Source: Styela clava (Eukaryota; Chordata; Ascidiacea; Stolidobranchia; Styelidae). From it: a stretch of 64,000 nt of DNA. Where the stretch lies: assembly GCF_964204865.1 (NCBI RefSeq), contig NC_135251.1:15624001-15688000 (forward strand), in the 5' to 3' direction. A program made the translations under genes and the position numbers. Within the stretch, counting starts at the first letter, position 1. Each line of letters opens with the position of its first letter. Positions 1-64,000 of the stretch are shown in pieces. Below the pieces are notes generated by a model. That model was not told where the DNA came from, did not search any database, and saw only the letters and a program-made list of their open reading frames with translations.

Positions 1-561
1 ATTTCTACATCCGTCATCCATCTTGTTCCGTCCAAATTCCTAAAATATTAATAATAAGCGACTGATCACAATAAACTAGGCGCTCCAGGTACCAATATGG
101 AGGTAACTAATTCTGTTTGCCTATATTACATCACGTTGTGTGAAGTGACTGAAACCAATGGGCAGGGGTATGTTCACTTGGCTAACACAGACAGTCCCCT
201 AACTCGTAATAGAACTGAAAATCGAATAAAATTATGACCTAACCCTAACCTGGTACAGATGATACGGGAATACCCATTTTTTAACATCAAAAAGCACAAA
301 ATACAGTTCAATACAGTGGTTAGAGTGTCCGACTGAAATAGCAATGCCTATTTGGAGAGTCTATCCCAGTCTTTCAAAAAAGTGATATACTATGCTGCTT
401 GTTCAAAGCCTTGCTCGATGTACGAATGAATCATAAAAACAGGTAAAATATCTGAGTAGTTTGAATTTGGCACTGTCAAACAGACTGGAAAAAATATCAG
501 ATTTTGGCATTCAAACATATTGTAACGAAATGAAAGTAATTTCATAATATTAAGTACTCAC
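1..561. other. Left edge, no exon recognised
   Basis: AT-rich sequence with no exon I can support. The minus-strand ribosomal protein S9 gene must continue in this direction, but its next exon is not visible here and probably lies outside the window. Positions 243-257 share a 15 bp stretch (ccctaacctggtaca) with the loop of the hairpin at 55561-55630, so a fragment of that repeat family may lie here. Confidence 0.4.
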
Positions 562-3500
562 AATTTCTTAGAATCTTCTTTAGACATGTCGACCTCAATG
601 CAGTCCTGAAATCAATAAAGGTAAAAAATATTTTCCGAAATGATAAATTGTTGTTTTAAAACTTGAAAATATACTGATAGGAATACCGTCATGATTACCT
701 AATTGTATTACCTGAAGAAAATATATATAGAACTCCAAACTACCTCCTCTTGGTTGAACTGTGAACACACAGTCCTGTTGCATTTTCAATTTTTTATGGA
801 GTCAGTTATCAATATATCTTTTTATTCAAGTAAGTTTTAGGAAAAATGTACAACATTTTGAAAATTTTCAAATGTTTTGTAGTGTAGTTCTAATCAAAAA
901 AGGTCAGATGTACAATATTAATTCAATTTTAAAAGTAAACCAATACTATGGTACTCGCAGATGTATAATAATAATAATTGAATTTCATAAAGTAAAATGC
1001 TACACTATTACCTCCATTTGATTTTCACTCATTTGTGTTTTCAATGATGAAGATCTGAATAAAATAATATATATTGTATGGGATGCATACAAAACATGTT
1101 GAGTTTGGATAAGATAATTTTTCTATGTCAAGCATATTGTCATGTAGTAGATTTCACTGGGCATAGTTTTAAAGGACAGGGAAAAGATTGAAAACTGCAT
1201 AGTGATATTGTTTTTTGTGATTTTTTTTCTTCAGTTTTTCCACTTTTTTCAAATATAATAAATCTTCATTTTAACAAGCCAGCAACAAAAAGTGTTTCCT
1301 AGCATGGCGAGCAATATTCTTTTTTGATCAAAAGATTCTTTTTGATTTTAGCCTCATATTTGAAATAAATTTCCTTCCAATCATCACTCTGATAAATATA
1401 GTGCCTTAATAAATCTGTAATAAAATGCTGATTGGTGCCAGACTCTCATAACTACATGTGATCGCAATTACCTTTTTCTCGTATTTCCCATTTTTCTAGC
1501 ATCAATAATGTACTGATATATCTTGAAAATAAAACAAATTATATTAGTAGCATAGCAACATCAATATTTAGCAATGTCATATTGCATGAAGATTCAATCT
1601 TCCCTAATTTCCGATTGCAAACAGACAAGCTATTTACAAATCTCTTTGTATATACAAACCCAACAAGAAAAGTGTATAAAAATATTGTTGCTAACAGTTG
1701 GGCTAAAGTACGTGAAACTAACTACATTTCCTTGCTCTATATGTCTTTACGCTGTTGGATCTGTATGCGTATAATGCAAGGATGCTGTAGCAAGAGTGAA
1801 AATGACTATTCTATTCAATTCAAAAGTCTTGCTGCACACTTACACAAATGTATTTATGTAACGTTTCGTTTCAGACAAGCATTTTACAACTGTGGCAAGA
1901 AACGTAATGGCACTCTGAAAGAAACCAGACTACAACACCACGAGCTGAGCCTAGAACACTTCGTAGCAAAAAGCATGTCCCCGAAAGGTCTCTAATTCAC
2001 CCCTATCTAATATTGTAAACTTGACCCTTACATGAACTTAGGCAACGCCGCAGTCGAAGTTACGGAAAAACAGCATGAAATTGTTTAAGTTTATAATTAT
2101 CACATATACACTGTTGGATATTTATTGATTGTGATTCGAATTTAGCTCCCCTATTGTTCTGGCACTCTCCCAATCTTATTTATTTCTCTCTATCGTAAAC
2201 AAACCCAACATTTGATAACATTATTTATATGCATGCCATTGCGTTTCTTGCCACAGTAGTAAAATGCTTGTCTGAAGAAGTCAGACCTCGGTCAGACGAA
2301 ATGTTATAGAAATACATTTGTGTTAGTGTGCAGCAAGACTTTTGAATTGAATAAAATATTGTTGGACTAGAAATTTTCCAGGACAGCACTGTCAGCCTTA
2401 TATATTACACTCTCGGCGAGTATGATGGGCATTGAACACTATATTTTTAATCTGTGATGCCAATACAATTAAGTTTAACCCTCCTACCACGACGCTTTCG
2501 TGCTTACATACATTTGGCAAGTTTACAATTTCCACCCAACGATTGAACAATCTTACCTCGTGTAAAAGATGATTTAGATTTTGTTTCTTTGAGTAATATA
2601 GATAATGAAGTGGTCTTCCATTCTCATCCCAATGGATGCCTACAAATAAAAAATATATATAATGATTTTAGTAAGCATGAACATGCTTAATCCATATTTA
2701 TATAGAATACGACACTATATTATATATACTGGCTCGGTGGTGTGGCGCATCATGCTAAGCGTTAGTTATGTGCGAGCGGATTGCTGAACTCATCGCCGCC
2801 GTAGAGTGGTTCACGTAACCACTGGCCGGTCACGGCTTTCTCCACCATCAAGTCCATGCATCTGAAAACAGATAACTGGCTAACTAACTAGTCCCATACC
2901 CGACATGGACTGGAGGCCATGGTTCGCCATATTATTCAGCCGTCTCATGCCCCTTTCCTCTACCCCGGGATAAATAGCGGTAGGCAAATTCTATCCTATC
3001 CTATTATAAATTTTGAAAAATACATCTGTATTTGCTTGTCCATTGAGAGATTACAACTAGTTGGTAGATAGACCAAAACATATTGATACAAGGTATTGTT
3101 TAGTATAAACTGTAAAGTAATCACAGTAGGGGTGGGCAACATCGAATCTTTTTTTCGAATCGAATAGTTCGAATATTTTTTACGAATACCGAATAGTCGA
3201 ATAACGAATATATTTTTTAATACAACGGGGGCCGTCGGAGGTCGATACTCCCTTCGAAAATTAGAAGAAACTTTGAAAAGTCGGCAACAAAGCGTTTTTT
3301 ATTTACTGGTTAAATTCATCAAAATCGCTAATTGTTTTTATCGCCGCGATCCTTCATATATTAGGTATACCCGTGCGTTGCCGTTGAAAATTTTTTAAAA
3401 CTGTAAAAGTCGACAACAACGCGTGCAATAGCATTTTGCTATAATCGCCGATTGTTATTATCAGCGTGACATAACGCGTGCAATAGCATTTTGCTATAAT

Positions 3501-6500
3501 CGCCGATTGTTATTATCAGCGTGACGTGGTATTTAGGCCGTAAACAACTTTATGTTGGTTTTATTTTCTCTAAATCAAAAATTTTCCACAACGTTGTGCG
3601 ACGTTAAGGATGAAATTTATTTTATTTTTGTACACAAACGGAATTGCGAATCCGGCGATAGTTTAATTAATATACGTTCATCGGCGGCGAGTTTCTGAGG
3701 ACAACGCAAATTTTTTGATTGAAAAGCGACAATATAAAATACTGAAAATAAAACTTTAAACAATATGAGTTTTATTGAGGCCTGCGACAGTTTAAAAACG
3801 CCTTTTTATACATTGAAAATCGCAAAATTTCGTGTGCCTCTCGCACACATTATGTTTGGTCGGCGTTTAGAAAACATATCGTCACTAAAATCGAAGCACT
3901 GGTAATTGTGGGCGGGATTGGCCATATTATCCATTACTTTAAATTGCCGTCGAAAATTTTCTTTTCAACATTATACAAGGTTTGAAACGGGACAATTTCC
4001 CCCGGGTTGTGATGATATATATAACTATAAGATAATCAGTCTAATGTATATTCAATCAATTTTTATTGTGCCAAACTAAATTTTACCCTGAGATATTACA
4101 GCAGATTTATGGATTATTTGATGTTACAAGTCCTGAAAATAAGGAAATCAAAGCTTTATATATTCGAGCGGTTTACCACACTTTATGTCCGCAGATTGCC
4201 GTGATATTTCAAAATTGTGAAAATTTTATTTTGTCGACTCAACCGCTGGTTAAATTGAAGACAATAATAAAGCAAGACATTTTAAATATGCCCTTATCGG
4301 TCACAAATTGATTACTTTGCACAACAGAAAACTCATTATTCATTGTAAAAGTCGGCTCTTTTAACAAGTGGCCTAATCGCGGCGATGAATATGTATTTTT
4401 GATTAAACGATATACTTTATATGTATTTTCATTGTACGAAATGAAATTGTACTCTACGGGATTTTATATCAGTTATTGAGATTTTTCTAACGGCGATAAC
4501 GAGTTCGCAAGATTCCAAAAATACCTATTAAAATTAAATACACCCGGCAGTTTATCTCATACTTTTATGTCCACAGATCGCCGTGGCATTTCAGAGAAGT
4601 AATGTTTTAATTTTGACTTAAGAAGAAGCAACCGCGAGTTACGTTTGACATATTTAAATTAATATATAAAGACATTTTGGAATCCCGTAGTTGTCATGGA
4701 TTGATCATTTTACGCAACAGAAAAATCATATACGCTGAAAAAACGTCTCTTTAACGAGCGCGTAATCGGGGTGACTGTTACAGACGGCAATGAGAATTTC
4801 CGATTTTTCAAATACATCGTCATACGTTTTTAATTTACAGAACGTTCATAAATTAAAGCAACGGTGGGGACCTATTTTGCAAAATAAGGAAATGAAACGA
4901 TACGTTAGTCGTGAAAAGAAAACAAATAACATCATAACGCAAAAAAATTTGTCGCTTTTGTATGTTAGCGAGAGCCGTTTGTGAATTCTCGCGCAATTCA
5001 CGATTGATTTGGCGACGCGCGAATCCCGTGTTGAAGCAAAGCGGCGCAGGTCACGTGGTACGGGTATTCGAATAGTAAAATGCCATTCGAATATTTTGAT
5101 ATTCGATTCGACATTCGTTATTCGAATATTTTGCCCAGCCCTAATCAAGAGTCATGACTGAGAACAAGACAAATCATTTTTACAAACACAAAGTTATGGA
5201 AATATATACTCACGTAGTTGTGAGGTGTAAAGCTTCGATGGATGCTGTAAAAGTAACAAATTTATTAATATGTGAATTATCATGCTTTCAATTCATACAT
5301 TTTCTTTTTTTTAATTATATATAGCAATTAGGACGTATTTATTAGTCAACGGAAATTTTATATAAAATGGATCAGTGTGTGAGTCCAGTTCCTGAAATCA
5401 TTTGAAAAAAATTCGAGCCTGAATACGCTCTCAACGCAGAGATAATGTATGTGCCTTTCTGTAGGGAAGTACAAGTTGACTTTATGTATTTTTATAAATT
5501 TAGACCCCAGGAATTTTTCAAAATTTAACACCAACTCAAAGACTTCACAGCACTTGATTCCCTCCCAATCATCCATATGGAGTATAACAAGTTAGATATG
5601 CTATGACAAATTCAAAAAAAAAATCCTTCATTTCAATTAGTAACTGTAACTGCCAGCGTTCAGGTAGCTATTTGTCTGAAGACTATGTAGAAACCATATT
5701 TGGAACAAGTGATGATAATAACTCAATGTAAAATTCTGGTTTCAGTAAGGACTAAAATTGTCGAATTATATTCAGAAATAGATTAGGTTGGCAATTCATT
5801 GCCTATACAATTTTAGTATTTGTCAGGACATTGGTATCTCTAAATATTATTGAATTATTACTTATCGATTTTAATCGGTAAGTATGTTGATAGGTATTTG
5901 ACTGTCTGTATGTCTGCTAGATGCACGCGATATCTCACGAAAGCGAGATTGAATCTGCTCCAGATTTTGCATGTGCATTCATCTTATCTCGGACCAGAAG
6001 CCTATTGATTTTGGGCGAATTATGTCGTATAATTAGCGAGTTATCAATCAATTATTGATGAAGTGATCTAGATTTTTGTAAAGCGAGAGAATTTTGAGAC
6101 CCGCCGAGTGTGTGTGTGCGCGATGCGCAGTGCGCAAGTTACAAGAGCGGATGAATCGAAACTGCAGTTTCTGTTTTGGGGATCCCCTAACTATCGATCG
6201 ATAATTCTTCGGTTTCCAACCGATATTCTCGTTTTTCTGTTGATTTAAATGTATCATAGTGTTGTCTTTGTTTGAGATAACAAGTCTCTCTCTCTCTCAT
6301 AAACATCAATACTACCGGTATATCAAAACTATGTAAGAATACTAACCTCCATACTTGGTAAAACTTCCTCATCCAGATCTGATGGAAATAGGTATCTAAT
6401 TGAACGCTGTAATACAAATGATGCATAATCATACACAACATATAAAATTAATATAACGTATTTGCTCGTTTTGTAGCCCGGGCCCATATTTTTTTCAACC

Positions 6501-7698
6501 AACTCACTAACCGGGCACTTATTCAAGCACGGGCGCTTGTTATTCTCGATCGTTACAATAATTAATATAATGTTATTTCCAGTTCTCAAGTATGATTTAA
6601 ACAAGATTAACGAAAAATTTTGACTTTTTCCACGCAGCGCAGGTACAAATCCACAAAAGAAGAAAAGTTTTGCGAAGCCCTATCAATATTGAAACGACGT
6701 ACTTGGGCGTCGCGACGCCCAGTTTGAGAACCATAGTGTTACGTAATCAATGATATCTGTTACGTACTTTGACGCCTAAGGCGTGAGGGTTATCTACCGG
6801 CGCTTAAAATTCAACAGCGTTGTGACAAAAGCGCTTCCTATTTCTTATTGTTCTCTACCACTGAAAAATCAGCTTTTACATCGGGCGGGTATTCAAGCAC
6901 CGGCCCTTATTTATTTATGTTCTGTTCACACGGGCGGTTATTCAAACGGGCCCTTAATCAAGATCGGGCGGTAAAACGAGCATATACGGTAGTTGAATTC
7001 CAGTAAAACTTAAAAAAAACTTATTTGTTATAATATGTATTTGAAATAGATTTTGATGATTTCAAAAGAATCTTACGAAATGATTTTGTATTTTTATATG
7101 CCGGATTTATATACATTTTGTCCTGAACCAGGCTCTGCATAAGCAGCTAAAGCGCTACTATAATTTGGAGAACTGTAGTCGAATTGGGGTGATATGGTAT
7201 TGGTGGGTATGGGACTTGAACAAAAGATTTTAAGCTGATGCCATAACAGTCGAGTCTTAACGTTTTAACCCCTAGAGTTAGACAGATCACCATGTCCAGG
7301 AAAATCGCAATCTTTATAGTATATTTTAACAATAATTTGAAAGTAATAACTTGTTGTAATGAAGTGATTTGACAAGAAGTAATATGAAACATTGAAATGC
7401 TTGATCACTGTGGCCTAAGCATTGAGAAACTTTGAAGTACAGTAAGTCAATATAATACAAACTATCCCATTTGCAGTTAGAGAAAATATCATGTTTTTGC
7501 TGCATAATAAAATATTAGATTACCTAAAAATTAAATTTTCTGCAATGCAGAATTCTATGTTACCAAACTGTTTGAGTTTGAATGCAATATCCATTCATAA
7601 AAAGTACCTTCATATCTTCATCATTATATGTATCAGGATCTTCACCCATCATATTTGCTAATCTTCTCTTATTCAACTTATATTTTTCTGCTTGTTTT
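562..7698 (-). CDS. MRPS9: Mitochondrial ribosomal protein S9 (uS9m), partial
   Basis: Small-subunit protein of the mitochondrial ribosome. Exons in transcript order: 7698-7618, 6406-6347, 5244-5214, 2639-2557, 1521-1472, 1054-1012, 605-562; all junctions keep phase and use GT-AG sites. The first two exons give a stretch containing RRLANMMGEDPDTY and RSIRYLFPSDL. The next two contain HPSKLYTSQL and IHWDENGRPLHYLYYS. These match, in order, the middle of animal MRPS9 as I remember it. The last three exons (IYQYIIDARKMGN onward) are assigned by phase and order, because this part of the family is poorly conserved. The mitochondrial targeting exon upstream of 7698 was not found, and the conserved C-terminal uS9 domain must lie beyond position 1. 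The exon starting at 7698 could extend to about 7719 using a weaker acceptor. The introns hold a SINE, a hAT-like element, a MITE and a foldback repeat. Confidence 0.8.
1816..2350. repeat. Foldback (inverted-repeat) element with PLE-like tail
   Basis: Positions 1816-1930 are the reverse complement of about 2233-2350, separated by about 300 bp, inside an MRPS9 intron. The right arm contains CTGAAGA (2272-2278), a hairpin (2280-2297) and GAAA (2298-2301), followed by a tail ending aatacatttgtgttagtgtg. The left arm has the same sequence but lacks the hairpin. The same tail occurs at 18782-18843. The open frames over this stretch are not genes. Confidence 0.65.
2731..3003 (+). mobile_element. 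SINE with tRNA-like head, copy 1
   Basis: The head starts ggctcggtggtgtggcgcat and resembles a pol III A box region. A B-box-like ggttcacgtaacc follows near 2810. The body reads through 'aagtccatgcatctgaaaac' to an end with short tatcc repeats (about 2993-3003). A second copy lies in reverse orientation at about 25855-26041. Inserted in an MRPS9 intron. Confidence 0.7.
3127..5143. mobile_element. hAT-like non-autonomous DNA element (~2.0 kb)
   Basis: Left end TAGGGGTGGGCAAC and right end TTGCCCAGCCCTA are inverted, as in many hAT elements. Both sub-ends are rich in attcgaat palindromes (3140-3205 and 5065-5128). The flanking 8 bp duplication is imperfect (aatcacag / aatcaaga). A direct repeat of 47 bp (ataacgcgtgcaatagcatt...) lies at about 3423-3523. 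No transposase frame is recognisable. A related attcgaat fragment occurs at about 49945-50015 inside another element. Confidence 0.65.
5858..6235 (+). mobile_element. MITE-like family 'M1', copy 1
   Basis: Starts ttacttatcgattttaatcg and ends near ccgatattctcgttttt. The interior holds atgcacgcgatatctcacga and a strong ggggatcccc palindrome. Three more copies lie at 41794-42092 and 42445-42731 (reverse) and 45162-45462 (forward). This is the longest copy. Inserted in an MRPS9 intron. Confidence 0.7.
6454..6991. mobile_element. Short inverted-repeat DNA element, 538 bp
   Basis: The left end TAACGTATTTGCTCGTTTT matches the reverse complement of the right end, TACCGTATATGCTCGTTTT. The interior near both ends repeats the motif cgggc..ttattcaa in several degenerate copies (6510-6540, 6885-6965). 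No coding frame. The superfamily is not assigned. Confidence 0.6.
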
Positions 7699-8042
7699 CT
7701 TGATAAATGGATAAATAAGCTTATATCAAGCCATTAATTAGGTTTAGGGGAAAATAATGATTACTGTTATCGGAATGATTACCAGTTAACACAAGCTTTT
7801 TATCGTCTTACTGGCAGTCAATTTAGTACGAGTCATTTCATTGAGATGACTAGAGTCACTTTGAGTATTTAATAAATGGTGCAAGTTAATAGACTCGAGC
7901 TTTCCAAGCCATGTTAGGAGTAATAACATCTCCAATTCTCTAGTGACTTAAAAATATGTGCATTCCACATGAGAAACTGGATTTAAATATAATAGTGATC
8001 CACTAATAAATGTAAAGAACATCATTTAGTTAAGAAAACCAA

Positions 8043-8485
8043 TGGGGTTTAGTGTAGTTTAGTACCCAAGATACTTGAGTACTATACTAGTGGGCTTTGC
8101 ATAACGATCTTTGCATATGTTATTCCTGTTCCCCACCTGACTATGCCATTCAAAAATTACATCACAACTCACAATCATGTCATAGAGCTTGCCAAAGTGT
8201 AGCTACGATCGCCCAAAATAGCATATGGGCCGACGATTACAAACTTACTAACGCCAGCGATTTCTCTCATACTGGGATCGCTTCGACGAGAAAACAAGAA
8301 AAAATAGATTGCTGAATTTCAGGTGATTGTCTGCGCATTTTGGACGACCATCTGTATACTTTGGAGGGACTTAACATGTCACTGTGACGTGGGGTCAGGT
8401 TGGGGTTAGGAATGACATATGCAAAAACTGCTGTGCCAGTCCAACTAGAAGTACCTACACGCTGTACTAAACTACACCAGACCCA
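8043..8485. mobile_element. MITE with inverted ends, 443 bp
   Basis: The left end tggggtttagtgtagtttag pairs with the reverse complement of the right end, tgggtctggtgtagtttag. The interior has no gene. A small plus-strand open frame at 8097-8315 lies inside and is not credible. Confidence 0.6.
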
Positions 8486-9906
8486 GCTAATGTAGTTTCA
8501 CACTGAAGATATTTGAATAGCATATATGCAAAATACACTCAAAAATCTTTTTATCACTTACATAAGAAACTCATCTGAATATTTAATATGTTTGGTCTTC
8601 TGGAGATTTGTTTCTTGTGTCCGTAATTGCACATTACCCAGATTTCGTAAACATTTCGCTGATGTTGATAACGCCCTTTTCTGCAAAAAGTGCTGTGAGT
8701 TATATCTTACAACAAGCATTTCTAGCAAAGACAGATTAGAATTATTCTCTGCATTGTATCTAATTTATATCGAAGCAGTCCCATTAATCTGCCAATGGAA
8801 TGGCTGAATAAAAAAACAGTTGAATATTGTTGATAACAGATGGACAGGTGAATATTACATAATTTTATTGAGAATCCAAGTGATTCCCCATATAACACAA
8901 GGTTCCAAACGCAAATGATCAATTTCTGTAATTTCGGACATACTGAGCATAGCAACTCCTTTGAAGCAGTCTGTTTAACAATGGATGGATTACAGTTCTA
9001 GGCTTGACTAGCCTCAATCAATCAATCATTTATTTCGGTATTCTGACATAGAAACAAAACAGCACAAAAAGTAGTAACACAAACAACCGGTACCTGGAAA
9101 GTGAGCATAACTTAAAATAAAGTTAAAAAACGTAAATGTATGCGCCGCCCACCAAAAAAATGATAATAATACAAGCATACAAAAAACACGATTCAGAATC
9201 GGGCAACGCTTCAAGAAAACACATAATTGCTGAAGAGATCTGTGGACAACTTGGACAAAATAATAACAAAATTTGAGTAGATAAATCAATCAATCAATTT
9301 TCAATCAATTTTATTTCGGTCGCTCTGGTATTAAACAAAAAAACAACATTTGTTTTAGCGTCATACCGTAGCGAAATTAAATGTAATACTGTAATAGTGA
9401 AAATAATTAAATGTAGACTTCTAACAACTTCTTCCGTCTAAATATGGTAATTGAGAGATCCCCAGAATTTACCCCACATACCGGTGACATTTATATAAAT
9501 AACGCTGATTTTTAATATTTGAATTGCAGCAAATTCCCGAATTCTGGGTCTGGGATTCTAAGTTGTGTATATCCAATATCTAAATAGATGTAGGAAACAA
9601 CTTGCTTTCAAAGACATAAAAAAGTCACCAACCTGGGTTAACATAGCTGCTGAAATTAATATTTTGCAAGTTGATCCCGATACCCACATCATCAGATTGT
9701 TCCTTGAGTTCAACTTACTGCTGTACTGACTTAAGGTTTCAACCTGCAAACTGCCAAATCGGGGAATGCCTCGCGCTAACCTTGAGCATTCACAATATTA
9801 TAGTATCGCCAATCGTCATTTTTAGCTCATTTGTCAAAACAGCCAAATACCAAAACACAGAGGAATCGCGCGCATGGATTGATTATATAGACTATAGAGT
9901 ATAGAC
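8486..9906. other. No gene seen; fragments of dispersed repeats
   Basis: I see no exon. Positions about 9013-9060 and 9280-9345 share atcaatcaatt followed by ttatttcggt, which looks like 3' ends of a dispersed repeat in two copies. MRPS9 5' exons could lie here, but I could not identify them. Confidence 0.35.
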
Positions 9907-11343
9907 CAGGGGTCACCAAACTTTTTTGACCGCGGGCCGGGTATGACTCAAATTGTGTTGAAACGGGCCGGATCAATATTTTTGTCAATGCAATACAATA
10001 AATTCACAAATGTTGGGAATATCGCAGAATATAGAACGAGAACATCCTAGGAAAAAAAATTAACAAGATTTCTATATCTAGACAATTATCCTGAGTTTAG
10101 CTGTTATCAAAACGTTGCTGTCATGAATTAGAAATGTTACAAAATCCTCGGCAAAAAATGTACGCATCACGTCTGCTCGTAAATATATACTACTACGGTC
10201 TGCTAAGTACCGTTACGCCGAGTTGAAATACCTCTCATAAAAACGACTATCTGCTGTAGCTTGGAATACTATAAAATTTTGACATAATTTAGATAAAATA
10301 AACAACTATTATCTGGTATTTGATTTTTTTCATTAGCGCATAAATTTCCCAACATTCGACGCTTTTAAAAATTACGCTCCAGTTATACGTAGTGCAAATT
10401 AATGATATTGTCTATGGACACCAATAAAATGTATGTGGACGTGTGTATTTCTTTCCTAACTTGATACAATTTTTATGAAGTTCATACAATCAGCACATCG
10501 TTAATTATTACCCACAATGAACCACTGTCAAACTATCATGCACAACTCCAGCGTTTATTTGCGACGATCTTTCGGCGGTGTCAATGACCGTTGCCAGAAT
10601 AAAAGTCTGAAATAGTCTCAATATACCATAGATGTGACGCACATCGAAAGATTAGTGATTGATATGTGTTATTTTTCCATATTTAGTTCAGTTCTTATCA
10701 AAAAAGTAATACAATCATTATGGAAAAAATTGGCCTGTCGGGCGGTACTAAAATTCCGATATCTCCGTTATTTCTTGACCGTTTATTATAAACTTGGTAT
10801 TGTTTTCTATTTTTACTCAGATCTTTCCACTGGAGCAGTTTTTATTTAAATCGGATGGACTTCAATTTTTTTGTAATATACCTACATGAATATCCCCATT
10901 AAAGCAGTACAAAAGTTAGTGTGGCTTTTGAAATTGGAGCAGTACGCGAGGGATTACAGTACTGCACAAAATGCACATTCGACGTTTATTTTAGCACAAA
11001 AAACAAACAGTTTCGTCGAAAGCACGCGCCACGAGTGTACAAGTGTTTCGCAGAAAACGTTACGTACTGGTAGCATTCAAAGTCGCAAAAACGAAGTTTT
11101 GTTTACAACCACGACTGAAAATCTGTCAGGGTGACAAAAGTGTCTGAGCGGACGCGGAAAGGCCTATTATTACGTCACTTTTTTGCATCTTGCCGATTGG
11201 CCAATGTTACGAAATAAACAAAGACGACGATGCTCGTGAAAATCTCCCTTGGAAAAAAATTTAGCCATTTTTGTGTGTTATTGCGGACCGGATAAAATAA
11301 CGCCGCGGGCCGGATAAAATGACGTCGCGGGCCGGATCCGGCC
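9907..11343. mobile_element. hAT-like element, right end lost
   Basis: Begins CAGGGGTCACCAAACTTTTT followed by a GC-rich gcgggccgg block. Near its other side are repeated gcgggccggataaaat blocks (11284-11336). No matching inverted end follows, so it is truncated or rearranged. It shares its first ~110 bp and an internal segment (10928-10990) with the short complete element at 47175-47577. Open frames at 10634-11134 are inside it and show no known domain. Confidence 0.6.
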
Positions 11344-12135
11344 ATACATGGATGTATGAACAGGACATTTAGCTTTTTAGGATACGGTCAGTTCATCGTT
11401 TTTTCGTCAGAAACACTCTTTTCATCGCACCACTGATTACCCCGCGAGGGTTAGCCTGTTTGAATACCACGGGGAATAAGCGTGCAAGAGAGAATTACAG
11501 GACCTCTTGCGTCAGTCTTAATCAACGACTAACATACCGGTCTCAATATAATCTCTGCTTAGAATCAGCACATGGATATTTTGTATCAAGCCCACGATAA
11601 CGCTCAAAATAGGAAGATTTCTAACAAGAGAGCTATGCTCAAATATATGGACATGGAGCACCACATAATTTTGATGACGTCATAGCAAAAAATAAAAGTG
11701 ATAGCAATCTAGCAAAAAATATAATCTTTACTCACTGGAACTTTCAAAGTAATTGGTCCAGTAATCAAAGAGAAAAGCGATTTCTTCAAAATGTGTCAAA
11801 AAACAACAAGAGCAAGAACAACATAACAACAAAACGATTGTATGTCCACTACGTGTCCAATAATCCAGTTAGGGTTAGGAATGTAAAATGCGATGAAAAT
11901 TCAAGCCATTTCTGATCCCAACTAGATAATTACTAATTTGCGATTTTGAAACGTCGCGCGGTATTTTTCTCAAATCTCACATTTTTGCATTTGTGGCAGC
12001 GGCTTTGAAACTTTTTTGGTCAGTCAGGGCATAGTCGTTATCTAGCGTGACCAGGGCCCGACACTTGACACTTTCAACGGCAGCCTAAAATATTGACTGA
12101 TTTCTCATGACCCCAAGCGTGCTAGCTCACAATGG
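11344..12135. other. No gene seen
   Basis: AT-rich spacer between a truncated hAT-like element and the MULE. The last 8 bases before 12136 (ctcacaat) are the left copy of the MULE target duplication. Confidence 0.4.
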
Positions 12136-12569
12136 GTGGAGGCTAACTCGCCATGAGGGCTAACTCGCCATGGACCACTCGCCATGCGACGGCGGTTAAC
12201 GGGTTAGCCTGCAACTGTGTGGAGGCTCTTCTTGTAATGGGAGATGGAAAGGCTCTTCTTGTAATGGGAGATGGAAAGGTGGCTGTTTATACTAACAACT
12301 TCAATAGTAAGGATAAATATATTAAATTAAATGTGTTTGGTTACAATACCTACTGTGCAAATGGTAACAAAGTGACAAGAAAACGTGCTTATATGTCGGA
12401 GGGCATACCGGTACCGTACGGTACTCGACGCGCAAAGGATGTCTCAACTTATTAATTGATTGTATGAGCTCTGGATCAACAACAACGCTAAATATATCAA
12501 AAGTTCTATTTTGCTACCGGCAGTCTCATTTTATTCTAACAGCCGTTGATTGCGAGCAGAGAGGGAGAG
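12136..12569 (+). repeat. MULE left terminal inverted repeat, unique part
   Basis: Matches the reverse complement of about 19616-20048. It carries an open frame (12153-12455) that also appears at the right end (19718-20029, minus). Because the two are simply the two arms of one inverted repeat, conservation here does not imply a protein. Confidence 0.75.
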
Positions 12570-13215
12570 AGAGAGCTAACTCGCCATGTCTATTTTCTTT
12601 ATAATTGACGATCGACATCGCGAGTTCGAGAGAGAGAGAGAGGGCTAACTCGCCATGTCTTTATTCTTTATAATTGACGATCGACATCGCGAGTTCGAGA
12701 GAGAGAGAGGGCTAACTCGCCATGTCTTTATTCTTTATAATTGACGATCGACATCGCCATTTCGAGAGAGAGAGAGAGGGCTAACTCGCCATGTCTTTAT
12801 TCTTTATAATTGACGATCGACATCGCGAGTTCGAGAGAGAGAGAGGGCTAACTCGCCATGTCTTTATTCTTTATAATTGACCATCGACATCGCGAGTTCG
12901 AGAGAGAGAGAGGGCTAACTCGCCATGTCTTTATTCTTTATAATTGACGATCGACATCGCGAGTTCGAGAGAGAGAGAGGGCTAACTCGCCATGTCTTTA
13001 TTCTTTATAATTGACGATCGACATCGCGAGTTCGAGAGAGAGAGAGGGCTAACTCGCCATGTCTTTATTCTTTATAATTGACCATCGACATCGCGAGTTC
13101 GAGAGAGAGAGAGAGGGCTAACTCGCCATGTCTTTATTCTTTATAATTGACGATCGATATCGCCATTTCGAGAGAGAGAGAGAGGGCTAACTCGCCATGT
13201 CTTTATTCTTTATAA
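12570..13215 (+). repeat. Left satellite-like array in MULE end (~10 units)
   Basis: About ten head-to-tail copies of a ~66-70 bp unit: ggctaactcgccatg, tctttattctttataattga, cgatcgacatcgcgagttcg, then a (ga)n run of variable length. Units differ at a few fixed positions (for example cgatcg or ccatcg; gcgag or gccat), and the same variants recur in the right array. Confidence 0.9.
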
Positions 13216-13689
13216 TTATTCTTTATATTCTCGCTTTTCTCTTCGAATATTGGACCAATTGCTTTGACATTTTCAGTGGAAGATAGAATTTTTCTTTAAA
13301 AGGCTTTTTTTTCGCTATGACGTCATCAAAATTAAGTGACTCTACGTGTCCATATAGCTCTCTTGTTTTTCAATCGTAGTACAAATCTTTTTCTAATATC
13401 CCTTATCTTACGTTCGTATCAATGAGATAAAACGCAGATAATATAGGTGTGAGTTCGGAGATAAAGGGTAAAAGATAACAGCGACCCTGTTTCATCTACT
13501 TATCTACGAACTAGTTATCTTCGACATATCTACGATTTTACGCCAGCCCAGATAGTATTATCACTGAGCGTAAGCGTAATTTATCTCCGGTCTTACGCCT
13601 TACCATAGCCAAGCACTATAAATGTGGCAATATCAACGGATACAATACCACAGTTCTTGAACTGATGTTTCAATGGAACTACAGTAGGA

Positions 13690-15783
13690 ATGTCCAGGCC
13701 GCAATACAGATTACTGAAAAGTCGAGACGTCACTTTTGACTGGAAATGCCTAGACTGCTACACAAAGGTAAGTATAGAATATATAGTATATATCTATTTT
13801 CTATATAAGTATAAAAGTCAAAAAGTTATAATGATCTTGTTTCTTTGCAGGCCGAAGATCATCAACAACAACAGCGGAATGATTCCACGATACATCTGGC
13901 CCCGCCGACGAACATTCCACGACTCGTTGATTACTCCGACTCTGAATGCTCTGAGATTAGCCCAATACCTATGGTAAATATCCTCTCTCATTACTAATTT
14001 AGATCCCTAGTGTTTCGCACCTAGCCTATATGTCTAACTTGTTGCTCTTTTTTACAGACAGAAATTTTTACATTTCCCGTCGGATGTTCAGGAGTGGTGG
14101 AGTCATCCATAGAGGCTTCTGTTCCCAGGGACATATCCAGCGAAAATGCCGAGACGACCTTCGTAGTGGAAGGGGACCTGAGTCAAAGAAAACACCCCAA
14201 GCTGTATGAGAGGCACGGTTACTCCTATACGGTTCTTCGCACTAATATCAATGGAAGTGGTGAGTTATAGTGAAACTCATATTACTACAACAAACAATTG
14301 CAATGTTTCTAATTAATCTTTTCTATCTACAGTTACCTGGCGGTGTTCGGTGCGGAGGAAAGGAAATATATGCCCGGCCAAGGTATACCAAACAGAGGAT
14401 GATTTTAGTAGAAATGGTTTGGATCATACCTACGAACCCAGACCAAACGAACGGCCCCGCGTCCTTCTCAACAGGGCAGTTTTGAAGCGCGGGTTGGAAA
14501 ATCCGTACACGGCATGTGGAATCATTACGAAAGCGGCAAGGAGAGACATGACCAACCCGCCTTCTATAAGATTCACTAATGTAAGTATCGTTGTAATTAG
14601 TTGTCCAATTTTAGTAGTGATTTTCAGGGTACTTAATTTTCATTTTTTCTACCTTTCCCTTTCAGGAAGGAACATTGAAGAGGTTCTGCAATAAGAAAAG
14701 ACAGGGAAACAGACCCACAGATCCATCAGATATTAACGATGAGTTGAAAATAGATTATTTACCTACTGATTTCTTATTAAAAGATATCAGAATAGAGGGA
14801 GCGCGTCACCTTTTGTTCGCAACCCAAAAGCAATTGAAAATTTTGGCCAATTCAAAAGTTTGGTACATGGACGGTACTTTTGATGTTGTTAGGGACCCGT
14901 ATTATCAACTCTTTTCAATTCACGCATTCGTTCGAAGTGGTGAATGTACCAAACAACTGCCCCTCGTTTTTGTTTTAATGTCAAGGCGACGTAAGTGTGA
15001 TTATGAAAATGTTTTCAAGGCTATCAAAACTATACTGCATTTAAATTTTTCAGGTACTCGTGTGAAGAAATTTGTCATGGACTTTGAAGCAGCAACATGG
15101 CAAGCACTGTCTCTGGTATGGTCGGATGTGAGAAGACAGGGATGTGCAATCCATTTCACTCAGGCCATCATGAAGAACATGCGACAGAACAAATTAGCAA
15201 GTTTGTATAACAAGTGAGTAATTTAGTGCTCATATGCATTTATGTGTTTATATCATTAACGTTGTTGAATATGTAATTTCCATTTTGCAGGGACATCGGG
15301 ACGAGAGATTTAATGAAGCAAGTCATGGCCCTGTGTGATTTTCCAGATATGTTCATCCCGTCGCTGTTCCTATCTCTGCGAGGCAAAATGACCACCGACG
15401 GGTTGAATAGATTTGCCGAATATTTCGACAGGACATGGCTGAAGAACTCAGTTTGGAAACCAAAAGTCTGGTCAGTATTCGACGTCGACGTTAGGACTAA
15501 CAACCATTTGGAAGGGTGGCATCGGTACTTCAATAGCATAGCACGGACAAATATGCCTTTTTATAGCCTTATATCCAAGATTCACGAGGTCAGCATTGCG
15601 GTGGAGTCAGATGTAGCAGAAGTAATGGAGGAAAATATACCAAGAAGGGCTGACGCAAAATACAGCGAGGCAAATGACAAGCTGAAGGAAGTTTGGAGTG
15701 TTTTCAAGGACGGAGGATTATCTGCGGAGGCTCTCCTTCGAAGATGTTCAAAAATCTACGGCCCGGCCTTTTGTAAAGAGTAA
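13690..15783 (+). CDS. MULE transposase with FLYWCH zinc finger
   Basis: Predicted cut-and-paste transposase of the surrounding MULE, about 563 residues. Exons 13690-13767, 13851-13973, 14058-14259, 14333-14580, 14666-15213 and 15291-15783 join in phase, with good GT-AG sites and no internal stop. Residues ~112-170 form a FLYWCH-type zinc finger (KLYERHGYSY, then W137, C139, C148, H166), likely binding the element ends. The catalytic RNase H-fold domain shows WYMDGTFD (D286), FVMDFEAATW (D356), GCAIHFTQ (the C-x2-H motif typical of MULEs) and NNHLEGWH (E474), so the DDE triad is complete. The start is the first ATG in frame with the first donor. The TAA at 15781 overlaps a strong donor (gtaagtaacc at 15780), so another 3' exon is possible. 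The gene lies between the two satellite arrays. An intact frame suggests recent activity. Confidence 0.8.
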
Positions 15784-15965
15784 GTAACCTAGTGTAAGTA
15801 TTTTTCCCCTTCCTCAGTTTCTTTTCCATGTACAGCTATGATGCCTATCTGTGCTTGGGTTTCTTCTGGTAAAAAGAAATTCTGACTCGAAGGCTGAAAC
15901 CTTGTCGTGGTGAGTTGGCTTAACACTAATATCAGCCGGCATCAGGGCAATCGACAATTATATAG

Positions 15966-16543
15966 AAAATAGACATGGCGAGTTAGCCCTCTCTCTCTCT
16001 CTCGAACTCGCGATGTCGATGGTCAATTATAAAGAATAAAGACATGGCGAGTTAGCCCTCTCTCTCTCTTGAACTCGCGATGTCGATCGTCAATTATAAA
16101 GAATAAAGACATGGCGAGTTAGCCCTCTCTCTCTCTCGAACTCGCGATGTCGATCGTCAATTATAAAGAATAAAGACATGGCGAGTTAGCCCTCTCTCTC
16201 TCTCGAACTCGCGATGTCGATGGTCAATTATAAAGAATAAAGACATGGCGAGTTAGCCCTCTCTCTCTCTCGAACTCGCGATGTCGATCGTCAATTATAA
16301 AGAATAAAGACATGGCGAGTTAGCCCTCTCTCTCTCTCGAACTCGCGATGTCGATCGTCAATTATAAAGAATAAAGACATGGCGAGTTAGCCCTCTCTCT
16401 CTCTCGAACTCGCGATGTCGATCGTCAATTATAAAGAATAAAGACATGGCGAGTTAGCCCTCTCTCTCTCTCGAACTCGCGATGTCGATCGTCAATTATA
16501 AAGACATGGCGAGTTAGCCCTCTCTCTCTCTCGAACTCGCGAT
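15966..16543 (-). repeat. Right satellite-like array in MULE end, proximal part
   Basis: About nine units of the same ~67 bp sequence as the left array, in opposite orientation. The last unit (about 16502-16543) is interrupted at gaactcgcgat by the nested element and resumes at 19491. Confidence 0.9.
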
Positions 16544-19490
16544 TAGGCCGCGAGCCGAGGCCATTTATCTTTCAGTTTCGTAGCGCACATCAGGTAACTA
16601 CCTGAAAATGATTTTAAAATGTTCCTTAGAAATTTAGTAACAAATATTGCCTTGTTCCCACTTCCAAAAGTTGCACGTTTTACAGAAAAGACGCTTTTAC
16701 TACAATAAATATGTGTTACCATTTGTCCTATTTTCTCTGCTTTTCCGGTATCATGGGCCAATGAACGCAGACTTCTGCACGACGTAACAGTCAAGTTAGT
16801 CAGCTGTAGGTGGATCCCCAGTGGTCGGATGAATATCAGATGTACTACAATTGCTCGCTTTTGCGTTGAGTAGCCTTTCCATAGTTTTTTTCAGTTACCG
16901 GTAATATTAGTTCAGTTATTCTAAGGAGGTGTTGAAAAGTATAGGTAAGATATTAAACACTTGTATATCCTTACCATAAATAGCAATTTTAGTTGAGTAC
17001 TAGCTCATAAGACGTTGTTAAATAGGTACGGTGCGGTAACTCCAAGGAAGGCTAGACCTAGAATAATATGTCACAAACAACGATATTTTCTGGCTTGCAT
17101 GAAATGTTTATGATTAATTTAATGACTCTTCTTGACTATTCAGCAGACTTATACTACTATATAGGCCACAGCATATTTGGAAATAGAAATGAATGGCTGT
17201 TTCTGTAATGCACGGTTGTGTGAAAGAGAAGAAATTAATCAATTTTACTAATGCAAATGTCGGTTGGTCTAAATCTAAATTCATAGAGTCGACAAGAACC
17301 TGGGAAGCAATGATAAGTTATGCCGGAGTGGAAAGAAAGGTAGCATTGGAAACGATTGAGAGGTGAGAAATGAAGTGGTAGACAAACAGTTGATGTTTCA
17401 AAATATAGTCTATAGTCCATACTCATACTGTCATAGGACATTTCAGACTGTGATATATCAAAATTTAGTGTAGATATAGTCTAGTAATGGTATGCAAACA
17501 CTGCTGGACTGTAGAACATGCAATGAGCATATATACGCTCATTTAGTACATCAGATAAAATGCATTATGTATTCAAGGTATTAGTTAGTATTTAGGGGTA
17601 TTTTTAAAATCATGCTGCTCCAAATATTATTTTCTTCCTTATTTTAGATACTGTACTACAAAAGAAAACGGCAATGTTCCACCAATCCGACCTAACGCAG
17701 GCTCTGATCCCTGCTGCTATCAGTGCTATAAAATGGATTAAACAAGAAGTCTTGAAGCTTAAAGGTATATGAGAATCATAATAGTTGCAAACAGCTTAGA
17801 TGGGCTATTCATATTGAAATACTTTAGCACTTTTCTGCAATTGGAACTGCCCATCAAATTCATGTTGGAGACTTCATTGAGATTTTCAATTCATTTTTTT
17901 CCCTCGACTATGAAGATCTTTTGAGGTTAACGAGGTATTAATAAATAAAGCTGAGGAATTTGAAGAGGATATGAAGAATGTAAATGATACCAGGGCACGT
18001 CTATTTAACACTGTCAAACATAAGGATTATACTCTCCACCCAACAATGATTCACTGAAGAAGCATGTGGCCCTCAAATCAGTTCTTGAGTTGGCAAACTG
18101 CAAAGAAAAATAGTCAAAAATAATTTATGAAAGTGTGCCAAAATCAACTTAAATTGCACAGATTTTTGTTTTTGTATTGACTGCAGAAATCACAGTACAC
18201 CTATAGAGGAAAAGTCGATTTTTGAGATAGTGGATTTCGAAAACAATTCAGAAGAAAGTGAATTAGATATTACAGTTGATTTAATAAGTATCATACAATT
18301 TTTTTTTTTTTCGGACATTTGTTAGTGTCGTAGTCCTGTTTCTAGAAATATTATTGCCTTTGTTCAAATACATAACCACATAAACTAAAAAAAGATTAAT
18401 TGTAAATTGTAATATTTCTGTTCACTATGTTATGTACATATTGTACATTCATTTAATTTTCTTGACTTTTGCGGTAAATTTCTAAGTGAGAAATAACTGA
18501 TTTATTTGTGTTTTCGTGCTCACGATGTTAATTTGTGACTTCATTGCTTAAAAATAAATACGTTTGATAGCTTCTATAAAATGGATGTAGCTTTTTATGC
18601 TGTTCTTGTTGTAAACTGCTTGTGGTTATTACATAAAATTTATTCTCAAATGTGAATCAGCGTTGTTGGTGTCGCTGCTTTTGAGGTCACTCCCGACTCC
18701 TGTCACACAATTAAAGTATTTTTTGTTGTTGGTTACATGTATGCCATATTTTTCGTAATCTACCTAATAAATTATGATTGACTGAGGAAGTCCGATTTTG
18801 GTCAGGCAAAACATTACAGGAATACATTTGTGTTAGTGTGCTGTAGGGCTCTCGAATTGTATAGTTCTTATGTATGTGTTGTAAACTTATGGTTATTGAA
18901 TTTCCGGGAAACTCTTATATTCAATTTCGCACCAGGATTGTGGAACAAGTTGTAATGCGTTCATTATGTTCGTTTTCACACAAAACTGAAGAATTTATTT
19001 AGTTACCAGATGTGCGCTACGAAACTCATTTTCTGGGCGTTTTCATGGTTTCGTCTCACGGCCCATATCCGTGGTAAGGATCTACAAGTGTTTAATAATT
19101 TACTTATACATTTTTCAACAACGTCTTAGCATAACTTAACTAATAATAACTAAACAGGGCTATGGAAAGCCTGCCCAACTCAGCGCAAGGTCGAGCAGTA
19201 ATAACTAATATTCATCCGCTCGCTAACAGCTGGTTTAATTCAATTGTTACGTCATGCAGAAGTCATTGTTCCTTGCCGAAAATGTAGAGAATATAGGACA
19301 GATCGTAGCACATATTTCTTGTAGTAAAAGCGTCTTTTCCGTAAAACGTGCAACTTTTGGAAGTGGGAACAAGGCAATATTTGTTACTAAATTTTTAAGG
19401 AACATTTTAAAATCATTTTCAGGTAGTTACCTGATGTGCGCTACGAAACTCACTTTCTAGGCGTTTTTCAGGGCCTCGGCTCGCGGCCTA
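16544..19490. mobile_element. Nested DNA element with ~250 bp inverted ends, 2947 bp
   Basis: Begins TAGGCCGCGAGCCGAGGCC and ends with the exact reverse complement. The similarity between the ends extends about 250 bp inward (16544-16800 against 19240-19490). The satellite unit it sits in reads ...gcgat before and gatgtcg... after, while uninterrupted units read gcgatgtcg. It therefore duplicated a 3 bp target, GAT. No recognised transposase; a small two-exon frame lies at 17193-17741. A 3 bp duplication occurs in CACTA and PIF/Harbinger elements, but neither end sequence nor target fits them well, so I leave the superfamily open. Confidence 0.75.
17193..17741 (+). CDS. Unknown two-exon Cys-rich protein inside nested element
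   Basis: Not recognised. Exon 17193-17362 ends at AG|gtgaga and exon 17648-17741 starts after ttattttag. The junction keeps phase and gives 87 residues before TAA. The first exon encodes a Lys/Asn-rich stretch with a histidine-cysteine pair (HGCVKEKKL) and the segment FTNANVGWSKSKFIESTRTW. The second encodes CTTKENGNVPP and a cysteine cluster (PCCYQCYKMD). It may be the N-terminal part of a decayed transposase, with later exons lost or unrecognised, or a passenger gene. Similar N-terminal segments occur in repeat-encoded proteins, but I cannot name a family. There is no evidence of expression. Confidence 0.35.
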
Positions 19491-19615
19491 GATGTCGATC
19501 GTCAATTATAAAGAATAAAGACATGGCGAGTTAGCCCTCTCTCTCGAACTCGCGATGTCGATCGTCAATTATAAAGAATAAAGACATGGCGAGTTAGCTC
19601 TCTCTCTCCCTCTCT
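19491..19615 (-). repeat. Right satellite-like array, distal part (~2 units)
   Basis: The remaining two units of the right array beyond the nested element, in the same inverted orientation. Confidence 0.85.
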
Positions 19616-20048
19616 GCTTGCAATCAACGGCTGTTAGAATAAAATGAGACTGCCGGTAGCAAAATAGAACTTTTGATATATTTAGCGTTGTTGTTGATTC
19701 AGAGCTCATACAATCAATTAATATGATGATATATTTAGCATGCTTAGATGAAAATGATAAGTTGAGACATCTTTTGCGCGTCGAGTACCGTACGGTACCG
19801 GTATGCCTTCCGACATATAAGCCCGTTTTCTTGTCACTTTGTTACCATTTGCACAGTAGGTATTGTAACCAAACACATTTAATTTAATATATTTATCCTT
19901 ACTATTGAAGTTGTTAGTATAAACAGCCACCTTTCCATCTCCCATTACAAGAAGAGCCTCCGCACAGTTGCAGGCTAACCCGTTAACCGCCGTCGCATGG
20001 CGAGTGGTCCATGGCGAGTTAGCCCTCATGGCGAGTTAGCCGTCAGCC
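19616..20048 (-). repeat. MULE right terminal inverted repeat, unique part
   Basis: Reverse complement of about 12136-12569, with an extra stretch near 19720-19765 and one rather than two copies of the cttcttgtaatgggagatgg block. Confidence 0.75.
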
Positions 20049-20774
20049 CTCACAATCAGGCCGTTCCCACGATTGATTTCGTGTAAAAGTCGCAGCACAG
20101 ACAATAATAATAACCCTTTATCGCTGCAGATCTGCATACACTAGAGCACCTTAGTGAAGTTAGTGAAGACCAACGACTAACATACCGGTGAAGACAGCAT
20201 CGAGGTGCGAGCGAAAAATTAAATATATTTTGCGCGATTTCCCAGATTTGTGTACTGCTCATACACGTAGTTACTAAAAGAGGCTTTTTGTACGTTAGGG
20301 TCGCTTGAGATCAATGTTGGCCATAGATTTTATTCTACTACGATAATTTTCGGAAAGATTGTCTGTTCGGCCTTCCCTTCACCTCGTAAATGACACGCAG
20401 TACTATCGTACGGGATATTTATAGTAGTCTACTCTTATGTTAGAGCAGTATAACCTTGAAGAATGTTTTGTTTTCATTCACAAATTTTGACCACATGGGC
20501 ATGGCGACTGGCGAGATATTTAATTATTTCGCACTCGCTCGCGGAAGATTTTATTGGTTTGTATGAAAGTGGGTGGTTATGCTTCCGTACGCTTGATTGT
20601 CATGGTTAACTGGCTATGACACGTTATTTCATAAGCAAAAATTGTTCAGTAGTTAGCGTACCGGTACCAGTAATTGTGCGAGGAGGTTCTGCGTTTTCGT
20701 GTGTACTGCGGTCATCGAAACTACTGTTTTTATATTATATCTGCGTTGTCAGATTGTGTCTTTTGCTGTCATAG

Positions 20775-21325
20775 TCTTGTTTAACAAAGATTTTGCTTGC
20801 TCTCCAGAATTCTCCATTTTTTATTTGTTTGCATTGTCAGATTGTGGAGTTTTCGAAGTAAACTACTGTATCTATCTATAGTACCGTAGCCTACTGAAGT
20901 GATTGTGTTTCATTTTATTGTCCTTACTACGCCACCCACACAAAGGAAAATAATTTCAAAATTTTGTGTTTGTGCAGTTTAGTTCTATAATTAGCCAAGC
21001 TATGAAATTAAGGTTTTAAACATCATCATTTTTTTGTGAATGCATGTTGGTGAGCAGGCACATGATACTCATCTTGTTTTAAACTTTTTTAAAGGTTTTG
21101 CTCGCTCTCCAGGATTCTCCATTTTTTATTTGTTTGTATTGTCAGATTGTGGAGTTTTTGAAATAAACTATCTATCTATAGTACTGTCAGACTGTAGTGA
21201 TTGTGTTTCATTTTCTTGTCCTTATGCTACCCACACAAAATAAAATAATTTTGTGATTCGTGCAGTATAGTTCTTTAATTAGCCAAGCTATGAAATCAAG
21301 GTTTTAAACATCATTCAAGGACTGA
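20775..21325 (+). repeat. Diverged tandem duplication upstream of SARS1
   Basis: Positions about 20775-21025 and 21080-21320 are two direct copies of one segment. Shared blocks include ctccattttttatttgtttg, tgtcagattgtggagttttt and ttagccaagctatgaaat. They lie within 700 bp of the seryl-tRNA synthetase start and so may fall in its promoter or 5' UTR. No promoter element is evident in the rest of 20057-21435. Confidence 0.65.
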
Positions 21326-21435
21326 TTATGACTTATTTTGCAGCTTTGCTATTGTCGAATTGATTGATTGTTGTAAATGCAATTATAATCTAACTTTACA
21401 CACAGACAAACATACTTTGTCCTGATCTGATAAAA

Positions 21436-24400
21436 ATGGTACTGGACTTGGACTTATTTCGTAAAGACAAAGGAGGAGATCCTGATAAAATTCGTGAAAA
21501 CCAAGCGAAGAGATATAATGATGTTACATTGGTGGATAATGTTGTTGCAGCTGATGAAGACTGGAGAAAATGTGAGACCAAAATTTTCTTAAAATTCAAT
21601 TCTTAAAATGTAACCTTTTCTGGTAAATTGAATTGACACGGATTTCGAAATTACAACTTACTTGTAATATTCTTAGCAACAGTAAAATGAGAAGTTTTTT
21701 GTTATAGACAAATTCATGATTGACTGGAATATTATGCCCAAAGCAATCATATCCTTAAAGCCCAAATCAGAAAATGCTGGATTTGCAACTATGACTCCTC
21801 ACAGATCAGAAAGCGCTGGTTGCATATATTTCAAGATTTCCTATGCACATGTTTTTGCTTCAGGTCGATACGAACTGGACAATTTGAACAAAATGAAAAA
21901 TGTTTGCAGTAAAGCAATTGGAGAAAAAATGAAACGTAAAGAACCAGTTGGAGATTGTGATGGTTTGCCATCTGATATGCCTGCATTGACTGACATGTCT
22001 CAGGAATTTTTGAGTGTGCGTCTCTGTGATTGTGTGTAAAGTTTAGATGAATTGCTGGCCATATAAAGAGTAAATTCACGATTTCAGAATACTTATAAGT
22101 TATAAAGACATCTTGAAGCATCCTCTCCTTTGCACATGATTTTATCTTACTGGATGGAATTAAAATTAAGCAGATCAATTGCAAAAGTTAATTCATGTTT
22201 TGCGATACTAAATAAATTCAAGACAAATGACTTATACAATATGATACGGTATATTTAATCAATTATTTTTTTATCAATTTTTTGCTTTTGTATTGACAGA
22301 AATTGACAGTTGTGCAAATCAAAAAAATCCGTCAGCTCGTAGACGAACGAATTGAAAAATGTAACGTACAAAGAGTACATTTAGAAGAGGTTCGACTTGC
22401 TAACTTGAGGGAAATTGCAAACCTGACACATGAGTCTGTTCCAATAAGCAATGATGAGGTGAATTCATGTTAATTTTTTATATTACTTTGAAGAATCTTC
22501 TCAAGTTGTTATTTACGATTGTGCTAATTTGGAAATTAACTGGTTACCTAAATGTATTTTGAAAAGTAATATTTACTGAAATAATTTACCCATTGCATGG
22601 TATTCTATTATTCCAGGATGCAGACAATGCTGTCGAAAGAACGTTTGGTGATTGTGGAACAAGAAAAAAGTACTCTCATGTTGATCTTGTAGTTATGGTC
22701 GATGGATATGAAGGGGAGAGAGGGGCAGTTGTTGCAGGAAGTCGTGGATATTTTCTGAAAGGTCAATATTTATAATATTTAATGCCAGGGGTCACCAACC
22801 TTTTCGAAGCCAAGTGCTATCATCTGGGTACCGATTAAGCAGAGGGCTACCAGTTCAATGAACATTTTTAAAAAAGTCAATTTGCTCGATTAACCTTCAA
22901 TTATTGATAAATGATAATTACCGTACTGGTATTTAGTCAAGTAAAAACACTGATAACTTTAGGATTCTTCAGGAAATCAAACAATTATCACAACGGAGCA
23001 AATAAATTACTAGCAATGGCACTTCCATTTTCAAATTGATTTTAAAGTGATCACTAAAATAATATCCCCGGAAACCACAGGTCCACAATGTACCTACTTT
23101 TCTACAAACACCTTGCATAACCCTAAGATGAAATGAACTTGCCGAATGTTACATTTACAAACACATTTAACATATTATGAATATCTTGTTTTCAACAAGG
23201 AGAAAACCAAAATCGAGAAATCTGGTCTAATGCTCTCCACCAGTGTGTTGTACTTTGGCGTGCAATTTGGCACTGTAACTCGGGTCTTGCAGATTTTCAT
23301 CAGTAAGGCATATTCCGTGCTTAGTTCCTTGTGAAGTTCATGTCAAAAAATGTTAATTCACAAAGATGACTTGATCCAAACACTGATTTCGTAACATAGG
23401 ATTGCTGTTTGATTTCAAAGGCAAGCTTTTTCTGCCTGTATTGCGCTGACCAATGAATAGTGACAAGATGTAAAATGTCTCTTCGCTTTGTCGTCGCTAT
23501 AATCGCCCTGCAATTGAGACATACGCAAGTTGTTTTTACGATGGTAAAAGGGAATCCACCTCCAATTCATCGTGAAAATGGTAGGTTTTTTTTCGTTTTT
23601 CTGTCATTTTTCTTTGAAATCAATAATTGTATTATTGACATTGCCCCACAAATCAACGGACACGAAAAAACGCGGGTTCGTGTAAAGTGATATCTGTGTG
23701 ATGTCATATTTGGGAGAGTATTAACGTAAATGACCTGTCACATTACTGATGTCAAATAAAAGTTAGGATGATCGTTACCAAATAATAATTAGCGTAGTGT
23801 TATTCCCAGTTCCCAAATAAGACATAAGTGTGATTTTATACAAGAATAATATGACGAAAATTATTTGATGTAGCTTACTTTTCAGCGACGTTATTAGGCT
23901 CATTTTAGAACAGACATGCGGGCGACTCATGTGGTCTTCGCGGGCGACTTGGTGCCCGCGGGCATCGGGTTGTTGACCCCTGCTTTACGCTATGTTGAAA
24001 TTCAGTACTACCAGTATAATGTAACTATTTTCATTTTTTAAGTTTTAATCATGTGAAAACATACATACTTAAGATACTTTCTACATTTGCTAAATTGCAG
24101 GGCAAAGCCAAGTTGAAAAATAAGTCTAATTTGCTTGTTTCAATTACTGTGAAATGATTGTTTTTGTAAATACATCAATGAATACTTATTGTTTTTAAAT
24201 TTGTTTGTACAGGTCCACTCGTTTTCCTCGAACAAGCTCTCATAAATCTAGCACTGAGAACATTGTCAGATAAAGGTTATACTCCTTTGTATACACCGTT
24301 TTTTATGAGAAAAGAAATGATGCAAGAAGTTGCACAACTCAGTCAATTTGATGAAGAGTTATACAAGGTATAAGCTTTTGTTGCCAAAGACTGCAAGTTT

Positions 24401-27400
24401 TAAATCTTCCATGTAATAAAATGAGGCATACATTGATCTCTACTTAAAAATAGCTGATAAACTGCCTAATGAAATTGCGAACTGCAGATCCAATCTAGTT
24501 ATAGATATAGCTAACAAGTTCATCCTTTCTTATGCTTAGAAATGGTGGAATGGTGAAAGCTATTGCTATAAGGTTGGAAATAAGTGTGACCAATTATTAA
24601 AAGAATTCCCTTACTTCTGACTCATACTTGACCACTATTTGCCTTTATTTCTTCTGACTCTCGAGTACAGGTAAAAAAAGGTTAATTTCCATTGTACAGC
24701 CCTGCAGGAAGTTGTAAGTGACCAGCAGGTATATGAACCGTACTCTGAGTCTGAGATAAGGTCCAAATATGTACATAATCATCACTTCCCATAAATTCAA
24801 AATTAATGCCAGATAATAAGCGTTGAAATGAACGTTTTTATCCCTAATACCCAACAGATTATCAGAATTTTAAAATATAATTGATTGAATCCATATATAT
24901 ATATATATATAAAATCTTTTAACAGGTTGTTGGAAAATCCAGTGATAAGTCAGATGAAGGTGGTGTGGATGAAAAATATTTGATTGCAACAAGTGAACAA
25001 CCTATTGCGGCATTCCATAGAGATGAATGGTTGAAACGTGAAGACTTGCCCATTAAATATGCTGGATATTCAACATGTTTTAGACAGGAAGCAGGATCAC
25101 ATGGCCGTGATACGAGAGGAATCTTTCGTGTTCACCAGTTTGAGAAGGTACTTTTGTGTATTGTATTTGTATACCATAGGTCAGGGCTAATCAACTATTT
25201 TTATCGAAGGTCCGCAAACAAAACTTCAAAATTATTTGGGTCCGGTCTCTCCAGAAATGATATTTCGCCATCCTTAAACAAGCAATTCCTCGACCGACTA
25301 ATGATTTATTGGACTCGTGGGGTGGCAGGGTAAAAATGTTTGGGCCATTCTTCATACATTTTCAAACAACGATTTTTACATCTTCAATTTCAAACATTGA
25401 CCTGCACAAGCATCTCCTGCTATTTAAGGGGCTACTATTTCTGAAGTCCTAAAATCTTTCTAATTTGGCATTGCCATTCCTATTTATTACACCGTGAGTG
25501 AGGTGAGGGGATAGGTTTAAAACTTAGGATCTGTAACCTGCGATGCCAACGGTGGGCAAACCATGGCTCATGGGCTGCATGCGGCTCACGAGAGATTTAT
25601 TTCGGCTTTTCTCACTAGCATTAATTATTTTCCAAATTCAACTAAGAGAAACTGTATCAATTTTATTTTTTGATTTATAAAGCGGTAGAAGAAGTTTTCA
25701 TCAACGATTAGGACAAATTATGATATGTTTTATTATGAAAATCGTTGTGGCATGGAAATTTAAATCAGTCAAGTGACAAATCTTACGTCACAATGGTCAA
25801 ATGTTTGTTGCTGGCGATATGCTGTTGGGAGTCACATATTTATCTCGGGGGTGAGGACAGTCGATATGACGGCGTAATCATATGGCGAACCAGTCAATGT
25901 CGGATATGGGATTAGTTAGCCAGTTATTTGTTTTCAGATGCATGGACTTGATGTTTGTGGAAGCCGTAACCGACCAGCGGTTACGTGAACCACCCTACAG
26001 CGACGAGGACTCCAGCGATCCTCTCGCACATAATCAACTGCATGGCAGAAATTTATGATATCATTTGCTAAGTAATCTGATGCAACAACTGAAGCTAGTT
26101 TTGTTATATCATGGAATATTTCTCGTGCTAAGCCCATACTCTGACTGTGATTTTGGGAAAAAAATATTGCTGATGTTGTCGCAGTCCCAACAACACGAAT
26201 CGAGTAATAGCCTAAACGCCGGTTCCGCAATGCAGTACACAAAGGCGCATCTCCCAAATTAGTACTAATGTAACAGTTACAATGCAAAATGATTGAATGA
26301 GCTCTAATATTGATATTATCTAATATTATGCGGCTCTCCGATATTTCTGACTGACTGACTGCTTGCTGCTGCTCTTATACAAAAAAAATTTTGCCCACCC
26401 TGCCATGGGTCATCTCACCAACAAATATGTATGCATACATAAAACCTGTAAGGATCTGAAACTTCTTTTAGAACAAAATGTTTTCTTTGCAGTGAATGGT
26501 TTTGTTATCAAGTGTATCTGTTTTACAGTTTATGTAATATTTTAAAATATATGCCGTCGATTAAATTTATATTGGGATTACTGTTAAATTGATATTTTCA
26601 GATCGAACAATTTGTTTTTTCTGCTCCTGATGCATCCTGGGAAGCATTCGATGAGATGATCGGTACTGCAGAAGAATTTTATAAGGTAATCTCATTCCAA
26701 GTTATCTGGGTATATTGTCTGCAAACACAACTTAATTTACCAACAAAATTTTTCTAGAAATTGAACATCCCATACCGAATTATAAATATTGTCTCCGGGG
26801 CACTGAACAATGCAGCAGCAAAAAAGTTTGACTTAGAAGCCTGGTTTCCCGCATCTGGGGCATTCAGAGAACTTGTCTCATGTTCAAACTGCCTTGATTA
26901 TCAGGCAAGAAGATTGAGAATAAGATTCGGACAGACTAAAAAGATGATGGAAAAGGTAATTTTTTATTTTCATATTAAGCTTAATAGCAGTAAGTAATTT
27001 ACTCTGTGTAGTAAAATTGTTTGGAACATCTAGCCAGCCCACTTGAAACAACTTCTTGGAAGAACATGTTTAATAATTGAACAGAAGGTGGAAATAGCTT
27101 TTGGTGTTTATTGGCTTCGTGTTCCTTGTGTTTTTTGAATAGGTAGTGACACTATCTATATATGACACTACACTATCATAGTGTGGATATTAAATGATTT
27201 CAAAAACTAAATCATTTTCTGTTCTTATTCAACTATTGATAAAGATTTCGATAGAATACATGAATATTTACATGAAGAATATTGGTCTAGTAAAAAGTCA
27301 AATCAAATATCTACTATTTTTTTTATCATACAAGTGCCTTTCAGCAGGGTTATTAATTATTTTTTCCAGACTGAATTTGTTCACATGTTGAATGCAACGA

Positions 27401-29062
27401 TGTGCGCAACTACTCGTGTTATATGCGCTATTTTGGAGAATTTTCAAACAGATGAAGGGGTTGTGATTCCTGAAGCTTTGCGTCCTTTCATGCCTGATCG
27501 TGAGTACAGACAGTGATTATATTTTTGTCAGGATCTCCTCGTTAGCCATGGCATTGCAAGTTAGATTTGGAATCTTGATTTGTATAACTTTCATCCCAAC
27601 CCCACCATCTTACTAATGAAATTGGTTAGGCAAACGAGAATGAGTTCTTTCCACAGACTTGTTAGGTTTTACTTGAAACTGGCTCATTGCTGCTAAGAGT
27701 CTAGAATAGGGGTCGGCAACCTACGGCCCGCGGAGCAATTTAATCCGGCCTGCGACTCTTCACTGAATTATAGTAACAAATTATAGCTGTTTTGTCCATT
27801 ATATTCTTTACGCAAAAGAATTTACGTGTAGACTAAATTATTTTATAATGTAACAAGTATATAATTCACAATTACTCGTTTAACCCTTTCCGTGCGGTGG
27901 GCACGTATACGTACCCACGACAAAACTCGCTAGATTGTGGCGGGTACATTGATGTACTCCACTGTTTTATTTAGCAATCGGTCGCAAACTATTGGTCTAG
28001 TTTTTCCGGGTTTTAGTTTATTGATAAGAAGTCTTCTTCGAGATTAACATAAGCGACGGTAAATCTCGTTTTTGTTTACCATGGGAATTTTATTTGCGGC
28101 GGAACGAGGGAGTGTTTTTAAAATTTATGCAAATTTCGGTGTTTTTTGGGTGGTAATAGAAGACATATTATCCCTTCCATACACCAAAGTATTTTGAGTT
28201 AGATAACGAAATTGCTACAGCAATATTATGCTATTGTTTGCCAACCAAGAAGCGGTAACAGTAAAGGATTTAGCGAATATTTCTATTTTTTATCACGGTT
28301 TGAAGTTTCAACACCCAAGAAAAAAAAAATGCCTTTTTTCTATCCGGTTTGTGACTCAGACCACCCCTTTTTTTTTTAATCGCTAATTGCAAGCTCTTTA
28401 AATAAGCTTTCCAACGAGCCGTCAGTGGGCAGCAGAGGATCATTACTTTTTCGTTAGTCGATCGATTAGTTGTGGGGGTACAAATGCATAAAGTCGGCGT
28501 AGCAAATACGATTATTTAATAAAAAATAAAAGTCGCATGAAAAGGGTTAATGAGCCTATAATTTAATTATAATTTAGACAAATGGCAACAAAATGCAGAA
28601 TAGTTGATGCTAAGTGCAAATGATTTAATGGCGCAAAAAATATTCAAATGGTCATTCTTCGCGCGCTGCTTGAAATTTAACTTCTGATCTGTGTGATAAA
28701 ATGCGATTCATCGGTCATCTGTTCGATTTTTAATTTTCGAAAAAATATGTGCAGCCCGCCATTGACTTGCAACCTTTAATTTTGGCCCGCGAGCGACAAC
28801 AGGTTGCTGACCTCTGGTCTAGAATAACTATGGACTTGAGGGTCATTAAACACCAAGCAAAAATATACATCTCATGCAAAAAATAATATTTCCGTCAAAC
28901 TCCCATGTTTTTTTTTCGTTAGGCTACAAAGAAATAATCAAGTTCACAAAACCAGCGCCAATTGATGAAGAAGAAGCGAAAAAACAAAAAAAGAAAGCTA
29001 AAAAGGAAAATAAGGCCAAAGGAGATGTTGCTGATGAAGTTAAAAACCTCAGTGTGAAATAG
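21436..29062 (+). CDS. SARS1: Seryl-tRNA synthetase, cytoplasmic
   Basis: Class II synthetase that charges tRNA-Ser (and the selenocysteine tRNA) with serine in the cytosol. Ten exons: 21436-21571, 21864-22015, 22300-22458, 22617-22761, 24213-24367, 24926-25147, 26602-26685, 26758-26955, 27370-27499, 28923-29062. All keep phase, giving 506 residues (human about 514). The N-terminus MVLDLDLFR is the family signature and fixes the start. An N-terminal coiled-coil tRNA-binding arm follows. Motif 1 region is [20 protein letters not shown]; motif 2 is [20 protein letters not shown]; motif 3 is near the C-terminus of the core, [23 protein letters not shown] and [12 protein letters not shown] complete the active site. 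A Lys-rich tail ([14 protein letters not shown]) matches the animal C-terminal extension. Three introns carry hAT-like elements. A possible polyadenylation signal lies at 29598. No broken exon or missing catalytic residue is seen. Confidence 0.97.
22786..23982. mobile_element. hAT-like non-autonomous element in SARS1 intron 4
   Basis: CAGGGGTCACCAACC at the left is inverted in GGGTTGTTGACCCCTG at the right. The flanking octamers tttaatgc and ctttacgc match at 5 of 8, a decayed target duplication. A GC-rich gcgggc block sits just inside the right end, typical of this group. No coding frame. Confidence 0.75.
25547..26402. mobile_element. hAT-like element in SARS1 intron 6 (copy of the 51613 family)
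   Basis: Starts CAACGGTGGGCAAACC and ends TTGCCCACCCTG. It is the reverse-orientation relative of 51613-52427 (CAGGGATGGGCAA ... GGTTTGCCACCGTTG) and shares internal stretches such as gtcaagtgacaaatcttacg. A SINE copy (25855-26041) is inserted in it. The target duplication is not recognisable. Confidence 0.7.
25855..26041 (-). mobile_element. SINE with tRNA-like head, copy 2 (partial)
   Basis: Reverse complement of the 2731-3003 SINE over ggttcacgtaacc, aagtccatgcatctgaaaac and the gactgg/ttcgccat segment. It lacks the far tail. It lies within the hAT-like element at 25547, so it inserted later. Confidence 0.65.
27708..28817. mobile_element. hAT-like element in SARS1 intron 9, 1110 bp
   Basis: Flanked by a perfect 8 bp duplication, tctagaat (27700-27707 and 28818-28825). 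Ends AGGGGTCGGCAACC and GGTTGCTGACCTCTGG are inverted, with gcccgcg blocks just inside. A piggyBac-like element is nested at 27894-28546. Confidence 0.9.
27894..28546. mobile_element. piggyBac-like MITE nested in the hAT element
   Basis: Flanked by TTAA on both sides (27890-27893, 28547-28550). The ends CCCTTTCCGTGCGG and (reverse complement) CCCTTTTCATGCGAC are inverted. TTAA targets and CCCTTT ends are typical of piggyBac. It is 653 bp with no transposase frame. Confidence 0.8.
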
Positions 29063-30995
29063 AATTATGCCTCAATGAATCAGCAACATATTCCTCACTG
29101 GTGGAGTTATCCTGTTCAAGTTCCAACTTGTCATTCCTATTATCAGATCATTTATGAGGGTGTTATTTAGTATGAAATTTATTTGCACTATGAAAAGATG
29201 TTTTGCCCTCTGGTTTATCAGGAATGTGGAAATTGTTATGATGTAACTGCCGTATCCTACTGTTCTACTGAATCTTTTTGTTTTGCCATATTTTTCAAAC
29301 TAGCTCTATTTAAATTACCAGTCATTGCTGTACGAGTAGTAGTCAAAAGTTGTAACTTGTAGGTATGTGGATTAATGATGATAGTTCAAAATATAAAACT
29401 GTTCAGTCTTCTGCACTCTCGTTTCAATTGACAAACATGTTTCAGAAGGTAGCAGGGTTTCATTGTTAAACAAACTGATCATGACGTCTTCAACAGGTTT
29501 GCCAACCAGTATTTTCTGAGTTTGGGTTGATATTCATTTTTTCATTTTACCTTTCGGAAATATGTTCACATGCACGCAGGTAGACTGTCTGATATGTAAT
29601 AAAAAAAAATTGGCACCGGGTGAAATTTTTGTAATCTTTTGGGCAGCTTATTGTTTTGAGGTTCAATTTCTTTAGTACCCGATGGACTTTTATTCAATCA
29701 CACCAATATTTATCACCATCACCTATTTATCAGTAACTGTGATATTATCCTGCAGTTCTTCTGTTGCTAGCAACTACTGTACAGCTTATCATCTGCTTCC
29801 GTCACCCAACTTCGCCTTAATTTAATTGTGGATTGATATATTGTCTTTTAGTTCATTCCTCACACTTGCTTCTCTTTAAGATATCAAGTCAGTTTAAGTT
29901 TGAGAAGTGCATGAGAGAGGGGAGATATTTATCATTTTATCCACCAAAAAATAGTCATTTAACAGAAATAGAATAGTTATGGTAAGGACAAAGCGGTATG
30001 TTAGTCGTTGGGACAGAGGGAGCGTTGTGGTCCTCGACTTCAACACCCACCATAATTGTGTGGCGTGATTAGGATTCACATTAGAGATGACTAAGTTCTG
30101 GGAAATGTTAATCAAGTAATATTTTTTAAACAACAAAATATGTATTCTCAGATAACTTCATATTGGGGGATTACACAATTAATTTCTATCGACTTTAGAC
30201 AATGGTAAATAATGATATAAAACACATTTAATATATGCAAAAATTACGCCGGTCCTAAAACAAATTGCAATGTGCAAGTCGAAGAAACTGTATGACATGG
30301 GCTGGCGATAATTGTTAATATACAGTGTGTGATGATGGGAAACTGAAGTTAGCAGAAGTTGTTGGGAAAACCATCATTATCGAATGCCCGTTACCCCGAG
30401 TGGGAGAATTGACGTTGCGTCTTACAAATATTCGCTACAACTTCCATTTTTGCTGATAAATAATGCTGTTGGATTCTGAGTGCAGCCAGACGAACTGCCA
30501 TTGCTCGTCATAATGTTGGTATAAAGGAAAAGATTAAATTTAAAACCTTCACTGTGTCGTTGATCGTGAAGCATTGAAATCGTATTGAGCATTTAGTTTT
30601 TGTCCACTGAATACCAGAGGAAGCCAATGGTTCTCAAACTTTTCCCAAAGGCGCGTTGGAAAGAAAAGTAAACTTTATCAAAATTACTACAACAATAGAG
30701 AAGATATTCATCATTGCGGTACAAGAGCTTATTTGATCATTTTATGTCATGTTTTCAATTATGTACGTTTTAAAAACCTTACCGACGGTTTTGATTTCTC
30801 TCCTGATTCTGTCTGCAGTTGAATTAACCTTGTACTAGTATTTTTTTCAAGAAAAAAAGTTAATTCTTATCGACGAATATAGTTTGGAAACCACTGCCTT
30901 GAGGCTTTAAAAGGGCTCGTCGGTGTTCTTCTTCGATTCTGGTAATGCTGTTCGCTCAAAAATCATCGGAGCATAGCGTACGATTTCGCCTTCCG
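29063..30995 (+). other. SARS1 3' UTR and SARS1-ALAS intergenic DNA
   Basis: No gene seen. An AATAAA at 29598-29603, 536 bp after the stop codon, may serve SARS1. The only other structure I recognise is the short hAT-like element at 30625-30896. Confidence 0.5.
30625..30896. mobile_element. Short hAT-like MITE, 272 bp
   Basis: The left end CAATGGTTCTCAAACTTTT and right end agtttggaaaccactg are inverted, the common CAGTGGTTC type of hAT end. No clear target duplication. It ends about 100 bp before the ALAS TATA box. Confidence 0.7.
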
Positions 30996-31003
30996 TATAT
31001 AAG
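30996..31003 (+). promoter_or_regulatory. TATA box of ALAS
   Basis: TATATAAG about 500 bp upstream of the start codon. Usual TATA spacing would put the transcription start near 31024-31032, i.e. at or just before the candidate iron-responsive element. No transcript evidence is available here. Confidence 0.5.
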
Positions 31004-31027
31004 CTGATCATGATTCGCCCTGAAGGT

Positions 31028-31052
31028 TAGTTCGCTCTCAGTGTAGGGCAGC
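31028..31052 (+). promoter_or_regulatory. Candidate iron-responsive element in ALAS 5' UTR
   Basis: A hairpin with canonical IRE architecture. The hexaloop CAGTGT (31039-31044) is closed by a five-pair upper stem (gctct 31034-31038 with agggc 31045-31049). An unpaired C (31033) lies exactly five pairs below the loop, then a lower stem of at least three pairs (31030-31032 with 31050-31052). Iron regulatory proteins bind this structure near the cap and block translation when iron is scarce. From memory, the IRE of human ALAS2 reads gttcgtcctcagtgcagggc; the sequence here, gttcgctctcagtgtagggc, differs at three of 20 positions and keeps every pair. It lies in what appears to be 5' UTR exon 1, ending at the donor g|gtaagg (31131/31132) and joining the ATG exon at 31458. 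Confidence 0.75.
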
Positions 31053-31497
31053 CTTGAATGTGTCACAGAATCGCAAGCTCGTTTGATTTTTGAAGTTGAC
31101 CTTTTCCATCATCCGCTTCCTACTATCTGAGGTAAGGGTAAATTTATGTTCTGTTCATTTAATAGTTGAGTTATGTTATGAAACAACTTATCTTTTTTGC
31201 AGCCAATGTTAACTGTTAAACAGTTAGCCTAAGTTATAGTTATGTTTTGTACATTTCTTTTTTTCAGAATGCCGAAATTGGATTGATAACCTGAGTGGAA
31301 GACATGTTTTAGATATTATTTTATAAAGTTCTTATATATTCATCATGGTCTCAATACGTTTCCCATCAAATATTCCCTGATAAATATGAAAATCCTGTCT
31401 GCTCCAAACATAGTCTACAAAGACCAGGAGACCTAATTTTCAATTTATTTTTCTCAGATTTAACTGTAAAGGTATAACAGCAAAACAAGTCATAAAC

Positions 31498-34400
31498 ATG
31501 GAGACTTTAGTGAAATGTCCATTTCTGAAAAAAGTACCAACCACCTTTCTACAACGTGCTGGGAACTCTCTAGCCATTTATGCGGATAAATGTCCAGTCA
31601 TGACTGAGTATATGGCTCGTTACTCTTCAGTGATGAGTGCAAGGTAAAGTCTGAGAGTTGAATTTGTATGCAGATACTCAGTATTTTCATGGTGTGGTAA
31701 TATGTTTATATACTGATATATGCTTATTTTTTTTTTCAGAATGCATTCTACCTCATCAAATGATGGAAAAGATGCTGGAAAGCCCTACCTTGTCGAAGGT
31801 ATATTTTTTCATATTACTATTATAATAATAAATTAGATACATAGACCTATTTAATCTGAATACTAATTGAGCTTTAGAGCGTTTATTGAGACTTGAAACT
31901 TGTATAAAATAAATAAAGTTCTTCACTGATTACATTTTTTTCTGGATGACACATGAAATTTAGGTGTAGTAGGTATTGAGCTACATTGTATGAATCAAAT
32001 CAAAAGCTGTCATCCAGTATATCTACTGTCTCAATTTCTAAAATACCATTTTTTAACATTGGCGACTTTAAATTTTGTTTAAATTCATTTTGAGCAATTT
32101 CACCCTCAAAAGAGGTGTTTTATTTGATCATATGTATTGATTTATTGTGTTATTATTGAAGCTCATGGCAGTGAGAAATTGGTAACTCAATGCCCATTTT
32201 TGGGATCAACTGGAAATCAAGGATTGGCAAAACAAGCAAGTGTACGAATGCAGGTATGTTAAAGTATTATAATAGCACAATTTGTTTTGTGAAATTAAAT
32301 ATTGGATGCTTGATGTACAGCATCTGTAACGATTTTTTAGACTTCTGGTCTGGTGTGATTTGTTTATAACGAATATTAAGACTATTGTTACTTTTGTACT
32401 TGGAATAATAGTCAGTAGTGGGAAGGCAGCATTCATCTCGACTTATATTGTCTTTTGTCTGTAGGAAGATATTCCTGCTTCGTCTGTTTGTCGTGGACAA
32501 CTGAAGGTTGATCTATTGGATGCAGTTGAAAAAGAGAAGATAGAGTATAATGATGTAATGGAAGGTGGGTGTCAGATTTATTGGAAAATAGATTGGGTAT
32601 CATATTGATATAATTTTTTATAAAATAAGGCTTCAAAATTTTATACTCTTATAATACAAAATGTTTCTTGATCTATGCTTTCACTGATTTTTAAATATTT
32701 TTATTGTTCGCATGATTTTCTGTGCTGTATTTGAACTAATTTCTACCTTGTCTTAAATTTAAGTTTCATTTTTCTTAAGTTCAAATTTTTTTCCATTTTT
32801 GTTATTGATATAATGAGGATTACTTGTTTGGATTTTGTAATAATATTTGTTTTTGTTTCAGTAAGAGAGGATGGGCCTCAGGATCTGCCCAATCAAGTTC
32901 TTGGTGCCATCCAAGATGCTGCTGTTGCTGTGCCACCAGCTGATGCCATGCCACGGGAAACTGTCAATCCTGTGTCCGATGGCCCGAGTTTCAATTATGA
33001 TCTGTTTATGGAGAAAAAAATTCAAGAGAAAAAGGAGGATCATTCATACCGGGTGTTTAAAAAGGTATTATTTTCCCGATTATAATTCCTATTTTTGCTT
33101 CCCAAACAAGTACCAAAAAATCCGAATTTAATTTACATAAAATACAGAATTCTGCAATCTAATTTTTTCAATTTTACAGGTGAACAGGCGTGCTGATACA
33201 TTTCCGTATGCTGAGGATTATAGCGGTAGTTCACAGGCAATGTTCGGTGAAACTGGTGATGGAGAAGAACCTCGGCGCATCTCTGTTTGGTGTAGCAATG
33301 ACTACTTGGGAATGAGTCGTCATCCTCAGGTTAAAGCAGCTATTGGGTAAGCAGTATTAACTGGATTTCCAGTAACATTTTTGTGCAATTATTTATAAAT
33401 GGAAATTTTTCATGATAAAATAATGATTTCCATGTATATCTGACTGTGTGTAAATATACCTGTTATGATATCGGATTTTGATTGCTACTTGTGAAATTCT
33501 CTGGGATGGCACAAATATGCTGCTGAAATATTTACCGTAACTCGTTTTTGGATTGGAGTGGTTCTGGTCAATTGAACATTAAATTCACACATTAATAGTT
33601 TTGTGCGAGTTGTAAATTCCTAAACTGAACATAGGATTTAAATATAATTAACCTCTGTTGATCAGGAATTATATTTCACTTCCACTTCCGCACAAACAGC
33701 AAATCTAGTGAGTAATCAATTCATCAGTAGTTCTGATAACAAGCACTTTTGTTACTATTTACTTTAACTTAGTGTTACCAGATTTAATTTGGTAATACAG
33801 TTTCTGATTCCTAAATAAAAGTTAATTCTGAACATATTGCTCTTGTTCATTTGTATAAAATTATTAACAGTTCAGGTATTGAGAAACCTTATAATTTATT
33901 GATTTTCTTACTTGCTACCAAGATTACATTCTTAGTTTGCCATAATCCTTTTGATAATTTAGTTTTACGTATCAGTATGACCTGGCTTTATTGTGGTAGT
34001 ACGCCCGCCGGCTATTTTTATCAAACAATCACATAGCTTTTGGTTTATATCTCCACAATATGCGGCATTACTTTCCGACATTCCAAACTTGCAATTCCTG
34101 TCGTGAGAAAGTAATCGATAATTTTACAAATCATCTCGGCAATTTTTCCATTCAAACAATAATGTAAAATGACGTAGATGCGTTAATATAATTTCGTTAA
34201 TTTGCTAAAGGAGTGAGACTAGCTTCTTGTTAATATAATTGTTTTTATCAGTAAGTGTTTCCTAACTTGACTTTAAGAGTCTATATAGCGATAAAGAAAA
34301 CATCTTTTACTTTTGTTTATGCGGTTCCGCGCACACCGATTGAGTTTAGAATCGTTTTGCTTATTTATGTTGTGTGATTCTTATTTTGAGTGAATTTTTA

Positions 34401-37400
34401 TAAAAGTCTATTCCGACACACTGAATTGTACTCCGTGAACAACAATGGCGTTTGCTAATTGCATGCATCACGTCAGGAAGATCAATAGATTTTGACGTTG
34501 TGTTCCACTGTGTTATCGCCTTAAGAAAAGACAACTCCTCAACAATTTAACAAGTTTATTTTTAAATATTATTGTTGTTGTTATTGTTACACTTATAATA
34601 TAGATATTGCGAAGTTGTGATCCGTTGACTGCCAACGATTTATTCACTGTTATTTGTCTTTTGGTATAACCCAATTCGTTTATTTTCAGAGAAACGCTTC
34701 GCAAGTATGGTGCAGGAGCAGGTGGAACCCGCAACATTGCTGGTACTTCATCTCTGCACGGAACGTTGGAACGAGAGCTAGCGGATTTACACAACAAACA
34801 ATCCGCACTCTTATTTTCGTCATGCTTTGTCGCAAATGATTCGACTCTTTTCACCTTGGCCAAAATGATACCTGGTAAGTGCGAGTTCACATATTGGTAA
34901 ATTCGTATCATGGGCTTGGCGTATGAAATTTTAACGTTCTTCAATTATCGGCTATATTTTGAAAATTGTTTTTACTCGGATGTTGTTTTACTCGGATGTG
35001 AACTGTTCGGCCTCGATTCTCGACGGATTGAATTGATCGATCATCGTTCATCGAGCGTCATTTTCAATATGACGGCCATTTATTATCGAACAACATTCAG
35101 TGTTTAAATATACGTCCACTGTATAAAAACTCGACATTTTTTACATGCTAGCTTTAAACCAGTTTTTATTCGCTGAAAGTTGAGGTTTTTTGACGCGACT
35201 GAATGAGCCACCCATATATATGTCAACTACCAATTCTGATGCCTGAATTCGCGTGAGAAGCTTCGGAATGCATGTCGGCATCAAGTTGCATTATTGTTGT
35301 CACGCTCGTACGATTATTTAGGTTTGGAAAATTACCTATTTTAAAATTCGATCTAGGGTAAAGGTAAGGTCATTTATAGCAGTATCTGAAAGAATGATAT
35401 TGATTTGCTTATATAAGCGACTGCCCACCGCTTAGATCTTGCGAAGATATTTAGAAAATTTATTGATTTACTTATGCTTTGTATGTAAACCGCATCCAAA
35501 ATAGCTTCATAAATATCGTCCATTACTAATATAATCACTGATAGGTGATAAATTATACGATAATTGTTGGTTACTGTCAGATAGTACCTAATTGTTAGTT
35601 TTTGCCTGGGGCATGTCCAAATCCGAAAATATTATTTTCTAGAATTGTGCTTCGTCATTGATTATGGTTTCAAATAACGGGGCTTGTTTTACAACGAAAT
35701 CATATTACACGTCGAAATTTGCATAGAAAAATATATTTTTGAATTATATGAACTTTTAACACGTTCATTAATAGCATTTGTTTAGAGTTTCGTCGTAACT
35801 TGATCATACTTTGATCATCATTTGATCATACTTACCGGTACCCACATTTTGCTATTTTATATCGCGTGTTGTTCCACATATCACCTTTCTGCTAATCTAT
35901 TCATATATTTGATAATCATAATGTGCATTCTACAGGATTAGATTAGTAATACCAACGGTGACGCAAACGTTTTAGATAATAGTTTATATCAAACTGTATT
36001 TCTGATAACTGCATTCGTCATGCTATCGTGCAAATCTCGTCATGCTTATTTGAAATGTGTATCATCGCGTGGATGTTAAGTTGAGTATGAATATTGTTCA
36101 TACACGCCTCATATTACTTAACAGTCCGTTCATTTATCATAACGCACTAAACAACTGAGTAGTATGCTTTGTTAATTTATGGACCTTTTGTACCTCCTCA
36201 GTCGATCTTAGTGTGTTACTAAATGTAGATTCTCACCTTTGTTCTCAAAATATTCGACTTTTACACGTTAAATTATGACCTCAGTGCTTATTATATTATC
36301 ACGAGGCTGTATGTTTATTGAGACAAGTGGTTTATTATTCTATTTCCGTATTATTACCGCTTTATTTAAAAAAATTCCACGTAAGTCACTTATGACCGTG
36401 TTTTAGTACGTTATGCTCCATTAAATACCAAAAGATTTGAAATATTTGCCAAAACTACCCTTTTAAATTCAGAGTAAATCTTACTTTATCCGTAAGCCAA
36501 CGTAAATATGCACCGTCACGCTGATATTTCTCGTAATGCAAACATGAACACGCTCTGCAGATTTTGAATAGACTGCAGTTGCGTTTTCCTAAGACCGAAC
36601 TTTTGGCATAGGCAATGATTTTTAGAGTGCCTAGTTGTATGCGACCAGTCGCCGGCCGTAGATAAGATTGCACTGTTGTATGTTCTACCGACGTTCCACA
36701 GGGTCTTTATCATAAATTTAAAATATTCACTGGTTCTTATTAAATCATTTTAGTGAAGTTCTGATTTTGGAACTACTTAACATTCCGTGAAGTAGAATTA
36801 AAATCATAAGCTCGGTTTCGAGATCGAATGTCTTAAAGGGTGATATTTTTACTCCGCTACGTTTTGCGAGCAACTTTTCGCACCCTTTCCAAGTAGTAAT
36901 GATTTCCCCGATTAACAAGCCCGATATTTGACACCTGATGCGATGAGAATTATATTGACATCACCACCTGGCGCCTGTTTGCTTATTTATATTTTACGCA
37001 GAGATGATTTTGCCGATACAAATAACAAATAAATGGCATTTTGGGTAACCGAAAGAAGTACACAATTATGTTTACTGGTAACAGGACCCTTTCAATACCC
37101 ACGTGTTTTTGTAAATTGTTTGAAAATGACAGCTGTGTTCTTAAGTAAGCGATCGTCCGGATAAATTCTTGTCATCTTTTGTCTAAATTTAAGAAAATCA
37201 GCAACCTCGTTAAAATGCTCAATACGTTTGGAATACCCCCACTTTAATGTAATAGTTTTCTATACTATAGGCATCTATTGTTGACAATAATAATATATGG
37301 TATTTTTATTTTTTGCAATGTGTAGTCAAATTTTTTTTTTGCGTTATTTGCAAGTTTTAGAAGTCCAACGAATTTCGTTAATTCGGTTACTTGCGACTCA

Positions 37401-40210
37401 AATGACAAATAAACTGGGTAAATACGACATAATGGGTGGTGTTTACCTGGTACTACGTTGTTGATTCGTCGCGAGGACAAAGCCTGAAGATACGGTTTCA
37501 TGACTTGCAGAAAGATTTGAAGTGTTTACCATTTGATCGATCATTTTTGTCATTCATTTTATACTAACGTGTCGATTGATTACGTCATCCCTGGTGGCAT
37601 CCTTTCCTCTCACATGGTATCTGTCGGTTTTGTCTGATTCTCTGCCTTTTTCAACAAATCTTTTTAGAATTTTCGCTCGGGTTTTTTATCTTTTGTTCAC
37701 TTGTACGGAACCTCGTGATAGTTGTAAAAGCCGTTTTTTTCGATTGCGCTACGGTTTCGTATAATGACAGCTTTCAACGTAACGTCGTTTAATTTCACAT
37801 GACGAACAATATTCAATATACCTGGTTTTGTTAAGCGCTTACATAAATTACAACGCAATATTGAACATGAATCACAATTTACGTTCGTTTATTTTGCCTC
37901 GGGCCTTGTTTTTATAAAAGTTATGCAATCTGAAAAAATGTAAACTTGCTCTGCGAGTTAAATTACTGTAAGTACCGATAGATATATAAAACAGAGCCGA
38001 AGCGGAGGGTTTTTTAAAAAAAAAGTAGTTATTTAGGATGAAAATGCGTTGTTAATTGCATTTAATTTGTTTCTATAACAAGTTATATGTCGAAAATTTT
38101 TGCTCAATTTTAAATCAAATGTTTTATATAGTTTGTTTTGCGTTCGTGCATCCTAACCGCAAATAAGGAATCCTTCCTGTGTACAATGATCGGCACTGTT
38201 TATTGTGAACTTTCGCAATGCGAGTACATAGTCATTGGGGTCAAATAAAATATTGTATTTTGAACGACTCTTTCTCTATACGCAGAGAACATACAACTTA
38301 TTTGTTAACATATGAATCAGGGTCATGGTCCGATTCGCCGGAACCAGTCGCGTAACAAGTGTTTATACTGCTTACGATTAGTCTTCTGATTTTGGTTAAC
38401 TTTACTGGACGACAGTGTACACAGCACATAATAGCGGTATTTATCCAGTTCTGAAATTATAGAAATAATTTTTTTTCAAGCTTATTATTTTTTTATCAAA
38501 AGGTTGCGAGTTTTATTCTGACGCTGGAAACCATGCATCGATGATTCAAGGGATACGTAACAGTGGAGCACCGAAATACATATTTAGGCATAATGATCCT
38601 GAACACTTGGAGGAGCTATTGAGCAAGGCGGATCCGGCCACACCAAAAATTGTTGCTTTTGAAACCGTACATTCCATGGATGGTAAGTTTTATCATATAT
38701 TAGGTAAATGACATTTCGTTGTTGGAATTGGGATAATCGTAGGGACAACCAGTCAGCTTTTTCAATTAAACTAATGAAATTGTCCCTTGTCTTTCAGGCG
38801 CTGTCTGTCCATTGAAGGAATTGTGCGACGTGGCGCATAAGTATGGGGCTATTACTTTTGTGGATGAAGTTCATGCAGTAGGATTGTACGGAGAGAGAGG
38901 TGGTGGCATCGGCGATCGAGACGGTCTCATGGATCAGATTGACATTGTTACGGGAACACTTGGTAAGTTAGGTCCATCTATGTTTTGTGGTCATGAATCC
39001 GTTCAGGGTTATTGATAATGTGCATTTAGGAATATTTTGATGTATTTTCTCTGCAGTTGAGCTTTCGTATTGTATACCTTGATATGATACTATGTGACTC
39101 GTATCCTTTTGCAAAGTGTCCTAGATTTCTGAAACTTTTGAGTACAATCATGCACAAGCAGAAATTAGAGTTGAATAAATTTTCTTCATTTTCGTTGGAG
39201 TAATTGAGAATTGTATGGGAAGGTTGTCCGCGCAGAGTGACTTCACGCCTCCGTCTTTCTGGTAGTACAAACGCTTCTCCGTCTGGTGGGAATGTGCAGC
39301 CTGCAGAGCAATTGCACGCCTCTGTTTCTATCCCACGAGGCAGCTCAAAGGTATTCTATTCTCAGTAATATTTTATTGTGTTATTTTTTTTTCAGGGAAG
39401 GCTTTTGGAAATGTTGGCGGTTATATTGCCAGCACAAGTGCTCTGGTTGATATGGTACGAAGTTATGCTGCTGGGTTCATCTTCACTACTGCCCTACCTC
39501 CTATGAATCTTGCCGGTGCAATCACCGCTGTGAGATTACTAAAATCTGATGTTGGCGTTCGTCTACGCTCAAGGCACCAACGAAATGTCGCTCTCATGCG
39601 TAGGATGCTGATTGCTGAGGGACTACCGATTGTTCATTGCCCGTCCCATATCATTCCTGTCAGAGTAAGTTAACTTAACTTATAATAGTAAATGAATAAA
39701 CAATACTAGACTATATTAGCTGTAAATACAGTACATTGTAACATTATTTCCATCATTTTTAAGGTTAGTGATCCCGAGAAGAACACTCAACTGTGTGACA
39801 TCTTGTTACAAAAGTATGGCATCTACGTCCAAGCCATCAATTATCCGACGGTGCCACGCGGAGAAGAGATGTTGAGAGTTGCGGCTACCCCTGGTCACAC
39901 GGTTTCTTTGATGCAGTGAGTAAAAACTCTGGTATTCCTCGTAGTATATCTTGAATACTTCCTAAATGCTAACTAACTGTGTCTCTGTTGTAGGTATTTC
40001 GTGTCCAGTCTGGCCAAAGCTTGGCGTGAGGTCGGTCTGGGGGATCAACCAGCCCACCAGACGGAGACGTGTTTGTACTGCCAGAAGCCTGTCCAATTCG
40101 AGCTGCTTTCAGCGCGCACTCGCCCAAAGTTGATCACCGTACCACACGGATGTGGAACCCCCGTTCCCTCAATGGGACCCACCAAAGAGCCGCCAACTAT
40201 TACGGCATGA
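31498..40210 (+). CDS. ALAS: 5-aminolevulinate synthase, mitochondrial
   Basis: PLP enzyme that condenses glycine with succinyl-CoA, the first and rate-limiting step of haem synthesis, in the mitochondrial matrix. Coding exons: 31498-31643, 31740-31798, 32162-32253, 32465-32564, 32862-33064, 33180-33346, 34690-34874, 38503-38682, 38798-38962, 39396-39664, 39764-39915, 39994-40210; all in phase, giving 644 residues (human ALAS1 about 640). The presequence carries three Cys-Pro haem-regulatory motifs: KCPFL (Cys7), KCPVM (Cys32) and QCPFL (Cys79). The catalytic core starts near [11 protein letters not shown] and includes [42 protein letters not shown], and [11 protein letters not shown] with the PLP lysine near residue 434. 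The C-terminal extension has [12 protein letters not shown], as in animal ALAS. Only one ALAS is in the window, so I do not assign ALAS1 or ALAS2. The 5' UTR holds an IRE-like hairpin. Confidence 0.97.
34875..38502 (+). other. Large ALAS intron (3.6 kb), no insert recognised
   Basis: By far the longest ALAS intron. Unlike other long introns here, I see no transposon ends, inverted repeats or exons in it. Acceptor tatcaaaag is unusual but phase-consistent. Confidence 0.5.
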
Positions 40211-40503
40211 GATTTCTGTTGGTGATTTCAGCTTTTTTTTCTAATTACTCGATCATTCTGATTATTTACTAATATAATGAAATAACAATATTACTTATAG
40301 CCATCGTAAAAACTTCGAAATCACACTCGCTTTTACTTAATGCATTCGCCTGGATCATTCTTCTCATACAGTATTGTAATGCCAGTTCGTTTTAAATCTC
40401 TATAAAAGTTTTAAGTCTGTTCTCGCTGAGAGTGTCGTTACTGCTACAAAATATTCAATGTTTGGATGTTGATATTATAATGTTATATTGATGGTACAAA
40501 TGC

Positions 40504-40509
40504 AATAAA
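40504..40509 (+). terminator. Polyadenylation signal of ALAS
   Basis: AATAAA 294 bp after the ALAS stop codon, in a tgcaataaaatg context. The remaining ~400 bp up to the convergent ENPP gene A stop (40919) contain nothing else I recognise. Confidence 0.55.
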
Positions 40510-40918
40510 ATGAACATTTGCTGATGTATTGTTGTGATAACAAGGACAACGGGAAAATAGCAATTACAGATGAGATTTGACTCTATTGAATGCAGGTCTG
40601 TAAATTCTGGAAACATTTACAATCGACTCCCGACTGCGTATTGAAAAACGACCAGTGATTGAATATGTGTAGATTTGCATGAACGATATTTTCAAATTTT
40701 CACTGGGGATTGCCTTTGCAGTGCGGATAGTGCCGGTCGGGAGTACCTGCTTGCGTTTATGGTAATCAGTTCAGTTATTTGGATTACGACATGGCAATTT
40801 ACTTTGTTGTTATCGGATTGTATTGATCACTCTTCTCATCAGCTTCACAGTATTTGAGGTGATTATGAAAAACGTGGGAAGTATGGGCAGTGACGCAACC
40901 TTCTACGTTGTGTAAAGA

Positions 40919-43900
40919 TTATACGCGGTTGGTCAGTAATGTTCTCTCCGTAATCTTCTTATCGTCATGGCTCCGAGTGGAATTCGGCATTGCAGGAAGC
41001 TTCAAATATCCTTTCTTCATGCGTTTCAAGAGATGAATTAACATTATTGCGTTGCAGATGACTCCAATACATATTCCTTAAATTAAAAGTAAATATCGAT
41101 AATAATTCTTACTTCCTTCAATTGCTTCAAGACAAATTCAAAATTTGGTATTTAGAGATATATCGCGTAGTTACAAGGCTAATACTTTTATACTATTTTC
41201 ATCTTTTTTTTTTCTGATACCAATGTGGTCCGATATTTCACCCTAAATTTGATTTTGCAACCACTACCCAACTGACGTCTTAACCGCCGATTATTTCGGC
41301 AAACTCGGTGACCGCTGCCCAGCTGAGATACAATTGATACCGCGATCTTCGTGTCTATATATTTTGGCATCGGCTCTTCTTATGTCCTGAACTAAATTTT
41401 ACTTTCGGATTCAGAATTTTTAATTCATACCTTCCCATATAGAAATATTCACTAGGAACATTTTGCTGTTATAATCTTCACAATTCATTGGACGTTCTTC
41501 TCTCAGTAGCTGTCTAACTGCATCAAATGATCCATTATTGGGTGCTGGTATAATCTGGTAATAAACGTATGCACAGTTATCACGTCTTCTAAACAGCTAT
41601 TAAATGGAAATGTTGGCTTTACAATTTATTTATACAATGAAATGGTTGAATCCATTTTAAATAGATGATGTTTGTGACAGTAATATTTGGGTTTAGATTA
41701 TTTAAATGTTTTAGAGGGACAGACGGATGACTGATCAAACAGCAGTGTGTGACCTAAATCAGTATTTGCTCGGAGTTTAACGAATTAATACAAGAAACGA
41801 GAATATCGGTCAGGACGGATGACTTATCATCGAAAGTTAGGGGATCCCCCAAAACAGCGCTCTTACTCCATAGTGACACCTTGTGTCCCATCACTAATTA
41901 ATTAATAACTCGATAATTATACGAAATAATTCATCCAAAATCAATAGACTTCTGGTCCGACATATGAAGAATGTACATGCGAAATCTGGAGCAGATTCAA
42001 TCTCGCTTTCGTGAGATATCGCGTTCATCTAACAGACAGACAGACAGACAAATACCTATCAACATACTTACCGAATAAAATCGATAAGTAATAACTCACT
42101 TCCAAAATGTAACACATTAAGGGATATATATCGATGAGTTGAAAAGGTTCAGACAAAAATCCCCTTTTAAAGGACGGGCCCGTCGCAAGGAAGAAAGCAT
42201 GCATATTCATCAACGAATTATTGTATCCATGTACTCCCACTGCCAATAAAACATTTTGGTAATTGCAAATTAGATAAAAAATATATATATTCATATTCAT
42301 AAATTTCAAATGGGATTATTGATTATCCTACGAAATAGAGAAATGAAAACATAATAGTGTCGACCATGCATGTCACCTAGGCCTACAAAGTAACTGATGG
42401 TGAAGGCCACGTCGAACATTAAACTACCGCACTTTCAAAAAACTAAACGAGAATATCGGTCGGAGGCCGAAGACTTATCGATCGAAACTGCGGTTTCGAT
42501 TCATGACTCTATAGTGACACCGCGTGTCCCATCACAATTAATTAATGACTTGCTAATTATACGACATAATTCATCCAAAATCAATAGGCTTCTGGTCCGA
42601 GATATGATGAATGCACATGCAACATTTGGAGCAGGTTCAACCTCGCTTTCGTGAGATATCGCGTGCATCTAACAGACAGACAGACAAATACCTCTCAACA
42701 TACTTACCGATCAAGATCGATAAGTAATAATCCAACCCTAAGATAAGTTCTCACAACAAAATGATATCGTATTCTTCCTATTACTTACCTCGATTACGTT
42801 CGTATCGCGGATCATTCCAGTTCTCTCTGATTCCCCAGCCTTCATTGGCTTGCATGAAAATTGGAGAAATCCGTCTGTTATTAGAATAATGATACTCGGG
42901 TGGGATGTCCTTTTTGAGCCATACTTTATAATGAACTGGATCGATAGTTGAAAGATTCTTGAACACTTCTTCAGTAATATCTAAAGTAATAATTTTTAAG
43001 TACAACCAGGGTTGCAACGAGGAAATAAACGTTCTAGTCCAGTCGGTGTTTAATCTCTCTTGAAACTAATCTACTTAGCTCAAACCAATCTAAATTTGGG
43101 GATCTGTTTCAGAATAGTTTGATATTTGCGAATTATGAGATTGAGTTGGACGGTTCTCAAGTCGTCGGATATTGATCAAGCGAATGTTGTAAAACTATTA
43201 GTCATCGACTCATCGTTGTTTTCTTTGAGCATAACGTGCTTTGTGCAAAGCGTGCTTTTTTATGTTCTTGTGATGTCGTACTGCTTTGGATTCGACTGTA
43301 TAACTGTAATAAAAGATTAAAGATATATCTGTATTTGGATTCAATTCGATTATGCAACTTTACAATATATATACGAAAATTTGGCATTACAATACATTGT
43401 GTGCTTATTGACTTCTGACTAGTTCAGAGTGCTGTTACACTCTATTAAACGTGTGTCAACCTAATAACACGTGAATGCAAACGTTCCGATAGGGCTTTAG
43501 ATCCCCTATATATACTAGTGTAATTTTTCGAAAGAAAATTGAAATAAGACACTGTCTTCTTTTCGGGGAAACACGGTACTGACTTTCCTAAAGGTAAATC
43601 AATGTGAAGTCACGAGGACAACGCAAGCATGAGCGGGTGGACAGTTGGAACAGAGCCGGTACAAAATTGGTATATATAAGAATATATATATAAGAAGAAT
43701 GGCATACCCTACCGTTATAGTACTAACTTTTTTCAGAATTAGGCCATATACTCGCCGATGCAATGTTGTTCATTATGTGCTTTATTTGCCCCATATCAAC
43801 ATGATCATCTAATGTTATAAATTTTTTTGTATTCATCTCAGACATCCCATGATCACTTGTTATGATGATATTGATTCCGTCAATGCCATATTTACCAAGC

Positions 43901-44649
43901 TGGCCTAGAATATAACCTAGAAAACATAAGACAATCTTATTATCATTTTATATCAAGGCAGCTTAATTAATCAGTAATATATTACTCGACTTACCTGTTA
44001 TCGCATCACATAGCTGTACTTTCTGAGCAATTTCAGGCGCGTTAGGCCCATAATGATGCCCACTTACATCAGGCTCCGCAAAGTATAACATTGCTAGATT
44101 TACATCATTCTCCAGATCAGATAACCACTCAATAACGGTATCAGTTCTATGTTTCCACACATCCATTGAAGTGTTCGTAGTATCGACAAAATTTACGCAA
44201 TGTGTAGGTTTTATCCCTGTGATATTAGCGCCACAACCTGGCCAGTAGTACACTCCAGAGTTACCTCCTTGTATTTCGTTCGTGACCCAAACTGGTTCGC
44301 CTCCCCAAAATCTGGAATCGTTCAAAGATCTTGGTGAAGACATGTTGAAGATTTCGTCAAACACAGGGTCATAAAACACGTTACCGACAATACCATGACT
44401 TTCAACGTGTAGTCCTGTTGCAATTGTGTAATGATTCGGAAAAGTTACAGTGAGAAAAGAGTCTTTCACCCACTTTGCTCGTACACCATTGTTTGCTATC
44501 CAATCGAAATTTGAAGTGTCGGTTTTATCAAGATAGTCCCAACGAAAGCCATCAAAAGAGATTACAAGGAGTTTCGGCGTAGACTTAGCTTGCGACCGAC
44601 GCAATGTCATTGAAATCAAAATTGCAACCATAACCTTGCACTTCTCCAT
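40919..44649 (-). CDS. ENPP4/5-like ectophosphodiesterase, gene A
   Basis: Predicted type I membrane nucleotide pyrophosphatase/phosphodiesterase that cleaves phosphodiester or pyrophosphate bonds outside the cell. Exons in transcript order: 44649-43995, 43916-43728, 42980-42789, 42239-42100, 41554-41431, 41076-40919; 485 residues, in phase. It has a signal peptide (MEKCKVMVAILISM), then LLVISFDGFRWDY (metal Asp33) and VTFPNHYTIATG (nucleophile Thr69). EPDVSGHHYGP, SDHGMSEMN and VHGYNNSLMN supply the other metal Asp/His ligands, so the site is complete. A C-terminal membrane segment (GICIGVICNAIMLIHLL) is followed by a basic tail. A 5' UTR acceptor (ttcttgcag) lies just upstream, so I take the second in-frame ATG rather than the one at 44685. 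Two M1 MITEs lie in its introns. It is a close paralogue of gene B. Confidence 0.92.
41794..42092 (-). mobile_element. MITE-like family 'M1', copy 2
   Basis: Reverse-orientation copy in ENPP-A intron 4, from aaacgagaatatcggt to tcgataagtaat. Gene B has no copy at the equivalent place, so the insertion followed the duplication. Confidence 0.75.
42445..42731 (-). mobile_element. MITE-like family 'M1', copy 3
   Basis: Reverse-orientation copy in ENPP-A intron 3, from aaacgagaatatcggtcgga to gatcgataagtaata. Also absent from the matching intron of gene B. Confidence 0.75.
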
Positions 44650-46929
44650 GGTATTTATTACGAATTCTGCAAGAACGTAAACCATAAAAATATTACACTG
44701 CTTATGACTGATAAGTCACGCGTCGGTTTATACCGTTCGGCACTGTCACGCAATCAACTGTTATATATTCGTACCGTGGAGTGAATGAAATAAATTATCC
44801 ATAAGTTCGACGCAGTACCGTCTCATGTATTGCACTAAGTTTCGTCTCTCACAAACACTACCACCACAAAATTAAGCTTAATAAACTTGACTGATCGAAA
44901 AAAAATTATTGATTAGATTGTCGAATGATCAGCCTCTCGAGTTGCAAATTTAGCGTTACATACAGATTAATTGAAAAAGCGACAGACAGTCTACCTGCTG
45001 CAGTATATATGTTATACAAAGCTGAAATCACAAACATCTAATGCTGTATAGAAGAGTGTACTGTAGACTCTTACCATATTTAATTTATGTTTTCTAAATT
45101 GGATTCATTTATTAGCTAGTCATGATGATATATTCTAATTATAATTTTTTTTTTATGTTTGTTACTTATCGATTTTAATTGGTAAGTATGTTGATAGGTA
45201 TTTGTCTGTCTGTCTGTTAGTTAGATGCACGCGATATCTCACGAAAGCAAGATTGAATCTGCTCCAGATTTTGCATGTGCATTCATCATATGTCGTACCA
45301 GAAGCCAATTGATTTTGGATGAATTATGTCGTATAATTAGCGAGTTATTAATTAATTAGTGATGGGACACAAGTTGTCACTATGGAGTAAGAGCGCTGTT
45401 TTGGGGGATCCCCTAACTTTCGATCGATAAGTCTCCGGTCTCTGACCGATATTCTCGTTTTTATATTTATTTAATTGCGTCGTTACAATATTTCATGCAC
45501 GACGAAATAAATATTTGAATCTGAATGAAACAGGAGATAATGCTCCAATCGTGGAGATACAAAGGGTAACCTATGGTCGCGAAATTTCAGCCAAAAGAAT
45601 TGTATCCTACCTGATGTTACGTGAAATTGTGTACCAGATGTCCTATAAAAAGCGTGCCGTGATACAAAAATAAATTTGAAATTTCTAGTACAATGAAAAC
45701 TTTAATTCAAAAATTCCAAATCACACAATATAGGAACTATAAGCACAAACAACGCACAAAATGGAGCCTTCTGGAATAGGGCAAAAACCTCGACTGAGGT
45801 TGGGCAGGAAAAATTTAAGCCGTGCACCAATAGCAAAGAAAAAAAGTATATAAAAGACAATTTTTATTCAAAAGTGGGGATACATAAATAAACTATTCTT
45901 TTCGTATTAGGGCCTGGGATTGCAGCAAACGCTATATTGCGATGATGGATTAAACAAATAGCGTCTTGATTTGGAAGCGCAGTCTGTCACACCCTCCAAC
46001 ACATTAGTGTGCAACCAAAAACAAACAATGCGAAAAATATTGGCGAGTGGTCCGGTATTTTTTCTTCAAAAAGAAGTCCATGTGTTTGTGTAAAAAATTT
46101 ATTAATATACTTATATAATAATTGTTATACATGCACAACGCCTTGATAAAATAATGTTAAACAAGGTTTTTGTAATTTCTTCACCATCAAACATAATTTC
46201 GTCAAGTTTCTCATTCAAAAAAATGATGAAATATCGTCACAAACTTAACCCAGCCTTTATAAATTAACTCTTATTCTGCCCAATGTGCAGCTTTACTATC
46301 GACTTTGTTCCATGAGAGCTCTGTTGGATAAATTCACTCGCCGAGATTGACATCTTGCAGCATAGAAGTAGAAAGAAATACAATTCCTATTTTTAGTACA
46401 TGAAATTTGAAATCGATCAGTCGGAGTAAAGCGATTTTCACAACAATAACAATAATTTAGTAAAATGATTTATATGTACACTTGGTGCAGATTCTGTTGA
46501 TTGTAGAACAAAGGTGTTGTAAGACTAAGGAAGTGACGGCCGGACCATCGAGCTTGTAGGCTTTGATCGATGTGGATTAGGATTTATTATGTTGTGGTAA
46601 TATTTCGTTTGCTCTGTTTATACATGAGCTAAAATATCTGTCGGTTCGAGCCGGATCTAGACGGCTCTTTATTTCGCCCACTTGTTCTCTATTTGAGAAA
46701 GTTATCAGCTAATAGAAATTTTCCACCATTGAATGATGCTGAAAAGTTGACCACCTTCAATGTAATGGTAGCAGAATTGAGGTTTTCTGTCTGTTTTTCA
46801 CAAGTGGCCTTTTAGTTTTTTGTCGCTTCCCTATCAGATATTCTTTTGTGAACAGAGTTCAAGAACGAAGCAAGCATCCGTCAACGACGATTGTTATTAA
46901 TCTCGCAACCTTCCACGTTGTGTAATAGA
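44650..46929 (-). other. Upstream region of ENPP gene A (duplicated segment)
   Basis: No gene. It holds a single copy of the 269 bp unit that is amplified upstream of gene B (about 44737-45000), the M1 MITE at 45162-45462, and stretches matching 54890-55400 and 58840-59200. The outer boundary of the segmental duplication lies near 46560; gene B's 3' end begins near 46900. Confidence 0.6.
45162..45462 (+). mobile_element. MITE-like family 'M1', copy 4
   Basis: Forward copy starting gttacttatcgattttaatt and ending attctcgttttt. It splits upstream sequence that is contiguous in the gene B copy (about 54840-54900). Confidence 0.75.
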
Positions 46930-49900
46930 TTATATGCGGTTGTCCCATAATGTTCTCTCCGTAATTTTCTTATCGACATGGATACGATTGGAATTCGGCA
47001 TTACAGGAAGCTTTAAATACCCTTTCTTCATGCGTTTCAAAAGATAAATTAACATTGTTGCGTTGCAGATGACTCCAATACATATTCCTTAAATTAAAAG
47101 TAAACATTGATAATATTTTTTACCTCCTTCAATTGCTTCAACAAACAAGACAAACCCATCGCGTCGTCATAATTCAGGGGTCACCAAACTTTTTTCACCG
47201 TGGGCCAGGTATGACTCAAACTGTGTTGAAACGGGCCGGACAAATATTTTTGTCAATGCAATTGAATAAATTCACGATTCACATAAATAGGGAATTCCAT
47301 TCAATTTTTTTCAGAAATATAGCGTAAATTCTACATTTCTAAAGACTTGAATATTGAACTCTATCTATATCGCAGAATATAGATCGAGAACATCATAGCA
47401 AAACAAATATACAAGATTTCTAGATCTATACAACGATCCTGAGTAAAACATTGCTGTCAAGAATATCCGCATTTAGCATCACAAAACTTGTGAAATTGGA
47501 GCAGTACGCGAGGGATTACAGTACTTTTAGCGCAAAATGCACGTGTACGCAAAACATGCGTAGTTTGATGAACCCTGTCATAATTCATTTTTTTTTGTGA
47601 TCTGTGTGGTCCAATATCTCACTCTAAATTTAATCGCGCAACCACTACCTGTCGGAGGGCTTGTCCGCTGATTCTTTCGGCAAACCTGGTGGCCGCTGCC
47701 CAGCAAAGGTACAATTTATACTTCGATCTTTGTGTCTATATATTTTGGCATATTTGACTAAAATTCTTATATCCTGATTCAAATTTTACTTTCGGATTCA
47801 GAATTTTTAATCCATACCTTCCCATATAGAAATATTCACTCGGAACATCTTGCTGTTATAATCTTCATAATTCATTGGACGTTCATCTCTCAGTAGTTGT
47901 CTAACTGCATCAAATGATCCATTATTGGGTGCTGGTTTAATCTGGTAATAAACGTATACACAATTATCACGTCTTCTAAATAGCTATCAACTGAAAATGT
48001 TGGCTTGGCAATTTATTTATCCAATGAAATACTTGAATACAATCCATTTTAAATAGACGATGTTTGTGACAGTAGTATTCGAGTTTACAATATTTAAATG
48101 TCTGCGAGGACAGACGGATGACCGATCAAACATCTGTGTATGACTGAAATCAGTTATTGTTGAGAGTTAACGAATTAATACAAGAAATAACCCACTTCTA
48201 AAATGTAACACATCAAAGAATATATATCGATGAGTTCAAAAGGTTCAGACAAAAATCCCTCTTTGAAGGACGGACCCGTCGCAAGGAAGAAAACATGCAT
48301 ATTCATCAACGAATTATTGTATCCATGTCGTCCCACTGTCAATAAAACATTTTGATAATTTCGAATTATATAAAAAAAATTATAGATATAGCCTCATAGG
48401 CCTATTCAAATTTTAAAATTGCCAATAGGATATTGTTAATTATCTCACGAAATTGAGAAATAAACACATAATAGTGTCGACCATGCTCGTCACTTGGGCT
48501 CAGGGTGTAATTGATTGGAAAGGCCACATCGAGCCGTAAACAAATGTACTTTTAAAAAACTAAAATAATTAAACCCTAAGATGAGTTCTCACATCCTAAG
48601 ACTATCGCAATTCTCCTATTACCTACTTTTGTATCGTGGATCATTCCAGTTTTCTCTGATACCCCAACCTTCATTGGCTTGCATGAAAATTGAAGAAATC
48701 CGTCTGTTATTTGAATAATGATACTCGGGTGGAATGTCCTTTTTTAGCCATACTTTATAATGGACTGGATCGATAGCTGAAAGATTCTTGAACAATTCTT
48801 CAGTGATATCTAAAAATGTTTTAAATACAATCGGGGTTGCAACAGAGAAATGAACTTTCCACTCCAGCCGATGTATAATCTCGCTTGAAAATAATCTACT
48901 TGGTCCAAACCTACCAAACTTTGGGGATATCTGTTTCGAAAGAGTCATTTGATATTTGCGAATTGAAAGATCGAGTTAAACGGTTTTCGAGTCATCGGGT
49001 CTGAAATCACATTAATCGACCAAGCGACTGTAGCAAAACCATCAGCCATCACCTATTACAAGGCTGCCCAACCCCCGGCCCGCCGAACGTTTTTTTTGCG
49101 GCCCGCCCTATAAAGTTTGTAAGCGAACGTTTTAAAATTTTTACTATGTATTTTTACATACATTTTACTATACATTGGTATCTTTCGTGATTTTCGTGTA
49201 ATTATTCCTGCCATCTATCTACGTTCAAATGCCGGTTCTTATTATTACGTATGTGTCAAGTCTTGCACCCTGGTGGATATCAAGTCAGCTTTTTTTTATT
49301 TCTCACAAAACTGTGCGTTCTGTTCGATGAACTCGAAAGATATTGTGCGATCATTGGGGACGAACGCTGAGCGCAATTATAGGAATGAACTTGGAGCCTA
49401 AGTTAGCAAATTAATTTCCTTCTGATTGCTTTCTCTCGTGTCGGCTTTGATTGTCTTTATCGCCAACCGAAAATAAAAAGTCAACAATATCTTGGGTACT
49501 GGTCCCCGGACTCTTGGGTTCGCGTTGAATGAGATTTTGGAAATTTCGTCACTACGTCACTACAGTATCGATAATTCTGATGAAATTGACGTAATGGCAT
49601 TGCTACTTATTAGTCACAAATCAGTATATATCGGACTATTCATTCAGAAATATTCGTTATGTTACTTCATTAAATACTTGTATTGATGTTTCAAATTTTA
49701 CGAAACGGCCCACTAAAACTTGATATTGCTGCAACATTGGCGCACATTATGCTCATTGAAACATTAAAGCAGTATCGTGGCTACTGAAAATGAATAAATA
49801 AAAACACTTTAACGCGAATATATCACTCAATTTTGACGTGATTTGTGTGTTTTTTGCGTGGTCGTCAAAAAACCGCAAGTATGTTGTGTAATGATTGATT

Positions 49901-52900
49901 CTTTGATTCAGTCGCCATCGAGTGTTATGTCCACGACCCGTTTACCAGATATTCGAATAGTAAACTGCTATTCTAATATTCGACTTGATATTCGAATAAT
50001 TTGCCAGCTCTACCCAGTAACTACAAAGCAATTTTATTAATTTGATTGATTTTATTTTAATAAACTCGCCTTTTATGTATTATATAATTACCTACACCGA
50101 AATCAGAACTTATCTGGTATTAATGTTTAGTACAAACGTTTGCGGCCCGTGACCGATTTCGTGACGTGAAAGTGGCCCGCGAGACGAAAAAGGTTGGGCA
50201 GGCCTGACCTATTACTTGAGTCGAGTTGTTTCAAACAACCCATTCAAACAACCTGGCGTGTATTAATAATATATTATCTATTGAGCTCTTGCTGCAGTTT
50301 TACTAGCATACTGTTTTTTAATAATTTTATTTTTCTCCTCTTTTGCGTGAATATTTAACCTTTTATTGAGAAAACGTTTCAAGATTTTAAAAGCGACATT
50401 GCGGCAAGATGGGAAATCATATTTCAAGCAGTCCACTTCATCTGTCAGAAAAGTAACTAGTATTATTATTGGCGCGAAATATAGTTTCTACTTCGCACAA
50501 AAACACGATTGCTTTTTTGGTTGGTTGGCATAAATATTGGGTAAAACTATCAATTTTCAAATTTTTATCATGTGTGTAAGACCGAAAAAGAGTTAGTAAC
50601 GATTGTGGGCATTCAGTGGGATTGACACTTTCCATAGAAACAAACCATCAATTTAAACCTCGTGTCTTTATAGGATTCCGTCGGAAACATCAAGGCTAAT
50701 TTTTCACTGTTGGATATCATTAAAATCACAATTTTATAACGATGACGTGGAAGACATGATGGGGTCGCTTGATCACCTTGTAAATATTTTACATTTTCCT
50801 ACGCAAAAGAATCAAAATATCCTGCCAAAATAAGAGCTGTAACACCAGTCGGTTTTTAAATCTGGTCTGGTATTTAAATTTTGTACGTTATAATGTACAA
50901 ACTGTACGCTTCGATGAAATTGATTAGGCCGCACAATGCGCTAGCCATGAGATCGTTTACATTCTACAATTTTTAAAACAACTGTTGCAACAGCTCGTTA
51001 AATCAAGAAAAATTTTCCCGAGAAAATTCGGGCGTTTCATCAGCTTCTGAAATGATTAATGTAAAACGCAGGCTTTAAACGTTCGGCATGGTGTGAACAG
51101 GTAGCACAATACCAGTTCAAATAATACCTGCTTCAATGAGGTTAATGACGTTTCACAATAAAACAGCTTATACAATTTTATGGGTGCACGATTAATTCAA
51201 TCTAATGGTACCATTCGAAAGCTAGTTTTAACCTCTGCAAATTTGTCGATATCATATTCGGTTAAAACAAGAACAAATCGAAGTTTTTTTTATTTAATTC
51301 AAAAGCTTTTCGATAAAATATCACGCTTTTTGTACGATAGTCGCGACATTTTATCTACACCTCATAATTTCAATTAGTCTCCTAGCTAGATTGTCTCTCA
51401 AACAATATAAAACTTGTCTGAATATAATATAAGGTTCGTGAGATATGAGTTTTGCATAACTCACACGAGATAATAAAATAACTATCGAAACCGCACGATA
51501 CCGGCGTCCGATATGCATCATTGCACTCTTTGTCTCCACTTGGGTTATAGTCACTTTGGTTTGAATAGAGTCGGTATAAAATTGGTAAATTTATAAGAAG
51601 AATGGCATATACCAGGGATGGGCAATTTTTTTAGTATAAGAGCCGCATTAGGCAAGTCGGAAATATGTGACAGCCGCACAATTAGCTCATTAAATCATTT
51701 TGCATTGTAACTGTTACATTGATAATAATTTGGGCAACGCGAAACCGGCGCTTGGGCTATTGACTGCGACGACATCCGCGATAATTTTTTTTCATAAAAT
51801 ACAGTCAGAGTATTGCCTGGTGTTTGCAACGATCAATATTCCATAATATAATAAAACTAGCTTCAGTTGATGCACCGGATTTCTTGCCAAATGATAGCAC
51901 AAATTTCTGCTGTCTTTTTCACACAGCTGATTTACGAGGGTAGTCTCGTACGAGTTTTTGTGATTCGTTTCATGATGCCATTCAACATTGCCGGCTCTAT
52001 TTTGAGCAGCTTATGAAAGATTAGGCAAAGGGTTTATTTTCTTGACTAGTGAATGTGTATTCTTCTTCCCATTCTGACTTAACAACTCTGTTTTCATAGA
52101 CGTGTTTGCTTCTTACTTGACATATCGCGAGTGAGACTGAGACTAACCGCAATAAATTTGTAATGCCGCCAACACAGCAGCATACATTTGACCATTGTGA
52201 CGTAAGATTTGTCGCTTGACTGATTTAAAATTCCACGCCACAGCGATTTTCATACTAAAACATAATTCGTGTTAATCATTGATGGAAACTTTTTCCACCG
52301 CTGAATCAATTCAAAAACGTACTGTTACACTACAGTTTCTCTAATTTCAATTCGGATAATATTAATGCTAGAGAGCTCCGAGAAGAGCCGCATAAAAACG
52401 CCAGCGAGTCGCGGTTTGCCACCGTTGGCATATACCCTACAATTATATTACTAACTTTTTTTAGAATCAGGCCATATACTCGCCGATGCAATGTCGTTCA
52501 TTATGTGCTTTATTTTCTTCATATCAACATGATCATCTAATGTTATAAATTTTTTCCTATTCATCTCAGACATTCCATGATCACTTGTTATGATGATATT
52601 GATTTCATCAATGCCATACTTATCAAGCTGGCTTAGAATATAACCTAGAAAACGTATAAAGCAAGCTTATTATCAATTTATATTAAGACAGCTTATTTAG
52701 TAATATATTACTCGAGTTACCTGTTATCGCATCACATAGCTGTATTTTCTGAACAATTTCAGGCGCGTTAGGTCCATAACGATGCCCGCTTACATCAGGC
52801 TCCCCAAAATATAACATTGCTAGATTTACATCATTCTCCAGATCAGATAACCACCCAATAACAGTATCAGTTCTATGTTTCCACATATTCAATGAACTGT

Positions 52901-53384
52901 TTGTAATATCTACAATATTTACGCAATGTGTAGGTCTTATCCCTTTGATATTAGCGCCACAACCTGGCCAGTAGTACACTCCAGAGGTACCTCCTTGTAA
53001 TTCGTTCGTGATCCAAACTGGTTCGCCTCCCCAAAATCTTGAATCGTTTAAAGATCTTGGTGAAGACATGTTGAAGATTTCATCAAATACAGGGTCATAG
53101 AACACGTTACCGACAATACCGTGACTTTCCACGTGTAGTCCTGTTGCAATTGTGTAATGGTTCGGAAAAGTAACAGTGAGAAAAGAGTCTTTCACCCACT
53201 TTGCTCGTACACCATTGTTTGCTATTCGATCAAAATTTGGAGTGTCGGTTTTATCAAGATAGTCCCAACGAAAGCCGTCAAAAGAGATTACAAGAAGTTT
53301 TGGCGCAGACTTAGCATGCGACCAACACAATATCATTGAATGACTATAAATCAAAACTGCAACCATAACCTTGCATTTCTCCAT
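46930..53384 (-). CDS. ENPP4/5-like ectophosphodiesterase, gene B
   Basis: Paralogue of gene A with the same six-exon structure: 53384-52721, 52644-52456, 48809-48627, 48335-48196, 47941-47818, 47087-46930. It also gives 485 residues, and roughly nine in ten residues of exon 1 match A by eye. Asp in VISFDGFRWDY, Thr in VTFPNHY, Asp/His in EPDVSGHRYGP and SDHGMSEMN, and His in RHGYNNSLMN are all present. The signal peptide is three residues longer and more hydrophobic (MEKCKVMVAVLIYSHSMILC). Exon 3 is three codons shorter than in A because the donor is aaaa|gtaggt. The C-terminal membrane segment is GICIGVICNATMLIYLL. A good acceptor (cgtttttacag) just before the ATG points to a 5' UTR intron. 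Intron 2 is stretched to 3.6 kb by two hAT-like elements, and a third sits in intron 5. Confidence 0.92.
47175..47577. mobile_element. Short hAT-like element in ENPP-B intron 5, 403 bp
   Basis: Perfect 8 bp duplication tcataatt (47167-47174, 47578-47585). Ends CAGGGGTCACC and, inverted, CAGGGTTCATC. It is an internally deleted relative of the longer element starting at 9907. Absent from gene A. Confidence 0.88.
49059..50206. mobile_element. hAT-like element in ENPP-B intron 2, 1148 bp
   Basis: Perfect duplication acctatta (49051-49058, 50207-50214). Ends CAAGGCTGCCCAACC and, inverted, CAGGCCTGCCCAACC. The interior near its right side carries an attcgaat-rich fragment like the end of 3127-5143. 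Absent from gene A. Confidence 0.9.
51613..52427. mobile_element. hAT-like element in ENPP-B intron 2, 815 bp
   Basis: Perfect duplication gcatatac (51605-51612, 52428-52435). Ends CAGGGATGGGCAA and GGTTTGCCACCGTTG. Same family as 25547-26402. Absent from gene A. Confidence 0.9.
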
Positions 53385-53480
53385 GGTATTCATTACGAAT
53401 TCTGTAAAAACGTATACCAACTATAAAAAGATCACATTGTATATAACTGATACGTCACTCGTCGGTTTATACCGTTCGGT

Positions 53481-54825
53481 ACTGTCACGCAATCAACTGT
53501 TATATATTCGTTCCGTGGAGTAAATGAAATAAATTATCCATAAGTTCGATAAGTCTCATGTATCGCGCTAAGATTCATCTCACACAAACACTATCGCCAC
53601 GAAATTTGGTTTAATAAACGTGAGCGATCGAAAATGATTATTCATCAGATTGCCGAATGATCAGCTCCTCGTGTTGCAAATTTAGCGATACATACAGATC
53701 AATTTAATTAAAAAGCGACAAGCCGTCTACCTGCTACACATTTTATAGTACTGTCACGCAATCAACTGTTATATATTCGTTCCGTGGAGTAAATGAAATA
53801 AATTATCCATAAGTTCGATAAGTCTCATGTATCGCGCTAAGATTCATCTCACACAAACACTATCGCCACGAAATTTGGTTTAATAAACGTGAGCGATCGA
53901 AAATGATTATTCATCAGATTGCCGAATGATCAGCTCCTCGTGTTGCAAATTTAGCGATACATACAGATCAATTTAATTAAAAAGCGACAAGCCGTCTACC
54001 TGCTACACATTTTATAGTACTGTCACGCAATCAACTGTTATATATTCGTTCCGTGGAGTAAATGAAATAAATTATCCATAAGTTCGATAAGTCTCATGTA
54101 TCGCGCTAAGATTCATCTCACACAAACACTATCGCCACGAAATTTGGTTTAATAAACGTGAGCGATCGAAAATGATTATTCATCAGATTGCCGAATGATC
54201 AGCTCCTCGTGTTGCAAATTTAGCGATACATACAGATCAATTTAATTAAAAAGCGACAAGCCGTCTACCTGCTACACATTTTATAGTATCATGTTATGCA
54301 ATGCAATGCAATATTCGTTCCGTGGAGTAAATGAAATAAATTATCCATAAGTTCGATAAGTCTCATGTATCGCGCTAAGATTCATCTCACACAAACACTA
54401 TCGCCACGAAATTTGGTTTAATAAACGTGAGCGATCGAAAATGATTATTCATCAGATTGCCGAATGATCAGCTCCTCGTGTTGCAAATTTAGCGATACAT
54501 ACAGATCAATTTAATTAAAAAGCGACAAGCCGTCTACCTGCTACACATTTTATAGTACTGTCACGCAATCAACTGTTATATATTCGTTCCGTGGAGTAAA
54601 TGAAATAAATTATCCATAAGTTCGATAAGTCTCATGTATCGCGCTAAGATTCATCTCACACAAACACTATCGCCACGAAATTTGGTTTAATAAACGTGAG
54701 CGATCGAAAATGATTATTCATCAGATTGCCGAATGATCAGCTCCTCGTGTTGCAAATTTAGCGATACATACAGATCAATTTAATTAAAAAGCGACAAGCC
54801 GTCTACCTGCTACACATTTTATAGT
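53481..54825 (-). repeat. Five tandem 269 bp units upstream of ENPP gene B
   Basis: Units start at 53481, 53750, 54019, 54288 and 54557 and are nearly identical over 269 bp (from actgtcacgcaatcaactgt to cacattttatagt). Unit 4 begins with a variant junction (atcatgttatgcaatgcaat), similar to the sequence that follows unit 5, so the array probably grew by block duplication. Gene A has one diverged unit at the same relative place. The nearest unit begins under 100 bp upstream of the gene B start codon, so the array may hold promoter elements. Confidence 0.95.
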
Positions 54826-55470
54826 ATCATGTTATGCAACGCTGAAATCCCAAACGTATGCAAAAGCGCGTCTACTGCTGTAGAATAAAACAGGAGGTAA
54901 TGCCCTAATTGGCAGCAGAAATTCAGCCAAAATAACTGTATCCTACCAGATGTTACGTAAAATTGTGTACTAGATGTCTTATAAAAAGCGTGCCTGTCAT
55001 ACAAAAATGAATTTGAAATTTCTTGTATAATGAAAAATTTTATTTCAAAAATTCCAAATCACACAATACATGAGCTACAACTATGAGCACAAACCACACA
55101 AAAAGAAGCTTTCTGGGGTAGGGCAAAAACCTCAACTGAGGTCGGACACGAAAAATTTCAGCCAGCCAAGTATAGAAATTTTTTTTTTTCATTCAAAAGT
55201 GGGGAGTGGATACATAAAGTATTTTTCGTATTTGAGCCTTGGATTGCAACAAACGCTATATTGCGATGGTGGATTTATCACATGCCGCATTGACTTGGAA
55301 GCACAGTGTGTCAAACCCCCTAACAGAGTAGTGTACAGCCAAAACAAGCAATGTGAACAATATTGGCTGGTGATGCTGTGTTTTTTCCGTCGAATAACAC
55401 TGGCCAACACTATTTTGGTGTCAACGGTTTCTAAGCTGATATACCGTAGGTTAATTTAGGGGTGCTGAGT
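54826..55470 (-). other. Distal upstream segment of gene B, shared with gene A
   Basis: No gene. Positions 54880-55370 align with about 45525-46040 upstream of gene A. The alignment breaks near 55400 and resumes at about 58830, after a block of inserted sequence. Confidence 0.6.
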
Positions 55471-55560
55471 ACGAAAACATACTAGTTTTTTCTCACCAGG
55501 TCAAATTGTTGAAATATTTGCTATTTCATACCTTTTTTGTTGCTTGGGGGAGTGTGTGCG

Positions 55561-55630
55561 CCAAGATGGCGCACAACCTGATAACCCTAACCTGGTACAC
55601 ATACAGCTTTCAGGTTGTGCGCCATCTTGG
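55561..55630. repeat. Perfect 20 bp inverted repeat (hairpin)
   Basis: Arms ccaagatggcgcacaacctg (55561-55580) and its exact reverse complement (55611-55630), with a 30 nt spacer containing taaccctaacctggtacaca. It may be a minimal MITE or the core of a larger palindromic repeat. A 15 bp part of the spacer recurs at 243-257. Confidence 0.8.
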
Positions 55631-55979
55631 GGCACATTCTACCTAAGCGCCCCTTTTCTACCTTAAAATTAGGGATGCCTTTTAGCGTTATAATTGCAAA
55701 TATAGGTTTTTATTGTGATGTATGCCAAACGATTATGACATTACACACCTTAAAAGTAAAATTTAAATTTTCTATATAACTAAAGAAGTATGTAGTTGAT
55801 AAAAAGTGGACACTGTGTAGCAAATAAGCCTGCCCATTGTTGCATATTTTGTTAAGTCAGACATGAAATAAACAAGATGCATTATTTAGCTTCAGTTGCA
55901 GATTTTTGGAACAAAAATTAAGGCGACATTGTTTAAAACAATTTAAATTTATTTTGCTATATTTGCGGAGAATATACAA

Positions 55980-58141
55980 TTGCAATCCAACATAAAAGGG
56001 ATCAGTAAATTTGTGAAGTTTGCTTATCTTGCCTACTTCAATTTAATGCTGGGTGATCAAGATGAGGTATGGGCACCCCATATTGAATGCAAGCAATGTG
56101 TTGAGCATCTTCCACAGTGGACAAAAAAGGATAGAAAGTCACTCCGCTTTGGTATTCCAATGGCCTCAAAAAATTATTTTGATGACTGCTACTTCTGTAC
56201 AGTGAACACGAAAGGGATCAATAGGAAGAACGGGTGATCGTTAGTTTATCCAAACCTCGAGTTTGCAATTAGGCCAATTCCACAATGCAATGAAATTTTT
56301 TTTCCAGTGTTTGAAGGTAGGGTTTTGTTTTTTATCAATTCTAAAAAAACATCGTGTTTTAAAACAAGAGTTTGTTTTAAATCAAACTTTTTCTGTATTT
56401 TTTTATTGAAATACCCCTTGCATCGCCGCGAAACTACGCCGAAACGTCGCATTCTGGCAGCTGCACACGCAGCCGGAATTATAATTTCAAACATGTAAGT
56501 AAAATTTTTTAATTTGACTTTTACTTCTATTGCGTACATTTATCGCCACGTTTGTATCTCCACCAAAGTCATAAGATTATACCCGGAATGTTTAGCCGAG
56601 ATGTCTGAGAGACGTTTTGAGTAAGAAAAATCATGAAAATTAGATCACGAGCCCACTACAGAAGCAATTAGATCAAGTGCAGCCCTTTGGCAAAACGAGT
56701 GGATTGCGATGACGAAGAATATGCTTATATCGGCGTTAATCTACTAATATAAACGACGAGACACCCTAGCCTAGCTTATGCTAATTGTAAGAGTCCTCTG
56801 ATGCAAAGAAGCCACAACTAATCTGTTATGACGCCATAATATGAATTTCGAGTTCATGTATCGACATTTTCCTCATAAAATGAAGGCATTATTACGGTTA
56901 ATACTGTTCGGTTAATTTATGCTTAGCATGTTTTGCTTGTAGGGTTGAAGTGATAGAGTTTATCAAGGTTATACAAACTCATTTATTCGATTGCATTTCA
57001 ATTTTCGCAAGGTGGTTCATCGCAGCAGGGTCGTTCACTTAATGGCTTATCGGTTGCGTCTCACTGCGCCAACCACTGAACTACAGCTTGAGAAGGTGTA
57101 CATGAGCCTTTATCGATATTTGTGGCGTTTTGAAAGATTTATTGCAAATAAGAAGCGCAATTAAAACAATTTTTTTAAAACAATTCATTTTGAACAAATC
57201 CCTATTTGAAGGCTTGTCCAAATTGGTATTGCCTGGTTCTGAAAAAGACCAAACCTCCGTTTTGTCTACTGATAGTAGTAAATGCGCTATTTCAGATGTC
57301 GGTTTTTCTTTTTCTTCACTGCCATAGCCTTTTTCTCGTGGATAACTTATTGATCTGACTAGAGATTTCAACTTTTCCAAAGAATCTCCTGAATTTCTAG
57401 CTCCAATACTTTCATAACCTTCTATAGAAAACGCCTTATTGAATTCTTGTCATATTTCACTCAGGAAAAAGACATTGTATATTGCAACGACGTTGCCGGC
57501 TTGCTGCGGCAACTTGGTGTCCAACATTGAAGCCTTTTTATACACAGTTCCAAAAAAAGTTTAAAATGTGTTCTTCTTCACAATTCTGGCTTGGTCTTGG
57601 GTTGAGCGTTCCAAAATTGTGTTTCCTCCTCTTCACATAAAGCTTGGCAGTTTTTGGATGCTCTTGAGAGAGATGGCGACTGTTTCAAATATATTTTTAG
57701 GAAATTTCCAGGTCTAACCGCAGAAGAATTAAAAGCTGGAATTTTTGGTGGACCCAGATTCGAAAGTTAATGAATGATACAACTTTCTGTAATTTTATGA
57801 ATCCATGGACGGCGTTTACAAATGTAGTGAATTTTTTGGGAAAATCAGAGGCGCACAACTACAATGAGCTTGTTGAAAAACTACTCACAAGTCTCTGTCA
57901 ACTTGTTGCAAATAAAAAGATCATGTTACATATTTTGACAGCCATCTTGCCCGTTTTCCATAAAATCTGGGTGATGCGAATGATAGGGCAAGGGGAGCCC
58001 TTCCATCAAGATATAAGCGGCTCGGAAGTTCGCTATCAAGGTCGTTGTGATGCCACCATGCCTGCAGACAATTGTTGGTCTATCAAGCGCGATGATGCCG
58101 AGGTCTCCCATTCTAGAAAATCAGTAAGCGTCAGTTTATAG
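55980..58141 (+). pseudogene. Decayed copy of a repeat-encoded protein gene
   Basis: Fragments in order resemble a multicopy protein family I remember from many invertebrate genomes, usually uncharacterised and probably transposon-encoded. Pieces: VEHLPQWTKKDRKSLRFGIP and FDDCYFCTVNTKGINRKN (56090-56235), YPNLEFAIRPIPQCNE (about 56245-56310, shifted frame), DIVYCNDVAGLLRQLGV (about 57465-57520), and GDCFKYIFRKFPGLTAEELK (57670-57745). The last piece is the 57770-58141 frame with GEPFHQDI, YQGRCDATMPADNCWS and SHSRKS. Frame changes, stops and a large gap show it is not functional. The family name and the enzymatic role, if any, are unknown to me. Confidence 0.6.
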
Positions 58142-58352
58142 CTGATGACATCTATTAGTTAGCATTCATTACAACTTCCAGTTTTAATTGTGATTTTTTG
58201 GTGAGATTCCATGAATATGTTCAATAAAATTACAGAAAATTGTTGTTTCTTCAATTTGCCTATCTTTATTGTAGTTATCGGTATCCTGCAGAGAGGGATA
58301 TACCATAGAAGAAAAAATAGACCCGATAGAGAAAAAGTAACAGCATTTCTGG

Positions 58353-58725
58353 AAGTGATGAGCTGTAGCCGGAACGCATCGGAACGGCGTTCCGGTTGTT
58401 GGACATTTTATTTTATTTGCGTTCCTGTTGTTGAAATAAAATTAGGTCATGGAAAGTTTAGTTTGTCCGGTAAACTCAGTTATTTACTTGAAAATTTGTC
58501 CTGTTACATTCTGATAATAACATTTGTATTGAATTGGTAAGAATATTCTTGTAATTATAAACAGACATATTTTAGGTAATGAATTCATATTTCATTGTAG
58601 TTCTTCTATCCTCTATCTTGGGACAGACAAAAATTTCTGGCTGCGTCCGCGTCGTGTTGTAAATATATATTGCATACACGAATTAGGTACGTTCCGGTTG
58701 TTACGATTTTTCCAGCTCATCACTG
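58353..58725. mobile_element. hAT-like MITE, 373 bp
   Basis: Perfect 8 bp duplication atttctgg (58345-58352, 58726-58733). Ends AAGTGATGAGCTG and, inverted, CAGTGATGAGCTG. No coding capacity. It lies just downstream of the pseudogene. Confidence 0.88.
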
Positions 58726-58829
58726 ATTTCTGGAATCAGCGCCCTCAAATTTGCTAAAAACGGTTAAAACATCTTAAGCACCATGAAAATTTTATGTCGG
58801 CCAGTGTACGTACGATACCTATATACATT

Positions 58830-59210
58830 TATTATTCATGTACAGTAAAATAATGTTAAACAGGGTTTTTCTAATTTTTTCGCCGTTAGGCATGATATTG
58901 TCAAGCTCCACATTCAAAAATAATGAAATTATTGTTCTACCCAGTGTGCAGCTTTGTTTTCCGAGAGCTTAGTCAGATAAATTCATTCGCCTCCCAACGA
59001 GATTGACATAGAAGTCGAAAGACATTGGGAAAAAATAGAAGAAGTTCATAACCTTTCAGCGACTTTTTCCTATTTTTAGTACAGAAAATCTGAAATCTAT
59101 CGATTACGGAGTAAAGCGATTTTGCACAACAGTAACTTAGCAAAATGATTAATGTGTACACTTGGTGCAGATTCTGTAGAACAACTACGGACTAAGGAAG
59201 TGGAGGTCGG
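58830..59210. other. Outer part of the ENPP segmental duplication
   Basis: Resembles 46130-46560 upstream of gene A (shared aaaataatgttaaaca, acacttggtgcagattctgt and neighbours). It marks the far end of the duplicated segment, displaced from the rest by about 3.4 kb of inserted DNA. Confidence 0.65.
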
Positions 59211-59568
59211 ACTGTGCTAACAAACATTGTACTCAATCTAACCTTTACTAACGTAGACAGTCAACCACCAAGCATTGAAACGAATATATTTTATTGGCCA
59301 GTGTGCACAATATTATTGGTTTCAGATGATTTGACACATTAAATAAATAATGAAAAGAATAATTTCTGCATTCAGTGACCAGCGAGTTTCATTTTGAACC
59401 AACAGAATCAGGCTTATGTTACGATATTCAGTTAGGAGTTTCGCTTATCCTTCATTTTATTTGCTGGCGAGTTTACTAGTAATTTTTTATTTCAATTTTC
59501 AAAATAATACAGATAACAATCATTCAGCAGACCTTTAATATCTTAGGTCTAGGACGGTGGTTTTCGAC

Positions 59569-59868
59569 CAGGGTTCTCCCAGCACAGTCCATGGGTTCCG
59601 AAAGTTTACATTCAAATCCGAGAGTCTATATTATAATATTGAATATGTATATTCAATATTGAATGCACCCGGCTATTATTCGTAATCATAACATCAGTTT
59701 TTTTCACAAATTTTACATGACATATTCCATGATAACAAATGTAATTAAATATACATATAATCAATTTCACTAGAGTATCCAGAAGTGAATTGGGGGGGTT
59801 TTGAAATTAATATGAAGAATTTGAGCATACAATCATCTACTGAGGATAAAAACCTTAAGCAACTATGA
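59569..59868. mobile_element. Probable degraded hAT-like MITE
   Basis: Starts acggtggttttcgaccaggg, close to the common CAGTGGTTCTCAACC end, and a weak inverted counterpart (aaaccttaagcaactatg) lies near 59850-59868. No target duplication seen. Confidence 0.4.
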
Positions 59869-61206
59869 ACTTTATCTGTTTTTTATTTTTAAATTGGTCA
59901 GGAAGTGACTCACAATTTCAACAACTAACAAAGGATGACTAACAAGTGCACAATAATTTCCGAATATTTTATATCTGCTGCCCTCATTGCGCATAATAAA
60001 AGTAAAATTAGCACATAATAAATTTTTATAAAGAGAATATCTACAAAGTATACAAGATAATGATTCCTGAAAGTAAAGCAACATTAAGCTTGTGGGGCAA
60101 GAATATCCAACCACCATTCAAACAGACACTACATCACAGGCTGAGATTTGAGAAGATAAAAATGTCACTCCACCTCATAATAATTAAAACAGTGAAAAGA
60201 ACTGTCAGGGAAAAATAATAAATTTGGATAAGAAAGACAATTATAATCTATAAGGGCGTAGTAAAGCAATTTTCGAAGAGCAATTTATCAGTCAGATTTA
60301 TTTCATAACAAACCAATACTGCCATCGGGATCAATGTCGCTTTGCAACATCAATATGATTAATCATTGTTTGTTTTTATATTGAAAATAATCCCCAATAT
60401 AGAACATAGCACGAAACACAGACTACAAACAACATGAAACACCCCTAAAATACTCGCTCATAAACCATGTTTCAAATGTCACATATATAGATGCAACTGC
60501 AAAGTTTAAAATGAAACATTGTGTGGAAAAATTCATTGATTCTCTGTCAGTTCCCACATACAATACAAAAGCCAGTATCCCATGTGAAAATGTTTTCTAG
60601 TTGGCCCAACTTAAAATTGAATATATTTTTAATTACTGCCGTCTTCACGAAAGCATTAACCATATACATTCTTTTCAACCGTTGAAATGATGCATTGCAA
60701 TCATATTCAGATATTATACATTTTTCATTTTGATACATGGAAGAAAAATGTGGTGACAGAAAATAGTTTGTTATTCGGGTGTAATAGGTGCAAGTAATTA
60801 GAGGAGTGCTCATCAATGATTTTGAAGTTGAAAAAAATTGCTATCAGCTGATTAGGTATTTCTGTAAATTGAAAATCAAAAGTACAGGTGAAGATAAATT
60901 GAATAAACAATTACCATAACTCATAAACTAATGTTACAGTGTATCTGATCATGATACATTGGAACCTATAAAGACCAGAAGATTCCTATACTAGGACTGT
61001 GCAAAAATTTAAAAATATAACTAACACATCCTTTATCATTACTGACATTTGAAACATAAATGCATCCACAATACTTTACATGATAAAAAAACAAAGAAAC
61101 TTATACTTTTAATTGCATCATGCCATTAGAGTAGAGAATTCAGAATCAAGGAAAATCAGTGCTGAGTAACGGCTCACGATTTTCATCTCGTTCACTATAT
61201 GTCAAA
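59869..61206. other. Downstream of ENPP gene C, no gene seen
   Basis: AT-rich sequence with no recognisable exon or transposon end. It probably includes the 3' UTR of gene C on the minus strand. Confidence 0.4.
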
Positions 61207-63851
61207 TTAGAATTGGAAAATCCTGAAACCTCTTTTCTCATTTGTGAATTCATCTTGAGTTCTTTGATCACATAAATCAGCAATACGATAACAATAATAG
61301 CTCCAAAACATATACCTATAAAAATTTATAAAGTTACCATGGTTTTAAGTATAATTCTGGGAATATTTATTGAAAATAAACTTGAAGAAGATTTGTAAAT
61401 GATCGAAATCTTCCTGGTTTGGCAGAACCTACCCAATTAATTCAGTGCACCCCCTGGGTAAGAAGAGGGTCATGGGATTTGAACCAGAGATGTGTAATCC
61501 GAGATGCCAACACAGTTATTAAGTATAACACATTAACCACTAGACCCTCCTCCCAATTTTTTTTATAAAGCTTATTCATATTGTTTTTATATTGAGTATG
61601 AGTAATGCAGCTGTTCTTATCCAACACAACTAAAATAATACAAACAAGAACTATTCATTCACCTACTTATAAAGCTGGTGCCGAAATGACTTCCTAAATA
61701 GCCAACTATGATATAAAAGATAATCAGACATGTTGATGCAAAAAATCAAATTGGTATATAAGAATAGAGATATCCTCCGAAGTTTATAAAATGTAACACA
61801 TATTTTTATCATTTCATATATCTTGAAGTATTTACATAAGTTTGAGTTATAGCAAAAAGAGTATGTATGAAGTATAAAAATATATCATTCCGATAATTGA
61901 AATTTAACCTAACAAACATTTATTATCTGTTACTTGCCTGCCCATTTCGCGATAGTGAATTGTAGTTGTGTATATTTGTATTCCTCATCTGGGATATATT
62001 CATCAGCAAGTAGTTGTTTCACAGCATCTAATGAACCATTGTTTGGTGCAGGATTTATCTAAATATCAATCCATTGTATCACACATTAGGAATTGAGACA
62101 CCAAGTCTAGAAAATAGACTTGCTGATACTTGTAAAAATAATTTGATAGAGGCATAAAATATGGTTGGCAGTTGGCACTTTGTAATGATGCATCCATCCA
62201 TATTCACACCCTACAAAGGATATTTGACAGGAATAGAAATGGAAAGAATGTCCATCGATAACTTATTTATCATGAATAATATCAAAATTACAGGAGAACT
62301 GTTAATGTAGTCGCATCATAGCATATTAATGCATTGCTGCACAATGATTACTTTATAATATAGAAAATTGGAATTAAACTCAAAGTATAGTTTTAAACTA
62401 TCAGTCCATACATGTGGTAGACTATTTTACTGTGGTTGGCGAGTGACAACATTGACTCTGTATAGCATTTTTTATTTAAATGATTATATGAATATTTCTC
62501 ATGAACTTGTTTAATAATACATATTGATTCAACTGAAGTCACATACACATTTAAAAACAACTTAATGCTCATAACTTCTGAAAAAGCAAGAGCCCTGAAC
62601 TAAAAATGATGAGAAATTCACAACTAGAACTGATGAGCACAGAGATATATATAAGTACCTTAGCCAGTGATATTGATTATTTATAACTTACCCCTAATAT
62701 ATGACACATCAATGAATATATATTAACATTTTCAAATGGTTCAGAAATGAATCCTTTCTTAAACACTGGACCAGTTGCAACAAAGAATGGATGCATGTCC
62801 ATTTTTGAATTGTTAAACCCATGTCTTCCTACTGTAATATTAATAATAGTAGAATTTAACATACAAAGACAATAAATTGGGCAATAAATAAATGCCAAGA
62901 ATCACAATGTAACATGAGTACAGTAGGCTACTCCATATATTACTTAAATTTAGACAAACACATATTAACTACCAATAGGATGCAATGAAACAATAAAAAC
63001 TCAAATTACATAGATAATGGGTGTCGTTCCAATTTTCTTTAATACCCCATCCTTCATTAGCCGACATCAAAATAGGTGCAATACGACGATTGTTTGCATA
63101 ATGATATTCTGGTGGGATATCTTTTTTCATCCATACTTGAACATGTTCTGGATCAATGGATGAAAGATTTTTGTAAAGTTCTTCTGTTATATCTGTGAAA
63201 TAAATTTTGTTTTTTAGGAGAATGAAATAGCTCTTCATTAGCGCAGTTTTAGAAAAATTATACAGGATGATAAAGACGAAATTTCGAGGAGATATTGAAA
63301 TTTTGGAAACCGGTGAAAGCAATGAGCTTCTCATATTTACATATTTCAGTACATTGGCATAAAAAAAAATCCCATCTCGCTGTTTACCACGGGAAAGTAA
63401 GTATAACGTTAATATACCATCCAAACTGAACTGCCACATATTCGATAACGATAATAGACCATTCATATAATACATGAAATATTCTGTTTTCCAACAAAGT
63501 GAGGACCAAAACTTGCATGCTCATAGATTAGTAGCAGTATGGTACTTGAAGTTCAGGCTTACCAAAGATGTGTAAAATTGCACTTCCTTGATCAAACATG
63601 GTCTTATTTAGTATATATTCAAAATACGTATTAGTTAATTTGTTCGAAATTAAGCATACTTTCTCCACTTTTAGGCCACACACTTGTCCCAACAATGTAA
63701 TTTATAAGATGCTTCGTTTGATGAGTGTCAATGTGATCATCCAATGTTATAAATCTACTTCTGTTCATCCCAGTCATCCCATGATCACTTGTTATGATAA
63801 TGTTTAACAGGTTGCTGAGACCATGCTCTTCAATTTGATCCAGGATATAAC
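61207..63851 (-). CDS. ENPP4/5-like ectophosphodiesterase, gene C (partial)
   Basis: Third tandem paralogue, more diverged from A and B. Exons 2-6 in transcript order: 63851-63660, 63192-63010, 62831-62692, 62058-61938, 61316-61207. The first exon, which would carry the signal peptide and nucleophile, lies beyond the right edge. Visible motifs are TSDHGMTGMNRS (metal Asp/His), DIPPEYHYANNRRIAPI, ANEGWGIKENWND, GRHGFNNSKMDMHPFF (metal His) and INPAPNNGSLDAVKQLL. The membrane segment GICFGAIIVIVLLIYV is stronger than in A or B. Intron 5 appears to use a GC donor (ag|gcaagt). After the membrane segment the assembled frame stops at 61207. A shift of one base near 61260 would open a longer acidic tail to 61146, so the true C-terminus is uncertain. 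A tRNA-like SINE sits in intron 5. Confidence 0.88.
61458..61558 (-). mobile_element. tRNA-derived SINE or tRNA pseudogene
   Basis: On the minus strand, an A-box-like tctagtggttaatg (61531-61544) and a perfect B box ggttcaaatcc (61475-61485) lie at pol III spacing, between gggagg and gaccctc blocks. The sequence between them does not fold into an obvious complete cloverleaf, so I favour a SINE head over a functional tRNA. Confidence 0.55.
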
Positions 63852-64000
63852 CTTTAATATATATTTCACCTTGAAATCTACCAATTTGGACAATAGTGTA
63901 AGCAAAATATTTGATTTATATTTAGGACAAAGATAAAGAGATTTAGTTTAGTTTGCTATGGGTGGCTAAATAGTACTGAAATTGAAATATACTCAATCTA

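Follow-up and report, generated by a model that had tools for sequence, protein, structure and literature searches.

A probable ALAS2-type iron-responsive element at the predicted 5' end of a tunicate ALAS transcript

We find a hairpin on the forward strand of the window (the whole stretch of 64,000 nucleotides of DNA analysed here) that is very probably, judging by its sequence, a genuine iron-responsive element (IRE) in the ALAS mRNA, predicted to sit right where the transcript of the single ALAS gene begins. It occupies positions 31030-31052, where the window reads GTTCGCTCTCAGTGTAGGGCAGC, and such a cap-proximal element would most likely repress ALAS translation at low iron. An earlier note on this DNA had proposed an IRE of the vertebrate ALAS2 type in the ALAS leader; this reading is supported by the sequence, the loop, the bulge, the spacing, the gene, the strand and the likely distance to the cap, as well as by the presence of an IRP1-type gene and an ACO2-type IRE in the same genome. 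The parts of the hairpin are as follows.

31030-31052, forward strand: probable iron-responsive element of the ALAS2 type, GUU C GCUCU CAGUGU AGGGC AGC, assigned by sequence, covariance models and comparison with human
31033, forward strand: unpaired C8, from the predicted folds of 30- and 34-nt pieces
31039-31044, forward strand: CAGUGU pseudo-triloop (C14 to N19), from sequence

According to Volz 2021 (PMC8466369), an IRE is recognized by a C14-G18 contact across the loop, A15 G16 U17, U or C at position 19, a bulged C8 and an upper helix of five base pairs; SIREs 3.0 (PMC12230718) lists an N7-N25 pair with a lower stem. In the ALAS hairpin, CAGUG at 31039-31043 supplies C14, G18 and the three loop bases between them, N19 is U31044 and C31033 is the bulged C8. 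The upper helix GCUCU/AGGGC consists of five pairs (34-49, 35-48, 36-47, 37-46 and 38-45, given as the last two digits of 310xx), one of which, 36-47, is a U-G pair. N7-N25 is the pair U32-A50, from which a lower stem of three contiguous pairs (32-50, 31-51, again U-G, and 30-52) extends; below it, A and C at positions 29 and 53 are unpaired. Relative to ALAS, the element is in sense orientation and precedes the ATG. The exact IRE pattern that had been claimed for it (unpaired C, five pairs, CAGTGT loop, lower stem) is thereby confirmed from the sequence, with the qualification that the lower stem is weak.

Compared with the human eALAS (ALAS2) IRE, as quoted in PMC12845348, the hairpin at 31030-31052 is identical at 19 of 23 bases and therefore differs at four; within 31031-31050 the count is three differences in 20, two of them in the upper stem with pairing kept, exactly as the earlier note had stated. 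The other two of the four differences are C to U at N19 and U-A to U-G in the lower stem, so that every one preserves either pairing or a pyrimidine at N19. Shared with the vertebrate ALAS2 element are the loop CAGUGY, C8, five upper pairs whose 3' strand reads AGGGC, the start of the lower stem (GUU/A-C) and the location in an ALAS leader. Unlike its human counterpart, the tunicate lower stem ends after three pairs and is weaker, a gap of about one base separates the hairpin from the predicted cap, and the host gene is unduplicated and retains three N-terminal CP motifs of the ALAS1 type.

How much of this likeness could be due to chance depends on the scale considered. For the loose core C-N5-CAGWG, 26.6 sites would be expected in the window and 25 are present, so the core alone is uninformative. 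Five upper pairs are present at only two of the 25 sites, and at one of these two N19 is G, which is disfavoured. In 8 Mb of sequence simulated with a Markov model there were seven sites with five upper pairs and N19 other than G, and two that additionally had at least three lower pairs, corresponding to about 3e-5 per 103 nt. On both strands of the whole genome we found three sites with no more than three mismatches to the human 20-mer (two forward, one reverse), where about five were expected, and one match to a reversed control pattern; among the three, only the site in the ALAS leader keeps five upper pairs (pairs read by eye). For a leader of 200 nt, 1.4e-6 such sites would be expected. 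A site this close to the human 20-mer is thus unremarkable genome-wide, but its presence in the ALAS leader is unlikely by chance. The near-chance genomic rate would suit the view that the resemblance is accidental, or that the bases serve only in DNA, as part of the core promoter between the TATA box and exon 1, without a role in RNA. We consider this very improbable, given the tiny expectation per leader in the very gene known for such an element, and given that the structure is preserved by each of the four differences from human. We rejected the possibility that the leader derives from a repeat, as 30990-31131 has just one match in the genome.

We also searched with covariance models, a check named in the earlier note. 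Our model covers 23 positions and was built from the human ALAS2, ACO2, ferroportin and ferritin IREs together with the ACO2 hairpin described below; its E-values are rough, having been obtained with short calibrations. In the window, 31030-31052 ranks first with 23.4 bits (E 8.7e-4), the next site reaching 13.3 bits, and in 511 bp around the ALAS leader its E-value is 7e-6. When human ALAS2 was left out of the model, the hairpin was still first in the window, at a weaker 17.2 bits (E 0.035; next 12.0). Rfam reported no IRE in the whole window at the IRE_I gathering score, and four matches at E up to 10 within 30900-31300, none of them an IRE. This would again fit a chance resemblance; however, Rfam also reported no IRE in the leaders of ACO2 and ferritin, and since it missed the ACO2 hairpin as well, little can be read into its silence. 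A search of the whole genome for RF00037 returned nothing, with no positive control detected either.

The following promoter and leader features surround the element.

30996-31003, forward strand: TATA box (TATATAAG), its first T 33 bp before A31029; placed by motif position, function presumed
31027-31033, forward strand: initiator-like TTAGTTC, with A31029 as the likely transcription start; placed by motif position
31029-31131, forward strand: likely non-coding exon 1 of 103 nt, with donor GAG/GTAAGG at 31131/31132; from sequence
31058-31093, forward strand: predicted upstream open reading frame of 11 codons (MCHRIASSFDF), immediately downstream of the hairpin and within exon 1

We take TTAGTTC to be initiator-like on the basis of the initiator consensus. 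The TATA box, which had been placed within about 35 bp of the hairpin, is indeed found at that distance, and together with the initiator it suggests a cap near A31029, one base before the hairpin. Candidate starts of the second exon lie at about 31203, 31268 or 31458. Tunicates use spliced-leader trans-splicing. This raises the alternative that an inherited IRE is absent from most ALAS mRNAs, through a downstream start or through trans-splicing, and is inert or confined to a minor transcript. The position of A31029 lends this some weight, since a downstream shift of only a few bases would cut the lower stem. We nevertheless hold it to be improbable: exon 1 ends in a strong cis donor, and a sequence so close to the human one implies that selection has long acted on the RNA.

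A retained hairpin might also act as a brake on translation independently of IRP, through its position at the cap alone or jointly with the upstream open reading frame, and a cap-adjacent stem followed by such a frame is what this mechanism would need. There is hardly any likelihood in this explanation, as a stem of about -6 kcal/mol is weak for blocking unaided, and the loop and C8 match contacts of IRP that a plain brake does not require.

Predicted folding of the leader RNA varies with the length of the piece considered. A 30-nt piece starting at A31029 folds as an IRE with -6.1 kcal/mol, and for seven of eight nascent lengths from the same start (30, 35, 50, 60, 70, 80 and 90 nt, but not 40) the structure of lowest energy is the IRE. 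Compared with shuffled sequences, the 30-nt hairpin piece has no excess stability (z -0.11, versus -2.38 for a human piece whose flanks are partly provisional). The same holds for a longer piece beginning upstream, in which the upper helix is kept, AAGGUU pairs with AGCCUU and C8 falls inside a 5-nt bulge. For the complete exon 1 alone, an alternative fold is preferred by 5.4 kcal/mol, and the upper-stem pair probabilities are 0.01 or less for all 11 start points tried; this preference is a further point for the chance or promoter explanation. Joined to second exons at 31203, 31268 and 31458, exon 1 shows an IRE gap of 0.0, 0.0 and 1.5 kcal/mol, respectively, the IRE fold being of minimum energy in two of the three spliced leader models. 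As predictions, these folds neither prove nor exclude an ALAS IRE.

In the same genome, aconitase matches fall into two loci. The gene on C17 is of the IRP1 type, its best PDB match being rabbit IRP1 (3sn2); its protein model, with exon joins trimmed by eye, lacks two stretches. We compared 17 residues that we take to be RNA contacts of IRP1. By eye, 15 of them are identical (R269, S371, N439, N535, R536, R541, S681, P682, R699, R713, R728, S778, R780, D781 and W782), and the two remaining changes, K379R and R732K, are conservative. The second locus, on C16, encodes mitochondrial aconitase in an uninterrupted open reading frame of 788 aa, which finds its best PDB match in 5acn. Two ferritin genes were found, a conventional one on C14 and a second, divergent ferritin-like gene on C3 (L014/L015). 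Hairpins were assigned to two of these genes.

L019 6634-6656 (G000:C16), minus strand: ACO2-type IRE spanning the start codon, C UUUGU CAGUGA ACAGA AUGGCG, assigned by sequence pattern
L012 3485-3507 (G000:C14 ferritin leader), minus strand: ferritin-like IRE candidate, CCC UGG GUCGU CAGUGA ACGAA C GGG, from a relaxed scan

The ACO2-type hairpin is very similar to the human mACO IRE as given in PMC12845348. It has the same architecture as the ALAS hairpin in the same genome, but spans the start codon, whereas the ALAS hairpin is predicted to be cap-adjacent in a long leader. Its predicted stability is -12.9 kcal/mol (3 of 200 shuffles were as good), and it scores 29.6 bits with the model that includes this hairpin itself. 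In the C14 ferritin candidate, UGG replaces UGC, position 8 is G and a G-A mismatch occupies the base of the upper helix; it scores 16.2 bits (E 0.13) with the IRE covariance model, and its predicted fold has four upper pairs only. IREs with G8 are described in brachiopods, annelids and arthropods (PMC8466369). A strict pattern search for a CAGUG-loop ferritin IRE on the gene strand, over 19.8 kb from each of the two ferritin genes, gave none. A CAGAGG-loop hairpin near the C3 ferritin gene was set aside for its G at N19 and its single lower pair.

The gene behind the leader was assembled as follows.

31498-40210, forward strand: ALAS coding region, 12 exons, 644 aa, spliced by hand

The first 572 aa of this model match the structure of human ALAS2 (5qqq) with 2.7e-187. 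Three N-terminal CP motifs (KCPF, KCPV and QCPF, encoded within 31498-31740 and 32162-32253 of the window) appear, from their sequence, to resemble the haem-regulatory motifs of the ALAS1 type. No second ALAS gene was found in a search of the 376.6 Mb genome. At E up to 0.001 this search gave 15 matches, 11 of which belong to the gene in the window; the other four, short pieces with 28-49% identity, were considered as a second ALAS and taken to be enzyme-family relatives.

Exons found elsewhere in the same assembly indicate the lineage. On one strand, about 1.8 kb apart, a GT2/cellulose synthase-like exon is followed by a GH6 exon (L026 5332-8273, G000:C9), a candidate fusion. A fusion of CesA and GH6 is not known outside tunicates, and these exons would point to a tunicate genome. 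A search of the assembly for mitochondrial COX1, aimed at reading the mitochondrial code, found none. The single ALAS locus and the CesA/GH6 exons, which are typical of tunicates, support the proposal that the control predates the vertebrate split into ALAS1 and ALAS2.

The idea of a pre-vertebrate origin is not new. Our literature search found an earlier treatment of invertebrate ALAS IREs, Tzou et al. 2014 (PMC3904948), which reports high-quality IREs in ALAS 5' UTRs of one tunicate (one of two chordate leaders) and of the purple sea urchin (one of one), as well as medium-quality ones in a sea anemone (one of one) and the honey bee (one of two arthropod leaders). Its authors suggest that the common ancestor already had an IRE, and they credit the Ciona ALAS IRE to Piccinelli and Samuelsson 2007. 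Like the elements predicted there in Ciona and Strongylocentrotus, the present hairpin belongs to the 5' UTR of an ALAS gene that is single and predates the duplication. The present account differs in describing the context at chromosome scale, the IRP1 gene and a likely cap site. The interest of the present element lies in its close match to human, its likely cap-adjacent position and the fact that the same genome contains an intact IRP1-type gene as well as an ACO2 IRE.

With the hairpin as an IRE at the 5' end of the ALAS mRNA, its action may be pictured as follows. At low iron, cluster-free IRP1 would grip C8 and the loop bases AGU, and, being bound at the cap, would block loading of the small ribosomal subunit, so that no ALAS is made. 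With ample iron and Fe-S clusters, IRP1 would turn into aconitase and release the hairpin, and ALAS would be translated. Haem would act separately via the three CP motifs near the N-terminus, which are of the haem-regulatory kind. In this way a single gene would combine iron control of the ALAS2 type and haem control of the ALAS1 type, which were later divided between two vertebrate genes. A more far-reaching proposal, which we offer tentatively and regard as unlikely, is that iron control in this genome has shifted towards the iron users: ALAS and mitochondrial aconitase have canonical C8 IREs and ferritin a drifted copy, the single ALAS would be the main target of IRP1, and it would preserve the undivided iron and haem control from which the vertebrate ALAS1/ALAS2 split arose.

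The hairpin would add a further near-human ALAS IRE outside the vertebrates, in a gene that also bears haem-regulatory motifs. It supports the view that haem synthesis was already under iron control when red blood cells and the ALAS1/ALAS2 duplication arose, and that this duplication divided two older controls.
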